DNA of 64,000 nt from an uncultured Bacteroidota bacterium (GTDB lineage: Bacteria > Bacteroidota > Bacteroidia > Flavobacteriales_D > Crocinitomicaceae). Below the pieces are notes generated by a model. It saw nothing but the letters and a program-made list of their open reading frames with translations. It did no database searches and was not told where the DNA came from. Position 1 is the first letter of the stretch; every line of letters starts with the position of its first letter. The DNA lies in the NCBI GenBank assembly GCA_937899625.1, contig CALCCB010000162.1:1-64000 (forward strand), given 5' to 3'. Both the position numbers and the translations under genes were made by a program. Below are positions 1 to 64,000 of this stretch, in pieces.

Positions 1-285
1 AAGTTAACAAACAATGCCGTTAAGGATCTATCTGATATTTGGAATTATACCTTCGATGCCTGGTCTGAAAGTCAAGCGGACAAATATTACAAGTTAATTC
101 TCAATGCATGCGCAGCAATCGCCAAGAAGCCACAGCAAGGAAAGGTGTATGAAGAAATTTACCCGGATCTGAAGGGTAAAAAAGCCTCAAAGCATATCAT
201 TTTCTATCGGATAATGGAAGATAAATCAATCGAGATTACGAGAATCCTACATGAGAGAATGGATTTGAAGAATAAATTGAAATAA
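1..285 (+). CDS. ParE/RelE-family toxin-like protein, 5' truncated by window edge
   Basis: Frame 1 reads KLTNNAVKDLSDIWNYTFDAWSESQADKYYKLILNACAAIAKKPQQGKVYEEIYPDLKGKKASKHIIFYRIMEDKSIEITRILHERMDLKNKLK*, typical of ParE toxins (DLxxIWxYT...ADxYYxxI...HIIFYR...IEITRILHERMD). Confidence 0.85.
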   Translation, partial: KLTNNAVKDLSDIWNYTFDAWSESQADKYYKLILNACAAIAKKPQQGKVYEEIYPDLKGKKASKHIIFYRIMEDKSIEITRILHERMDLKNKLK

Positions 286-293
286 GAAACCTC

Positions 294-424
294 ACATAAC
301 AGCAAGCAAGCGCCAGCCCAGATCCTACTTCTAAACAACAAATAGTTTTTAAAGATTAAGTTTTATCTTCGGTAAAACGATCTTGTGAAAAGTGGGCCGT
401 TCGCCTGCTTGCAAAACGTTAGCA
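294..424 (+). repeat. attC-like site 1
   Basis: ACATAAC (294-300); arm GCAAGCAAGCG (302-312) pairs with CGCCTGCTTGC (402-412) with one mismatch; R' box GTTAGCA (418-424). Confidence 0.7.
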
Positions 425-441
425 AACATTAAAAAGAAAAG

Positions 442-1929
442 ATGAAAAAGAAATCAGTTTCAATAATAATCACAATACTAACCATAGGATTAACAAGCTA
501 TGGGCAAGTGCAAATAGGTAATGATATTGATGGAGAAAATCCAGGAGACCTTTCAGGTCATTCAGTAGCCATTTCGGCTAATGGAAACATAGTAGCTATT
601 GGTGCTATTGAAAATAGTGACGGTGGAAGTAGGTCGGGTCATGTTAGGGTATATGAAAATGTAGACGGTACGTGGACACAAATAGGCGAAGATATTGCCG
701 GAGAGGCCGTGGACGATCGATCAGGATGGTCATTGGCAATATCCGCTGATGGTGGTATAGTTGCCATTGGTTCTGATTTAAATAATTCATGGAGGGGTCA
801 AGTGGAGGTGTATGAAAACATAGGAGGTACTTGGACACAAATAGGTGAAGATATTGAAGGCGAAAACTTTCAAGATATATCAGCAACAAGTATATCATTA
901 TCAAACGATGGGAGTATCATAGCCATTGGTGCACCACGTAGCGATGGTACTGCAAATAATTCTGGACATGTTAGAGTTTTTGAAAATTCGGGGGGATCAT
1001 GGATACAAATAGGTCAGGATATTGATGGGGTACAGGAACAAGGTCGACTAGGTAATTCGGTAGCACTAAATGGTGAAGGGAACATTATAGTTATTGGTGC
1101 CTCTCAAAATGACGAGAATGGCACAAATACTGGCGAGGTTAAAATCTACGAAAACCAGGATGGTACTTGGACTCAACTGGGCGGAGACATCAATGGTGTA
1201 GTCGAATTTGAGGATTCGGGTTCTGAAGTTGCGTTATCAGAAGATGGAAATATAGTGGCTATTAGTTCACCGAGTAGCAATGCTAATGGACTGCATTCAG
1301 GTCATGTACGAATTTTTGAATACCTGGGGAGCGTCTGGATACAAATAGGTGAAGATATAATTGGGGAAGCAAGTGAAGATTATTTTGGTTGGTCTATGGC
1401 GCTGTCCGCAAGCGGAAATATTATAGCCATTGGCTCGCTATGGAATGATAACAATGAAAGTGACGCAGGTAATGTTAGAATTTTTCAAAATCTAAGTGGA
1501 GTTTGGACACAAATAGGTGAGAGTATTAACGGAGAGGCTGCTAATGATAATTCAGGTTATTCGGTAGATATTTCGGCTGATGGAAGTATCGTGGCTATTG
1601 GTGCCAAAGCTAATGATGGAAATGGTGACTTTTCAGGACATGTAAGAGTGTTTGATATATCAACAGTTCTGTCAATTCCCACAATTGATTTAGAAACCAT
1701 AGTAAGTTTACATCCTAATCCATCAAAGGATGTCATAAAAATACATTTAGAGCAAGATCAGATGGAAAAAATAGAACTGTATAGTGTGACAGGTGGACTA
1801 ATTTTCAGAACGGTTTTGAATTCTAATACTTTCATTTTAAATACAGCCAATTATCCATCTGGAACCTATCTATTGAAAGTTTTTAGCCAAAATACTGGCT
1901 TCGTATATACAAAGTTTATAAAGGAATAA
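442..1929 (+). CDS. Secreted beta-propeller-like repeat protein with T9SS type A C-terminal sorting domain
   Basis: Signal peptide; seven ~56-aa repeats (IGEDIxGE...SGxSVAISADGxIVAIG...SGHVRVxEN..GTWTQ); C-terminal LHPNPSKDVIKI...SGTYLLKVFSQ...KFIKE sorting tail. Confidence 0.85.
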   Translation: MKKKSVSIIITILTIGLTSYGQVQIGNDIDGENPGDLSGHSVAISANGNIVAIGAIENSDGGSRSGHVRVYENVDGTWTQIGEDIAGEAVDDRSGWSLAISADGGIVAIGSDLNNSWRGQVEVYENIGGTWTQIGEDIEGENFQDISATSISLSNDGSIIAIGAPRSDGTANNSGHVRVFENSGGSWIQIGQDIDGVQEQGRLGNSVALNGEGNIIVIGASQNDENGTNTGEVKIYENQDGTWTQLGGDINGVVEFEDSGSEVALSEDGNIVAISSPSSNANGLHSGHVRIFEYLGSVWIQIGEDIIGEASEDYFGWSMALSASGNIIAIGSLWNDNNESDAGNVRIFQNLSGVWTQIGESINGEAANDNSGYSVDISADGSIVAIGAKANDGNGDFSGHVRVFDISTVLSIPTIDLETIVSLHPNPSKDVIKIHLEQDQMEKIELYSVTGGLIFRTVLNSNTFILNTANYPSGTYLLKVFSQNTGFVYTKFIKE

Positions 1930-1933
1930 CGTT

Positions 1934-2065
1934 CGCTAACTGCAGCTACAAAAAATTGGCGGTTCAGTGGTTAAATGAAGCTTTGTGTTCAGTACCAAGT
2001 TCAGTGGTGGCAGACAGTTTATTGCTTCGAAATCGCCAACTTCTTGTAGCTGCCGACCGTTATGC
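1934..2065 (+). repeat. attC-like site 2
   Basis: CGCTAAC (1934-1940); 20-bp arm GCAGCTACAAAAAATTGGCG (1942-1961) pairs with CGCCAACTTCTTGTAGCTGC (2034-2053) with 2 mismatches; R' box GTTATGC (2059-2065). Confidence 0.75.
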
Positions 2066-2074
2066 ATAGTAAGA

Positions 2075-2767
2075 ATGAAAAATAAATTGTATATAGTATT
2101 TGCCCTTTTTTTATGTTCAAAAGGATCGTTTAGTCAGGTCGATGAAGATAAATTTGGTACTTGGTACATGTATTTTTTTAATACTTCTTTGAAAGAAAGT
2201 TCCTGGGGATTTCAAGCTGATCTTCAATGTCGTAATTGGAATGCTTTGGGAGACCTTGAGCAATTACTTATTAGAGGCGGAGTAACTTATGAACCAAAAA
2301 AAGCAAAAATAAAGTTCACGCTAGGTTATGGAGACGTGACCACTGGCGCATATGGCCCTGAAAAATCTACAACTAGGGAAAGTCGCATCTATCAAGAGGC
2401 ATTATTTCCGTTGAAAATTGGCGAGCGATTTTACATGAATCATCGCGCACGCTATGAGCAAAGATTTGTTCAAAATCAGAAATTTAGAACTCGATACCGT
2501 TACAATTTGTTTTTAAACATCGCGCTAACGAACAAGGAATTGGTAAAGAACACCTTATACTTAGCATTGTATAATGAAATATTTATAAATGGTCAACGCA
2601 ATATCGGTAGTGGGAACACAGTAGAAATTTTTGATAGAAATAGACTGTATATTGCCTTAGGGTTTGTATTTATTGATCGCCTTAGATTGCAATTAGGGGT
2701 AATGAACCAAACGACTGATGGATGGAAAAAAAATCAGTTCCAAGTGAGTCTGCATCATCAGTTATAA
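2075..2767 (+). CDS. DUF2490 family protein
   Basis: Start moved from 1985 to 2075 (MKNKLYIVFALFLCSKGSFSQ signal peptide) because the upstream extension lies inside the attC-like repeat. DKFGTWYMYFFN...RNWNALGDLEQLLIRGGVTY...RARYEQRF...RYRYNLFLNIAL is DUF2490-like. Confidence 0.8.
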   Translation: MKNKLYIVFALFLCSKGSFSQVDEDKFGTWYMYFFNTSLKESSWGFQADLQCRNWNALGDLEQLLIRGGVTYEPKKAKIKFTLGYGDVTTGAYGPEKSTTRESRIYQEALFPLKIGERFYMNHRARYEQRFVQNQKFRTRYRYNLFLNIALTNKELVKNTLYLALYNEIFINGQRNIGSGNTVEIFDRNRLYIALGFVFIDRLRLQLGVMNQTTDGWKKNQFQVSLHHQL

Positions 2768-2774
2768 TGAATCT

Positions 2775-2868
2775 GCATAACAGTACCTATACTCCGTCGC
2801 AGTTTCATTTTCAGTGAATTCAATTATCTTTATTGATGCGGCGAGGGTATAGCCGCGGACCGTCAGCT
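2775..2868 (+). repeat. attC-like site 3 (terminal, degenerate R' box)
   Basis: GCATAAC (2775-2781); CTATACTCCGTCGCA (2787-2801) pairs imperfectly with TGCGGCGAGGGTATAG (2837-2852); terminal GTCAGC (2862-2867) in place of GTTRRRY. Confidence 0.6.
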
Positions 2869-2874
2869 TCCTTT

Positions 2875-5187
2875 CTATTCCTTTTCCAAATGGAAGAATC
2901 CCTGAAGTTCTTGTTCTCCATCATTGATGATCACGTGATAGAAATAAACGCCTTCAGTTAGATCTCTTGGATCCCAGTCATTCTGATACCCTTCTTCTTG
3001 AAAAACGGGATTTCCCCATCGGTTCAAGATCGAAACTCTATTATTTGGATAAAACTCAAGGTATCTGAAGGCAACAAGATCGTTAACACCATCGCCATTT
3101 GAAGTAATGATATTTGGCGCGAGCACTGTGGCAGGCGCAATAGTGACCATTTTACAAAGTGTATCAGGACAATTTGGGTAAGACGTAACGATCAAACAAA
3201 CTTCATATTCTCCGGGGTTGTTTTCAATTATTTCAAACTGAGGTTGGCCTGACACTGTTGTTCCATCGATCGTCCATTCCCAGCTGATGATATCCCCTCC
3301 AGTGCCACTGGAGAATTGTATCGATTCAGAAACAATCGCAGGATTTGGATTCCATGAGTATAGGGCAGGCTGAACAGGGCTATTGTACACTGTGATTAAT
3401 GTAGTATCCGACTGACAGTTGTTGAGGGATGAATAGGCAATGAACTGAGTTGAATCTGTCGTTCCGGATTGATTGCTCATTACCTGATAAATTCCACCAA
3501 CTCCGTTTGTGCCATTCCCTTCCCAATATGCCAGCGCACCTGTTAAACATGCATCCAGAAGAATGGACGTTTCCTCACCTGAACAAAGATTAGTATTCCC
3601 ATTGAACGAAACATGCGGAGCCGGTTTTATCGTGATCGTTTCACTTGGCATACCTGTAATTGTATTTCCGCATGCATCAGTGATAACAGCTGGCGGAACA
3701 ACAAGTGAGGTGAAATTTGAGTCACAATAGATCGGACAATTTGGAATTGTAAGCGTAAACTGATGGTTGTTTGCTCCATTGCCACATCCTATACTTTGCC
3801 CTTGTGTTACTATTTCATCTGACCACGGATGAGAAAAGGTATATGGAGGTACACCGTTCATGGCGTAAGCCAATGCCGTTAGCTCACAAGTATTTGAACA
3901 AATACTGGTCTGAATTACGTTCCATTGACTTCCATATGATTCGACCGTCTTACCAACGATCACCGCTTTAAATGGCCACAAAGTAGTGGCTGCATCATAT
4001 CTGATGTATGACGTATTGCAACCTGTTCCCGGACCGGTTCTTCCAAGCATCATTGTTAACCAGAACGAAGTATCTGAGCACGTTTCAGGGAAACAACAAG
4101 TTAGCGGATTCAATATGTTTACGCTGTCAAGATAAGCTGTTCCGGGAAAAGAAGAGTTAGCGCCTGTGACAATAAAACCTTGTGATGCCCCACAATTGGT
4201 GCTGTATTTCATTTCACCTTGTCCCATAGTAGCCGTTGTAAAAGGATCAGCATAAAAACTCCCCGTAACAAATAACCCAGTTACCATAACACCTCCAGGA
4301 ATTGTAACTAAAATAGAGTCGCGGTTATATGCCGGCATAATACAGGAAGGCATATTCCCTCCTGTCCAATTGGATGTAGGACCGGTAACGATTGGATCAA
4401 TAATTACCGGAAAAGCTCTTAAAGGATCTAAGATCCATGATTCATCCACCGTAATGGAAAGGGTGAGTCGATCTTCCACTTTCTTAACCTGATATTTCCC
4501 CTGGGTAAAAGCTCCATGAGCATCAATCACGATAGGTACCGAAAATCTAGCGAGCGTTTCTTGATCAAGGTCATTTATTATCAATTCTCCATTTTCAATT
4601 CGGTAGATCGAACCTTTCATCAATTCTATCTCTTCGGAAATTGAGAGTGCACCTTCAGTCCATTCATCAATTTCATAATGGTATTTTACAGCGTTTTCAA
4701 AAACATAGATCTTCTTTTTTACCTGACCATAGAAAAATTCAACGGAATTCTCTTCTGAAGAAAACACCGGATCTTCAGAAAATGAGCTATTTGATAATCC
4801 AATCATCCCAGTTCTAAATCCAAATGGAGAATTGCTGTTCGCCTTGAAAAACACTTCTCCTTGATTGGATACCAATAATTGATTCGGTTGATCTGCCGCC
4901 AACCACCCATTCGGGTTTTGTCTCAACTTTGGATCTATTTGTTGCCAGGAACCATTCTTGAGGTAATTAATCGGTCTTGATCCAACGATTGTAGCAATAG
5001 TCCCCTGATCTGATACCAATCTTGAAGAATAGGCATTGGAATATTGCTGCAAAAAACTCCAATTTTCATTTGATATTGAGTCTTTTCCAACATTTATCCT
5101 GTGTGCTCCGGGGATTTCAGTTTGAGAATAAATAGGAAAGCACCAAAAAATGATAAAACAAAGAAAAAGTTGAACACGTGAATTCAT
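2875..5187 (-). CDS. PKD-type repeat protein with gliding-motility-associated C-terminal domain
   Basis: C-terminus APNIITSNGDGVNDLVAFRYLEFYPNNRVSILNRWGNPVFQEEGYQNDWDPRDLTEGVYFYHVIINDG...GFFHLEKE. Likely start at MNSRVQLFLCF (5187). Confidence 0.9.
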   Translation of the reverse strand: MNSRVQLFLCFIIFWCFPIYSQTEIPGAHRINVGKDSISNENWSFLQQYSNAYSSRLVSDQGTIATIVGSRPINYLKNGSWQQIDPKLRQNPNGWLAADQPNQLLVSNQGEVFFKANSNSPFGFRTGMIGLSNSSFSEDPVFSSEENSVEFFYGQVKKKIYVFENAVKYHYEIDEWTEGALSISEEIELMKGSIYRIENGELIINDLDQETLARFSVPIVIDAHGAFTQGKYQVKKVEDRLTLSITVDESWILDPLRAFPVIIDPIVTGPTSNWTGGNMPSCIMPAYNRDSILVTIPGGVMVTGLFVTGSFYADPFTTATMGQGEMKYSTNCGASQGFIVTGANSSFPGTAYLDSVNILNPLTCCFPETCSDTSFWLTMMLGRTGPGTGCNTSYIRYDAATTLWPFKAVIVGKTVESYGSQWNVIQTSICSNTCELTALAYAMNGVPPYTFSHPWSDEIVTQGQSIGCGNGANNHQFTLTIPNCPIYCDSNFTSLVVPPAVITDACGNTITGMPSETITIKPAPHVSFNGNTNLCSGEETSILLDACLTGALAYWEGNGTNGVGGIYQVMSNQSGTTDSTQFIAYSSLNNCQSDTTLITVYNSPVQPALYSWNPNPAIVSESIQFSSGTGGDIISWEWTIDGTTVSGQPQFEIIENNPGEYEVCLIVTSYPNCPDTLCKMVTIAPATVLAPNIITSNGDGVNDLVAFRYLEFYPNNRVSILNRWGNPVFQEEGYQNDWDPRDLTEGVYFYHVIINDGEQELQGFFHLEKE

Positions 5188-5251
5188 AGTCGCAGTATTA
5201 CACAGCAACTTACAAAATTTTTTATTAAAAATACTTGATAATATGAAGGAA

Positions 5252-5872
5252 TTACCTCCTCAAGATCCATTTACTTTTGAGGGTCGTACTTCGATAATCG
5301 TCCAGTTTTTCCGTAACCCCATGTTGGCTTAACTTCTTCAGTAACTTGAATGTTCCTTTGCCCTGTTTGTAGTCCATTTCGTCCGGGAAAATAGGGATGA
5401 TCCCCAGGAAGTGCACCGTATTTCCATTCACCTCTACCGGCTTTAGTTCATCCGACAGCAGGATAGGATCTGTAAGGAAGAAATGATTCTGCAACATGGT
5501 ATCCGACAACGATTGCATATCCTGACCACACGGCATGGTATGTCCGGGACCGAACCAGGTATCCTTTTCAATAACGAATTTTGTTAAACGCTGGATCCAT
5601 GGATATACCCAGTTCATTCTGGGATTTTCAAGATCACTCCATTCCCAGTAGCTCGGTAAGCAGAAATACAATTCATTGAATTCTCTTCCGGCCATTTTTT
5701 CGGGCACCTTCATTTTAAAGTTCGAAAGTCCATTGGTCATCAACACAGACACCGGGCTTTTGGATTCGAGCTCCATTAACAGCAAAGGCATTTCACCTTC
5801 CTTCACGGGAAGTTCATGGATGCGGTGTTCGCCGAAGCGTTCACATAATGCTACTTTTAGGTCTGAACTCAA
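5252..5872 (-). CDS. Suppressor of fused (SUFU) domain protein
   Basis: ELYFCLPSYWEWSDLENPRMNWVYPWIQRLTKFVIEKDTWFGPGHTMP...FFLTDPILL is SUFU-like. The start codon is TTG; no upstream in-frame ATG before a stop. Confidence 0.8.
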   Translation of the reverse strand: MSSDLKVALCERFGEHRIHELPVKEGEMPLLLMELESKSPVSVLMTNGLSNFKMKVPEKMAGREFNELYFCLPSYWEWSDLENPRMNWVYPWIQRLTKFVIEKDTWFGPGHTMPCGQDMQSLSDTMLQNHFFLTDPILLSDELKPVEVNGNTVHFLGIIPIFPDEMDYKQGKGTFKLLKKLSQHGVTEKLDDYRSTTLKSKWILRR

Positions 5873-5963
5873 TACGAATGATTTTGATTTTCGAAATTCC
5901 TGCTCTTATGAAGTTCAAAGCTATCTAAAAGATCGATACCACGCGACAGGAAATGTATAGAAA

Positions 5964-5990
5964 CAAAAAAGCCCCAAACTGGGGCTTCTT
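5964..5990 (-). terminator. Rho-independent terminator of the 54-aa ORF
   Basis: AAAAAAGCCCCAAACTGGGGCTT: on the minus strand a GC stem followed by TTTTTT. Confidence 0.75.
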
Positions 5991-5991
5991 T

Positions 5992-6156
5992 TTATCCGTT
6001 GTACGCTTCGCACTTTCCGTGCTTGCGTTTCTTTTTCGCTTTCTTTTTCTTCTTATCGACTTTCACGTAAGACGATTCGGATTTCATCATTAAAGGCGCT
6101 CCGAATGTAGTCAAACTCATCCCGGCGATCGATACAGCTACAAGTATGTTTTTCAT
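5992..6156 (-). CDS. Small Lys-rich secreted protein (54 aa), below the ORF-track cutoff
   Basis: Minus-strand translation MKNILVAVSIAGMSLTTFGAPLMMKSESSYVKVDKKKKKAKKKRKHGKCEAYNG*; signal-peptide-like N-terminus; immediately followed by a terminator. Confidence 0.65.
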   Translation of the reverse strand: MKNILVAVSIAGMSLTTFGAPLMMKSESSYVKVDKKKKKAKKKRKHGKCEAYNG

Positions 6157-6222
6157 AATAAGAAGATAAAATTTGTACCTCAGTATAGGGCAAAAAGTTG
6201 AAAAGGTTACAAAAAAGTTGAG

Positions 6223-7071
6223 TTATTTCTTTTTACTCCACTCCTCGATAGATGCTTTGTTCATGTTTACATAGGTCATATTCTCAGCCTTTTCAGCAGC
6301 AGCCATTGATTTTTTAGCTGTTTCAATCGCTGCTTTTTTGTCGCCCAATTCAGCTTCGATCAACGACTTCAAACGCAACATCCAATATGCATCTTCTCCT
6401 CTCAATTCAACCGCTTTAGTTGCCCAGATCAACGCCTGCTTCATGTCCTTTTTCTCTTTGTAGTAGAATTCTGCAGAAGCAAAGTAATCGTTTGCAGAAG
6501 GTCCGTTCATCATCTTCTGGATGTTCTGATCCATTTTAACGCTTGTCGGTACTTCAAAGGCCAGTTCAATCGCTGTTTTATCCCAAGCAAAACGAAGGTT
6601 AGCAGATTTTGTCGTTGTCTTATCGAAAGTGATGATAAATGTTTCAACCACATCATTCAATTTCACTACCGGCGCATTCAAGGTCAACGCTACTTTTGAC
6701 TCTTCCCACTCATCCGGTGTGCCCCAGTTTGAATAGTCTGTATAGAAGTAAACCGTCCATGCACTTTCCGAAGGTTTCGTGAATATCGCATAGGTTCCTG
6801 CTTTCAGCGTGTCTTTCCCGAAGATCATCGCATCCGAACACGTGATCTTTGTGTTTTCGTTCGCACCGGTTCTCCAGATCTCATTGAACGGAACTACATC
6901 ACCAAAAACAACACGGTCATTTTTAGATGGACGATAGTAGGATACTGACAGGTCTGTCAATCCAACTTTCTGTTCAACTTTTCCTTGTGGACTTGCCATT
7001 GGTCTTGGCAACTGCCCGAAACCTGTTAACGTGATCATTCCTGATACAAACAATGCTGCTAGTTTTTTCAT
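6223..7071 (-). CDS. DUF2911 domain-containing protein
   Basis: SVSYYRPSKNDRVVFGDVVPFNEIWRTGANENTKITCSDAMIFGKDTLKAGTYAIFTKP is the DUF2911 signature; TPR-like C-terminus. Confidence 0.9.
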   Translation of the reverse strand: MKKLAALFVSGMITLTGFGQLPRPMASPQGKVEQKVGLTDLSVSYYRPSKNDRVVFGDVVPFNEIWRTGANENTKITCSDAMIFGKDTLKAGTYAIFTKPSESAWTVYFYTDYSNWGTPDEWEESKVALTLNAPVVKLNDVVETFIITFDKTTTKSANLRFAWDKTAIELAFEVPTSVKMDQNIQKMMNGPSANDYFASAEFYYKEKKDMKQALIWATKAVELRGEDAYWMLRLKSLIEAELGDKKAAIETAKKSMAAAEKAENMTYVNMNKASIEEWSKKK

Positions 7072-7094
7072 TTTTCTGTTTTAATTGTTTTCAA

Positions 7095-7565
7095 TTATTG
7101 GATTAATTCCTGGACGGATCTCCAAAACTCTTCTGTTGATGGAACACATCCGTTTTCGATCATTTTATGGATCTCAGTTTCTCTTTCCCACTGATATCCT
7201 TTTTCTGATCTAAAATATTTAATGCCTTCAAAAGTACCACTCAATGTCTTATGTATGTTCTCCGGTGTCGAAAAATCTGCAGTTGACATTTCATCTGTCT
7301 GAAATCCGATCAAACCGATGTGCTCCGTTCCCAGATAAAATACAAAAAGGCGATCAGCACTCCTGAATTCCAGCACCTTGATCTTTTCGCACACCTTCTG
7401 CAAGATCTGATCACTAAAGATCTCCACCAGCTCCAATGCTTTGTCGGGATATTCCTTATTCAGCTTTTCCCATTCTTCACCATGTACACCGTTAACAATC
7501 AAGAACTGAACTAGTTCATCTCCGAAATGATTTAATTCTTCATCCGTTAAGATCCTGTATTTCAT
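7095..7565 (-). CDS. Hypothetical protein overlapping ispD by 4 nt
   Basis: 156-aa ORF with a plausible start, co-directional with ispD. Confidence 0.65.
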   Translation of the reverse strand: MKYRILTDEELNHFGDELVQFLIVNGVHGEEWEKLNKEYPDKALELVEIFSDQILQKVCEKIKVLEFRSADRLFVFYLGTEHIGLIGFQTDEMSTADFSTPENIHKTLSGTFEGIKYFRSEKGYQWERETEIHKMIENGCVPSTEEFWRSVQELIQ

Positions 7566-8224
7566 TTCTTCAGGAATAAAGTTGCGATCGTATGATCGTT
7601 CTGGGTCGTAATTTTTATGTTCTCTTCGTTGCCATCCACCAGCGCTATTTGAACGCCTGCTTCTTCAACCAAACCGGCATCATCCGTAATTCCGTTGTGG
7701 TATGGAATATCGTACGCCTTCCTGACGAGTTCTGCACGAAAACATTGTGGCGTCTGCACAATACGATAATCGCTTCTTTTCACGGCAACAGAGCCCTGAT
7801 CACTGATCATTCTGATGGATTCCTTCATTTCGATCACCGGTACCACTGCACCTGACGCGATAACCTCCTCTCGACATCGTTGAAGGGTTTCTTCGCTCAC
7901 TAATGGTCGCACAGCATCATGAATAAAGATGTATTCTCCTGAACAATGCGTCAGAGCGTTCTTCACAGAATAATAACGCTCCTCTCCACCCGAAACAATT
8001 TTAACCGAGGTGCGGAACTGATGAACTGCTACCAGCTCATTCCAATACGAGATCCATTCTTCGGGCAGTGTAACGATGATCTCTGCCTCTGGATCAAAAC
8101 GCACAAACGCAGCAATGGTATGCATGATCAACGGCGTGTCATTGATCTCCACAAACTGTTTTGGGATGGCAGCGCCAAAACGCTTTCCTATTCCTCCCGC
8201 AGTAATGATCACTGAAATTTGCAT
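7562..8224 (-). CDS. ispD: 2-C-methyl-D-erythritol 4-phosphate cytidylyltransferase
   Basis: ITAGGIGKRFGAAIPKQF...YIFIHDAVRPLV...KRSDYRIVQTPQCF...TDDAGLVE. Confidence 0.95.
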   Translation of the reverse strand: MQISVIITAGGIGKRFGAAIPKQFVEINDTPLIMHTIAAFVRFDPEAEIIVTLPEEWISYWNELVAVHQFRTSVKIVSGGEERYYSVKNALTHCSGEYIFIHDAVRPLVSEETLQRCREEVIASGAVVPVIEMKESIRMISDQGSVAVKRSDYRIVQTPQCFRAELVRKAYDIPYHNGITDDAGLVEEAGVQIALVDGNEENIKITTQNDHTIATLFLKK

Positions 8225-8253
8225 TGCATAAAGTTAGTTATTCCTTGTAAAGT

Positions 8254-8685
8254 TCAGGCCGTTAACCAAGGTATGCTGAGGATAATATATCGGAGGATCT
8301 TTGAGATTGACATCCATAGGAGTACTCTCCACCAGTGTACCCTGAAAAAACCCAATGCGACGGTCAAGGGATCACCTAAAAAAGGCGTCCATGATAACAA
8401 TGCCAGCCATTCTCCATATTTGGCTATCCGTTGTTCAAAGGAATTCAGTTTCGATTCAGACAGCCCGATCCTCAACAGCCATTTCGGATTCCCCAGCCTT
8501 CCGATCCAATAATTGGTTGCCCCACCTAATATGTTTCCAAAAGAAGCCAGCCCAATACAAGCAAAGGGATCATATCCTGATGCGAGCATCAGAACGAGCA
8601 TACCTTCACTGCTCAACGGCAGTATGGTTGCCGCAAGGAAACTTAATAAAAATAAGCCGGGATAACCGAAATCGAACCAGTTCAT
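8254..8685 (-). CDS. YqaA-family (SNARE-associated/DedA-like) membrane protein
   Basis: GYPGLFLLSFLAATILPLSSEGMLVLMLASGYDP...GNILGGATNYWIGRLG. Start trimmed to MNWFDF because the 8706 start lies in the terminator hairpin. Confidence 0.85.
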   Translation of the reverse strand: MNWFDFGYPGLFLLSFLAATILPLSSEGMLVLMLASGYDPFACIGLASFGNILGGATNYWIGRLGNPKWLLRIGLSESKLNSFEQRIAKYGEWLALLSWTPFLGDPLTVALGFFRVHWWRVLLWMSISKILRYIILSIPWLTA

Positions 8686-8690
8686 AACAA

Positions 8691-8719
8691 AAAAGGGCCG
8701 GTACACTACCGGCCCTTCA
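8691..8719 (-). terminator. Rho-independent terminator downstream of the 8738-10603 gene
   Basis: AAAAAAGGGCCGGTACACTACCGGCCCTT: minus-strand stem GGGCCGGTA/TACCGGCCC then TTTTTT. Confidence 0.85.
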
Positions 8720-8737
8720 AAGGTAGTTAACCTAAAA

Positions 8738-10603
8738 TTATTTCTTAATGAACTTCTTCGTAACAGTCGTTCCTTCAGTAACGATGTTCACATAGTAAAC
8801 ACCTGAAGCGAAATCAGCTTCGAAAGATACTGAATGATCACCTGCAGTTTGAGCACCTTCAAGAACTGTCTTCACAATTCTTCCTGATGCATCAAGAACA
8901 AGAACCTTCACGTTTTCGTTGTTCAACAAAGAGAAATCTACAGTTGTATTTCCGCTTGTTGGGTTAGGATATACTTCAGACAATGCAACTGTTCCGCTTT
9001 CCTCGTTGATTCCAACTGAAGGATCGAAGTTCAATTTCACCGCTGGAGCAACACCCCATCCTACGAAATAGTTTACTGCACTACTTGCGCCGAAAGGGCC
9101 GTAACATACTGTTGAGAAATCAGCATCACCAGCAGAAGAAGTCTTGATTGCCAATTTTTCTGTTGCTGTTTGAGATGTCATTAAAATTGCAAAATACAAT
9201 TTACCTGCTTCCAAGGTAGTTGGTGTAGGCAACTGAATTGTGGTGATTCCAGAAACCGGTGCAGGAGTTGGGATCTGATATGTGAAGTTCACAACATCAA
9301 AGTTTCCTGGGTCTTGAATGCTTCCAGCTACCACTTCATAAACAAATACATCTACATAGATACCAGCAGTCGTTCCTGAAGCAAATGCTACATCAATCGC
9401 CTTCAATTCCTGGTTCGCGTTGATCTCATAGAGGTTACCAATACCGATCAATTCTTCTTGAGAGAAGCTCAACTTAGTTGTACCTAGAGCATGGTTGTGT
9501 CCATACACAAAATCAGTAACCTTAAATTCTGTAGTCCCTGAGTTATTAGCTAGGTTATCATCCGCCGGCAATGTAGCTGTGATCGTATAAGTTCCTACAG
9601 TTGATGCAGTATACGTAGTTGTAAACCAAACAGTATCAGACTCGCCCGGCTGTAGCGTTACCGCTGGAGTTGTTGCTGAGTACACTGATGTACCACCAAG
9701 ATCAAAGTTTACGTCGATCGTTTTTGTTTGAGCAGTTCCTCCGTCATTCTTGATAGAGATACCAATTGTAGAAGGTACAGTTTGAGCAGTTGGTGTTTCA
9801 TAGTAATCCCAAGCATTAAAGATATCGTGAGTGAATACTTCGTTCAGTTTAAATTCATCTGAATATGCTTCTAGGATTCTTACGTCATCGATCATCCATC
9901 CATATGTTATCCATACGTTTGGATTGGTTGCAGAACCTGGGAAGGCTGTAGTCCAGCTAAAACGGATCCAAAGAGAATTTGTTCCCCCAGGAATAAACCC
10001 TGATAGATTGATCGTTTTAACAGTTGGGTTTGTATATGCAGCTCCGCCGTTTGCTGTCAAAGGCTCAATGTCAGAGTTGTCACCAACCAAAATCCAGTTC
10101 GTACCATCTGTTGAGATGTAAACTTCTTGAGCGTCATTGAATTGTGCTCCATATTGCATAAACTCAAGGATGTAGTTGTTTGGCCCACCAGAAAGAGCAT
10201 TCACATCTATAGGTGCAGCTGTAGTAAGGGTATAGGTTACATCCAACAACTGAGTGCCTGGAGATAATGTTGGATTACCGTTGTTCAATTCAGCAAACGC
10301 TCCATCTGAAGTAGAGTTGATCACTGAATTAAAAAACCATGATTGCTCAGTAGTTCCAATGTCCCATCCAAATCCGGCACCAGTAGCGCCATCATTGTTA
10401 ACAGTCCAATCAGTAGCATTTGAGAAGTCATTTGACCAAACAACATCCCCGCCAGCCTTATAAGTTGGAGTTGTTGTTGGCTTTTCAGCAGGAAGTTCCG
10501 TTGCAAACTGTCTGTTTGAAACGATCATTGACTCGGAAACCTTTTGTGAAAAACCAAAGAAGGCAGTTCCCAAAGCCATAACAAGAGTAGAGTATTTTTT
10601 CAT
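8738..10603 (-). CDS. T9SS secreted protein with CARDB-like domain and type A sorting tail
   Basis: Signal peptide; C-terminus LSEVYPNPTSGNTTVDFSLLNNENVKVLVLDASGRIVKTV...GVYYVNIVTEGTTVTKKFIKK. Confidence 0.9.
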   Translation of the reverse strand: MKKYSTLVMALGTAFFGFSQKVSESMIVSNRQFATELPAEKPTTTPTYKAGGDVVWSNDFSNATDWTVNNDGATGAGFGWDIGTTEQSWFFNSVINSTSDGAFAELNNGNPTLSPGTQLLDVTYTLTTAAPIDVNALSGGPNNYILEFMQYGAQFNDAQEVYISTDGTNWILVGDNSDIEPLTANGGAAYTNPTVKTINLSGFIPGGTNSLWIRFSWTTAFPGSATNPNVWITYGWMIDDVRILEAYSDEFKLNEVFTHDIFNAWDYYETPTAQTVPSTIGISIKNDGGTAQTKTIDVNFDLGGTSVYSATTPAVTLQPGESDTVWFTTTYTASTVGTYTITATLPADDNLANNSGTTEFKVTDFVYGHNHALGTTKLSFSQEELIGIGNLYEINANQELKAIDVAFASGTTAGIYVDVFVYEVVAGSIQDPGNFDVVNFTYQIPTPAPVSGITTIQLPTPTTLEAGKLYFAILMTSQTATEKLAIKTSSAGDADFSTVCYGPFGASSAVNYFVGWGVAPAVKLNFDPSVGINEESGTVALSEVYPNPTSGNTTVDFSLLNNENVKVLVLDASGRIVKTVLEGAQTAGDHSVSFEADFASGVYYVNIVTEGTTVTKKFIKK

Positions 10604-10714
10604 AATTAATTATTACTTACGTGGTTAATTAAAAACAAAACTAACTAAAATAAAGTTGGCTACAAATTGAATTAAACAGACTGTTAAATTTTGATCACTT
10701 TCTTCAGAATTGTC

Positions 10715-11485
10715 TTAAGCATCCTTAAGGAAAGGTAATTTTTCTCTTACCTCTGAAAGCATTGCGGCAGACAATTCTCCGATCACGATCTCCTCCTTAC
10801 CTTCTTCGGCAGCTTTTACCTCACCCAAAGGACCTACAACCATGCTGTCTCCGGAGTATTCCAGGTTTGAACCATCCAATCCAACCCTGTTTGTTCCCAG
10901 AACATAGCACTGATTCTCAATTGCCCTTGCTTGAAGTAAAGTCTTCCAATGAAGTGACCTACGTTTAGGCCAATTTGCAACATACAAGATAACGTCGTAC
11001 CTCACCAAACCGTTGGAAAGGATCTTATTTCTCACTATTTCAGGAAATCTCAGATCGTAACAGATCTGCAAATTGAATTTCCATCCTTTGTACTCGGCAA
11101 TCGTTTCTTTTTCTCCTGAACTGTAGGTGAGATCCTCTCCCGCCAATCCAAAACACTTGCGTTTATCGTAGGTTGTCATCTTTCCGTCAGGAAGAACAAA
11201 ATAGGCTCTATTGAAAAACGCACCCCCTTCACTTGTGATCATTGATGTATAGACCGCACAGTTCTTTTCGCTTGCGAGATCCTTCAGCCATTGAACACCT
11301 ACACCTGCCTTCTCTTCGGCAAGGGCTGCAGCGTTCATGCTAAATCCGGTGTTGAACATTTCGGGTAGAAGAATAAGATCTACCTGCTCCAGTCCGGCAA
11401 GTAACTCCGAATAATGCGCATAGTTTTTCGTTTTATCCTCCCACGCCTGATCGGCCTGAACAAGGGCAACTTTTAGATCATGCAT
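10715..11485 (-). CDS. Omega-amidase / nitrilase-family amidohydrolase (YafV/Nit2-like)
   Basis: LLPEMFNTGFSMN...YDKRKCFGLAGEDLTYSSG...FNLQICYDLRFPEIVRN...VANWPKRRSLHWKTLLQARAIENQCYVLGTNRVG. Confidence 0.92.
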   Translation of the reverse strand: MHDLKVALVQADQAWEDKTKNYAHYSELLAGLEQVDLILLPEMFNTGFSMNAAALAEEKAGVGVQWLKDLASEKNCAVYTSMITSEGGAFFNRAYFVLPDGKMTTYDKRKCFGLAGEDLTYSSGEKETIAEYKGWKFNLQICYDLRFPEIVRNKILSNGLVRYDVILYVANWPKRRSLHWKTLLQARAIENQCYVLGTNRVGLDGSNLEYSGDSMVVGPLGEVKAAEEGKEEIVIGELSAAMLSEVREKLPFLKDA

Positions 11486-12600
11486 AATTTCTCTGCTGCT
11501 TTGGTTAACGTTTCATCGTCCTTGGCGAAGCAGAATCTGATCAGCTTCTGGTCGAGTCTTGAGTCGTTGAACACCGATAACGGGATCGATGCCACACCAT
11601 GTTCAATCACCATTCGCTTAGCGAATTCCGTATCCAGCTCGTCAGAGATCGACTTGTAAGATGCTACCTGAAAATACGACCCTTCGGAAGGTAGAAGTTC
11701 AAAACGACTTCCTGCCATTAAAGAGCGGAACAAATCTCTTTTCTGCTGATAGAAACTACCCAGCTTACTTACATCGATCTTTCGTAAATATTCTGCCAAC
11801 ACTTCCTGAGCGACACTATTTACACAGAACACCAGGAATTGATGTACTTTTTTGATCTCCTTCATCATCGTCGGAGGAGCGATCATGTAACCCATTTTCC
11901 AACCTGTAATGTGGAAGGTTTTCCCAAAAGAAGAAACGATGATACTTCTGTTCCTAATGTTTTCCAAACTATTCACCGATCTGTGTCTTTTCTCAAAGGT
12001 GATGTATTCATACACTTCATCGGACAACAACAACAGTTGCGGATGATCATTCATCAACTCCTCCAGCGCCACATAATCATCATCTCTCCAAACTCTACCC
12101 GATGGGTTATGCGGATTGTTGATGATCATCATTTTGGTATTCTTATTTACTGCTTCACGAATCTTTTGCCAATCCGGTAAAAAGTCCTCGGCCATTTGAA
12201 CATGCACTGGAACTCCTCCGGTAAGAACGATCGGTGGTTCGTAACAATCATAGCTTGGATCAAGGATCACCACTTCCTCACCCTTATTTACCAACGCCTG
12301 AATTGCCGTGAAAATAGCCTGGGTTGCACCCGCCGTGACCAATATTTCTTCGGATGGATGAACCGATCTTCCATATTGTTCGAGCGTAAGTCTGGATAGT
12401 TCTCCCAAAAGTTTTGGATTACCTCCCATTGGGGCATACTGATGGATATTTTCATCCACTTTTGACTTGATGATCTCGATCAGTTGATCATCTACCGGAA
12501 AATTCGGAAATCCCTGAGATAAATTGATCGCCTGGTATTCATTGGCCATCTGTGACATGACCGTGAATATCGTTGTCCCTACTTTTGGTAATTTAGACAT
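11473..12600 (-). CDS. Methionine/kynurenine-type class I/II aminotransferase (YbdL/KAT I-like)
   Basis: INLSQGFPNFP...VTAGATQAIFTAIQALVNKGEEVVILDPSYDCYEP...SSFGKTFHITGWKMGY. Confidence 0.92.
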   Translation of the reverse strand: MSKLPKVGTTIFTVMSQMANEYQAINLSQGFPNFPVDDQLIEIIKSKVDENIHQYAPMGGNPKLLGELSRLTLEQYGRSVHPSEEILVTAGATQAIFTAIQALVNKGEEVVILDPSYDCYEPPIVLTGGVPVHVQMAEDFLPDWQKIREAVNKNTKMMIINNPHNPSGRVWRDDDYVALEELMNDHPQLLLLSDEVYEYITFEKRHRSVNSLENIRNRSIIVSSFGKTFHITGWKMGYMIAPPTMMKEIKKVHQFLVFCVNSVAQEVLAEYLRKIDVSKLGSFYQQKRDLFRSLMAGSRFELLPSEGSYFQVASYKSISDELDTEFAKRMVIEHGVASIPLSVFNDSRLDQKLIRFCFAKDDETLTKAAEKLCMI

Positions 12601-12736
12601 GCGTTTACTTTTAGCGAATTTACTAAAAGCAATTACTTCAGCGAAAAGGTCTCTTAATTGCTTTTAACATTCAAATAACAATTCGGCAAGGGATTTTTTA
12701 ATATTATTGCTTTGTCATATATTAAAACTTATACTT

Positions 12737-13192
12737 ATGAGATCAGAAATACTTTTAGTGTCCTTTCTAATAGCAGGAGGTGTTGCCTCTGCTCAGGTAA
12801 ATTCAGAAAAGCAAGTCGTTAAGAATGAAGTAAAGAAAGAGGTTTCAATTGAAGAGGTGGATGGAGTAAAAACCATAATGATCCATACTTCTACAAATGG
12901 AGTAGAAACCATGGAAGTATATAAAGGCGAGGAAGCAGAGGAGAAAATAGCTGCTATGAATGTTGAATCTGGAGCCATAGTTGAGGAACGTGTTTATGTT
13001 GAAGAGAACAACGGAGTAAAAACACTACGAATCGAGCGCATCGAGAATGGTATTTCCTCAGTAGTGTACTACAAAGGAGAGGAGGCCGACAGAAAATTAC
13101 AGGAGATGGAATCTCGCGAACTACGCAAGAACCAGCGAATGGAATTGAAAGAAGAAATGAAGGTGAACCGAATTGAAAAACCAACGAATTAA
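12737..13192 (+). CDS. Hypothetical secreted protein with internal duplication
   Basis: Signal peptide MRSEILLVSFLIAGGVASAQ; duplicated units EVDGVKTIMIHTSTNGVETMEVYKGEEAEEKIAAM and EENNGVKTLRIERIENGISSVVYYKGEEADRKLQEM. Confidence 0.7.
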   Translation: MRSEILLVSFLIAGGVASAQVNSEKQVVKNEVKKEVSIEEVDGVKTIMIHTSTNGVETMEVYKGEEAEEKIAAMNVESGAIVEERVYVEENNGVKTLRIERIENGISSVVYYKGEEADRKLQEMESRELRKNQRMELKEEMKVNRIEKPTN

Positions 13193-13210
13193 TTGGTATT
13201 CACATAAACT

Positions 13211-13238
13211 TTAAGCCGTCTTTAGGACGGCTTTTTTA
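13211..13238 (+). terminator. Rho-independent terminator
   Basis: TTAAGCCGTCTTTAGGACGGCTTTTTTATT. Confidence 0.85.
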
Positions 13239-13248
13239 TTTTTGCAAC

Positions 13249-13512
13249 ATGAATAAACTACTCATTATATCCATTGTTCTTGGAGGCCTTTTATCGAGCT
13301 GTTCTTCGGAAGATGCTCAATTCTGTGAATGCATGAAGGTCAGTAAGGATCTGAATGATATTTCTGCCGAAGTACTTGAAACGGGTGCCGACGAGAAAAA
13401 GGCAGAGGAACATCGTAAGCTGAACGATCAAAAGAAAAAGATCTGCAAGGAATACGAAACGATGAGCGGAGAAGAAATGCTCAAGCGCAAGAAAAACTGC
13501 GAAGAAAAGTAG
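13249..13512 (+). CDS. Small hypothetical lipoprotein
   Basis: MNKLLIISIVLGGLLSSCSSEDA lipobox-like signal; 87 aa. Confidence 0.65.
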   Translation: MNKLLIISIVLGGLLSSCSSEDAQFCECMKVSKDLNDISAEVLETGADEKKAEEHRKLNDQKKKICKEYETMSGEEMLKRKKNCEEK

Positions 13513-13514
13513 GT

Positions 13515-14831
13515 CTATCCGTAGATCATATCCAGCACTTCCTCCATCGCTTTCGCTGCCATATCTAGATCATTCAGGGAGTGAGCTTCTGAAACGAAAC
13601 CTACCTCATAACCACTTGGACCGAGGTAAACACCCCTATTCAGTAATTCTCGGTGCATGATCCTGAAACCATTCATGTTTGGGTCGATCTCCTCTGCACT
13701 ATGGATCCTTTTCTTTCCATTGAATGAAAGCCAGAAGATCGAACCGATCGACACTAATTCGAATGGATAGTTCTTTTCGTTTGCATAGTTATTGATCCTG
13801 GAAGTAAAGTGGTTTGTTTTCTCAGCAAGCGTTTCATAAAACCCAGGCTTTGAACATTCTGTCAATTGAGCAATACCCGCCGCCATTGCCACCGGATTTC
13901 CGGATAATGTTCCAGCTTGATAAACCGGTCCGTCAGGAGAAACCTTTCTCATTAACCCATTGCTCGCGCCATAGGCACCTACAGGCAAACCACCACCAAG
14001 AATCTTCCCATAAGTCACAATATCTGGAATAATCCCGTATAATTCCGCTGCACCACTGAAGGCCACTCTGAAACCTGAGATCACCTCATCAAAGGTGAGC
14101 AAAACGTTGTATTCGGTACACAGCTCACGAAGTAACAAAAGGAAATGTTTTTCCTGAAGTAAAAGCCCGTTGTTCGCAGGAATCGGCTCAATGATCACAC
14201 ACGCCATATCAGCATGATGTTCTTTGAAACATTCTCTCAACGCAGCTTCATCATTTAACGGTAAAACCAGTGTTTGATTCGCGAACGCTTCAGGAACTCC
14301 AGCACTTGATGACTCACCAAACGTCACCAGACCACTTCCTGCTTTTACCAGAAGTGCATCCACGTGACCATGATAGCATCCTTCAAATTTCAACACCTTG
14401 TTCTTACCTGTATATCCTCTTGCTAAACGTAAGGCAGACATCACCGCTTCTGTTCCGGAGCTCACAAATCGGATCTTTTCAATGAACGGGTTTCTGTTCA
14501 GGATCAATTCAGCAAGTTCATTCTCCAATCTCGTCGGCGCACCAAAACTTGCACCGTTTTGCATGGTTTCAACCACCTTTTTAAACACTTCAGGGTGATT
14601 GTGCCCAAGGATCAGTGGACCCCAGCTGCAACAGAAATCAATGAACTCATTGTTGTCCTCATCCCAGATCCTGCAACCATCGCCTTTTTTAATGAACAGC
14701 GGATTTCCATCAACCGATTTAAAAGCTCTTACAGGGGAATTCACTCCACCCGGAAAATATGTTTTTGACTTTTCGAAAAGCTCCTCTGATGTTTTTCTTG
14801 AAATATCTGTTGACGTTTGCATCTTATCCAT
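13515..14831 (-). CDS. hemL: Glutamate-1-semialdehyde 2,1-aminomutase
   Basis: KTYFPGGVNSPVRAFKSV...FVSSGTEAVMSALRLARGYTGKNKVLKFEGCYHGH...FDEVISGFR...YGKILGGGLPVGAYG. Confidence 0.96.
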   Translation of the reverse strand: MDKMQTSTDISRKTSEELFEKSKTYFPGGVNSPVRAFKSVDGNPLFIKKGDGCRIWDEDNNEFIDFCCSWGPLILGHNHPEVFKKVVETMQNGASFGAPTRLENELAELILNRNPFIEKIRFVSSGTEAVMSALRLARGYTGKNKVLKFEGCYHGHVDALLVKAGSGLVTFGESSSAGVPEAFANQTLVLPLNDEAALRECFKEHHADMACVIIEPIPANNGLLLQEKHFLLLLRELCTEYNVLLTFDEVISGFRVAFSGAAELYGIIPDIVTYGKILGGGLPVGAYGASNGLMRKVSPDGPVYQAGTLSGNPVAMAAGIAQLTECSKPGFYETLAEKTNHFTSRINNYANEKNYPFELVSIGSIFWLSFNGKKRIHSAEEIDPNMNGFRIMHRELLNRGVYLGPSGYEVGFVSEAHSLNDLDMAAKAMEEVLDMIYG

Positions 14832-14966
14832 TTTACTACAAAATTAATATTCAAGCAGGAATCTACCTTATCTCAACTAATAAAAGTAGCACGTTATGGC
14901 CCCAAGAATAATTATCTTTGCCTGCCGACTGTAGGCAACACACGAAGAATAAGGCATATTTTAGCT

Positions 14967-16244
14967 ATGGAATTTCAAAATACACTGTCATTCGCACAAC
15001 AATTGGATCAACAGGATCCCTTAAAGGACTTCAGAAACCAGTTCCATTTTCCAACTTTCCATGATAAAACCGTTCGATATTTCACAGGGAACAGTCTTGG
15101 ATTGCAGCCGAAAAGAACGGCCGAATACATTTCCAGAGAACTGAATGACTGGGCAAAATACGGTGTAGAAGGACATTTTCTGGCGGAACGTCCTTGGTTC
15201 GCGTATCACGAAAACCTAACCGGACACGTCGCTGAGATCGTGGGTGCCAAACCTATAGAAGTGGTTGTCACGCACTCGTTAACTACGAACTTGCATTTAT
15301 TGATGGTTTCGTTTTATAGACCTGAAGGTAAACGAAAGAAGATCCTTTGTGAAGCGAAAGCATTTCCAAGTGACCAATATGCCCTTGAATCTCAAGTAAA
15401 ATTCCACGGACTTAATGTATCCGAGGATCTGGTTGAAGTATGGCCAAGAGAAGGAGAGCATTTGATCCGCGAAGAAGACATCTTGTCAAAGATCGAAGAG
15501 CTAGGCGATGAACTTGCCTTGGTTATGATCGGTGGTGTTAACTATTATACTGGACAATTGTTCGACATGAAAAAGATCACCGAGGCAGGTCATAAAGTTG
15601 GGGCTGTGATAGGATTCGATCTTGCTCACGCTGCAGGAAATATCAATTTAAAATTACACGACTGGGGAATTGATTTCGCAGCTTGGTGTGGCTATAAATA
15701 TCTGAACTCTTCCCCAGGAGGAGTGAGCGGAATGTTCGTTCACGAGCGTCACGCTAACCGACCAGAGCTTCCACGCTTTGCAGGATGGTGGGGTTACAAC
15801 AAGGAAAAAAGATTCCTTATGGAACCAGGGTTTGTACCAATGGAAGGAGCTGAAGGATGGCAATTGAGTAACGCCCCGGTACTTGGAATGGCAGCGCATC
15901 TTGCAGCTGTTGAAATCTTCATTGAAGCAGGCATGGACAGGATCGGTGCAAAGCGTGACCTGATGACTGCCTATCTTGAATTTGTTATCCATCAAGTTTC
16001 AGAAAGAAACAAGGAACGTTGTTCGTTTGAGATCATTACACCAGCTGATCAAACAAAAAGGGGCGCACAGTTGTCTATTCTTGCAAAAGGTCAGGGACGA
16101 TCGCTTTTTGATGCCTTGTCTGAAGAAGGAGTTGTTGCTGACTGGAGAGAACCAAATGTGATCCGTGTAGCTCCGGCACCATTATATAATAGTTTTGAAG
16201 ATTGTTATTGGTTTGGAGTTCTATTGGAAAAAGCGATACAATAA
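14967..16244 (+). CDS. kynU: Kynureninase
   Basis: YFTGNSLGLQPKRTAEYISRELNDWAKYGVEGHF...IGFDLAHAAGNINLKLHDWGIDFAAWCGYKYLNSSPGGVSGMFVHERH. Start chosen at MEFQNTLSF. Confidence 0.95.
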   Translation: MEFQNTLSFAQQLDQQDPLKDFRNQFHFPTFHDKTVRYFTGNSLGLQPKRTAEYISRELNDWAKYGVEGHFLAERPWFAYHENLTGHVAEIVGAKPIEVVVTHSLTTNLHLLMVSFYRPEGKRKKILCEAKAFPSDQYALESQVKFHGLNVSEDLVEVWPREGEHLIREEDILSKIEELGDELALVMIGGVNYYTGQLFDMKKITEAGHKVGAVIGFDLAHAAGNINLKLHDWGIDFAAWCGYKYLNSSPGGVSGMFVHERHANRPELPRFAGWWGYNKEKRFLMEPGFVPMEGAEGWQLSNAPVLGMAAHLAAVEIFIEAGMDRIGAKRDLMTAYLEFVIHQVSERNKERCSFEIITPADQTKRGAQLSILAKGQGRSLFDALSEEGVVADWREPNVIRVAPAPLYNSFEDCYWFGVLLEKAIQ

Positions 16245-16468
16245 TGGATGAACTGACGATACAAACGCTGATCAGAGCGAAATTTTCGGGAGCACTGGAT
16301 CAAAGTGGAACGTATATTAATCTGACTATTCAAACAATAGCAGTTCTGGTAGGAGGTATCGTATTGTGGAGAGCAAGCAACGCCATTCACAAGAAAAAAC
16401 AGGCCGAAAGACAACGAAATAATTATTTTGAAACACCTTACTCCAGAGAATGGAGAAGAAAAAGATAA
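16244..16468 (+). CDS. Small predicted membrane protein between kynU and kmo
   Basis: MDELTIQTLIRAKFSGALDQSGTYINLTIQTIAVLVGGIVLWRASNAIHKKKQAERQRNNYFETPYSREWRRKR; one TM segment; stop 3 nt before kmo start. Confidence 0.6.
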   Translation: MDELTIQTLIRAKFSGALDQSGTYINLTIQTIAVLVGGIVLWRASNAIHKKKQAERQRNNYFETPYSREWRRKR

Positions 16469-16471
16469 AAG

Positions 16472-17824
16472 ATGGAAAAGGAAAAGAATGTGATCATTAT
16501 CGGGGCGGGCCTTGTGGGCTCACTTTGGGCAGTTTATCTTTCAAAAGCCGGATATAAAGTTACGATCTATGAGCGTCGTTCTGATATTCGTAAGGCTGAG
16601 ATCTCTGCCGGAAAATCGATCAACCTTGCACTGTCCAATCGAGGGTGGAAAGCTTTAGATGCTGTTGGTGTTGGCGACGAGATCCGTAAGATCGCAATTC
16701 CGATGTACGGCAGAATGATGCACGACACCAATGGAAACCTTACCTATCAGCAATATGGCAAAGATGGTCAGGCGATTTATTCCGTATCCAGAGGAAAAAT
16801 AAATGCGACCATGATGGACATCGCTGAAAACTATGGCGATGCGACGATTCATTACAATCATGAGTGTATTAAAGTTGATCCGGTAAAAGGAATCGTTCAT
16901 TTAAAAAACACTGAGACTGGGGAAGAGCTTGAAAAACAAGCCGATCTGGTCTTTGGCGCTGACGGTGCATTTTCGGCTGTTCGATACACGTCGATGCAGA
17001 AACTCGATCGTTTCAACTACAGTCAGAATTACATCTCTGACGGTTACCGTGAGATCTTGCTTCCTGCAAATGCTGATGGTTCTTACCAAATGGATAAGAA
17101 CGCTTTGCATATCTGGCCACGCGGACGTTTCATGCTGATCGCTCTTGCCAATGAAGACGGATCTTTCACATGTACGTTGTTCATGCCTCATGAAGGAGAT
17201 GCGAATGCATTTGATAAGTTAAAAAGCAAGGCGGACGTTGATCAGTTTTTCAAAACGACCTTCCCGGATTTCTATGATATGATGCCAAATGTGGCCGAAG
17301 CTTGGGAAGATCATCCTTTGTCTTCTCTGGCAATTGTTAGATGCTATCCTTGGACTGCTGGTAAAGTAGCACTTATGGGAGACGCAGCACATGCCACTGT
17401 ACCATTCTATGGTCAAGGAATGAATGCCGGATTTGAAGATTGCACTGTGCTATCGGATTTGATGAAAAAACACAACGAAAACTGGGCTGCGATCTTTGAT
17501 GAATATTCGGAAACGCGTAAGCCTGACGGGGATGCACTTCAGGATCTTTCCTTATACAATTATCACGTAATGAGAGACTACGTTGCTGATCCTGACTTCC
17601 TTCTTCGCAAGAAGATCGAAGCTAAATTTTCAACGTTGTACCCTGAAAAGTGGATGCCGTTATACTCACAGGTAACGTTTAGCTCCATTCGCTACAGTGA
17701 CGCTATCAAAAGAGGTAAATTTCAGGACCAGATCATGGATCAGATCATGGCAGACGAGAAGATCCATGATAACTGGGACTCTCCTGTTGTAATTGACAAG
17801 ATCCTTGAATTGCTTGGTGAATAA
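16472..17824 (+). CDS. kmo: Kynurenine 3-monooxygenase
   Basis: VIIIGAGLVGSLWAVYLSKAGYKVTIYERR...SINLALSNRGWKAL...ALMGDAAHATVPFYGQGMNAGFEDC. Confidence 0.95.
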   Translation: MEKEKNVIIIGAGLVGSLWAVYLSKAGYKVTIYERRSDIRKAEISAGKSINLALSNRGWKALDAVGVGDEIRKIAIPMYGRMMHDTNGNLTYQQYGKDGQAIYSVSRGKINATMMDIAENYGDATIHYNHECIKVDPVKGIVHLKNTETGEELEKQADLVFGADGAFSAVRYTSMQKLDRFNYSQNYISDGYREILLPANADGSYQMDKNALHIWPRGRFMLIALANEDGSFTCTLFMPHEGDANAFDKLKSKADVDQFFKTTFPDFYDMMPNVAEAWEDHPLSSLAIVRCYPWTAGKVALMGDAAHATVPFYGQGMNAGFEDCTVLSDLMKKHNENWAAIFDEYSETRKPDGDALQDLSLYNYHVMRDYVADPDFLLRKKIEAKFSTLYPEKWMPLYSQVTFSSIRYSDAIKRGKFQDQIMDQIMADEKIHDNWDSPVVIDKILELLGE

Positions 17825-17849
17825 TTGTACCTTGTGTAAAAATCAGAAT

Positions 17850-18785
17850 ATGAAGAACCTGATCATCCCATCTTTATTGATCCTGAGTGTAGGATTTTCC
17901 GCTTTTGGACAAAAAACGCGCGATTTTACCGGTAAAAGTCGTGGTGACTTTTTTGGGGGTGCCCGCGATTATAGAGAGATTACCAAAAATGGTCTCCAGA
18001 TCTCATTTGGACCCAATTTTACTTTGGTAAAGGGAAAGGATACTCGATATGAAGGTAATGATGCCTCAACAAACAGACCGATTGCTGATGTCATCGATCC
18101 GGCAGGAAGTGTAGGTGCTTTTATCAATGTAGGGATGGCTCATTATCGCCTGAAGCCTTCTAGAATACTTGAAAGTATGGGAAAGAAAAATCCTGACGGA
18201 TTTGTTGCCAAACGAATCAAATCAAACCTTTGGCACCGATTTGACTGGGGATTAGGGTTCGATTACATCGGCGGTAAAGAAAAGACTACACATGAATTGT
18301 ACAATCCGTTCAATGAATTGACGGGGACGGAAGAATCCAGATCAAGTTTCTACAATGGTTATTTGACAGCAAGGTTCACTGCCGATCGTTTCAGAAAGAT
18401 CGGAGACGACTGGCATCTGGAAACGGGATTAGGTTTTAATGCCAACTACAATATCCTTTCTGCTGAAAAAGCAGGATACGCATCTGGTTCCATTGCTCCA
18501 CAAAAGTTTCAAAAAGATTTCATGATTCAAATGCACACCCACATCGGTTTCAACTACCGTGTGAAAAAAGGGGATTATTTGACTTTCGGGTTCTATATGC
18601 CTATACTTGGATTGTATGAAATGAACAAATTGAAGCCAACCATTCAGTGGCATTCAAGTAATTACTACCCTGCGCATTTACAGGTGAAGTGGATCCACCA
18701 TTTCACGAAGAAGCAAAAGGGATGTAATACTCCTGGGACAGAAGAAGACCGTAAGAAAAATCAGGAATATCTTCAGAATAACTAA
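17850..18785 (+). CDS. Hypothetical secreted/outer membrane protein
   Basis: Signal peptide MKNLIIPSLLILSVGFSAFGQ; start moved from 17793, which lies inside kmo. Confidence 0.7.
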   Translation: MKNLIIPSLLILSVGFSAFGQKTRDFTGKSRGDFFGGARDYREITKNGLQISFGPNFTLVKGKDTRYEGNDASTNRPIADVIDPAGSVGAFINVGMAHYRLKPSRILESMGKKNPDGFVAKRIKSNLWHRFDWGLGFDYIGGKEKTTHELYNPFNELTGTEESRSSFYNGYLTARFTADRFRKIGDDWHLETGLGFNANYNILSAEKAGYASGSIAPQKFQKDFMIQMHTHIGFNYRVKKGDYLTFGFYMPILGLYEMNKLKPTIQWHSSNYYPAHLQVKWIHHFTKKQKGCNTPGTEEDRKKNQEYLQNN

Positions 18786-18787
18786 GC

Positions 18788-19141
18788 ATGAAAAAGATCT
18801 ATCATCTAAGTAGCTGTAGCACCAATCAGCGCATACTTAAAGAGATCAATCCGGGAAAAGACGTCGAGCTTCAGGATATTAAGCAGCAGAACATCGATGC
18901 TGAAACGTTAGACTGGATCAAGGACAAAGTTGGATCCTATGAAGCGTTATTCTCAAGAAAAGCCATGAAGTACAAATCCATGGGTCTCAACAACATGGAT
19001 CTGAAGGAATCTGATTACAGGAAGTACATGCTTGAAGAGTATACTTTTTTAAAGCGACCATTCATGATCAACGGTGATGAGGTATTCATCGGGAATTCAA
19101 AATCCGTTGTGGAAGATGCAGTAAAATCTTTCAATTCCTAA
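18788..19141 (+). CDS. ArsC/Spx-family protein
   Basis: MKKIYHLSSCSTNQRILKEI...DLKESDYRKYMLEEYTFLKRPFMINGDEVFIGNSK resembles ArsC-fold proteins. Confidence 0.7.
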   Translation: MKKIYHLSSCSTNQRILKEINPGKDVELQDIKQQNIDAETLDWIKDKVGSYEALFSRKAMKYKSMGLNNMDLKESDYRKYMLEEYTFLKRPFMINGDEVFIGNSKSVVEDAVKSFNS

Positions 19142-19145
19142 AGGA

Positions 19146-20078
19146 GTGGGGAAAAACTTTTCTGCTCACTTTGCTCTGTTCATGGTAAACACACTGTATG
19201 GTGCAAGCCATGTACTCGCCAAAGGAGTTATGCCCGCGTATTTAAGTCCGAATGTCTTTATTCTTTTCCGTGTTGTAGGCGCAACCGCCTTGTTCTGGCT
19301 TGTTCGCATGATGGTTGTAAAAGAAAAGGTGCATCGCAAGGATTTGCTTTTACTTGCCACTTGCGGCCTCTTTGGCGTCGCTATTAATCAGCTCTTCTTT
19401 TTTCATGGATTGAATCTTTCTTCTTCCATCAATTCAGGGATCATTATGGCGCTCAACCCCATCATGGTGGTGATCCTGTCCTATCTCATTCTGAAAGAAA
19501 AGGTCACCAACACACGAGTGATCGGAATTCTTTTGGGAGCCATGGGAGCCATTCTATTAACACTTAAAGGTGGAACCGGAAAAGGGGATTCCATGTTGGG
19601 TGACTTATTCCTGTTCATCAATGCTGCCAGTTACGCCATCTATCTGGTAATTGCAAAACCGCTAATGAAAAAGTACTCTCCTTTAACAGTGATCACCTAT
19701 GTGTTTACCTTCGGCACGATCTACGTCTTGCTTTTCCCACCAACGATCACCGAATTGTTCGATACCAATTTTCAAATCATCCCATTATCGGCCTGGATCA
19801 AGATCGGCTATGTAATAGTGGGTGTTACTTTCATGACCTATCTACTCACGATGTATGGCCTCAAATACCTTAGTCCAAGTGTCTCAAGCGCCTACATTTA
19901 CCTCCAACCGGTACTCGTCATGTTCTTCGCCTATTCCTTAAGTGCAATTGGTATTGCAGATGATTATACCGGAACGATCACACTTGAAAAGATCTTCTAC
20001 ATGATCATCATCTTTATTGGTGTATACATCACATCATCCGTAAAAGGAAGTGCTTTATTGAAATGGAAAAAGTCCTGA
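19146..20078 (+). CDS. EamA/DMT-family transporter (GTG start)
   Basis: Ten TM-like segments, EamA duplicated halves: LNLSSSINSGIIMALNPIMVVILSYLILKEKV...YGLKYLSPSVSSAYIYLQPVLVMFFAY. Confidence 0.88.
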   Translation: MGKNFSAHFALFMVNTLYGASHVLAKGVMPAYLSPNVFILFRVVGATALFWLVRMMVVKEKVHRKDLLLLATCGLFGVAINQLFFFHGLNLSSSINSGIIMALNPIMVVILSYLILKEKVTNTRVIGILLGAMGAILLTLKGGTGKGDSMLGDLFLFINAASYAIYLVIAKPLMKKYSPLTVITYVFTFGTIYVLLFPPTITELFDTNFQIIPLSAWIKIGYVIVGVTFMTYLLTMYGLKYLSPSVSSAYIYLQPVLVMFFAYSLSAIGIADDYTGTITLEKIFYMIIIFIGVYITSSVKGSALLKWKKS

Positions 20079-20136
20079 GGGCCCTAAAACCTCTTATTCG
20101 CCTTAATTTTTCTACTTTTGAGAAAATTTTTACGTC

Positions 20137-21003
20137 ATGTTGATGTCGATGACCGGCTTTGGTAAGGTAACCGGTACCTTTCAATCCAAAAAAGTAACTG
20201 TAGAGATCCGATCGCTGAACAGCAAATCTCTTGATCTGAATGTTCGAATTGCGGGGAGCTACAGAGAACTGGAACCTGAGATCCGCAGGATCATCGGGGA
20301 AGAACTGGATCGAGGTAAGATCGATGTATCTGTCAATATCGACAGCACTGGTGACACGCGCAATTATGTGATCAATAAAGACCTTGCTAAATCCTACGCT
20401 GAGGACCTCAGACAAACGACCGAAATGATCGGGACGCATACGGAGGACCTAATGAGCATCATTATCCGCATGCCTGATATCTACATCAACGAGCGAGAAG
20501 AATTATCGGAAGACGAGAAGAAATGGCTTGTATCACTTGTGAAAGAAGCGTGTGTCGAGCTCAACTCATTCAGAAGAAAAGAAGGAATTGCATTAGAGAA
20601 CGAATTCAATGAGCGTATTGATGAGATCAGAACACTGCTCAACGATGTTCCCAAATATGAGAACGAACGCATCGAAACTGTTCGCGAAAGGATTAAAAAG
20701 GGACTTGATGAGATCGAGGTGAATGGCCTGGACAATAATCGTCTGGAGCAGGAGCTCATCTTTTATATCGAGAAGCTGGATGTTTCAGAAGAAAAGATGC
20801 GTTTGAGTCATCACCTGGATTATTTCAATCAAACCATGAAGATGGAAAAGTCGGGGAAAAAACTCGGTTTCATTTCTCAGGAGATCGGAAGAGAGATCAA
20901 TACACTTGGAAGTAAAAGCAACCATGCAGAAATGCAAAAACTGGTTGTTGGAATGAAGGACAGTCTGGAAAAGATCAAAGAGCAGGTATTGAACACATTA
21001 TAA
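20137..21003 (+). CDS. YicC family endoribonuclease-like protein
   Basis: MTGFGKVTG...VEIRSLNSKSLDLNVRI...EPEIRRIIGEELDRGKIDVSV...NQTMKMEKSGKKLGFISQEIGREINTLGSKSNHAEMQKLVVGMKDSLEKIKEQVLN. Confidence 0.95.
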   Translation: MLMSMTGFGKVTGTFQSKKVTVEIRSLNSKSLDLNVRIAGSYRELEPEIRRIIGEELDRGKIDVSVNIDSTGDTRNYVINKDLAKSYAEDLRQTTEMIGTHTEDLMSIIIRMPDIYINEREELSEDEKKWLVSLVKEACVELNSFRRKEGIALENEFNERIDEIRTLLNDVPKYENERIETVRERIKKGLDEIEVNGLDNNRLEQELIFYIEKLDVSEEKMRLSHHLDYFNQTMKMEKSGKKLGFISQEIGREINTLGSKSNHAEMQKLVVGMKDSLEKIKEQVLNTL

Positions 21004-21590
21004 TGAGTTTTACTACATCACAAGGGAAATGCATCATCTTTTCTGCTCCTTCCGGGGCTGGAAAAACTACGATCGTGCATGCGTTGTTAAACGACCCTTC
21101 GTTGAATCTATCGTTTTCAGTATCTGCTTGCAGCAGAGGACCAAGACCGAATGAAACAGACGGTAAAGATTATTACTTTCTGGGGATCGAAGGATTCAAG
21201 CAAAAGATCAGAGAAGGTGCCTTTATTGAGTGGGAAGAAGTTTATACGGATCACTTTTATGGAACGCTGCGCTCTGAGATCGAACGGATCTGGGCACAGG
21301 GGAAAAATGTGATCTTTGACGTAGACGTGATCGGTGGATTGAACCTTAAAAAGATATTCGGAGAAAACGCGCTTGCGATCTTCGTTCAGCCACCTTCGAT
21401 CGAAACCCTTGAAGAAAGACTAAGACATCGAAGCACCGAAACAGAAGATAAGATCCGTCAGCGATTGGAAAAGGCTGAAAAGGAAATGAGCAAAGCTTCT
21501 CAATTTGATGTGATCCTTGTCAATGATGAGCTTGAAACTGCCATCAAAAAGGCAACAGTCATTGTGAACGATTTTGTAGCAAACTCATGA
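21003..21590 (+). CDS. gmk: Guanylate kinase
   Basis: IIFSAPSGAGKTTIVHALL...FSVSACSRGPRPNETDGKDYYFL...FIEWEEVYTDHFYGTLRSEIE. Confidence 0.96.
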   Translation: MSFTTSQGKCIIFSAPSGAGKTTIVHALLNDPSLNLSFSVSACSRGPRPNETDGKDYYFLGIEGFKQKIREGAFIEWEEVYTDHFYGTLRSEIERIWAQGKNVIFDVDVIGGLNLKKIFGENALAIFVQPPSIETLEERLRHRSTETEDKIRQRLEKAEKEMSKASQFDVILVNDELETAIKKATVIVNDFVANS

Positions 21591-22195
21591 AGGTGGGGTT
21601 GTATTTCGGAACTTTCAACCCGATACATGTCGGACATTTGATCATTGCCAATTACATGGCAGATTACACAGAGCTTGATCAAGTTTGGCTTGTGGTCTCT
21701 CCTCAAAATCCATTGAAGGAAAAGAATACGATCCTCGCTGACCACCACCGACTGGCACTTGTGAAGATCGCGATTGATGATAACCCGAAGTTGAGAGCTT
21801 CGGATGTCGAATTCAAGCTTTCCAAGCCAAGTTATACGGTCAATACCATGATCCATCTGAAAGAGCTGTATCCTGATCATTCCTTTTCTTTAATTATGGG
21901 AGAAGACAATCTACGAACACTGCACAAGTGGTACAATCATGATTATCTTCTGAAGAATCAAAAGATCTATGTGTATCCACGTGCATTGACCTTTCAGGAG
22001 GAAAATGACATCCAGTCAGATGATCCGAATCAACTATTGTTCAAGCACCCAAGCATTGTTTTCTGCGATGATGCACCAGTCATGAAAGTATCTGCTTCGT
22101 TTATCCGAAATGCTATTAAGATGGGCAAGGATGTTCGTTACCTGTTGACGGAATCAGTGATGAAATACCTGGACGAAATGAATTTTTATCGCTAA
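21587..22195 (+). CDS. nadD: Nicotinate-nucleotide adenylyltransferase
   Basis: VGLYFGTFNPIHVGHLIIANYMADY...VVSPQNPLKEKN...SFSLIMGEDNLRTLHKWYN...VSASFIRNAIKMGKDVRYLL. Confidence 0.95.
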   Translation: MKVGLYFGTFNPIHVGHLIIANYMADYTELDQVWLVVSPQNPLKEKNTILADHHRLALVKIAIDDNPKLRASDVEFKLSKPSYTVNTMIHLKELYPDHSFSLIMGEDNLRTLHKWYNHDYLLKNQKIYVYPRALTFQEENDIQSDDPNQLLFKHPSIVFCDDAPVMKVSASFIRNAIKMGKDVRYLLTESVMKYLDEMNFYR

Positions 22196-23967
22196 GGTTT
22201 CCAGACCTTGGGATATTTTTTACTTCGGAGCTGAACATTTGTGATCTCTATCTTTCCATTTTTACCGTTGGGATTCCACACGTAAAGCTTGCTGCTTCCG
22301 GATTTCGGAATCGAAAATCTAAGCTCCTTTCCAATTTCCGATAATTCAAAAGAGGTGTAGCCTCCTTCCTCTGATTCAAAAACCAAAGACGTTCCTTCTT
22401 CTGATCGAATTGAGCAAATCAGTTCACTTCCTCTTTGCGTCGCTAACAGACCAACGAATAAATTAATAAACTCCGTTTTGGATTCGAACATAAGATGCAA
22501 GTCATCCATACTCTTTGTACTTACCTGATAGTCCGGAAGACTATCTGTTTCTGATACATGCTGAAATAACAGAACCCCCTTAGGATCTTCCTCTGTTCCC
22601 TCAAATAAAAACTCCCCTACGAGAATTAAACCTTGCGTATTTCTCATCTCTTGAGCGGACCTTCCTGCTTCCACCGGACCGAAATGGCTATCCCAGACAA
22701 TAAAGCTTCCCTCGGGAATCTTCGTTTTCAAGTCCTCTTCGATCTGATGAAATCCTGTAAATATTGCTCTACTCTCCTTGCTGAGTGGATTCTCATTCAT
22801 CAGATGTGCCAAGTATGGAAAATGATAATAGACCTTTTCGTTTCCTACTCCTTGTTCATTGATGAACTTCCAGGTGGATTGAAGCTGTTTTTCCATCGGG
22901 TTGACTAAAACCGGAAATTTTGGATTGCTAACCAATGACCAGATAAAAGGAATCGATAATACACCGTAAACCCATTGTATTCTGGATCCTTCTCTGCGAC
23001 TAAATCGTGACCAGTGTGTCATCTGGATGATCAGAAAAAGAGGCATCCCTTGTGTTGCAATCCGCGTTAATCCAATTGATCCATTTTGTCCGGTTGCCCA
23101 AAAGTATGAATGCGAAAATACTACACCCACGAAAGTCCCATAGGCCAGTAAAGACAGATCGATTTCAAGTTCGGAAATTCTTCTTTTAACCAACAGACCA
23201 ATGGCACCAATCACCCCTAGGATCGACATGAATATCCCAGGATTACCTATGTAATTTCTGTATGAGGTAAAATAGTGTGACCACTCTCCCTTTCCATAAA
23301 TGGCATTTCCCATTGAGTAGGGACTCTTTGTAAAATACCAGAGCAGATCATGATGAGCAAACGCCCCAGCTATCGAATAAACGACAAAGCCAACCAGCAA
23401 TATTGGAAAGTATTTCCACTCTTTGTTGTACGCCAGAATTACACCTACGAGCAATACTGGCAATTGTCCTTCGCTTCGCATGAAGGGCATGAAGGAGACC
23501 AATAGAGCCAGCCACAAGTATCTTTTCTGAAGCAAAAGCAAAGCAGCAACGATCAATGCAAGGTTGAACAAAGGCTCCGTTAAACCGCCCATGACGGTCA
23601 GACAATAATCTTTTGCTGTCAATAAGAAAAGGGGAAGAAGTGATTGAAGCCATGCTGATACCTTCAGCTTATCCAAAAGCTTGTATCCGATCAACATACT
23701 CGCAGAAAACACTAGTACATTAAAAATGATCATTCCCGAAAAGCCAAACTGAGCAAACGGGGAGCTTAAGAGAATAAAGACCGGTTTTCCCCAGTGATCA
23801 AAGAAATACGAAGGGTCCTGCCAGCTGATCTGAGAGATAAAGAAATGTGCTAACCCGTCGCCTGTATCGGCAGGTACTTCATTGCTAAATCCAAAAAATA
23901 AGAGCCATCCTGAAGCGAACAACCATGTCAGTATTCTGACCCATTTGCCGGCTTCGAGGTATTTCAT
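22192..23967 (-). CDS. Multi-pass membrane protein (glycosyltransferase/mannosyltransferase-like)
   Basis: 591 aa with many TM segments and a soluble C-terminal domain; overall GT-C-like layout. Confidence 0.65.
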   Translation of the reverse strand: MKYLEAGKWVRILTWLFASGWLLFFGFSNEVPADTGDGLAHFFISQISWQDPSYFFDHWGKPVFILLSSPFAQFGFSGMIIFNVLVFSASMLIGYKLLDKLKVSAWLQSLLPLFLLTAKDYCLTVMGGLTEPLFNLALIVAALLLLQKRYLWLALLVSFMPFMRSEGQLPVLLVGVILAYNKEWKYFPILLVGFVVYSIAGAFAHHDLLWYFTKSPYSMGNAIYGKGEWSHYFTSYRNYIGNPGIFMSILGVIGAIGLLVKRRISELEIDLSLLAYGTFVGVVFSHSYFWATGQNGSIGLTRIATQGMPLFLIIQMTHWSRFSRREGSRIQWVYGVLSIPFIWSLVSNPKFPVLVNPMEKQLQSTWKFINEQGVGNEKVYYHFPYLAHLMNENPLSKESRAIFTGFHQIEEDLKTKIPEGSFIVWDSHFGPVEAGRSAQEMRNTQGLILVGEFLFEGTEEDPKGVLLFQHVSETDSLPDYQVSTKSMDDLHLMFESKTEFINLFVGLLATQRGSELICSIRSEEGTSLVFESEEGGYTSFELSEIGKELRFSIPKSGSSKLYVWNPNGKNGKIEITNVQLRSKKYPKVWKP

Positions 23968-24623
23968 TAAATATCCATTTCTGGAACAAAATCAGGAACA
24001 ACCAGGTCACCTTCGGTCAGAGATACGATCTCTTCAACGGATACTCCCGGAGCTCTTTCGATCAAATGAAATTTCCCATCCTTCACCTCAAGAACTGCAA
24101 GGTCAGAAACGATCTTTTTCACGCACCCAACTCCTGTAAGAGGAAGTGTACATTTCTTCAGGATCTTTGATTCACCTGCTTTATTTGCATGCATCATCGC
24201 AACAATGATGTTGTCTGCTGAAGCAACCAGGTCCATCGCTCCACCCATTCCTTTCACCATTTTCCCCGGAATCTTCCAGTTGGCAATGTCTCCATCCTGT
24301 GAGACTTCCATAGCTCCCAACACAGTCAGCTGAACATGCTGTCCGCGGATCATAGCAAAGGAAGTTGCAGAGTCAAAATAAACGGCTCCTTTTCTTGCCG
24401 TAATGGTTTGTTTTCCGGCATTGATCAGATCCGGATCTTCTTTTCCTTCAAAAGGAAAGGGTCCCATTCCAAGGATCCCATTTTCTGACTGGAATTCCAC
24501 TTCAATTCCTTCAGGGATATAGTTTGCCACCAGTGTAGGAATACCAATACCTAAATTGACATACCACCCATCCTTCAATTCCTGTGCAATGCGCTTTGCA
24601 ATTCCGTTTTTATCTAGTGCCAT
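23967..24623 (-). CDS. scoB: 3-oxoacid CoA-transferase subunit B
   Basis: NLGIGIPTLVANYIPEGIEVEFQSENGILGMGPFP...GAVYFDSATSFAMIRGQHVQLTVLGAMEVSQDGDIANWKIPGKMVKGMGGAMDLV. Confidence 0.95.
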   Translation of the reverse strand: MALDKNGIAKRIAQELKDGWYVNLGIGIPTLVANYIPEGIEVEFQSENGILGMGPFPFEGKEDPDLINAGKQTITARKGAVYFDSATSFAMIRGQHVQLTVLGAMEVSQDGDIANWKIPGKMVKGMGGAMDLVASADNIIVAMMHANKAGESKILKKCTLPLTGVGCVKKIVSDLAVLEVKDGKFHLIERAPGVSVEEIVSLTEGDLVVPDFVPEMDI

Positions 24624-24628
24624 ATCAA

Positions 24629-25327
24629 TTAATTTCTTTGACGAACAGTTCGTTGTTCGATTCGTTTTTCAAATTTTTCTCCTTTGAAGATCCTTTGAAT
24701 AAAGATCCCAGGAGTATGAATGAAATTAGGATCCAGTTCACCTGCAGGAACCAATTCTTCCACTTCTGCAATGGTGATCTTTCCTGCCATTGCCATCATT
24801 GGGTTAAAGTTTCTGGCAGTTCCTTTAAACACAAGATTTCCTTCCGTGTCACCTTTCCATGCTTTCACAATCGCAAAGTCGGCAGTCAATGCTGTCTCCA
24901 GAATGTGTGGCTTCCCATTAAAAATGCGCACCTCTTTTCCTTCAGCGACTTCAGTTCCAAATCCGGCCGGTGTAAAAAAGGCAGGGATTCCTGCTCCTCC
25001 AGCTCTACAACGTTCAGCAAGCGAACCTTGCGGGATCAGATCAACCTCTAATTCTCCTGAAAGCATTTGACGTTCGAATTCCGCATTTTCGCCTACGTAA
25101 GAGCTGATCATTTTTTTGATCTGCCGCTGCTGCAATAAAAGTCCAAGTCCAAAATCATCCACGCCCGCATTGTTCGAGATACATGTTAAATCTTTTACCC
25201 CCATTTTAACCAGCTGGGCAATTGAATTCTCCGGGATTCCGCATAATCCAAATCCACCCAGCATAAGTGTCATCCCGTCCTGAATCCCTGTCAGCGCCTC
25301 TTCAACGTTGTTTACTACCTTATTCAT
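24629..25327 (-). CDS. scoA: 3-oxoacid CoA-transferase subunit A
   Basis: [20 protein letters not shown]-like N-terminus; [83 protein letters not shown]. Confidence 0.95.
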
Positions 25328-27816
25328 TATATTCCAAAAATATTTCCATCATTCGTAGATCCTCCTACTTGATTATCTCCTTCGCAACTGAATTGCTTTG
25401 GATCATAATTTTGAGGCACCTCGAAATCGGTTGTTGACAATGCCACTATCGGGTCCTTATAGACCCTTTGCATGTAATATCCATAGATCGGTAAAGCCAT
25501 TCTGGCTCCCTGACCCCAATCCATAGTTTTAAAGCGCACCGAACGATCTTCAGCACCTACCCAGACACCAGTTACCAATTCAGGAGTTAGCCCCATGAAC
25601 CATCCATCTGAATTGTTCTGAGTTGTACCGGTTTTACCAGCCGTTGGATAAGGAATACTTCCCCATGATCTTCCGCCTCTTAAGCTTCCTGCAGTTCCTC
25701 TGTTCACGACACCTTTCATCATCTTCAGGGTCTCATAGGCTACATTTTCATTCAACACTTCCTTCGAGTAATTTTTTGCGCTGTAAATCACGTTTCCGTT
25801 TCTGTCTTCAATTCTAAGGATCGTTGTTGGACGATTGAATATCCCATGATTCGCGAAAATACATTGCGCCGCTACCATTTCGTACAAGGAAAGATCCATA
25901 ATACCTAAGCACATAGATGGTACCTCATCCTCCGGACGAAGATTGATATCCACATCTTTCAGCAATTTGGAAATCGTTTTCGGACCGGCATAACCACCCA
26001 TTTTAGACATCACCGCAACAGTTGTTGGATTTGAAGACATCGCTAATCCCTCTTCCACACTTGAGGCTGCTTCACCTCCTGGGCACCACTTTCCGGTTAC
26101 GTTACCGCTGGCATCCATCAGATCAACACAATACGATATCGGTTCGAATTTCGTACATGGTTTTACCACACCCATTGCCAAAGCAGTTGAGTATACGAAT
26201 GGCTTTATGGTGGAGCCTACCTGTCTTTTCCCAAGTTTAACATGGTCATACGCGAAATGGTCAAAGTTTGCTCCTCCTACCCACGCCTTGACAAATCCGG
26301 TCTGTGGTTCAACGGAAATCATACCCGCGTGTAAGAATGACTTATAGTAGCGAATCGAGTCGTTTGGCGTCATCACCGTATCCACATCTCCATTCCATGA
26401 AAAAACCTTCATGTTCACAGCAGTATTGAAGTTCTGCTTTACTTCTTCATCCGTATATCCGGATGCCACCAAAGATTGGTATCTTCCAGAATTTCGACGT
26501 GCGGTTTTCATGATCGAATTCACCTGTTCTTCAGAAAGATCATTGGAGAATGGCCAGTTCTTCAGGTTTCGGTTATTCTTATTGAATGCATCCTGTAGGG
26601 TTTCCTTAAGGTGTCTTTCGACTGCATATTCCGCATGTCTCTGAAGGTTTGCATCGATCGTTGTATAGATTTTTAACCCATCACTGTAAATATCATATGG
26701 GGAGCCATCGGCTCTTTTGAATTTGAAAGAACCATCATCATTTTTTTGCTTCAACAGATCCGTAACCTCCTTACGAAGCGACTCTCTAAAATAAGGTGCC
26801 ATACCTCGCTTGTGATCTACAACCTGATAATCAACAATGATCGGTTTTATTTTGAGAGCATTGTACTCTTCTTCTGTGATCTTGTTTCTAAGTGCAGAAT
26901 TTTCTGATTTACTATTCTTCAACCACTGATAAAGCACCTGATTTCTTCTTTGAATCGCAAGCGATGAATCTTTTGCGCGTGCCTCCATAACTTCTTCACG
27001 GCTCACTTGTTCGGGAGCCACTCCCTTTTTCGCCGCAATGCTTCTTCTGTAATTTTTGATCTTGTACGTGTAGGGATTGTACAATGAAGGATTCTTACAC
27101 ATTCCAATCAGCATGGCAGCTTCCTCCTTTGCCAGATCTTTTGGTTTTTTGTTAAAGTAGACCTTCGCTGCGTTTTCTATTCCAACCGCATTGTATAAGA
27201 AATCGAATTGATTGAGATACATCGTGATGATCTCCTCTTTCGTGTATCGTTTTTCCAAACGAACGGCAATGATATTCTCTCTGGCCTTTTCATTCAATCT
27301 CCTCATCGCTCTTCCCAGCTTACCACTTCCTCCAGTTTCCAAAACTTCACCATTCGCTCGAGCAATTTCTTCTCTCTCCCGTTGTTGCAATGTAAACAAC
27401 TGTTTTGCCAGCTGCTGAGTAATGGTCGATGCACCACCGGCGCTTCCTACATTTGCTACCGCACGTCCCAATGCCTTAAAGTCAACACCGGAATGCTCAT
27501 GAAAACGCTCATCTTCAGTTGAGATCAACGCGTCAGTTACGTTCGGAGAAATGTCTTTGTAATCAACGCTCGTTCTGTTAACACGCCAGTATCTACCAAG
27601 TTCTGTTGTACCATCTTCTGCATATACAACAGAAGCAAGTAGCTCAGGTGGATTATCCAACATCTCTACAGGGGGTAGATCTTCCTCTGATTGCAAGAGC
27701 ATAAGTCCTGTGATCGAAAGGAAGGGTATTGCTGAAAAGACCCAGAAAAGAATATTCAGTCTTTTCGTAGATTTTTCCGAGAATTGAATGGCTTCACCTT
27801 TCTTGCTCATGAGCAT
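25327..27816 (-). CDS. Penicillin-binding protein 1A (transglycosylase/transpeptidase)
   Basis: [24 protein letters not shown]...[15 protein letters not shown]...[16 protein letters not shown]...[28 protein letters not shown]. Confidence 0.95.
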
Positions 27817-27854
27817 TTAGTTTTGGTAAAATTAACGAATTATTTTTCTCTATA

Positions 27855-29252
27855 TTATTGGAATACATCCTTCCGCTGACTATCCAGTTTCAGTAAAATG
27901 AACATCATCATTGAAAAGGACATCATCGAAGATCCTCCATAGGAAAAGAATGGTAACGGAATCCCGATAACCGGTGCAAAACCGATGTTCATTCCAATAT
28001 TTACAGCAAAGTGATAAAAGAGTACCATCGCGACAACATAGGCATAGATCCTATTGAATGCTGACCGCTGTCGTTCTGCGATCACGATGATCCGTAATAA
28101 CATGAACATGTACAGGAAGATCAACACGAAGGTCCCTGCAAATCCCCATTCCTCGGCAAAAGGACAGAAAATAAAATCTGTCTCACTTTCCGGTACGTGA
28201 TTACTTTCCACACTGGACACAGACGCCTTGTTGTATCCTTTTCCAACAAGTCCACCTGATCCAACAGCCGCCATCGCCCTGTTTCGGTTATAATCTTCCC
28301 CGTCCGGGTCTTCTTTTAACCCGAGAAACAATTCGATCCTTTCTTTCTGGTGATCTGCCAGGCTCTGAAACCCGGTGTTTACCACGAATGCAATTCCAGA
28401 TCCTAGGATGAATCCGATCAAAACAATAAAGGTCACCCTTCTTCGATCTCTTTTCGTGGAAATGAATCTCAAAAACAAAAATGTAATCAACGCAAATACG
28501 GCAAGGGAAATGACCACCCCATACATTCCCGGGATCTGAATCCCCGGCAACCATCCAAACTCGAGCGTTTCGTTACTGATCAGCAAGGTTACCAAGCTCA
28601 AAAAGACCACAACGAATAAGATTGGAATAAAGTGACTGCCCACCCAGGTTTGTTTGAATTTAACACCAGGAATACTATTGATCAAGCTTAAGATAATAGG
28701 GTCATACGTGATCCCTTCCCGATACATCACGAAAAGGAAAGAGGTAAACACGACAAATGTCCCCGCATCGGGTTGAAGGAGGATCAATGCCATCGGAAAC
28801 AAGATGATCAGGTTTGCAAGGATGACTGTTCTCACGTTTTGCTGCTTCACGTTGATCGAAGAGATGAATCTCGCCAATACCAGTCCTGTACCAATCTTAG
28901 CAAATTCGGCCGGCTGAATACCCATTGTTCCTATACCGAGCCATGCTCTGGCACCATTGATAGGGGGCATAAACAAGACCACCACAAGTAATGAGAGGAC
29001 AAACAGATAAATGGGTATGGCGAATTTCCGATAGATATCTGAGTCGATCAGAAACACCAGTAATCCCAGAAAAAGTGATACTCCGATCCACATTACCTGT
29101 TTACCATATTTCTGAGAAAAATCGAAAAGACTTGGATGATCTTCCACAAGGGCAACAGAATACACTGTCGCAAGCCCCATCGATATCATGATGATGTATC
29201 CGATGAACAATGGCCAATCAAGCGCGCCTACTATGGAATCCTGTTTTCTCAA
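27855..29252 (-). CDS. rodA: Rod shape-determining protein RodA (SEDS)
   Basis: GARAWLGIGTMGIQPAEFAKIGTGLVLARF...LLQPDAGTFVVF...SETDFIFCPFAEEWGF...GIPLPFFSYGGSSMM. Confidence 0.95.
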   Translation of the reverse strand: MRKQDSIVGALDWPLFIGYIIMISMGLATVYSVALVEDHPSLFDFSQKYGKQVMWIGVSLFLGLLVFLIDSDIYRKFAIPIYLFVLSLLVVVLFMPPINGARAWLGIGTMGIQPAEFAKIGTGLVLARFISSINVKQQNVRTVILANLIILFPMALILLQPDAGTFVVFTSFLFVMYREGITYDPIILSLINSIPGVKFKQTWVGSHFIPILFVVVFLSLVTLLISNETLEFGWLPGIQIPGMYGVVISLAVFALITFLFLRFISTKRDRRRVTFIVLIGFILGSGIAFVVNTGFQSLADHQKERIELFLGLKEDPDGEDYNRNRAMAAVGSGGLVGKGYNKASVSSVESNHVPESETDFIFCPFAEEWGFAGTFVLIFLYMFMLLRIIVIAERQRSAFNRIYAYVVAMVLFYHFAVNIGMNIGFAPVIGIPLPFFSYGGSSMMSFSMMMFILLKLDSQRKDVFQ

Positions 29253-31111
29253 TCCTTATATGTAAATGTCGCCTCCATGATCGTTTTTTCCCTGTCAATC
29301 TCCGTCACTTTTCTTGTGAGGTATTTTTCGATCATCAATCCGGCAGTTGGAGCAGCCCAAAGCCCACCACCACCTTTCGCATTTTCAATGAATGCGACGA
29401 TCGCGATCTTCGGCTTATTCATAGGTGCAAATGCGATGAAAACGGAGTGGTCTTCGCCATGAGGGTTCTGTACTGTTCCCGTTTTACCACAAATAACGAT
29501 ATCCTTTAATCTGGCGCGTCTTCCCGTTCCTCCCGGTTCATAGACCACGCGACGCATTCCTTCTATAACCACCTCATAGTGCTGACGATCGATCTTCGTG
29601 TAATGTTTCCGCTTGTATTGATCCATAGGTCCCTTTTTACCAATCGACTTCACAAAGTGAGGAGTTATGTACCATCCTTTGTTCGCGATAGTGGCGGCCA
29701 CATTGGCCATCTGCAAAGGAGTGATCATTACCTCTCCCTGACCAATAGAGATCGATCGAATGGTAGAAAATGCCCATCTGTGATGTCCATACCAGCGATC
29801 ATAATAATTTGCATCAGGGATATTTCCGGGACGAAGACCTGTAATATCCGTTTCCAGTTTTTCGCCAAGTCCAAACCTATGCATGTATTGAGCCCACGTA
29901 TTCAACCCAACTTCTGCATCCGCAAAGATGCCTTTCTTCTTCCCCTGCTGAATGATACGCCGCATCACCGCGTAATAATAGGGGTTACAAGAATGTTTTA
30001 TGGCATCCATTAAGTTGCCTGCGCTCGGGTGATTGTGACAACCTACTACAGACTTGTTACATGGTGCTCCAAATTCAGGTGTGATCACTCCTTCCTGAAG
30101 TGCGATCAATGAATTCAATAACTTAAAGGTAGATCCTGGAGGATATTCTGCAGCCAGTGGTCTGGGGAACAAAGGTTTACTTGGATCCATTACCAACTTC
30201 GGGTAATTCATGGAGATATTCCTTTTACCAATCAACAGGTTAGGGTCGTAAGTCGGTGCCGACACAAGTGCCAATATTTCCCCTGAAGATGGTTCTATGG
30301 CGACAATACATCCTCGTTTTCCGTTTAATAACTTCTCTCCGTAGGCTTGTAATTCGATATCAATTCCAAGGATCAATGGATCAGCCTGAATAGCAGATGT
30401 ATCGTATTTACCATCCGCATATGGCTCAATAGCATTGTTCAAAGCAGACGTAACAATGTACCTAATTCCTTTTTGCCCTCTCAGCTTTTCCTCGTAAAAC
30501 CTTTCGATTCCAGCCCTACCAATATTGTATCCGGGGCGGTAATATGGATTTTCATCAATTTCTTCTCTGGTCACCTCTGCCAGATAACCAAGGATATTCG
30601 CTCCGTTAGCATATGGGTATCTTCTCATACTGGTGACTTCCTCATAGAACCCAGGAAAATCATCCAGATGTGGAGCGATCTTCGAGATCTCTTCAAGTGT
30701 CAACTCTTTCAAATAAGGATATGCTCTTCCTTTTTGGTAATTCGATGTTCTTTTACCAGTATGTTTGTTGTAATAGGTCCCTTCACCCTCAACGATCTCT
30801 TTAAAACGAGCTCTTACTTCATCAACGGTCCAGCCTAGTAGCTGAGCAAAAGCAACTGTATCGAGATCCTTGATCTCCTTCTCCACCATCATTAAATTGT
30901 AATAGGTGGTATTTGAAACTACTTTTTTGTGATTTCTGTCGAAAACAACCCCTCTTGGCGGAATTATTTCCCTTCTTTTTTCAGCGATTTGCTGTGCACG
31001 AAGCGTCCAGGAATCATCGATCACCTGCATGTAGAAAAGACGTATCGTATAGATCATCCCAACGATCAGGACGAAGGCAATGATTACGTACTTCCGTGCA
31101 TCCAGATTCAT
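29249..31111 (-). CDS. mrdA: Penicillin-binding protein 2
   Basis: IIPPRGVVFDRNHKKVVSNTTYYNLM...EYPPGSTFKLLNSLIALQEG...KTGTVQNPHGEDHSVFIAFAPMNKPKIAI. Confidence 0.95.
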   Translation of the reverse strand: MNLDARKYVIIAFVLIVGMIYTIRLFYMQVIDDSWTLRAQQIAEKRREIIPPRGVVFDRNHKKVVSNTTYYNLMMVEKEIKDLDTVAFAQLLGWTVDEVRARFKEIVEGEGTYYNKHTGKRTSNYQKGRAYPYLKELTLEEISKIAPHLDDFPGFYEEVTSMRRYPYANGANILGYLAEVTREEIDENPYYRPGYNIGRAGIERFYEEKLRGQKGIRYIVTSALNNAIEPYADGKYDTSAIQADPLILGIDIELQAYGEKLLNGKRGCIVAIEPSSGEILALVSAPTYDPNLLIGKRNISMNYPKLVMDPSKPLFPRPLAAEYPPGSTFKLLNSLIALQEGVITPEFGAPCNKSVVGCHNHPSAGNLMDAIKHSCNPYYYAVMRRIIQQGKKKGIFADAEVGLNTWAQYMHRFGLGEKLETDITGLRPGNIPDANYYDRWYGHHRWAFSTIRSISIGQGEVMITPLQMANVAATIANKGWYITPHFVKSIGKKGPMDQYKRKHYTKIDRQHYEVVIEGMRRVVYEPGGTGRRARLKDIVICGKTGTVQNPHGEDHSVFIAFAPMNKPKIAIVAFIENAKGGGGLWAAPTAGLMIEKYLTRKVTEIDREKTIMEATFTYKD

Positions 31112-31623
31112 CTTGACTTAGGCTTATTAACGATCAGCATTTGTATCAAGATACAGAATGCAAATGAGATCGGAAAACTTAGAAGTGTTTTCTGCAGGAT
31201 AAAGAAAATGGCATCGATCCTGAACATTTCAAGTAAGAAAAACCAGAAATGATGAATGAACAACAATATTCCAAACGTATAAATGAACCATCTGTTTCCC
31301 ATTTCAAAGATGTTCGGCTCCTTCAATACATCATATCCTTCTCGAGGAGAAAATGTCTTGAAGATCACCGGCCTCAGATAGGCGAAAAGGGTCAACGACG
31401 AGGCATGAAGTCCATAGGTGTTCGAAATACTGTCGATTATGATTCCCATCGTAAATGATAACACAAGCATTGGAATCACTCCTAATTCAAAAGGTAGAAG
31501 AAAGACGAATAACGGATAGATCAGCAACTGGATCCCTAAACCAATCTCCAATTGATTCAGCACAAATGACTGAATGATGGTCAAAAGCAAAAATCGAACG
31601 CTATGTTTGATAATATCATTCAT
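31108..31623 (-). CDS. mreD: Rod shape-determining protein MreD
   Basis: Position between mreC and mrdA; several TM segments. Start set to MNDIIKHSVRFLLL. Confidence 0.8.
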   Translation of the reverse strand: MNDIIKHSVRFLLLTIIQSFVLNQLEIGLGIQLLIYPLFVFLLPFELGVIPMLVLSFTMGIIIDSISNTYGLHASSLTLFAYLRPVIFKTFSPREGYDVLKEPNIFEMGNRWFIYTFGILLFIHHFWFFLLEMFRIDAIFFILQKTLLSFPISFAFCILIQMLIVNKPKSR

Positions 31624-32458
31624 TTTCTTCGTCCTCAGGGATAAGTGATTCCAGTTTTTGTTGTTCTTCCAGTAGAAGGTTCCTGACAACGTACACACGT
31701 TGCAGAGTTCTGAAGTCTTCTGAATAGCGAATAATTACGTCCCAAATAGGTTTCCCTTCAACTGTTTTGAGTTTCTCTACTTTCCCCACAGGAATACCAT
31801 AAGGGAAGATACCCGATCCGCTTCTCGTGACCACTTTAGACCATCTTTTAATGTTTAGGTCATTCGAGATCCCCGAGATCTGTCCTCTTCTGGGGTCTCT
31901 TCCATCCCATTTCAATAGTCCAAATAAACCTATTGGTTCGATCTGAACATCGATGTTGATGTCTTCGGTCAATACTGATTTAACCACTGAAAAATGCTCA
32001 CTTGATATATGAATGATCCCGACGACACCCTTGTCTGAAAAAACGCCCATCCCTCTTTTGACACCTTGTGCCCAGCCGATGTTCAATGTGAAGAAATTAT
32101 TTGCTCTTGTTACGGTTGAGTTGATGACCTTTCCAGGGATGTATTCGTATTGTTGATGAAATAATGTATCATTGATCTTTACCCATCCATTTTCCATTCG
32201 GATATAGCTCATGGGTAATTTTTCACGGAGGTATTTGTTCTGCTTCTGAAGAATATTACTCGTTTTCACCAAATTCACATACTTCGTAACCTCATTTCTG
32301 GCATTCAACATCTTACCCGAAACATATGACGCACTGGTCATGTATTGTGATCTGGGGAAGTTTAGGAAGGTAAAATAGGTAGACAGCGCAAAGATCTGCA
32401 GTAACATAAAGATCAGAAAGACTTGAAATCGCCTTAAGAAGGCTATCAGATTGCGCAT
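31616..32458 (-). CDS. mreC: Rod shape-determining protein MreC
   Basis: YIPGKVINSTVTRANNFFTLNIGWAQGVKRGMGVFSDKGVVGIIHISSEHFSVVKSVLTEDINIDVQIEPIGLFGLLKWDGRDPRRGQISGIS. Confidence 0.93.
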   Translation of the reverse strand: MRNLIAFLRRFQVFLIFMLLQIFALSTYFTFLNFPRSQYMTSASYVSGKMLNARNEVTKYVNLVKTSNILQKQNKYLREKLPMSYIRMENGWVKINDTLFHQQYEYIPGKVINSTVTRANNFFTLNIGWAQGVKRGMGVFSDKGVVGIIHISSEHFSVVKSVLTEDINIDVQIEPIGLFGLLKWDGRDPRRGQISGISNDLNIKRWSKVVTRSGSGIFPYGIPVGKVEKLKTVEGKPIWDVIIRYSEDFRTLQRVYVVRNLLLEEQQKLESLIPEDEENE

Positions 32459-32467
32459 GAACAAAAA

Positions 32468-32498
32468 TAAAAAAGTCCCGCCAATTTAGATGCGGGAC
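32468..32498 (-). terminator. Predicted intrinsic terminator/attenuator between mreB and mreC
   Basis: AAAAAAGTCCCGCCAATTTAGATGCGGGACTTT: minus-strand stem AAAGTCCCGC/GCGGGACTTTTTT 3' of mreB. Confidence 0.8.
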
Positions 32499-32505
32499 TT
32501 TCAAT

Positions 32506-33531
32506 TTAATCTTTGATCAAGAATTGGTACCTGTCAATATTCTTTAAGGCAATGCTGGTACCTCTTGCCACAGCTCTTAGCGGATCTTCCGCAATGTGAA
32601 CAGGAAGCTTCGTTTTTGCCGAAATTCTCTTATCCAGTCCTCTCAACATTGAACCACCACCAGCTAAATATATACCTGTCTTGTAGATGTCTGCAGATAA
32701 TTCAGGTGGAGTCATTTCCAGTGCACTCAGGATCGCTTCTTCGATCTTCGAGATCGTTTTGTCAAGCGCATGAGCAACTTCGCTGTACGAAACGACAATT
32801 TCCTTCGGAATACCTGTCATCAAGTCTCTTCCACGTACTGCGAAGTCTTCAGGTGGATTATCCAATTCAGGTAAAGCCGCACCCACTTCAATTTTGATCT
32901 GTTCAGCAGTTCTTTCCCCAACAAGGATGTTATGCTGACGTCTCATATATTCTTCAATGTCATTCGTGAAATCGTCACCTGCAATACGGATCGATTTATC
33001 ACATACAATACCTCCAAGTGCAATAACGGCGATCTCAGAAGTCCCACCGCCGATATCAATGATCATGTTCCCCATCGGCTCTTCCACATCGATACCAATA
33101 CCAATAGCCGCTGCCATTGGCTCGTGAATAAGGTAAACTTCTTTAGCTCCAGCATGCTCAGCTGAGTCACGAACGGCTCTTTTTTCTACTTCAGTAATAC
33201 CTGAAGGAATACAGATCACCATCCTCAAAGTAGGATTGAACAAACTTCTGCCAGGATTGATCATCTTGATCATTCCTCGGATCATCTGTTCGGCACTTTG
33301 AAAATCGGCAATTACTCCATCCTTAAGCGGACGAACTGTTTCGATCAGCTTATGCGTTTTACCATGCATCTGCTGAGCCTTTTTCCCGATCGCAACAACT
33401 TTTCCGGTCTGAATATCCTTTGCGACGATCGATGGTTCATCAACCACTACCTTGTCGTTCAGAATGATCAGCGTGTTTGCAGTACCTAAGTCGATAGCAA
33501 TCTCTTGTGTTAAAAAGCTGAAAATTCCCAT
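32506..33531 (-). CDS. mreB: Rod shape-determining protein MreB
   Basis: IAIDLGTANTLIILNDKVVVDEPSIVA...IDIGGGTSEIAVIALGGIVCDKSIRIAGDDFTNDIEEYMRR. Confidence 0.97.
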   Translation of the reverse strand: MGIFSFLTQEIAIDLGTANTLIILNDKVVVDEPSIVAKDIQTGKVVAIGKKAQQMHGKTHKLIETVRPLKDGVIADFQSAEQMIRGMIKMINPGRSLFNPTLRMVICIPSGITEVEKRAVRDSAEHAGAKEVYLIHEPMAAAIGIGIDVEEPMGNMIIDIGGGTSEIAVIALGGIVCDKSIRIAGDDFTNDIEEYMRRQHNILVGERTAEQIKIEVGAALPELDNPPEDFAVRGRDLMTGIPKEIVVSYSEVAHALDKTISKIEEAILSALEMTPPELSADIYKTGIYLAGGGSMLRGLDKRISAKTKLPVHIAEDPLRAVARGTSIALKNIDRYQFLIKD

Positions 33532-33625
33532 TTTTGGTTGGCTTCTTTTTTAATGTATACTAAGTATAGTCAGTTTCTTCGTAAAAATTGATTTTTTGTT
33601 ACAATTTTCGACAAATAACTTCTTT

Positions 33626-35155
33626 TTAATGTTTAAAATGTCTGTTTCCTGTGAATACCATTGACAAACCGTGTGCGTTGCAATAATCAATTGACAGTTC
33701 ATCCTTGATCGAACCGCCCGGCTGGATCACTGCCGTTATTCCAGCTTGATCAGCAATTTCTACGCAATCAGGAAATGGGAAAAATGCATCCGAAGCCATC
33801 ACCGCTCCATTTAGATCAAATTCAAACGAATTGGCCTTGTGGATTGCCTGACGCAATGCATCAACACGTGAAGTCTGACCGGTACCACTGGCAAGCAATT
33901 GCTTCCCTTTGGCAAGAACGATCGTATTTGATTTTGTATGCTTCACAATCTTATTCGCGAAGATCAGATCTTCGATCTCAGAAACCGTTGGTTGATTAGT
34001 TGTTTTTGGCGTAAGGTGGTCCGCATTCTCAGTGATCAGATCTTTATCCTGTAAAAGAACTCCATTCAAAATCGTTCTGAATTGCTGCTGAGGAAGCTTA
34101 TTGATCTTTTGAACCAAAATGATTCTGTTCTTCTTGGATTTTAACAACTCAACAGCTTCACTGTCATATCCTGGTGCAATGATTACCTCACAAAATAGAT
34201 CATTGATCAATTCAGCAGTTGCCAGATCGATCGATGTGTTTGAAATTAGAATTCCACCGAATGCAGAAACGGAATCAGCAGCGAGTGCCGCTTCATAAGC
34301 CTCTTTTAAAGTAGTTCTTATCGCTACACCGCAAGCGTTGTTATGTTTCAGGATCGCAAATGTTGGAGCATCTCCTTCAAACTCCTGAATAAGATTAACA
34401 GCGGCATCTACATCCAAAAGGTTGTTGTAGGACAATTCTTTGCCATTCAACTTTTCAAACATGGCATCCATATGCCCAAAGAAAACACCTTTTTGATGTG
34501 GGTTTTCTCCATATCTCAATATGTTAGCCGGACCGAAACTTTCTTTGAAAGAATCCATGCTGCCTTGATTGAAATAATTAAAGATCTGTGTATCATAGTG
34601 CGAAGAAACATTGAATGCATCTTTCGCAAATGCTTTTCTCTGGTCCATTGTTGTTGCTCCACCCTGCTCCGCTATAATCGACAGGAACCTTCCGTATTGA
34701 GCCTGAGAAGGAATGATCACAACGTCTTCATAGTTCTTTGCAGCAGCTCTGATCAATGAGATACCACCGATATCGATCTTCTCAATGATGTCCTGGTGCT
34801 GAGCCCCAGATGCTACGGTTTTTTCAAATGGATAAAGATCAACGATAACCAAATCAATCTCAGGAATTTCAAATTCAGCGATCTGAGCTTGGTCTTCCTG
34901 TAAACCTCTCCTGTTCAGGATCCCACCAAACACTTTCGGGTGAAGAGTTTTCACTCTTCCTCCCAAAATGGAAGGGTACGACGTAAGATCTTCGACTCTC
35001 ACCACAGGGATGTTCATGTCTTCAATGAAACTCTGAGTTCCTCCTGTTGAATAGATGACTACTCCATTCTTGTGAAGTTGCTCTACAATCGGTCCTAAAC
35101 CTGTCTTATCAAATACGGAAATTAATGCTGAATTGATCTTCTTTGTACCTGTCAT
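33626..35155 (-). CDS. purH: Bifunctional AICAR transformylase/IMP cyclohydrolase
   Basis: ALISVFDKTGLGPIVEQLHKNGVVIYSTGGTQSFI...RVKTLHPKVFGGIL...LRYGENPHQKGVFF...IQPGGSIKDELSIDYCNAHGLSMVFTGNRHFKH. Confidence 0.96.
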   Translation of the reverse strand: MTGTKKINSALISVFDKTGLGPIVEQLHKNGVVIYSTGGTQSFIEDMNIPVVRVEDLTSYPSILGGRVKTLHPKVFGGILNRRGLQEDQAQIAEFEIPEIDLVIVDLYPFEKTVASGAQHQDIIEKIDIGGISLIRAAAKNYEDVVIIPSQAQYGRFLSIIAEQGGATTMDQRKAFAKDAFNVSSHYDTQIFNYFNQGSMDSFKESFGPANILRYGENPHQKGVFFGHMDAMFEKLNGKELSYNNLLDVDAAVNLIQEFEGDAPTFAILKHNNACGVAIRTTLKEAYEAALAADSVSAFGGILISNTSIDLATAELINDLFCEVIIAPGYDSEAVELLKSKKNRIILVQKINKLPQQQFRTILNGVLLQDKDLITENADHLTPKTTNQPTVSEIEDLIFANKIVKHTKSNTIVLAKGKQLLASGTGQTSRVDALRQAIHKANSFEFDLNGAVMASDAFFPFPDCVEIADQAGITAVIQPGGSIKDELSIDYCNAHGLSMVFTGNRHFKH

Positions 35156-35222
35156 GTTTGTTGCTGAAAATGAAAGTGCAAAAGTAGTCTATTTTCGTTA
35201 ATAAGAAAGAGATAATTAACAA

Positions 35223-35250
35223 AAAAGGGCAGTTCAAATGAACTGCCCTT
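35223..35250 (-). terminator. Rho-independent terminator of the 35271-37979 gene
   Basis: AAAAAAGGGCAGTTCAAATGAACTGCCCTT; minus-strand stem then TTTTTT. Confidence 0.85.
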
Positions 35251-35270
35251 AACTCTTTATCAGACTTCTT

Positions 35271-37952
35271 TTAAAGCTTCACAACTCTTCGAACTGTTTG
35301 TGCTTTTTCTGAAATCAATTGAATTTGATAAACTCCCTTTGAAAGACCGTCCATGTCGAATGTTATCAAGGCGTTTTCTTCATTGTTTTTCGTTGAGATC
35401 AACTTACCTGTCATATCATAAACCATTACATCAACCGTCTCACCCTGAATTGATGAAAGATCAACTACAAATGATTCATTGAATGGGTTCGGATACACCG
35501 CTACATTGATGAAGAATGGGTTTTCCTCAATCCCTAAATTATTGATATAAGTGATCGTTGTAGTACACGTTTGCGTATTCCCACACTGATCTGTCGCCGT
35601 AACAGTGATGACATTTGATCCATTCTGCAATGCAGTACCAGCAGCAGGTGATTGAGTTTCGTTCACCACTCCTCCAGCACATGTCGTAGATGAAGTTGCT
35701 GTTGCAGTTACATTCGGAACAACTGTCGATTGTGTTCCATAAATTGTAGAATTACCTGGACACTGAAGCGTCAACACTCCAGAAGGAGCCGCCTGAATGT
35801 TGATCGAATAATCTTCAACTTCACCCCATTGAGAATCTCCACATGGTGCAATCGCTCCATCATCTGGCTGATAAGACAGACGACATCTCATCGTTACCGT
35901 TCCGGTAACAGCAGTCATTGGAACCGTAAACGTGAATTGATTCGACCATCCGGCACCAACCAATACATATCCAACTTGTTCTCCGGCATCATTGAAATCC
36001 AGATCATCATTCCAGTCGATCCAAACAGCAATCTCGTCGTTCGTATAAGCTCCAGCACCCTGACCAGTAACTGTAGGTGAAACGGTAACTGTATACTGAG
36101 CTCCTTTGTTCAACGTCGTACTTGTACCAGTATAATTTCCATAGTTGGTACACGCAGTAGTATTATTGATCGTATTCAATGTCACATTCGAAATATACTC
36201 ATCACAGTTCGTTGACGTAGCCGTGCAAGGTGCAGTAGCAACAGAAACGATAATGTAATTTGTTTTCGTTTCCGTGTCATTTCCAATACCATTTGCTGCA
36301 GTCAATGAGATCGTGTATTGTCCAACAGTATTGAATGTAATCTGCGGATTCTGAGAGCTTGCTGAAGTCCCTCCGGCATACGCCCATCCGGTTGCTGGCG
36401 AAACTGTCCATGCCCAAGAAGTTGGAACGCCTGTCGTAAGATCTGTAAAGTTCACCGTTGTTCCCGGAGCAACGTTTGTCTGGTTTGCCACAAAATCAGC
36501 AATTGGAGGAGCAGGAGCAGAACAAGGATCGGCTGATCCTGCAAGGGTCATTGCACCTGTATTTCCCGGATCCAACCATGGCTTTAATCGTCTGTTATTT
36601 GTGGTACCATTACTTTGCCAGTGATACGACATTTTTCCGTACAAATCCGGAGATGATTGAGCTGTACAGTAAGACGAACCACCAGTTAACGTACCAATAA
36701 GGTAACCCTGTGAGTTATTGAACAATGCAGATCCTGATGATCCACCTTCAGTAACACCATGACCATTTGCATTTGCCGTCCAGGTAACTCTCCAGTGAGA
36801 ACCTGATGCTGAACCCCATTGAGTACTTACTGTTGTTCCTGTGAAAGTTGAAATCTTTTTGATGTCTCCAGCTGGATGATGGATACTAGCCCCACCTGTC
36901 GTAGCTGTTGTGTTCGCATTCCAACCTACCCAATATGCGTTGAAATTTGCAGATTTCAGGTTGTTGATTACCGTTGTTTGGTTTGTTGAATTCCCGAGTT
37001 TCACTAATAAGAAATCAGAACCTGAGTTTCCTCCACCATCACCTGAATCAGCAATTCTCACACAACCGGTAATAAAATAATCATCAAGTGTACCTGCTGA
37101 TGAAGGGTTGTTACAGTTCGGCGATTCATAACGGAAATAAAATCTCCATTGATTCATTTGTGACGCTGAGGTCGTTACACCACAGTGCAATGCCGTAAGA
37201 AAATAAGGTGTACAATCCTGAGCAGTATTGTTGATCAATGTTCCTGAACACCATCCGGCTCCAGCACCGTCCACGATGTAAATTCTTGCAACACCTCTTT
37301 TTTCCTCTTGCCAAGGATCTCCAACCGGAGTACAGTTCACGTTAACTTCACATGGGTCCGATTCGTTGATCTTCTGCACGTTCGGGTTTCCTGTAGCTCT
37401 ATAGTTATACAAGATCCTGTCGATGTAGATCTCTGATGGCGTTGATCCTTGAGGCTCATGGATTGTAAGTACCATTTCATCCCCAAAACACAATGCGATA
37501 TTTTGTTGACCAGGAGCTAAAACATCTTCTCTGGTCAAAGGCTTATGTAAGTGCTTACCATTCATGTCCTGAACAGTCATAGTCGTATTGTCATAGATCC
37601 TGAAGTTTTCCAAAAGGAAACTTAATGCCTCTGCTCCAGAAAATTTCACATGAAGCTGCCACTTTCGTCCGCCTTCAGGTGTAGATTTCCATAATCCTGA
37701 GTTCTCAGTAGTGATATTCGTGAATGCTGCCACTCCAATACGATACAACTCCCCATTGCGATCTCTGATTTCGTCTTCAGCTTGAATCTGAGCCATGTTG
37801 GGCGCAAGTAGATTCAGTGTGGGTACGTTTCTGTCCATAAGGACTGAACTCGGAACTACCGTTCCTTTGTTTAGTGTTGTTTGTGCCTGGCCTGAAAAGT
37901 TCATTGCAGCTAACACAAACATTGAGAGTATTATTCTCTTCATGGTTTTCAT
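35271..37952 (-). CDS. T9SS secreted trypsin-like peptidase (lysyl endopeptidase-like) with PKD, GEVED and HYR-like domains
   Basis: GWCSGTLINNTAQDCTPYFLTALHCG...GHGVTEGGSSGSALFNNSQGYLIGTLTGG; GEVED-type AVWIDWNDDLDFNDAGEQVG...CGDSQWGEVEDYSI; sorting tail VAVYPNPFNESFVV...GVYQIQLISEKAQTVRRVVKL. Confidence 0.92.
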   Translation of the reverse strand: MKTMKRIILSMFVLAAMNFSGQAQTTLNKGTVVPSSVLMDRNVPTLNLLAPNMAQIQAEDEIRDRNGELYRIGVAAFTNITTENSGLWKSTPEGGRKWQLHVKFSGAEALSFLLENFRIYDNTTMTVQDMNGKHLHKPLTREDVLAPGQQNIALCFGDEMVLTIHEPQGSTPSEIYIDRILYNYRATGNPNVQKINESDPCEVNVNCTPVGDPWQEEKRGVARIYIVDGAGAGWCSGTLINNTAQDCTPYFLTALHCGVTTSASQMNQWRFYFRYESPNCNNPSSAGTLDDYFITGCVRIADSGDGGGNSGSDFLLVKLGNSTNQTTVINNLKSANFNAYWVGWNANTTATTGGASIHHPAGDIKKISTFTGTTVSTQWGSASGSHWRVTWTANANGHGVTEGGSSGSALFNNSQGYLIGTLTGGSSYCTAQSSPDLYGKMSYHWQSNGTTNNRRLKPWLDPGNTGAMTLAGSADPCSAPAPPIADFVANQTNVAPGTTVNFTDLTTGVPTSWAWTVSPATGWAYAGGTSASSQNPQITFNTVGQYTISLTAANGIGNDTETKTNYIIVSVATAPCTATSTNCDEYISNVTLNTINNTTACTNYGNYTGTSTTLNKGAQYTVTVSPTVTGQGAGAYTNDEIAVWIDWNDDLDFNDAGEQVGYVLVGAGWSNQFTFTVPMTAVTGTVTMRCRLSYQPDDGAIAPCGDSQWGEVEDYSINIQAAPSGVLTLQCPGNSTIYGTQSTVVPNVTATATSSTTCAGGVVNETQSPAAGTALQNGSNVITVTATDQCGNTQTCTTTITYINNLGIEENPFFINVAVYPNPFNESFVVDLSSIQGETVDVMVYDMTGKLISTKNNEENALITFDMDGLSKGVYQIQLISEKAQTVRRVVKL

Positions 37953-38014
37953 AGTTTTAAAATGGTATTTTACAGTCAAGGCAAATATATAACTTTACAT
38001 ATTATTTTGTTACT

Positions 38015-38713
38015 ATGATTAAAATCTGTGTGGTTGAGGATGAGGCAAGTATTAGAGATATGCTGCAGTTCAACCTGGAGCTTGAAGGCCATAAAGTTGA
38101 TGTCTACAGTAACGGGAAAGCGGCATTCGATGATGCTGCTGATTTTCAAAAGTTCGATCTTGTTATACTAGACGTAATGTTACCGGGAGTTTCAGGGCTT
38201 ACCATTTGCGAAGAGATCCGAAAATATTCAAACGTACCTGTTCTTTTTCTTTCTGCAAAAGGAACGACTCAGGACAAGATCGCCGGATTGAAAAAAGGTG
38301 GGAATGATTACCTGAGCAAACCTTTTGACCTCGAAGAATTATTGCTCAGAATAAAAGTTCTAACCGAAGGAATAACGCAATCAGTTTCAGACATCGATTC
38401 TTTAAAAATTGGAAATAAACTCGTTGATTTCGCAACATTTGAAGTGATCGACCACTCGAAAAATGAAAAACATATTCTATCGAAAAAGGAGATCGACCTT
38501 TTGAAGTTATTCCATCAGAAAGAGGGAAAAGTAGTATCAAGAGACGAGATTCTTGACAAAGTCTGGGGCAAGGACCAATTCCCAACATCACGCACCATTG
38601 ATAATTACATACTCAACTTCCGAAAGCTATTCGAATCGGATCCGAAACAACCTGAATTTTTTCATTCGATTCGATCGGTGGGCTACAAGTTTACCAATTC
38701 AGACAAATTGTGA
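38015..38713 (+). CDS. OmpR-family response regulator
   Basis: KICVVEDEASIRDMLQFNLELEG...DLVILDVMLPGVSG...VLFLSAKG...KPFDLEELLLRI plus a Trans_Reg_C winged helix. Confidence 0.93.
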   Translation: MIKICVVEDEASIRDMLQFNLELEGHKVDVYSNGKAAFDDAADFQKFDLVILDVMLPGVSGLTICEEIRKYSNVPVLFLSAKGTTQDKIAGLKKGGNDYLSKPFDLEELLLRIKVLTEGITQSVSDIDSLKIGNKLVDFATFEVIDHSKNEKHILSKKEIDLLKLFHQKEGKVVSRDEILDKVWGKDQFPTSRTIDNYILNFRKLFESDPKQPEFFHSIRSVGYKFTNSDKL

Positions 38714-38739
38714 TGTCTTAATGTTAACTTTGTCCAACT

Positions 38740-39186
38740 ATGAGTCCTAAAGATATTGATAAGCAACACCGATACGATTCTGCCTATTTGAAAATGGCAG
38801 AGCAATGGTCTGCGCTGTCTCACTGTAAAAGGAAAAAAGTAGGTGCGATCATCGTTAAAGATTCAATGATCATATCTGACGGTTATAACGGAACTCCCGC
38901 AGGCTTTGATAATTGTTGTGAGGATGACGGAGGTAACACCCATTGGTATGTTCTTCATGCAGAAGCAAATGCCATTTTAAAGGTGGCAAAATCAACGAAT
39001 AACTGTAAAGGAGCGACACTTTACCTGACATTATCCCCTTGTAAAGATTGCAGTAAGTTAATCCTTCAGGCAGGAATTACACGTGTTGTGTTCAGAAATG
39101 CATATAAGGATACGGAAGGGATCGATTTTCTGATCAATTCAGGAGTAAATGTTGCTCAATTAGAAAACTCGCTTCTAGAAGAATGA
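38740..39186 (+). CDS. dCMP deaminase family protein
   Basis: KRKKVGAIIVKDSMIISDGYNGTPAGFDNCCED...HAEANAILKVAKS...LYLTLSPCKDCSKLI. Confidence 0.93.
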   Translation: MSPKDIDKQHRYDSAYLKMAEQWSALSHCKRKKVGAIIVKDSMIISDGYNGTPAGFDNCCEDDGGNTHWYVLHAEANAILKVAKSTNNCKGATLYLTLSPCKDCSKLILQAGITRVVFRNAYKDTEGIDFLINSGVNVAQLENSLLEE

Positions 39187-40766
39187 ATAAAGCCAATCAA
39201 AAATATTTTCTTCCTATTCTTTTATCTCTGGTTCTTGCATTAGGGTTATGGATGGGGAATAGCCTATCTGGAGAAAGCGATCCTTTCGGTGGTTTCAATT
39301 CTGAAAGTAAATACCAGAAGATCCAGGATATCATTGACATCATTGACAGAAAATATGTCGACACGGTTAACGGTGAACGCCTTTTTGAAGAGACTATCTC
39401 TGACATGCTTCATAAGCTAGACCCTCACAGCAACTACATTCCTGCTCGTGAGCTGGCCAGAATGAATGAGTCCATCGAGGGACAATTCGGTGGTATTGGT
39501 GTACGCTTCTTCATTTTAAGAGACACAATCAGCATCACGAATGTGATCAAAGGTTCACCGTCCGAACATGTCGGTTTGAAAGCTGGTGACAAGATCATCG
39601 AGATCGACGGAAAAAAGGTGGCCGGAGTAAAGATCTCAAACGACGGTGTGATGAGTAAATTGAAAGGGAAACCTCAAACTTCAGTTAGTGTACGAATTTT
39701 AAGAAAAGGAAAGTTGCTGAATAAAAGAATCGTTCGCGATCTTATTCCAATCTCTTCCGTTTCTGCAGCATATATGATCAACCCCGTTACAGGTTATATC
39801 AAGATCGATGAGTTTTCAATGACCACTTCTTCTGAATTCAGAAGAGCGGCTTTGCTATTGAAGGAAAAAGGAATGAAAAAACTTGTCCTAGATCTTCGAA
39901 ACAATGGTGGTGGAGTAATGACCGCCGCAACCGAAATTGCCGACGAATTCCTCCCTGCAAATAAGGTGATCGTAAAAACAAAGGGAGAACATCATGGAAC
40001 ACAGGTCTATCGATCAACATCTCAAGGAATTGCGGAAGATGTTAAACTTACGATCCTGATCAATTCCTACTCCGCATCTGCCAGTGAAATTCTTGCCGGA
40101 GCCATTCAGGATAATGACAGAGGTACCATTGTTGGTCGCCGTTCATTTGGAAAAGGATTGGTTCAGGAGGACATGCGTTTACGTGACGGAAGTAATGTGA
40201 GGCTGACCATTGCGAGGTATTATACCCCAACGGGACGTTGTATTCAAAAGCCATATTCCGGAGATTTTGAAGATTATTATCAGGACCAGATGGACCGCTA
40301 TGACAGTGGAGAGCTTTATGCTCCTGACAGTACATTATTTGTAGATTCATTGAAATACGTAACTCCGAAAGGGAAGAAAGTCTACGGTGGCGGAGGGATC
40401 ATGCCGGATAAGTTTGTCGCTTACGATTCAACCGGAAACAGCTGGTATTTGAGCGACTTGCGTTTCTCACTTTCTTTTCAGGCTTTTGCATTCGAGTACG
40501 TACACAACCAAAATCATTCGTGGACATCATTGAATCAGTTCGATCGTACTTTCAAAGTTGATGATGCACTCATGGATCGCTTTACCGTCTTTGCTGAAAA
40601 GGAGATGAAAGTAAAGCGCGACAATTCAGGCTTGAAGAAAAGTCGAGAATTGATCAGAAGGATCCTTAAGGCTGAAATTGCTCGTCAGATCTGGTTGGAA
40701 GAAGGATATTTCCAGATCATGAACCAATATGACAACGAGGTACAGGAAGCATTGAAAACACTTTAA
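39183..40766 (+). CDS. S41 family C-terminal processing peptidase
   Basis: PDZ domain; GYIKIDEFSMTTSSEFRRA...LVLDLRNNGGGVMTAATEIADEFL...INSYSASASEILAGAIQDNDRGTIVGRRSFGKGLVQ. Confidence 0.94.
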   Translation: MNKANQKYFLPILLSLVLALGLWMGNSLSGESDPFGGFNSESKYQKIQDIIDIIDRKYVDTVNGERLFEETISDMLHKLDPHSNYIPARELARMNESIEGQFGGIGVRFFILRDTISITNVIKGSPSEHVGLKAGDKIIEIDGKKVAGVKISNDGVMSKLKGKPQTSVSVRILRKGKLLNKRIVRDLIPISSVSAAYMINPVTGYIKIDEFSMTTSSEFRRAALLLKEKGMKKLVLDLRNNGGGVMTAATEIADEFLPANKVIVKTKGEHHGTQVYRSTSQGIAEDVKLTILINSYSASASEILAGAIQDNDRGTIVGRRSFGKGLVQEDMRLRDGSNVRLTIARYYTPTGRCIQKPYSGDFEDYYQDQMDRYDSGELYAPDSTLFVDSLKYVTPKGKKVYGGGGIMPDKFVAYDSTGNSWYLSDLRFSLSFQAFAFEYVHNQNHSWTSLNQFDRTFKVDDALMDRFTVFAEKEMKVKRDNSGLKKSRELIRRILKAEIARQIWLEEGYFQIMNQYDNEVQEALKTL

Positions 40767-40803
40767 AGATTGACAAATCCGTTTATCTTTATTGAAAAAA
40801 TGT

Positions 40804-42372
40804 ATGATTTATTTCCCCTCTAAAAAATCGCTCGAACATACATTGGGTACTGTTTTCAAAGAATCTGTTGCTACACGATCCTTACTTGAAGACTATTCGA
40901 ATGAACTTGCGGGAAAAGGGGAACATGAGCAGGCAAAAACACTTCACAAATTAGTTGGGCAACTTGATGAGCTAGGACTGGTTTTCTGGGATTGGGTCGA
41001 TCAATCAAATGACTTGTTAGGATTGCTGAATGGCAAGATGCCCAAAGTTGCATATCAGGGTCGATATAACTGGGAAAAACATGCCCTGTTTGGAGAATTC
41101 CAGACATTTATTTCACCTTTCCTCTCAAGCGCGTTGATCCATCTGGACAAAGAGCTTAATTCCCAAGGTCGCGCCCTTTTATTGAGTTATTGCACTTTGC
41201 TTTCTCCTGATGACCGACTTTTTGTTGAACAGAAAATTGTTCAGCCCATCATCGATCTTTCGAGTGCATCTGCCCGAAATTGTATGGGGATAGATAAAGA
41301 GAGTGGGATTTTAGAGATCATTGAACCAATTACATTGGAAGAAATTCTATTCTCGATCAATTCACTTTCTCGTAGGTCATACCATCTAAAGGTCGAATAT
41401 GTCGATCTGATCACGCAAATACTAGATGCACCCGGGTGCACCCCAAGACTTGCCTACCTAGTTTTGAATCGGCTTACCAATCTGGAGTTGAACCCGGAAC
41501 ATCGTGAAAAAATAGAGGACCTGATCAAAGACCTGAAAAAAGGAGAAGTCTCCGTGGGTAGACAAAAGCGCCCAATTTTGGTATTCAGATGGGCATTTGT
41601 TTTCATTCCGGTTTTTATCGCGGTTCTTGTGTTTGCTGTTTTCTGGATCAAGGATTATAAACCACCAGTAAAAACGACGCTCGATCCAAACAGCTCCTTC
41701 GAACAGTTTACTCCCGAAGAAAGAAGACAACTTGACTCTTTGATCCATCTCAAGGAATCTCAGTTTCAGTTGGAGGAAGACGACAAAGACCAATACATCT
41801 GGACTTCAGGGACGAATGTGAGTTTAACATTGCGTCAACCCTTGCAAAATGAGTTGATGGAAAAGATCTATGAAAACTGGATTAGGGACGCTGCATTATT
41901 TGAAAATGGGATCAATGTTCCTTGCAAGGACACTTCAAAAATCCTGGGGCCTTTCAAAAATGTCAACGCAATTTCTGAGATTCAGGGAGATCATGAGATC
42001 CTAATGAAAAACGAAAGTGAATATTTGATCTATCTGTTCTGCTGGGACGAATATCAATCAGGAGAAGTGTACAGTGTCGTCATTAAACCACAGGAAAAGA
42101 TCAAATTCAACATGCTGAAGAATCAACAATTGTTGTTTGTTGCCGGAAAATCCATGGATAAATTCTACAAACCTTCCAATACCGGTCTGGAACTTCCGGA
42201 TCCTAGTTTTGATCATCATTTTTGTTCAGTCGATGCAAATTTTCATCTGAGTCTAACCACTCTCTATTCATTGGAAAGACCAAGCTCAGGACACAATAAG
42301 ATCCTGATCTCGGGATCGTCTGTGGACCCTTTTGTTGTCGCTGATCTTTACGGAATACTTGAAACCAATTAA
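40804..42372 (+). CDS. Hypothetical single-pass membrane protein
   Basis: Start moved from TTG 40792 to ATG 40804. ~265-aa N-terminal region, TM segment (AFVFIPVFIAVLVFAVFW), ~220-aa C-terminal region. Confidence 0.75.
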   Translation: MIYFPSKKSLEHTLGTVFKESVATRSLLEDYSNELAGKGEHEQAKTLHKLVGQLDELGLVFWDWVDQSNDLLGLLNGKMPKVAYQGRYNWEKHALFGEFQTFISPFLSSALIHLDKELNSQGRALLLSYCTLLSPDDRLFVEQKIVQPIIDLSSASARNCMGIDKESGILEIIEPITLEEILFSINSLSRRSYHLKVEYVDLITQILDAPGCTPRLAYLVLNRLTNLELNPEHREKIEDLIKDLKKGEVSVGRQKRPILVFRWAFVFIPVFIAVLVFAVFWIKDYKPPVKTTLDPNSSFEQFTPEERRQLDSLIHLKESQFQLEEDDKDQYIWTSGTNVSLTLRQPLQNELMEKIYENWIRDAALFENGINVPCKDTSKILGPFKNVNAISEIQGDHEILMKNESEYLIYLFCWDEYQSGEVYSVVIKPQEKIKFNMLKNQQLLFVAGKSMDKFYKPSNTGLELPDPSFDHHFCSVDANFHLSLTTLYSLERPSSGHNKILISGSSVDPFVVADLYGILETN

Positions 42373-42411
42373 GGAAAACTGATTATCTTTAGGTTCCTCA
42401 ATTGAATCGTT

Positions 42412-43632
42412 ATGAAGAGAATTATTTTTTCGTTAGGAATTATCCTTTCTTTCCAGGTTGCTTATGGTCAATATGGATTTTCTGAACCAAATAGCAATGC
42501 TGAAGGAAGTACCTATAAATTTTCTAAGATTGCCAAACTCGATGCTACTCCGGTAGAGAGTCAAGGGATTACAGGAACTTGCTGGAGCTTTTCGGCACTA
42601 TCCTTTTTTGAATCAGAGTTGATCCGAAAGGGGGACGCGAATCCTGACCTTCTATCTGAAATGTTCATTGTGCGTAAGGCATACGAAAGCAAAGCGGAAA
42701 AATACATTCGAATGGATGGCAAGATCAATTTTGCCGAAGGTGGTGCTTTTCATGACATTCCATATGTGATCAGAAATTATGGAATCGTTCCAAAATCAGT
42801 GTATTCCGGGTTGAATTATGGGAAAGAAAGTCATGATCATTCTGAATTATTCGCAGTTTTGAACGGTGCTATGCAAGGTCTGTTAAGTCATCTTCAAAGC
42901 GGAAGTGCGCGAAGTGGATTGACAACCGCATGGATTCCGGCAATGAATGGAATTCTTGATGCTTATCTTGGTGCAGATGTAAAGGAATTTGAATTCGAAG
43001 GAAAGAAATACACACCAAAATCATACGCTAAGGCGATTGGTTTGAACATGGATGAATATGTTTCATTGACATCCTTTACGAACCACGAAATGTATAAGAA
43101 GTGTCATTTGGCTATTCCTGACAACTGGGCGTGGGGTGAAAGCTACAATGTTGGTTTGAACGAGCTTTTTGATGCGTGTGAGCATGCGCTTAAAAATGGC
43201 TATACGCTTGCATGGGGAGCTGACGTTTCAGAAAAAGGCTTCTCTTTTTCAAACGGACTTGCACTTGTCCCTGAAGATCCTTCAACAATACAAGTGAAAG
43301 GAAAAGACAATAAAAACTTCAGTGATGCAGGTGCAGACAAGAATTCGAATGCATTCTTAACCCCTGTGAAAGAGCTGGAGATCACTCCGGAATTAAGACA
43401 AGAGGCATACGATAATAAAACTACAACCGATGACCATGGAATGCACATTGTTGGTATCTACAAGGACCAAAATGGCACGAAGTATTTGTTGGTGAAGAAT
43501 TCATGGGGGACAGGAAATTATCCTGAAGGATTCCTGTATGTTTCTGAAAATTACTTCAAGTACAAAACGATCAATATCTATTTGCATAAAGAAGGTGTTG
43601 CACCAGCTTTAAGGAAAAAGCTTGGTATTTAA
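42412..43632 (+). CDS. C1-family (papain-like) aminopeptidase C/bleomycin hydrolase-like, with signal peptide
   Basis: VESQGITGTCWSFSALSFFESELIRKG...DDHGMHIVGIYKDQNGTKYLLVKNSWGTG: Cys, His and Asn catalytic motifs. Confidence 0.92.
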   Translation: MKRIIFSLGIILSFQVAYGQYGFSEPNSNAEGSTYKFSKIAKLDATPVESQGITGTCWSFSALSFFESELIRKGDANPDLLSEMFIVRKAYESKAEKYIRMDGKINFAEGGAFHDIPYVIRNYGIVPKSVYSGLNYGKESHDHSELFAVLNGAMQGLLSHLQSGSARSGLTTAWIPAMNGILDAYLGADVKEFEFEGKKYTPKSYAKAIGLNMDEYVSLTSFTNHEMYKKCHLAIPDNWAWGESYNVGLNELFDACEHALKNGYTLAWGADVSEKGFSFSNGLALVPEDPSTIQVKGKDNKNFSDAGADKNSNAFLTPVKELEITPELRQEAYDNKTTTDDHGMHIVGIYKDQNGTKYLLVKNSWGTGNYPEGFLYVSENYFKYKTINIYLHKEGVAPALRKKLGI

Positions 43633-43692
43633 GGGTTTGTAGTTGTCTCGTTTCGTTTTATTGTATACATTAGGGGAAACCAATGCTACAAT

Positions 43693-43986
43693 ATGGAAAG
43701 ACTAACTCCTGCAGAAGAGCTGGTAATGTTGAAGTTGTGGAAACTGGAGAAAGGTACCGTAAAGCAGATCCTTGAGCTTTATAAAGACCCAAAACCTGCC
43801 TACAATACAACATCTACTATCGTTCGAATCCTTGAACGAAAGAAGTTCATAAAACATAAAGCCATTGGTCGGGGATATATTTACATGCCCAAGATCACCA
43901 GGGAGAAATACAGGGAGTACTTGTTAAAACACCTTCTGACGAACTATTTTGATAATAAAAAGGACGAGCTTAGATCAATGATCTGA
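43693..43986 (+). CDS. BlaI/MecI/CopY-family transcriptional regulator
   Basis: RLTPAEELVMLKLWKLEKGTVKQILELY...AYNTTSTIVRILERKKFIKHKAIGRGYIYMPKITREKY. Confidence 0.88.
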   Translation: MERLTPAEELVMLKLWKLEKGTVKQILELYKDPKPAYNTTSTIVRILERKKFIKHKAIGRGYIYMPKITREKYREYLLKHLLTNYFDNKKDELRSMI

Positions 43987-45054
43987 TTTGTTCTCTGCAC
44001 ACTGAAGAGCATAAAATGCAAAGGAGGCAAGCCAGTGCTCACCCATGTAATCTCCGTCGACAATTGAGGGCAATGAAAAGGCCATGTGTTCGTCAGCAAC
44101 TTTTCTAAGATGAGCATACTTGTCGCTGATCATGGATATTTGATACAGACACCAGGCTCTGCTGAAATTCAATCCATCCAAATGCACCAGCTTTCCATCT
44201 GAACGATCACTGACCACTCCAGGTTTAAGCTTGAAATTCTTTTTTGACAATTCAGGTAAAAACTTTTTTAACCAACTGATGTATTCCTTTTCAGGCATTA
44301 ATCTCCTCATTAGATCAGCTTCCATGAGCGCAGGAGAAATGAAATCATATCCACTCGGTTCAAGGTAAAGTGGGTAGTTATTATCCAGCCTGAAAAAAGA
44401 AAAGGCCTTGTCTCGGATCAACGTCTGAAAAGAGGTGTCCTTCGATTGGAGTGCATAATCCCAGGCAAAACACAATCCAAAAGCCGTATTGATGTGCTCG
44501 CCATTGCGGATCGGATAATTTAGTTTAGGTAAATACTCCTTGTATTTCTCAACGATCAGATCACTTAATGGTCTTAGTGTTTGACCATATTTCAAAAGTT
44601 GGGCTTGACCACTTTGATCCAGCTCCATTTGTAATTTCAACAGCCATGCCCATCCGTACGTGCGTTCAAATGAAGCATTGTATTTATTTGAATTGAAGTA
44701 CGCTATTTCTTTCGATACCTTTTCTGTAGTGAATTGACGATCAAGTATGAAATACAACGAATCTTTGTTCGATAATTCTTCATCACGATTCAGAATGGCA
44801 GCGATCAACCAATGTCCATGTACTGAAGAATGCCAGTCAAAACAGCCGTAAAATATGGGGTGAAGTTCATCCGGTGACAGCAAATCCTCATCAGATGTGA
44901 TCACCTGATTCAGCTTATTCGGATATTCAACGTTCAAACATTTTACCGGCAAGGAAAGCAGACGATTCAATTGCTCCTTACTCAAATTGAGATCTGTCTG
45001 CACAAAAGCATGCAAGGAGGATATAAGAAAAAGGATCAGTAAATGGATCTTCAT
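43975..45054 (-). CDS. DUF2891 family protein
   Basis: PIFYGCFDWHSSVHGHWLIAAIL...YGWAWLLKLQMEL...NTAFGLCFAWDYA...PSGYDFISPALMEADLMRRL...HLDGLNFSRAWCLYQI. Confidence 0.9.
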   Translation of the reverse strand: MKIHLLILFLISSLHAFVQTDLNLSKEQLNRLLSLPVKCLNVEYPNKLNQVITSDEDLLSPDELHPIFYGCFDWHSSVHGHWLIAAILNRDEELSNKDSLYFILDRQFTTEKVSKEIAYFNSNKYNASFERTYGWAWLLKLQMELDQSGQAQLLKYGQTLRPLSDLIVEKYKEYLPKLNYPIRNGEHINTAFGLCFAWDYALQSKDTSFQTLIRDKAFSFFRLDNNYPLYLEPSGYDFISPALMEADLMRRLMPEKEYISWLKKFLPELSKKNFKLKPGVVSDRSDGKLVHLDGLNFSRAWCLYQISMISDKYAHLRKVADEHMAFSLPSIVDGDYMGEHWLASFAFYALQCAENKSDH

Positions 45055-46217
45055 CCCAGCTTTTTGATCAGTTCAGTAGCATACAATCTTGCCGCTTTAT
45101 CACTCTCTACAAAATCCTCATATTCCGGATTTTGAACAGAATTCAAGGAAAGCATTGTTTCTTCATTTATGCGCGCGATATCCAGAAACCCGATCCTATC
45201 CTGTAAAAATGCCTCAACCGAAATCTCATTTGCTGCATTCAATAAACATGCTCGGGTACCCTTATGGTCCATGGCAACGAAAGCGAGATCGAGATTCTTG
45301 AAGACTTGACGATCCGGTTGTTCGAAGGTCAACTGTGGGTAATCCATAAAGTTGAATCGTGGAAAATCGGTTTTGAATCGCTCAGGAAAAGTCAGCGCAA
45401 ACTGGATAGGCAATTTCATGTCCGGCAATCCCATTTGTGCTTTCATACTTCCATCCTCGAATTGAACCAAAGAGTGAACGATCGATTGTGGATGAACGAT
45501 CACATCGATCTGATCCGGACGCAGGTTGAAGAGCCATTTCGCTTCGATCACTTCAAGTCCTTTGTTCATTAAAGAGGCAGAATCAATTGTGATCTTTGCG
45601 CCCATTGTCCAGTTCGGATGTTTTAACGCCTGCTCTTTTTTAACCCCCTTCAATTGTTCTTCGGTCCACCCTCTGAAAGGTCCTCCAGAAGCAGTTAAAT
45701 AGATCTTTTCGATCGGGTTATGGAACTCGCCGACCAAACATTGAAAAATTGCGGAATGCTCTGAATCTACGGGGTAAATATTCACTCCTTTTTCTCTTGC
45801 TCTTTGAGTAACAAGTTCACCCGCAACAACAAGCGTTTCCTTATTGGCAAGCGCAATTGTTTTTCCAGCGTCAATCGCTCTCAGTGTTGGTTTTAATCCC
45901 GCATATCCCACCAGGGCTGTGAGAACTACATCAACTTCTCCGGATTCAACCACCTGGCAGATCGCATCTTCACCGGCATAAACGTGGATGTCCTCATCCC
46001 ATAAAGCATCTTTTACTTTCTGATATAATGAAGTATCGCCGATCACTACTGAATTCGGTTGGAATTTAATCGCCTGTTCGATCAATAGATCTGCATTCTT
46101 ACCTGCAGTGATCACTTCAAGACTGAATTTTTCCGGATATGCCTCCAGCACCTCAAGCGCCTGAGTACCGATCGAACCTGTTGATCCAAGAATGGCGATC
46201 CCCTTTTTTCTTTCCAT
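45051..46217 (-). CDS. dxr: 1-deoxy-D-xylulose-5-phosphate reductoisomerase
   Basis: IAILGSTGSIGTQALEV...ALANKETLVVAGELV...YPVDSEHSAIFQCL...LTASGGPFRGW...HPNWTMGAKITIDSASLMNKGLEVIEA. Start at MERKKGIAILG. Confidence 0.96.
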   Translation of the reverse strand: MERKKGIAILGSTGSIGTQALEVLEAYPEKFSLEVITAGKNADLLIEQAIKFQPNSVVIGDTSLYQKVKDALWDEDIHVYAGEDAICQVVESGEVDVVLTALVGYAGLKPTLRAIDAGKTIALANKETLVVAGELVTQRAREKGVNIYPVDSEHSAIFQCLVGEFHNPIEKIYLTASGGPFRGWTEEQLKGVKKEQALKHPNWTMGAKITIDSASLMNKGLEVIEAKWLFNLRPDQIDVIVHPQSIVHSLVQFEDGSMKAQMGLPDMKLPIQFALTFPERFKTDFPRFNFMDYPQLTFEQPDRQVFKNLDLAFVAMDHKGTRACLLNAANEISVEAFLQDRIGFLDIARINEETMLSLNSVQNPEYEDFVESDKAARLYATELIKKLG

Positions 46218-46375
46218 ACGTACAAAAATAGACAAAGAACATGATGGTTTTGTTCTATTCCATTTTTCATAGAACATGAAAGTCCATTTTTTGATTCTGC
46301 TTCCCAACAACTTTTGATTTTTTAACCTTTTCACTTCTTAGAGAATCCTTACTTTTGTCGCTCATTGAACATTAA

Positions 46376-47326
46376 ATGAAAGTAACTCAACATTTAAACG
46401 AAGCGAAAGGCACACTATTCTCGTTTGAGATCTTGCCTCCATTGAAAGGAAAAAGTATTCAGTCAATTTTTGACGGTATCGATCCTTTGATGGAATTCAA
46501 GCCACGCTTTGTTAATGTTACCTACCACAGAGAAGAGTATATATACAAGGAGCGCGAAAACGGGCTTCTTGAAAAAATTGCCATTCGTAAAAGACCTGGT
46601 ACCGTTGGGATCTGTGCTGCCATCATGAACAAGTACCATGTAGATGCAGTCCCACATTTGATCTGCGGTGGATTCAGCAAAGAAGAAACTGAAAATGCGT
46701 TGATCGACCTTCAATTCCTGGGGATTGACAACGTTCTTGCATTAAGAGGTGATTCCATAAAAACAGAGTCGACTTTCAGGCCTCACAATGAAGGACACCG
46801 CTATGCCGTGGAATTGATCAAGCAGATTGGTGAAATGAACCTCGGAAATTATATGGTGGAGGATATAAAAATGGAACCAACCGATTTTTGTATTGGTGCC
46901 GCTGGATATCCGGAAAAACATTTTGAGGCAATGAACATGTCCACTGATCTTCAGTATTTAAAAGATAAAGTTGATGCCGGTGCTGAATATATTGTCACTC
47001 AAATGTTCTTTGATAATCAGAAGTATTTTGATTTTGTGGATCAATGTCGTGCGATTGGAATTCAAGTTCCAATCATCCCGGGATTAAAACCGGTAAAGAC
47101 CATGGACCACATTACCTTTCTTCCAAAGTTTTTCAAGATCGACTATCCGGAGGCTCTTTCAAAAGAACTTCTGAAGTGCAAAGACAGTAAACAGGTTGAG
47201 CAGTTGGGAATCGAATGGGGAATTCAACAGTCCAAAGAATTAAAAGAGGCTGGAGTGCCTTGCATACACTATTATACAATGTCAAATTCATCCCAGGTGA
47301 AAGCGATCGCCAAGGAGGTATTCTAA
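46376..47326 (+). CDS. metF: Methylenetetrahydrofolate reductase
   Basis: LFSFEILPPLKGKSIQSIF...FVNVTYHREEY...NVLALRGDS...GAAGYPEKHFEA...GAEYIVTQMFFDNQKYFDFV...PIIPGLKPV. Confidence 0.95.
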   Translation: MKVTQHLNEAKGTLFSFEILPPLKGKSIQSIFDGIDPLMEFKPRFVNVTYHREEYIYKERENGLLEKIAIRKRPGTVGICAAIMNKYHVDAVPHLICGGFSKEETENALIDLQFLGIDNVLALRGDSIKTESTFRPHNEGHRYAVELIKQIGEMNLGNYMVEDIKMEPTDFCIGAAGYPEKHFEAMNMSTDLQYLKDKVDAGAEYIVTQMFFDNQKYFDFVDQCRAIGIQVPIIPGLKPVKTMDHITFLPKFFKIDYPEALSKELLKCKDSKQVEQLGIEWGIQQSKELKEAGVPCIHYYTMSNSSQVKAIAKEVF

Positions 47327-47332
47327 TAAGCC

Positions 47333-47869
47333 ATGAAAATATTTTTAGCCATCATTTCTGTCGTTCTGCTGTCCAGCGGATACGCTCAATTGTCCGATCT
47401 CAATCTAAACAATGCTCTTGTTATTGGCCAGTTGGATAAGCCTGAAGATCGTTTTTCCGTAGAGATCAACGTATCAGAATTGCTTAGCAATAATGGGGTT
47501 AAAGCAATGCCTTCTTTAAATGTCCTTAAGCTTGGTAGTAACAGTGAAAATTTGGGTGCTGATTCCATTCAGAAACTGGTTCAAGGCAAGGGTATTGATA
47601 CGTACCTCATCATTCATGTTCGTGGCTATGATAAAAAATTCAAGCCTACAACAAGGAAAGATGATCTACAAACAGCATTGGCGACAGGTAGCTTATTCCC
47701 GATCTATCGTGAAGAGGTAACTTCAGTGACTTTCGAATTTCTGTTTTATAAAAATGGGCAATTTTTAGCGGCGGATATTGTACGCTGTAAAAATGTGTCC
47801 AGCCGAGATTCTGTATTAAAGAAGCTTAGAAAAGCACTTGAAAAGCGAATTGTTAAGAAGTGGAAATAG
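47333..47869 (+). CDS. Hypothetical secreted protein
   Basis: Signal peptide MKIFLAIISVVLLSSGYAQ; 178 aa, no recognised family. Confidence 0.65.
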   Translation: MKIFLAIISVVLLSSGYAQLSDLNLNNALVIGQLDKPEDRFSVEINVSELLSNNGVKAMPSLNVLKLGSNSENLGADSIQKLVQGKGIDTYLIIHVRGYDKKFKPTTRKDDLQTALATGSLFPIYREEVTSVTFEFLFYKNGQFLAADIVRCKNVSSRDSVLKKLRKALEKRIVKKWK

Positions 47870-47871
47870 GA

Positions 47872-48450
47872 TCATTTCCGCAATAAACGCGCGACGTATT
47901 TTCCGATAATATCAAATTCAAGGTTTACCTCATCTCCCACTTTCAATTGATGGAAGTTGGTGAATTCATACGTATAAGGAATTATACAAACAGCAAAAGA
48001 TCTTTCGGTTGAATCGACCACGGTAAGGCTGGTTCCATTTATGGTTATAGAACCTTTTTCGACCGTAGGGAAATCCCCTGAATACTCAAATGTGAATTTC
48101 CAGCTGCCATTTTGATCTTCAACCCCAACGCAACGTCCAATGGTATCAACATGCCCTTGTACAATATGACCATCCAATCTGCCATTCATCACCATACACC
48201 TTTCAAGGTTCACCTTTGTTCCAACAACCCATGATCCCAGGTTGGTTTTATCAAGTGTTTCTCGTATTGCGGTGACTACGTATTTATGATCAAAGATCTT
48301 TACGACGGTAAGGCAACACCCGTTGTGCGCGACACTTTGATCGATCTTCAATTCGGGAGTCATGGCCGCCTCAATGGTGAAATGCACATTGTCATTTTCA
48401 CGAACTATATCAGTCACTGTCCCCAGCTGTTCAATTATCCCTGTAAACAT
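47872..48450 (-). CDS. ribE: Riboflavin synthase (alpha chain)
   Basis: MFTGIIEQLGTV...DQSVAHNGCCLTVV...LGSWVVGTKVNLERCM...RLDGHIVQGHVD...KGSITINGTSLTVV; duplicated lumazine-binding halves. Confidence 0.95.
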   Translation of the reverse strand: MFTGIIEQLGTVTDIVRENDNVHFTIEAAMTPELKIDQSVAHNGCCLTVVKIFDHKYVVTAIRETLDKTNLGSWVVGTKVNLERCMVMNGRLDGHIVQGHVDTIGRCVGVEDQNGSWKFTFEYSGDFPTVEKGSITINGTSLTVVDSTERSFAVCIIPYTYEFTNFHQLKVGDEVNLEFDIIGKYVARLLRK

Positions 48451-48521
48451 CTATTTTTTTTACAAAGATAGTTGTTCAGGCGTATCCTGTGAATTAACTT
48501 TACTGAGCATTTAACCTTAGC

Positions 48522-49424
48522 ATGTATATCCCTTCCCTTGAAGACCTGCATCCCGTAAGAGTACTTCTGAATACGTACTTGAAATACAAGCATTTTCAAT
48601 TCTCACGATACGGGATTCGAGAGCACTTCTATCACGATGAGGAATTCGATATCCATTACTATAAGGGTGGAAAAGGTCCGGTCCTGTTGTTCATTCATGG
48701 TTTTGCTTTGGATGCGATGTTGAACTGGTCGGAGCTCATGATCCCACTTTCGAAGCATTTTACGGTAATTGCTCCGGACCTGCTGTGGTTTGGTCAAAGT
48801 CATTCTTCTCTTGAACCAGTTCTTGGCACACAAACCACCGGAATAAAAAGGCTCCTCGAAAAGGAGGGCGTTAAAAAATATTCATTGATCGGCCAAAGCT
48901 ATGGCGGATTCGTTGCTGTTGACTTAATGCTTGACAACCCGAAAAGAATAAGAAAAGCCTGTATTGCAAATAGTCCTGGGCCAGAATTTCGGGAAGAAAA
49001 GTTGACACCTTTACTTGACAAACATCGATTGGAACATGTGAGTGATTTCTTTGTGATGGAAGACCATAAGCATTTACAACGATTAGTGTCGATGGCAAGT
49101 CACAAAAAACCTGAGTTCCCTGAAATGATCCTCAAGGAATTACATCGGGTTTATTTCTCGGAACATCTGGACCAGTGGGATAATCTATTGAGAACTTTAC
49201 CGAAAGAAAGAGAAAGGATCCCTACACTTGAGCAGCTGAAACAAATTGAAACACTTGTGCTTTGGGGTGATCATGATGTTTTGTTCCCCTATGAAGAGGG
49301 GAAAAAATTTGCCGAATCAATCGATTCGCAATTTATTTCTATTCCGAATTCCGGCCATACGCCACAACTGGATGATCTCGACACATTCAAAAAGATAGTA
49401 GAGGATTTCTTTTTAAAGAAATAA
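48522..49424 (+). CDS. Alpha/beta hydrolase
   Basis: VLLFIHGFALDAMLNWSELMIPLSKHFTVIAPDLLWFGQS...YSLIGQSYGGFVAVDLML...GDHDVLFPYEEG...IPNSGHTPQLDD. Confidence 0.92.
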   Translation: MYIPSLEDLHPVRVLLNTYLKYKHFQFSRYGIREHFYHDEEFDIHYYKGGKGPVLLFIHGFALDAMLNWSELMIPLSKHFTVIAPDLLWFGQSHSSLEPVLGTQTTGIKRLLEKEGVKKYSLIGQSYGGFVAVDLMLDNPKRIRKACIANSPGPEFREEKLTPLLDKHRLEHVSDFFVMEDHKHLQRLVSMASHKKPEFPEMILKELHRVYFSEHLDQWDNLLRTLPKERERIPTLEQLKQIETLVLWGDHDVLFPYEEGKKFAESIDSQFISIPNSGHTPQLDDLDTFKKIVEDFFLKK

Positions 49425-49523
49425 TCAACTTATATCCCACTGCAGCGCTTCAAACAAAAAGCACCACTAAGTTTACAAAGCAAAGATTAATTAATACTCA
49501 AGATAAAAACTATAAAAAATGCA

Positions 49524-49546
49524 AAAGGGGGCCGAGGCCCCCTTGA
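49524..49546 (-). terminator. Rho-independent terminator of the SprB-like gene
   Basis: AAAAGGGGGCCGAGGCCCCCTT. Confidence 0.8.
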
Positions 49547-49564
49547 GTTTAATTAAAACTGGAA

Positions 49565-52500
49565 TTATTGCTTAACTATCTTGATGTTATCTGCAATTCC
49601 ATTGTCTCCTACTACATTCACTGAATAAACACCTGCTGACATTCCAGTCATATCCATGTCGAATGTAATGTTTTCAAAATCAGAGATGAAACCATTGTAA
49701 ATGGTAGCCACCGTTCTTCCCGTCATGTCAATCATCCTGATTTCATAGTTTCCTTTATCAGCTGGGGTAACAGAAATTGTAGTCATTCCGGCCACAGGAT
49801 TAGGATATGCTGTAAGCGCAAGTACTTTACTCATACCAGCATTCTTTGCTGCATTCGAAGCCTGAACCACTTCGACAACTCCTGAACAAGCAGACTCAAG
49901 TTCTCCACAAGCGCCTAATACACATCCTATTGCAAGGTGAGCTGGCACTGCTGATGCATCTATACAAATAGTATGCGCGTTCCCTGGATTACCAGGAGGA
50001 ATCTGACACATCTCTACTTTAATATTGCCACTATTTCCTGCTTGACATGTAACATCTACAACACAGATCCATAACTCATCCGTAGCAACACATCCATTTG
50101 CGTCAGATACGCTTACTGTATATTCTCCATTTTCTGTTGGGCAAACTGTAATGTCTGCTCCAACTCCACTATTCCATACGTATGTATAGTCGGGAGTTCC
50201 TCCCTCAGCAACAGCTGTAAGTGATGCACAGGACATAGGTCCATAACCATAAAATACTGTTTCATCGCCGCCAGCATTAATGGTCAACAATGAAGGCTCA
50301 GTGATGGTGATTGAAGTTGTAGAAGAACACCCATTTGCATCAGTCACAGTGTAACTATAGTCACCTGCTGAAACTGTGAAGTCTCCTGTTCCTGAATAAT
50401 CAAGAGTACCTCCTATGGCTGAAACACTGATAACACCAGTTTCACCATAACAATTGATATCATCGCTGATTGAAGAGCTGGCAACGAGCAATTCAGGCTG
50501 AGATATTGAAATATCTACGCTAGAAACACAACCGTTCGCATCTGTTACAGTGTAACTGTAATCTCCTGCCGAAACTGAGAATGTTCCAATTCCTGAATAA
50601 TCCGGTGTTCCTCCAGCAGCAAATACAATTATTTCACCATTTTCACCATAACAATCTATAGCATCACTGATAACAGCATTACTACTTAATGGAGTTGGCT
50701 CTGTGATCGTTATACTTGCGCCAGCATAACATCCAAAGCTAGGTCCAGCAACTGTTGTATTAATAACCCATTCTGTTGGGAATAGGCCCGTTACAGAAGT
50801 TGTTCCATCTCCAGCCGGATTATTATTTGAACTAATGCCATCATTGCTGTACCAGTTGTATCCATAATTTAATGGTAATCCCCCTGTTAATACTGCTGTT
50901 GCAGTACCATCATTGAATCCATTACAAGTCACATTCGTTCCTGAGATCGTGAAAACAGGATCTGCAATTACAGTAACGGTCTGAACAACAATAACCGAAC
51001 ATCCGTTCGCATCTGTAACTATTAATCGATAATCTCTAGTTTGGGATGGAGAAGCATTCAAAACTGTTGCACCTGAACCCGTATTCAACCAGTTCCCCGA
51101 ATTATCTTGGTATTGCCATTGCAATGTATAAGACCCAGTTCCTCCACTAACGCTTGAAGAAAGGGCTGCGGTACCACCAGAACAAACTGTTGCGTTTGGA
51201 GCATTTGAACTTATGCTTGCTGTCAATGCAGATGGCTCTGTTACCGTAATTGATGTCGTTGCGGTACAACCATTTGCATCAGTAACTGTGTAATTGTATG
51301 TGCCAGCACCTACAGTAAATGTTCCTGTTCCTGAATATGGTGCAGTTCCGCCGTTTCCTGATACAGTAACGGTAGTTGTCCCTCCATTACATGCTATTGA
51401 TCCACTGGCAGATGAAGCAGTCAAAACAGATGGCTCGGTTATAACAATACTTGCAGTTGCATAACATCCCCAACTTGGTGATGCAGTTGTGTTGATTACC
51501 CATTCAGCCGGGAATAAACCTGTTACCGAAGTGGTTCCATCTCCAGTTGGGTTATTGTTGGTGCTAATGCCATCGTTACTTGACCAATTATATCCATAAT
51601 TCAAAGGTAATCCTCCTGTAAGCACAGCAGTAGCTGTTCCATTATTTAACCCATTACATGTTACATCGGTTCCTGATATAGTAAATACTGGGTCAGCCAC
51701 AACAGTTACTGTTTGAACAGCAACTGCATCACAACCCAAATTGTTTGATACAAGAATTCTGTAATCTCTGCTTTGAGTAGGAGAAGCATTCATGGACGTT
51801 GTTCCGGAGCCTGTATTTAACCAGTTACCTGAATTATCTTGATACTGCCATTGCAATGTATAAGAGCCTGTTCCGCCTGAAATGTTTGCAGACAATGCGG
51901 TTGTTCCACCCACGCAAATTGCACCATTTGGTGATGAGGTGGTAATCGTTACGCTTGGATCTGCGTTCACAGTGACGGTAACCGTGTTTGAATATCCTGC
52001 CGTATTTTTACAATCAGCAGCCATTCTTCTGAAATAAGTGGTTGAAGTAAGATTCGAAACAGCATATGTTGAGCCTGTAGCTCCTAAAATGTTTGACCAG
52101 CTTGTTCCATTTGAAGAGCTTTGCCATTGGTAATTCATTGAACCATCAAATCCACCCGATGCCTCTGATATTGAGCTGAAAGAAGCACCTCCTCCAGAGC
52201 AAACTGTGGAGGAAGCTCCGATTAGACCTCCATTTACAGGCGGGGTGGAAGCATCTTGATACATTAATGACCCTCCTCCTGTGAGGTATTGACGATCAAA
52301 TCTTGAGACTTCTACGTAATACGTGCCTGATACCGATGGTGTGAATACGGCATTACTTTGCAATGTGCCCGAAGCATCATCATTAGAAGCATACAAGGTA
52401 AATCCATCCGGAGAATAAATTCTTATATATGTATCTTCTCCTGAAAGTCCTAGAGTACTAAATTGATAGGTTCTTCCAGCGTTTAAGTTTGCTGACCAAG

Positions 52501-53080
52501 AATGTATCGCCCCACCAGAATAGGATGCATATGCCGCACTACAACCTGGATTCAATGCATTAGCATTTCCGCTATATTTCCAAGTCCAATCTAATCGAAT
52601 CTGATGGCTTGATCCTCCAGCTTGTGGACCACCCGCATAATATACATCATTTGTTGGACCTGTTATTTCGCGAAAATATAGAAAACCAGGAGAACCCGCG
52701 TTACGACAATCATCTCCAGAATTATAAGAACACCTTGAACCGTTATCATCTTCCCATGCATCAATATAGTAATACAATTGATAAGCATTGTTTGATCGTG
52801 ATCCAATAAAAGTGCCTCCTCCATAATTACAATTACCATTGTTATTACATTGTAAACACCCAGACAAATCTACATTGGTATTGGTATTATCAAAAAACCC
52901 GCCATATGCCGTATATTCCTCGTTCCCGGATTCCCAACAAGGTCCAAAAACACCCCCTTCACTACTAAATACATTCCCTACTCTTACTGAATAGGTTACA
53001 TCGGCAAGTTGGGCATTAATTGAGCTATATCCCAACAATATAACTGATAAAATAAGAAGTTTATTCACTATTGATTTCAT
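49565..53080 (-). CDS. Large SprB-repeat-containing T9SS secreted protein (adhesin-like)
   Basis: Repeats of the form C.G..TVTVSGNGGTAPYSGTGTFTV.AGTYNYTVTDANGCTATTSITVTEP; C-terminal sorting tail LTAYPNPVAGMTTISV...GVYSVNVVGDNGIADNIKIVKQ. Confidence 0.92.
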   Translation of the reverse strand: MKSIVNKLLILSVILLGYSSINAQLADVTYSVRVGNVFSSEGGVFGPCWESGNEEYTAYGGFFDNTNTNVDLSGCLQCNNNGNCNYGGGTFIGSRSNNAYQLYYYIDAWEDDNGSRCSYNSGDDCRNAGSPGFLYFREITGPTNDVYYAGGPQAGGSSHQIRLDWTWKYSGNANALNPGCSAAYASYSGGAIHSWSANLNAGRTYQFSTLGLSGEDTYIRIYSPDGFTLYASNDDASGTLQSNAVFTPSVSGTYYVEVSRFDRQYLTGGGSLMYQDASTPPVNGGLIGASSTVCSGGGASFSSISEASGGFDGSMNYQWQSSSNGTSWSNILGATGSTYAVSNLTSTTYFRRMAADCKNTAGYSNTVTVTVNADPSVTITTSSPNGAICVGGTTALSANISGGTGSYTLQWQYQDNSGNWLNTGSGTTSMNASPTQSRDYRILVSNNLGCDAVAVQTVTVVADPVFTISGTDVTCNGLNNGTATAVLTGGLPLNYGYNWSSNDGISTNNNPTGDGTTSVTGLFPAEWVINTTASPSWGCYATASIVITEPSVLTASSASGSIACNGGTTTVTVSGNGGTAPYSGTGTFTVGAGTYNYTVTDANGCTATTSITVTEPSALTASISSNAPNATVCSGGTAALSSSVSGGTGSYTLQWQYQDNSGNWLNTGSGATVLNASPSQTRDYRLIVTDANGCSVIVVQTVTVIADPVFTISGTNVTCNGFNDGTATAVLTGGLPLNYGYNWYSNDGISSNNNPAGDGTTSVTGLFPTEWVINTTVAGPSFGCYAGASITITEPTPLSSNAVISDAIDCYGENGEIIVFAAGGTPDYSGIGTFSVSAGDYSYTVTDANGCVSSVDISISQPELLVASSSISDDINCYGETGVISVSAIGGTLDYSGTGDFTVSAGDYSYTVTDANGCSSTTSITITEPSLLTINAGGDETVFYGYGPMSCASLTAVAEGGTPDYTYVWNSGVGADITVCPTENGEYTVSVSDANGCVATDELWICVVDVTCQAGNSGNIKVEMCQIPPGNPGNAHTICIDASAVPAHLAIGCVLGACGELESACSGVVEVVQASNAAKNAGMSKVLALTAYPNPVAGMTTISVTPADKGNYEIRMIDMTGRTVATIYNGFISDFENITFDMDMTGMSAGVYSVNVVGDNGIADNIKIVKQ

Positions 53081-53084
53081 GACA

Positions 53085-53657
53085 TTACTTTTTAAAAGTG
53101 AATAAATAAACTATATCTGAATTTGATTCGTCCTCATCTTGGATAGCGATGACAATAGTTCCATCTTTCTCAGCCCTGCTCAATTCGACACTTTTCGCAC
53201 ATGTTGCACACGAGTGTTTCGGGGAAACCAAAATATTTCCATTTTCCAAAATTGACTTTTGGCCGAAAACATAAACCTTGTTAGCATCTTTCTCTGAAAC
53301 TATGAGCAGTTCATTGTCGGATTCCGAGAGAATCAATCCTTGAGAGAACTCTTGAGAAATTGACTCAAGAACTTGAGAAAGCTGAGACTTGTTTGTGTTT
53401 AATTTTTGACGATCAACATCGACAGACATTAACCTAAATTGAACATTGTTGTTTAAATGGTTTAAAACCATTTTGTCTTGTTCGAGCTTGAATGTATTTT
53501 GCTCTTGTTTTTCTTTCAGATATTGATCTGAATATTGCATGACGAGCCTGTTTTCATCAGTGCGATTTTCTTTGGTTACAACATTCTCTGAATGTTGACC
53601 AAAGACGGGTAGTGCTGTGACAACCCAGAAACATAATAGTAGTTTTTTGGTCTTCAT
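53085..53657 (-). CDS. Hypothetical secreted protein with CATC motif, upstream of the SprB-like gene
   Basis: Signal peptide MKTKKLLLCFWVVTALPVFGQ; SPKHSCATCAKSVELS; 4-nt gap to the downstream adhesin gene. Confidence 0.7.
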   Translation of the reverse strand: MKTKKLLLCFWVVTALPVFGQHSENVVTKENRTDENRLVMQYSDQYLKEKQEQNTFKLEQDKMVLNHLNNNVQFRLMSVDVDRQKLNTNKSQLSQVLESISQEFSQGLILSESDNELLIVSEKDANKVYVFGQKSILENGNILVSPKHSCATCAKSVELSRAEKDGTIVIAIQDEDESNSDIVYLFTFKK

Positions 53658-53987
53658 AAGTTAGTTTTTAAGCGCGAACGCGCGAGCAAATTCAATGCCA
53701 AGAAACTTAAATATGAAGAAAACGCATAAATCTATCTGTGGGTGATTTTTTCCATCCTAAAACGGGACTGTTTTTCCAATTTTAAGATGCTTTGTGTGCT
53801 TTATTTTTTGAGTAGAATTTTTTCATTTTTCAGGATTGGGATCTACTTGAAAGAAACCAAGATTCTCGAACTATTTTCAAAAAATCTTGTTGGTCACTCA
53901 TTATAACTATTCGCTTTTTAAAATTATTAATTTTTCATTAAAAGCTCTGTAATTGGGGTTTTTATCGGTTTTTGTCGTTTACATCCG

Positions 53988-54017
53988 ACTGTTATTCGAC
54001 AACAGTTACTTAATAAC
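53988..54017. promoter_or_regulatory. Candidate operator: overlapping inverted repeats upstream of the ssb triplet
   Basis: ACTGTT(53988-53993)-7 nt-AACAGT(54001-54006) overlapping GTTATT(53991-53996)...AATAAC(54012-54017). Confidence 0.3.
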
Positions 54018-54112
54018 CGAAATTGATTTGACCCCCACCTGAATTTTGCAGAGTCAATTCGAAAGTCGATGAGGACAAAAACAAATTTTTCAAACTTTTA
54101 ATTATTTACAAC

Positions 54113-54457
54113 ATGAACACATTACGAAACAAAGTGAGTTTGATCGGAAGACTGGGTGCACAACCCGAAGTAACAACCTTCGATTCTGGAAGGACACTTG
54201 CAAGATTTACGCTTGCAACTAAAGAGAATTATAAAGACAAAGATGGTCAATGGCAGGAGAGCACCCAGTGGCACACGATCAATGCCTGGGGGAAAATTGC
54301 AGAAAGAGTTCAGAAAGTACTCAACAAGGGACAGGAAATTATTCTTGAGGGCAAGCTGGTGCATCAGACATATGAATCTAGTAACGGTGAGAAGCGCTAT
54401 GGTACAGTGATCGAAGCATCTGAATTCCTTCTACTGACGCAAAAGAAAGATCAATAA
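54113..54457 (+). CDS. Single-stranded DNA-binding protein, paralogue 1
   Basis: NKVSLIGRLGAQPEVTTFDSGRTLARFTLATKENYKDKDGQWQESTQWHTINAWGKIAERV: SSB OB-fold signature. Confidence 0.93.
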   Translation: MNTLRNKVSLIGRLGAQPEVTTFDSGRTLARFTLATKENYKDKDGQWQESTQWHTINAWGKIAERVQKVLNKGQEIILEGKLVHQTYESSNGEKRYGTVIEASEFLLLTQKKDQ

Positions 54458-54477
54458 TCAGCTTAAAGAACTATCAC

Positions 54478-54789
54478 ATGAATCACGTAAATCTTATCGG
54501 AAAAGTATGTTCAGCACCAAGGATCGTTGAACTTCCAAATGGCAGAAAGATCGCTCAGTTCACACTTTCAACTAAAGAAATGTATCTGGACGAACAAGGG
54601 GAAACAAAATCACGCAGTAACTGGCATCGGTTAACTGCCTGGGGGAAATGGGTACGAGTTTTAGAAGAGTTAGGAAAAGAAGGGATGGACCTTGCAGTTG
54701 AAGGAAAACTCGTAACCCGCTTCTACCAGAGCAAAGGAGAAAAAAAGTTTATCTCCGAAGTTGAAATCAATGACCTTATCATTCTTTAA
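54478..54789 (+). CDS. Single-stranded DNA-binding protein, paralogue 2
   Basis: NHVNLIGKVCSAPRIVELPNGRKIAQFTLSTKEMYLDEQGETKSRSNWHRLTAWGKWVRVLEELGKEGMDLAVEGKLV. Confidence 0.9.
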   Translation: MNHVNLIGKVCSAPRIVELPNGRKIAQFTLSTKEMYLDEQGETKSRSNWHRLTAWGKWVRVLEELGKEGMDLAVEGKLVTRFYQSKGEKKFISEVEINDLIIL

Positions 54790-54798
54790 TTGAACATC

Positions 54799-55125
54799 AT
54801 GAATAACATTAGAAATCACATCACATTAATCGGAAATATGGGTTCCAACCCGCAGATCACAAATTTTGACAACGGAAACAAGGTAGCTCGTTTTCAATTA
54901 GCAACAGATCGTTCTTTCAGAGCAAATGATGGAAAGATCAAGTCTTCAACCGAATGGCATAAAGTTTTTGCCTGGGGCAACATCGCCGGGTTTATTGAGT
55001 CGTACGGCGAGAAAGGGAAAAAAGTGGCGATTCATGGTAGAGTGGTGAACCGTACCTATCTCAATACAGAGGGTAAAAAAAGGAACGTCACAGAGGTTGA
55101 AGTTCAGCACATCATTGGTCTGTAA
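54799..55125 (+). CDS. Single-stranded DNA-binding protein, paralogue 3
   Basis: MNNIRNHITLIGNMGSNPQITNFDNGNKVARFQLATDRSFRANDGKIKSSTEWHKVFAWGNIAGFIESYGEKGKKVAIHGRVVNRTY. Confidence 0.92.
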   Translation: MNNIRNHITLIGNMGSNPQITNFDNGNKVARFQLATDRSFRANDGKIKSSTEWHKVFAWGNIAGFIESYGEKGKKVAIHGRVVNRTYLNTEGKKRNVTEVEVQHIIGL

Positions 55126-55148
55126 TTTCGTGCGATCTGCAGTTAAAG

Positions 55149-55174
55149 ACCGGTCTGAAAAGGCCGGTTTTTTT
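55149..55174 (+). terminator. Rho-independent terminator after the ssb triplet
   Basis: ACCGGTCTGAAAAGGCCGGTTTTTTTT. Confidence 0.8.
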
Positions 55175-55177
55175 TAT

Positions 55178-56635
55178 TTAATAATTCCGATGATCGTTTC
55201 CGATTCGCGAACGAATTCCTGCGATTGGGAAAAACGTCCATTTATCAATGTGGGTATCGTATCTCAAGTGGGATTCGGCAAAAACACTGATCGAGCTCTT
55301 CTTTAGCGGCGAATAAGCTCCAGATAAAATCAATCTGATGCCATTGTTTCCAACTCCCTGCCCCGTAAAATGACCATAATCATACGGCTTCAGTCCATAA
55401 GGCTGATATACATCACCCCCATAACTATCACCATCGTTCTTATCCAAACCATAAAGAAAATAGGACACGAATCCCTTTACCAACCAGTTCGCTTTCTGAA
55501 TTTTAAATTCACCAAGTATTTCCATCATATTAGCGCCGTACGGATGAGCAAGCGGAAGTCCTGCGTTTCCATAATTCTGACCACTTGAAACGTGTGCAAA
55601 AGTATATGGCCTCAAGAAATTATATTCGATTCTGAAAAAACTCTTACATGTTCCGATATCTGCCTTCCCTTTGATCCCTGCCTGAATTCCATATTTATTC
55701 GCCCACCAACCTGATTTCTTTCTGATCTCCTCCAAGGAAAATTCATCAACTACCAGTTGGCCATACAATGAATATTGCTTGTATTTAATGGTCATACTTG
55801 CCCCTAAGACAACATTGTCCGAAGACCCAAGACTATATTCCTGAGGCCTGTAAAAGATCACAGGATTAAGATATTCAACCTCAAATCCTCGTTGCATCGC
55901 CGTATCTTTTGGTTGGAAGATAACACTCTCGAAAACTCCAAAATTCAACCACTTCGTGGCATTGATACTCAAATGATGTGTGGCCCCAAACTTTGACACA
56001 TAATTTGAAAAATCACCTTCATGCATGAATTGATACAGCACCGAATATTCAACCCTCCAGAATTTTGTTCGGATCAAACCAAAAGGATAAGGCTTTCCAT
56101 AATCACTTAAGAATAAAGATCGCGATCCCTCTCCAATGAAGTTGTGATCAATTCCTGCCTGGAAATTAAAGATCTCATTCGGTGTAAATGACAACCTTGC
56201 TCTTAGGTCAAGAAAACTTCCTTTACTTGCTGAATCGCTCTTCGAAAAATAGGTTCTCGGAATAAAAAGACTGTCTGCATTGAACGTCCCTCCAAGTGCT
56301 GACACTCTTAAGAACCAAGGTTTTTCAAAATTAGATGTCAATGATATTCCACCTGCAGCCCGAAATCCAATCTGATCCGAAAATTTTCCCGTCACATCAG
56401 CAATCGGATCGATTAGTAATCGGGGTTGGTCATTTTCGTTCTTTCCTATGTCTATTAACCCTTTTGAATTAGCTGTAGTCGTCCAGCGGATCTGCGGCCT
56501 CAGTGACGTATGGCTCTCGATCGATAATTCAGCCGAAGAATCCATAGGTAATTCTTCATAGAGCAGCTGGATCTCGTTTTGAGCCACTGACTGAAACGTC
56601 CATAAAATCAATATGACTAAGATCGATCTCATCAA
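55178..56635 (-). CDS. Wzi/RemB-like outer membrane beta-barrel protein
   Basis: FQAGIDHNFIGEGSRSLFLSDYGKPYPFGLIRTKFWRVEYSVLYQF...SINATKWLNFGVFESVIF...EVEYLNPVIFYRPQEYSLGSSDNVVLG resembles capsule-assembly Wzi/gliding RemB barrels. Confidence 0.7.
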   Translation of the reverse strand: MMRSILVILILWTFQSVAQNEIQLLYEELPMDSSAELSIESHTSLRPQIRWTTTANSKGLIDIGKNENDQPRLLIDPIADVTGKFSDQIGFRAAGGISLTSNFEKPWFLRVSALGGTFNADSLFIPRTYFSKSDSASKGSFLDLRARLSFTPNEIFNFQAGIDHNFIGEGSRSLFLSDYGKPYPFGLIRTKFWRVEYSVLYQFMHEGDFSNYVSKFGATHHLSINATKWLNFGVFESVIFQPKDTAMQRGFEVEYLNPVIFYRPQEYSLGSSDNVVLGASMTIKYKQYSLYGQLVVDEFSLEEIRKKSGWWANKYGIQAGIKGKADIGTCKSFFRIEYNFLRPYTFAHVSSGQNYGNAGLPLAHPYGANMMEILGEFKIQKANWLVKGFVSYFLYGLDKNDGDSYGGDVYQPYGLKPYDYGHFTGQGVGNNGIRLILSGAYSPLKKSSISVFAESHLRYDTHIDKWTFFPIAGIRSRIGNDHRNY

Positions 56636-58167
56636 AAATCAGTGTATGAATTTGTTATTGCCGTCTTAAGGCCGATCTGTGCAACAAATGTTTTGAGGGA
56701 TGTTGTGTTGTCGGTTCTGAAATTAACGGCTCCAAACAGATCGAGGTTCACCTTTCTATTGAAGCGATATCCCATCTCCAATTGATGAATGACGATATTG
56801 CCATTCAACTTTGATTCGTTCTTAATCACAGGCAGGAGTGCCAGATTTCTATGGTCAAACAACTGATAATAATTCAGTTTATAGTCCGCATAGATTCGTT
56901 TCCATTCATGATTGGTCCGGAAGACCAATTCATTGAACCCATTCCCTTTGACCAAAGCCATCGGAGTGTTACCATTCGAAAAATTCAACCTACTGTTTTC
57001 ATGTTGATACATCCCATTCGAAGCCTGATTCCACTCTAGCTGGATCATCAGATCCTTCTGTCCAAACAAGCTGAATGCCCTTAATCCCAGCTGTACTGCA
57101 TATTTCTTGAAATCCCAGTTCGTACACCCATATTGTCCGTAGATCAGGTAATTAGTTCCTATCCTCAAGCTCGCGTCAAGTCCGGTAATCGAATTTGATA
57201 AGCTATCAGGAGTTATGAATCCATTTATAAGAGGGATCGGGTTATAATAGGTTGGATAAACGGAACGCACGTTGATCGAATCTCCTTTTGACCAAACGGT
57301 CCCTTCAAACAGAGACACCTTCAAGTTTTTGATCGGTTTCCAAGTAAGAAAATTCAATGAATATACTTTTGTTTCATAGGACGCCTCTACGGTTGTGCTG
57401 ACCGGCTTTCTCATCATATTGATCAATCGTGATCGTAGATAGGAAAATTCAAATTTCCCAAAATGCTGGTCGATCTTGAAAAAAGGCGTAGAAATACTAT
57501 TGTCTGATAGAATAATGGAACGATAACCTACCCCAGTGAAGTGCGGAGTATTCCCTGCTGATATCCATGTTTTCGATAACGGTTGATAGATTATATTTCC
57601 TCGTGCATAAGCATAATCGAAGCCATCTACAGCAAATGGTTTTGTACGGGATGCCCCGGGGATCATTGCATTTTGGGAATTATAATTAGCGCCACCGGGA
57701 TATAATTCTCCAAGGGATTTATAATAGTTGGTCTGATAGATCGCGTATCGCCCCTGGTTCTCAAAAAATGAAGTAGAGAATGAAAACTTTTCCCCAAGAT
57801 CCACTTCAGCGACAAAGCCTCTTGTGTTTTGAAATAGTTTTCTTTCGTTGGTATCCTGAAGATCTTTCCCAGTTGAAAGATCTACTAGCGGTGAAACTCC
57901 AATGTAGTAGTTCTTTCCTTTCGATTCGATCAGGTGTTTCTTAAAAAGGATTTCTGTAAGATCATAGTACTGCTTACTCGAGTCAGCCATTTTTCGGTTA
58001 AGATCCAGTTGACTCTCAAAGACTGGAAAGACCGAAGGAAAGAAATCCCCCTGAGCGTGAATTATAGTTCTGTCCCGATAGAAATTATTTAAAAACAGCG
58101 TGTTCTGTTGGGAGATCACCGATGATGACACCAAACATGAAAGTAGAAGAAAAGCTGCTGTTTTCAC
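56632..58167 (-). CDS. Second Wzi/RemB-like outer membrane protein
   Basis: ISAGNTPHFTGVGYRSIILSDNSISTPFFKIDQHFGKFEFSYLRSRLIN; same layout as the downstream barrel, overlapping by 4 nt. Confidence 0.65.
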   Translation of the reverse strand: MKTAAFLLLSCLVSSSVISQQNTLFLNNFYRDRTIIHAQGDFFPSVFPVFESQLDLNRKMADSSKQYYDLTEILFKKHLIESKGKNYYIGVSPLVDLSTGKDLQDTNERKLFQNTRGFVAEVDLGEKFSFSTSFFENQGRYAIYQTNYYKSLGELYPGGANYNSQNAMIPGASRTKPFAVDGFDYAYARGNIIYQPLSKTWISAGNTPHFTGVGYRSIILSDNSISTPFFKIDQHFGKFEFSYLRSRLINMMRKPVSTTVEASYETKVYSLNFLTWKPIKNLKVSLFEGTVWSKGDSINVRSVYPTYYNPIPLINGFITPDSLSNSITGLDASLRIGTNYLIYGQYGCTNWDFKKYAVQLGLRAFSLFGQKDLMIQLEWNQASNGMYQHENSRLNFSNGNTPMALVKGNGFNELVFRTNHEWKRIYADYKLNYYQLFDHRNLALLPVIKNESKLNGNIVIHQLEMGYRFNRKVNLDLFGAVNFRTDNTTSLKTFVAQIGLKTAITNSYTDF

Positions 58168-58206
58168 GTCTCTAAAGTAAGCATTGGTTCGAAATAGATA
58201 AAATAA

Positions 58207-58233
58207 AAAAGGTCACCAAATGGCGACCTTCAT
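58207..58233 (-). terminator. Rho-independent terminator of the 58253-59038 gene
   Basis: AAAAAAGGTCACCAAATGGCGACCTT. Confidence 0.7.
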
Positions 58234-58252
58234 TAGATTCTATCTTAAAAGC

Positions 58253-59038
58253 TTAGTGCTTTACGATCAGTTTTCTTGTCAATGACTTACCTTCAATACC
58301 TTCGACAGTCACGAAATAAACCCCGTTTCTGAAGTTAGAAGTGTTGATTGGATTTGAACCTTCTGACGCTTGATTCATATATACCACATTTCCCAGCACA
58401 TCAACAATCTTCACTGTTCCTGATGTATTAGAGAGTGTAAGGTTCAATTGATCATTTGCTGGATTCGGAGCAAGCGAAAGTGCAGGATTCAATTTTGGAG
58501 AATTAACCCCAAGCGTAAAGTTGATCGTAAGATCCACTGAGTCAACATAGTTTCCTCCAATCGCATCCGTTATGTAATATCTGAAATGCGCATAACTTGC
58601 ATTGTTCACGTCAATCGTAATTCTAGGCTTGATCTCTGCCAGCTCACTATTCGTTGTTTGATCCGTTCCGTTAACTACGATCGGCGCAGGGTTACCTTGA
58701 GAACTTGGTGTAATATAAAATTCACCCGTTGCATTGTAACACAATGGCGGCCAGCAAAGCTGATCAGCAGACCAAGTAGATGGCATAACCATTGCCCATC
58801 TTGTGATTCTCCATTGTTGATCTGAACCTGTATTGTTCGTTACATCAAAATGTGCTTCGTATAGAACAGTGTTCGCATCGATCGGAGTAACATCCGGAGA
58901 AGAGGCATAAAGATTTACTTCGTGAGTCCCACCAGAAATATCTGGACCGGCTCCGTTATAATGAATTTCAATTCCGTCCTGAGCAAATGCTGCAACCGAA
59001 AAAGAAATTAGACAAGCGCTTAGTAATGTTTTTTTCAT
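58253..59038 (-). CDS. T9SS type A sorting domain-containing secreted protein
   Basis: Signal peptide; ALSLAPNPANDQLNLTLSNTSGTVKIVDVLGNVVYM...GVYFVTVEGIEGKSLTRKLIVKH. Confidence 0.88.
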   Translation of the reverse strand: MKKTLLSACLISFSVAAFAQDGIEIHYNGAGPDISGGTHEVNLYASSPDVTPIDANTVLYEAHFDVTNNTGSDQQWRITRWAMVMPSTWSADQLCWPPLCYNATGEFYITPSSQGNPAPIVVNGTDQTTNSELAEIKPRITIDVNNASYAHFRYYITDAIGGNYVDSVDLTINFTLGVNSPKLNPALSLAPNPANDQLNLTLSNTSGTVKIVDVLGNVVYMNQASEGSNPINTSNFRNGVYFVTVEGIEGKSLTRKLIVKH

Positions 59039-59276
59039 AGCTGATGTTTTACAGTCAGTTCAAATGTAGCTACTAAAATTATGCAAAAATTTTAAAAAAC
59101 CCTAAAGTTCTTGTATTCCTAGAAATATATGTGACGAATTAAGCTCCATTAGAGACAAAATAGGATTTCAAGAATATAACACCTATTTCATTCGTGTGTT
59201 TCTCTGAAGACCTTTATATTTGAAATGCGGCAAGGTTTTTGAAATTCCCACCGCGAAATTGAAAAATAAACGAACT

Positions 59277-59789
59277 ATGAAAAAACTTGCAACTCTATTC
59301 TTTGCCCTAACCATCACTGTAGCGGCCTTCTCTCAGGAAGAAGAACACAAAACTGATCTGAAGACATTGCCGTCGGTTACGTTGAAAGACATGGAAGGAA
59401 AAACTGTAAACACCTCTGAAATGGGATTTGAAGGTCCTGTGGTAATCAGTTTCTGGGCGACATGGTGTTCGCCGTGTAAGCGTGAATTGAATACCATCCA
59501 TGACCTTTATACAGACTGGCAGGATGAAACAGGAGTTAATCTTGTAGCGGTTTCAATCGACGATCAGAAAACAATGAGCTCTGTTCCAGTATATGTGAAT
59601 GGAAAGGGATGGGAGTATCTTGTGTTGATGGATCCTAACGGAGATTTTAAAAGAGCAATGGGGGTAAACAATGTGCCTCATACTTTTTTGATCAATCAAC
59701 AGGGGGAGATCGTTTATTCACATAATAACTACGCTCCGGGCGACGAAGAAAAACTTTACGAGGAAATTAAAAAACTGACAGGAAAATAA
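59277..59789 (+). CDS. TlpA-like thioredoxin-fold protein
   Basis: PVVISFWATWCSPCKRELNTIHDLYTDW...GVNNVPHTFLINQQGEIVYSHNNYAPGDEEKLYEEI; start at MKKLATLFFAL. Confidence 0.93.
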   Translation: MKKLATLFFALTITVAAFSQEEEHKTDLKTLPSVTLKDMEGKTVNTSEMGFEGPVVISFWATWCSPCKRELNTIHDLYTDWQDETGVNLVAVSIDDQKTMSSVPVYVNGKGWEYLVLMDPNGDFKRAMGVNNVPHTFLINQQGEIVYSHNNYAPGDEEKLYEEIKKLTGK

Positions 59790-59823
59790 TTTCCTTTATA
59801 CCAAACTACTTTCTTTTACTTCA

Positions 59824-61521
59824 ATGAAAAAAACCGGTCTACTGGCTTTGTCCTTTGTGGCAATTACTTCCGTTTTCGGACAAGGAATTCCACCAAGCAT
59901 TACTGGAAATATTGAATCCAATTTTCAATATCTCCAAGAAGATTCGATCATTGGTGCCAACCAACCCGCAGAAAAAGGTTTGTTGAACTCCTACATGAAC
60001 TTATTTTACACTCAAGGAAATGTCAAGGCCGGAATGCGCGTTGAGTCCTATCTACCAAGGATCAATGGATATCCAGCTGTTTTTGATGGTACGGGGATCG
60101 GAATGCGCTACATTGGTTATGCCAATGATTTCGTTGACGTAACTCTAGGTTCGTTTTATGAGCAGTTCGGATCAGGACTTTCATTAAGAGCTTATGAAGA
60201 TCGTGCGTTGGGATACGACAACATGCTTGACGGTGTGCGTCTGAAAATCACTCCAATGAAAGGTTTAGAAATTAAAACTGTTTACGGAAAGCAGCGTTAT
60301 GCCTTTATTGAGGGACAGATCCAGCATAGTCCTGGAGTAGTAAGGGGATTCGATGGAGAGCTCCATCTGAATGAAGCGTTTAAACTATTGTCTGAAAAGA
60401 AACTCGACATTACTGTTGGTGGTTCCTTTGTTAGTAAATATCAACGAGACGATAATGACGCATTGATCCTACCTGAAAACGTAGGTTGCTACGGAGGAAG
60501 AACCAAATTAAGATATGGAAAGTGGGCCTTTGACGCAGAATATGTGATCAAGGAACAAGACCCTTCGCAAGACAACGATTACATCTACAATTTTGGACAT
60601 GCATTGGTTACGAACTTAACTTATTCTCAAAAAGGACTTGGGATCTTGTTGTCTGCAAAGTCAGCTGACAACATGAGTTATCGTTCGGATCGTACAAAGC
60701 AGCTTCAAAACGTGTTGATCAATTATCTTCCGTCGTTGAACAAGACGCATACGTATAACCTCGTCGCTTCTCTTTATCCGTATGCCACTCAACCGGTGGG
60801 TGAAATTGCTTACCAGGCTGAGGTGTTGTACTCTTTCAAAAAAGGTTCACCGATCGGTGGGAAGTACGGGACTTCGATCAATGCAAATTACTCATCGGCA
60901 TACCGACCAATGCGACATACTTCAGGGATCAACCCATTGGATTCGACAGGCGTTACCTATACAAGTGGAATTTTTGACATGAGCGATAGTTTGTATTGGA
61001 GAGACATCAATTTTAATATTACGAAGAAGTTCAATAAGAATTTCAACATGATCCTTAGCTATTTCAATATTACGCTGAACAATGATGTGGCAACAGTAAC
61101 GAAAGTGCAAGGTTTTATTAAGTCACATATTTTCGTTCTTGAGACAGGACATAAGTTCAAGAACAAGTCGTCTATGCGAACGGAATTGCAATGGTTATTG
61201 ATCAATCGTAAAGATGGTTTCCCGGTCGACAAAGGAGACTGGGCAACATTACTGATCGAATACACGATCAATTCAAACTGGTTTGTGAGTGTAATGGACC
61301 AGTATAACTACGTGACTTTTGATTCGTCGATCCTGCATGAGGTGGATGGTAAATACCACAGAGCACATCACCCATATTTCACTGTAGGGTATATCCATGA
61401 AGCAACACGTATCATGGCTTCCTATGGTAGACAACGTGCCGGATTGTTCTGCGTTGGAGGTGTATGCCGTCCAGTGCCTGCATCCAATGGTTTAACGATC
61501 TCATTTACGCACAGTTTTTAA
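59824..61521 (+). CDS. DUF6029-like outer membrane protein
   Basis: NLFYTQGNVKAGMRVESYLPRINGYPAVFDGTGIGMRYIGYANDFVDVTLGSFYEQFGSGLSLRAYEDRALGYDNMLDGVRLK; located between tlpA-like and Omp28-like genes. Confidence 0.75.
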   Translation: MKKTGLLALSFVAITSVFGQGIPPSITGNIESNFQYLQEDSIIGANQPAEKGLLNSYMNLFYTQGNVKAGMRVESYLPRINGYPAVFDGTGIGMRYIGYANDFVDVTLGSFYEQFGSGLSLRAYEDRALGYDNMLDGVRLKITPMKGLEIKTVYGKQRYAFIEGQIQHSPGVVRGFDGELHLNEAFKLLSEKKLDITVGGSFVSKYQRDDNDALILPENVGCYGGRTKLRYGKWAFDAEYVIKEQDPSQDNDYIYNFGHALVTNLTYSQKGLGILLSAKSADNMSYRSDRTKQLQNVLINYLPSLNKTHTYNLVASLYPYATQPVGEIAYQAEVLYSFKKGSPIGGKYGTSINANYSSAYRPMRHTSGINPLDSTGVTYTSGIFDMSDSLYWRDINFNITKKFNKNFNMILSYFNITLNNDVATVTKVQGFIKSHIFVLETGHKFKNKSSMRTELQWLLINRKDGFPVDKGDWATLLIEYTINSNWFVSVMDQYNYVTFDSSILHEVDGKYHRAHHPYFTVGYIHEATRIMASYGRQRAGLFCVGGVCRPVPASNGLTISFTHSF

Positions 61522-61530
61522 TTGAGTACT

Positions 61531-62505
61531 ATGAAAAAGATACTTATCCTTTCTTCTATTGTATCAGCTTTTCTGATCGCGTCATGTGACAAGGTAGAAA
61601 ACCCATTTCCTCCTTCTGCAAATGTAGATCTGGATACAACGATCTATCCGGGAACGTGGGCAGATTATGTTGCGAATGAGTGGCCTGATTTTGCTGCTTT
61701 ACCGGATGAAAATCCAAACAGAAATGCATTGATCGAAGACTACACAGGACACAATTGTAACAATTGCCCCGCTGCAGCAACGATAGCGCATGGATTACAT
61801 GAAACGAACCCAACGAGAGTTTTCGTGGCAAGTATTCACGCATCAAACACTACATCTGGAACTTCTTCTTTTCAGGCTGTGAATATTGCTGCGGGTTATA
61901 CGGTAGATTTTACAAATCCGCATAGCCTTGCTCTAGGAACATATTTCGGAATTACCCTACCAAATTCAGGGTTCTTTGGAAACCCTGCGGGAACGGTTAG
62001 TCGTACAAATTTAGCTGGAGAATACTTTTCGGCTTCAGGATCCTGGTCGACAAGAGTGAATGATGTAATGAATTCCTCTTTAAAAGTGAAGATCAAGGCG
62101 AAGCTCAACTACTATGAAACTCCATCGCACGGATTCTTTCTTCATACAGAGATCGAAAAGGTGGATGCATCAATCACCAATGACCTTGGAATAGTAGCAT
62201 GGCTGATCGAAGACACACTTGTTGCTCCTCAAAACGTAAACAACGCACTTATCAACGACTACGTTCATAGAGACATTATGCGTGGTTCACTTGATGGGTT
62301 AACTTGGGGTCAAACATTAACTTCTGAAATGATGACCAATGGGAAATACTGTGTGAATTACAGTTATATCCTACCTGATCAGTTGTATCCTCAAAACGGA
62401 ACTTCAACAGGTCACAATCCGGAGAACATGCACGTTTTGATCTATGTGTATGACAAAACAACGCTGGAGATCTACCAGGTGATCAAAAAGAAGATCATTC
62501 CTTAA
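61531..62505 (+). CDS. Omp28-related outer membrane lipoprotein
   Basis: Lipobox SAFLIASCDK; LIEDYTGHNCNNCPAAATIAHGLHETNPTRVFVASIHA is Omp28-like. Confidence 0.85.
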   Translation: MKKILILSSIVSAFLIASCDKVENPFPPSANVDLDTTIYPGTWADYVANEWPDFAALPDENPNRNALIEDYTGHNCNNCPAAATIAHGLHETNPTRVFVASIHASNTTSGTSSFQAVNIAAGYTVDFTNPHSLALGTYFGITLPNSGFFGNPAGTVSRTNLAGEYFSASGSWSTRVNDVMNSSLKVKIKAKLNYYETPSHGFFLHTEIEKVDASITNDLGIVAWLIEDTLVAPQNVNNALINDYVHRDIMRGSLDGLTWGQTLTSEMMTNGKYCVNYSYILPDQLYPQNGTSTGHNPENMHVLIYVYDKTTLEIYQVIKKKIIP

Positions 62506-62531
62506 TTTGATTCATTGAACACACATTATAG

Positions 62532-62555
62532 AAAAGGGGCAAATTGCCCCTTTTT
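62532..62555 (+). terminator. Rho-independent terminator
   Basis: AAAAGGGGCAAATTGCCCCTTTTTC. Confidence 0.85.
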
Positions 62556-62632
62556 CATTTTTTAACACATTGGGGTATACTTTTTTTAAAACGTTTTCGT
62601 TAATTTGAGAGAACAAACAAACCATTGTAGCT

Positions 62633-62833
62633 ATGCTTGAACTGACTAAAAAGATCCTGGTTAAGGTGAGTTTTGATGCCAAGTTGTTTCAAAAAGAACT
62701 TCACAAAGCACTCAAATGGATCCAAGATGCCGAAGAGGTCAAAAAATTTCAAGAGTGGTGTATTGTCGAATTTGGCACGAAGTACCCGATTATTATTAAA
62801 CAGGCCTTTGAATTGGCCGCCGTAAAAAACTAA
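62633..62833 (+). CDS. Small conserved-looking protein (66 aa)
   Basis: MLELTKKILVKVSFDAKLFQKELHKALKWIQDAEEVKKFQEWCIVEFGTKYPIIIKQAFELAAVKN; own terminator immediately downstream. Confidence 0.7.
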   Translation: MLELTKKILVKVSFDAKLFQKELHKALKWIQDAEEVKKFQEWCIVEFGTKYPIIIKQAFELAAVKN

Positions 62834-62859
62834 AAAAGGGGAGCAGTTGCTCCCCTTTT
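62834..62859. terminator. Bidirectional Rho-independent terminator
   Basis: AAAAAGGGGAGCAGTTGCTCCCCTTTTG between convergent genes. Confidence 0.85.
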
Positions 62860-62878
62860 GTATTTCTTGTTCTCTATC

Positions 62879-63346
62879 TTATTCGAATTCGATCAGAACA
62901 GATCCTTTGTCTACTACCTGATCTTTTGACACCAATATCGCTTTCACTTTTCCTATTCCTTCTGCCTTCAGAACGTTCTCCATTTTCATGGCTTCCAGTG
63001 ACAACACCTCATCTCCCGGATTCAATTCCTGTCCAATTGCAACAGCAACATTCACAATTCTACCCGGCATTGGAGCCTGAAGCTCTTTCAACTTCTTGAT
63101 CTTCGGTTTGTCAAGTCCAAGCGAAGCGATCAGATCATCAAGTTCTCCTTTTTTCTTCACCTCGAAAACACGGTGATTGATCTTGATCTTTAATCGATTG
63201 TCTTCCGATCTGTCTTCCATCAATTCTCCATGAAATACTTCTCCTTTATAAGTGAGGGTGAAAAAGGAATTGTCTTCCCATTCAACTACTGCACCATCTG
63301 TACCAAGTACATCCTTACCGTCAAAGTTCCAAACGCGATTTGCCAT
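62879..63346 (-). CDS. Biotin/lipoyl-binding (biotin carboxyl carrier) protein
   Basis: LQAPMPGRIVNVAVAIGQELNPGDEVLSLEAMKMENVLKAEGIGKVKAILVSKDQVVDKGSVLIEFE with EAMKME biotinylation motif. Confidence 0.95.
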   Translation of the reverse strand: MANRVWNFDGKDVLGTDGAVVEWEDNSFFTLTYKGEVFHGELMEDRSEDNRLKIKINHRVFEVKKKGELDDLIASLGLDKPKIKKLKELQAPMPGRIVNVAVAIGQELNPGDEVLSLEAMKMENVLKAEGIGKVKAILVSKDQVVDKGSVLIEFE

Positions 63347-63442
63347 TTATCCTTTATTTATTGCAAAAATAACAGAAACAAGATGCCTTGAAATAAATTT
63401 TCTTCCAATTCCGATATAAATCATCAGATTTGTACACCATAA

Positions 63443-64000
63443 ATGAATAACATGAAGAAAATTCTTTTTCTCTTTTCTGCCTCAATTCTGATGGCATGTT
63501 CGAATGTCGATAAGGAACCCAAAACGATCGTCGACAATTCCAATGAAGCAGTGGTTGAAGAAGTCATAGAGACACCTACTGAAAGACCTGTATACAGAGA
63601 AGCCGAAACTATTTTGACGGACCTGATCCACACCAAGCTTGAAGTGAATTTCAACTGGGATCTGTCCAGAATGAACGGTGTAGCTACGATCACTGCCAAA
63701 CCTCATTTTTATACATCAGACAGTTTGATCCTTGATGCAAAAGGAATGGATATCAGCGCTGTTTCTTTGAATGATAAAGCATTGAAGTTTGCATATGACA
63801 GTTCTTTTTTGAGAATCCAGCTGGATAAAAAATATACACGCAAAGAAAACTACACAGTAAGCATCAAATATGTTGCTAAACCGGATGAAAGAACGGTTGG
63901 CGGAAGCGCTGCGATCATGTCGGATAAAGGATTGTACTTTATCAATCCAAAAGGAGAAGATAAAAACAAAATGCCTCAGATCTGGACTCAAGGCGAAACG
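63443..64000 (+). CDS. M1-family metallopeptidase lipoprotein (N-terminal part, truncated by window end)
   Basis: M(NN)MKKILFLFSASILMACSNVDKE lipobox; LIHTKLEVNFNWDLSRMNGVATITAKPHFYTSDSLILDAKGMDI...GLYFINPKGEDKNKMPQIWTQGE. Confidence 0.88.
   Translation, partial: MNNMKKILFLFSASILMACSNVDKEPKTIVDNSNEAVVEEVIETPTERPVYREAETILTDLIHTKLEVNFNWDLSRMNGVATITAKPHFYTSDSLILDAKGMDISAVSLNDKALKFAYDSSFLRIQLDKKYTRKENYTVSIKYVAKPDERTVGGSAAIMSDKGLYFINPKGEDKNKMPQIWTQGET

Follow-up and report, generated by a model that had tools for sequence, protein, structure and literature searches.

A hairpin inferred to be a cassette recombination site of an integron-like system in Bacteroidota that standard integron definitions would miss

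Results

The distal end of a gene-cassette array at a contig edge

The stretch analysed here (the window) comprises 64,000 nucleotides at the start of contig C162 (CALCCB010000162.1) of a 2.9-Mb, 171-contig genome with Bacteroidota relatives (assembly GCA_937899625.1). Its first 2.9 kb hold a ParE-family toxin gene cut by the contig edge, an FG-GAP repeat protein gene and a DUF2490 gene, each followed by a hairpin-like site, after which an unrelated gene runs the other way (Table 1). The second of these three consecutive sites is the subject of this study.

Table 1. Features at the start of the window
Position	Strand	Feature	Basis
1..285	+	ParE-family toxin gene (cut by the contig start), cargo of cassette 1	Pfam ParE_toxin 6.8e-17; window base 1 is base 1 of contig C162
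294..424	+	attC-like site 1, R'' ACATAAC, R' GTTAGCA, 131 nt	Scan score 37; covariance model R1 48.7 bits, E 7.6e-7 (one of the 36 training sequences)
418..2058	+	Cassette 2, from G^TT to G^TT; own R boxes GTTAGCA / CGCTAAC match 6 of 7	Sequence; box-matching test
442..1929	+	Cassette 2 gene: FG-GAP_2 repeat protein with a type IX secretion sorting tail	Pfam FG-GAP_2 7.9e-27, Por_Secre_tail 5.3e-10
1934..2065	+	attC-like site 2; the bottom strand is the predicted substrate	Sequence; repeat finder; folding; scan score 47; covariance model R1 94.3 bits (training sequence)
1934..1940	+	Site 2, R''-like box CGCTAAC, followed by a 1-nt spacer	Sequence
1942..1961	+	Site 2, L'' arm GCAGCTACAAAAAATTGGCG	Sequence
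1962..2033	+	Site 2, loop (72 nt)	Sequence
2034..2053	+	Site 2, L' arm CGCCAACTTCTTGTAGCTGC	Sequence
2054..2058	+	Site 2, spacer CGACC	Sequence
2059..2065	+	Site 2, R'-like box GTTATGC	Sequence
2059..2862	+	Cassette 3; own R boxes GTTATGC / GCATAAC match 7 of 7	Sequence
2075..2767	+	Cassette 3 gene: DUF2490 protein, signal-peptide-like start	Pfam DUF2490 2.6e-44
2775..2868	+	attC-like site 3, degenerate, last site of the array: R'' GCATAAC, R' replaced by GTCAGCT, imperfect arms	Sequence; weak fold, z -2.29; not found by the scan or the covariance model

An earlier note, made from the sequence alone, had described site 2 as attC-like, with near-perfect 20-bp arms around a loop without a convincing ORF. 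This observation is confirmed. On the top strand 18 of 20 arm pairs are Watson-Crick; the other two are A.C, that is, G.T wobbles on the bottom strand, so that the bottom strand pairs 20/20. An independent repeat finder ranks the site as the best inverted repeat of the first 10 kb, and its bottom strand folds at -21.4 kcal/mol (z = -2.35 against dinucleotide shuffles). A scanner for AAC-stem-GTT sites recovers sites 1 and 2 and nothing else on the + strand of the window. In 200 simulated windows with the same dinucleotide make-up the highest score was 36, and none reached the 47 of site 2. The note was also right that the ORF start at 1985 is an artefact, since the DUF2490 gene starts at an ATG behind the site, and no T-tract is present on either side. 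Rfam gave no match in the window, and a search of the genome for DNA copies of site 2 found none by sequence; relatives are found only by structure.

Cassette boundaries and site structure

Do these sites delimit cassettes? If cassettes are cut at G^TT, the GTT box that starts a cassette should be the reverse complement of the AAC box that ends the same cassette, as is seen perfectly in cassette 3 of the window and nearly so in cassette 2. Over 42 neighbouring pairs in related arrays, own-cassette boxes match at 3.29 of 4 variable positions, with 29 perfect, against 1.53 in permutations (0 of 10,000 as high). In contrast, the two boxes of one site, which come from different cassettes, match at only 1.73. 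The longest ORF lies on the array strand in 27/28 cassettes (median ORF fraction 0.89) and in 26/28 in further arrays. Cassette 3 has no copy in 25 sister genomes, so that no cassette-level empty site could be shown for the window itself.

The related sites share the R''-L''-L'-R' layout of an imperfect palindrome, with spacers of 1-3 and 5-6 nt between R boxes and stem in most sites, and their stems covary (11/11 predicted pairs with changes on both sides). Our first scan scored A.C pairs favourably; because this could create a wobble bias, it was repeated with all mismatches scored alike, with the same result. This unbiased scan finds 39 sites in 152 kb downstream of recombinases and 3 in 206 kb upstream. 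Several recombinase loci (such as L071, L077, L083 and L093) had given no site in the first scan. Arm mismatches are A.C 100, C.A 1, T.G 6 and G.T 1, mostly 15 and 10 (or 12) nt after AAC. The bottom strand is the more stable one in 65/66 sites. Site 2 has no extrahelical bases, and 56 relatives carry 10 bulges in all, whereas 6/6 class 1 attC sites have extrahelical bases, which are described as common to all known attC sites and as the main strand selector (PMC2727003). We infer that the G.T wobbles take over that role. Site lengths cluster at 64-69, 129-136 and 194-198 nt, near multiples of about 65. On a Chryseobacterium plasmid (NZ_CP041688.1; locus L145, 17162-31941), near-identical site-like units of ~148 nt recur between cassettes, apparently cassettes with no gene, and a group II intron lies in the array.

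A third tyrosine recombinase without the IntI-specific insert

Which enzyme could act on such sites? No protein of the genome passes the integron integrase (IntI) cut-off; the search returned only XerC, XerD and one more tyrosine recombinase of this kind, a 377-residue enzyme on contig C92. This candidate stays below the TIGR02249 cut-off of 265 (117 bits in one search, 202 in another), with profile positions 176-239 unmatched, but scores over that of NF040815 (229.7 against 220). It has a SAM-like domain and an XerA/IntI-type catalytic domain with the catalytic residues kept. The best fold match of the whole enzyme is V. cholerae IntI4, yet it lacks the ~41-residue IntI-specific insert: the spacing from R to HxxRH is 91-92 residues in the Bacteroidota array recombinases against 127-133 in 8 IntI. 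In the tree, IntI is one clade (100/100) and the Bacteroidota array recombinases another (98/92). The N-terminal domain is HARP-like (Pfam HARP, 4e-8), although Pfam finds HARP in only 3 of 18 such domains. Its predicted fold is nearest to the N-terminal, damage-recognition part of XPB and to the SMARCAL1 HARP domain, with weak E-values (0.01-0.1).

The C92 recombinase gene is followed within about 80 bp by an inverted repeat resembling attI, GTTATATGC and a leucine-rich-repeat gene that runs off the contig. A sister genome, G014, whose recombinase is 93% identical, is identical downstream of the gene up to ...CATATAAACTA^GTTATA, after which the two carry different cassettes. Two Chryseobacterium plasmids, the genomes G011 and G015, and the Flagellimonas and Arenibacter plasmids do the same, each at GTT. 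This divergence in four pairs of related platforms is the clearest sign of site-specific exchange at that point. In several sister genomes (loci L019-L024) a BRO/KilA-like gene, identified by eye and perhaps encoding an accessory factor, follows the recombinase instead of a cassette.

Distribution of the sites among Bacteroidota

A covariance model built on 36 sites (R1) matches 152 of 299 Bacteroidota genomes and 90 of 142 genera, but none of 8 genomes from outside the Bacteroidota and none of 12 IntI-bearing Gammaproteobacteria; its E-values are rough, and window sites 1 and 2 were in the training set. Genomes with a strong recombinase match carry sites in 81 of 91 cases, others in 71 of 208 (OR 15.6, p 1e-19); as these others still have sites, some arrays are orphaned or use other enzymes. 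One genome, G050, has 54 model matches but no strong HARP-type recombinase; there, a recombinase with a 437-residue frame on its contig C104 lies between two sites. Of the best-scoring sites, 51 lie within 50 kb of an array recombinase and all 51 point away from it, 34 downstream on the same strand and 17 upstream of a HARP-less, divergently transcribed enzyme. Two architectures thus share one kind of site.

In the genome of the window, the model has only three matches: sites 1 and 2, and one on contig C47. The earlier note had counted a lack of further copies of the fold in the genome towards refutation, and this condition fails. The C47 match belongs to a lone ParE-type cassette away from any array, between uvrA and a histidine kinase gene (locus L172, 2579-3019), suggesting ectopic insertion or a relic. 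Elsewhere, a cassette (locus L161, 7251-9797) encodes a TrlF-family ATPase related to the anti-phage protein Ppl, so arrays carry likely phage defence.

Discussion

Taken together, the data support with high confidence, though without a recombination assay, that site 2 is the attC-like recombination site at the 3' end of the FG-GAP cassette, in the distal part of a chromosomal cassette array. In this model, the single-stranded bottom strand folds into a hairpin whose R-box pair (GTT/AAC) and stem are bound by a Bacteroidota tyrosine recombinase, which cuts at G^TT and joins the strand either to another attC-like site, excising a circular cassette, or to the double-stranded attI-like palindrome beside its own gene, inserting one. 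The candidate enzyme is the C92 recombinase; as it lies on another contig and the array breaks at contig edges, their linkage is inferred. Bottom-strand catalysis, present-day activity and a role for the HARP-like domain (HARP domains recognise forked DNA in other proteins) are likewise inferred, and strand choice would be set by the conserved bottom-strand G.T wobbles and the asymmetric spacer instead of by extrahelical bases. The core reading of the earlier note, an attC-like cassette site cut at G^TT, is thus supported, with two corrections: the site is not a canonical attC, and its partner is very unlikely to be IntI1 or any IntI, so that the class 1 IntI1 assay proposed in that note would be the wrong decisive test.

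Could the site nevertheless be a canonical attC of an ordinary integron or CALIN, served by an IntI-family integrase? The G^TT boundary, the RYYYAAC/GTTRRRY-like boxes, the co-oriented single-ORF cassettes and the IntI4 fold match are all compatible with this, but we consider it very unlikely, given that no match over the IntI cut-off was found in the genome, that the recombinase lacks the insert and lies outside the IntI clade, that the sites have almost no extrahelical bases, and that R1 finds nothing in the 12 IntI-bearing genomes. A transcription terminator or REP-like palindrome is less likely still. Site 2 does lie between two co-oriented genes, close to the stop codon of the first; however, it has a 72-nt loop and no T-tract, the stem sequence varies between sites while the flanks are fixed at AAC...GTT, the sites mark recombinase arrays and are nearly absent upstream, and neither own-cassette box matching nor breakpoints at GTT have a meaning for a terminator. 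Equally improbable is movement of dif/pdif-type modules by the host XerC and XerD. Both proteins are present, and pdif modules that carry toxin-antitoxin genes are known, but pdif sites are short 28-bp duplexes (PMC7530245), not 67-198-nt hairpins (site 2 itself spans 132 nt), and a third, array-linked recombinase co-occurs with the sites, all near sites being oriented away from it.

That site 2 is a cassette site but a dead relic in this genome appears unlikely, although it remains possible. Site 3 has lost its R' box and the genome has few sites, so this array may be old, and the recombinase is not on the contig. On the other hand, the recombinase frame is open with its catalytic residues, the arms of site 2 are fully paired on the bottom strand, and the attI region is identical in G014, which has a different first cassette, so a cassette change happened recently.

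More broadly, the Bacteroidota probably carry their own integron lineage, in which HARP-type (co-oriented) and HARP-less (divergent) recombinases without the IntI insert act on bulge-free hairpin sites marked by fixed G.T wobbles. This lineage would include gut rAID (recombinase-associated acquired interbacterial defence) arrays, would be a source of erm(F) and perhaps tet(X), and would explain why integron surveys found almost none in this phylum. If this reading is right, about half of the sampled Bacteroidota genomes carry cassette sites that such surveys would be expected to miss, because they look for IntI proteins and canonical attC structure. It would give rAID arrays a gene-acquisition mechanism and point to folded-strand cassette recombination without the IntI insert or extrahelical bases. 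We found no open-access paper describing this system, but with subscription papers outside the search and preprints hardly covered, prior description cannot be excluded.

Relation to known systems

Like class 1 and sedentary chromosomal integrons, the system described here has arrays of single-ORF cassettes, each ending in a folded imperfect-palindrome site, a G^TT boundary with GTTRRRY/RYYYAAC-like boxes, an insertion site beside the recombinase, and toxin-antitoxin-type, resistance and defence cargo. It differs in that the recombinase lacks the insert that is called a defining characteristic of IntI (PMC9668308), in that the sites lack the extrahelical bases and carry fixed bottom-strand G.T wobbles, and in that, in the HARP type, the recombinase is upstream of and co-oriented with the array. 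The C92 enzyme belongs by score to XerA / NF040815 ('site-specific tyrosine recombinase/integron integrase'), but this family name does not imply cassette arrays, and the profile matches residues 103-365 only, leaving the HARP-like domain outside.

On a mobilizable plasmid of Flagellimonas marinaquae (NZ_CP092416.1; locus L149, 10600-11896), a HARP-less array recombinase is followed by a complete first cassette, GTTATGCGG...CCGCATAAC, that holds erm(F), has own boxes matching 9/9 and ends in a 134-nt site with the A.C at +15; the next cassette holds a dihydrofolate-reductase-family gene. An Erm(F)-like gene is also a cassette in a complete genome, G339. In the 'xerD-tet(X)-res-ISCR2' resistance unit (PMC7530245), examined in Acinetobacter indicus p80-1-2-tetX3 (locus L146, 4940-7120), the 'xerD' is a 5'-truncated member of the HARP-type clade (97/81), followed by an attI-like palindrome, GTTATGTGC and tet(X3) in first-cassette position. 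This lead was only partly confirmed: just half a site follows tet(X3), and its R'' TACTAAC does not match R' GTTATGT, so the cassette is incomplete. The movement of this unit has been linked to ISCR2 (PMC7530245).

The rAID arrays of gut Bacteroidales likewise combine a tyrosine recombinase, co-oriented short genes and conserved intergenic motifs (PMC12247911). The recombinase of a rAID-like immunity-gene array on a Bacteroides ovatus plasmid (NZ_CP081918.1; locus L173, 5719-12798) nests among the HARP-type enzymes (94/86), and its cassettes obey the own-box rule, with boundary CC^ATTA (7.67 against 6.14 of 9; 0 of 5,000 shuffles). rAID sites are shorter, with R'' about 47 nt before the boundary, and have the boundary ATTA instead of GTTA. 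Their cargo is immunity genes, whereas that of the window is ParE, FG-GAP/T9SS and DUF2490; the relation between the two is by recombinase clade and cassette logic.
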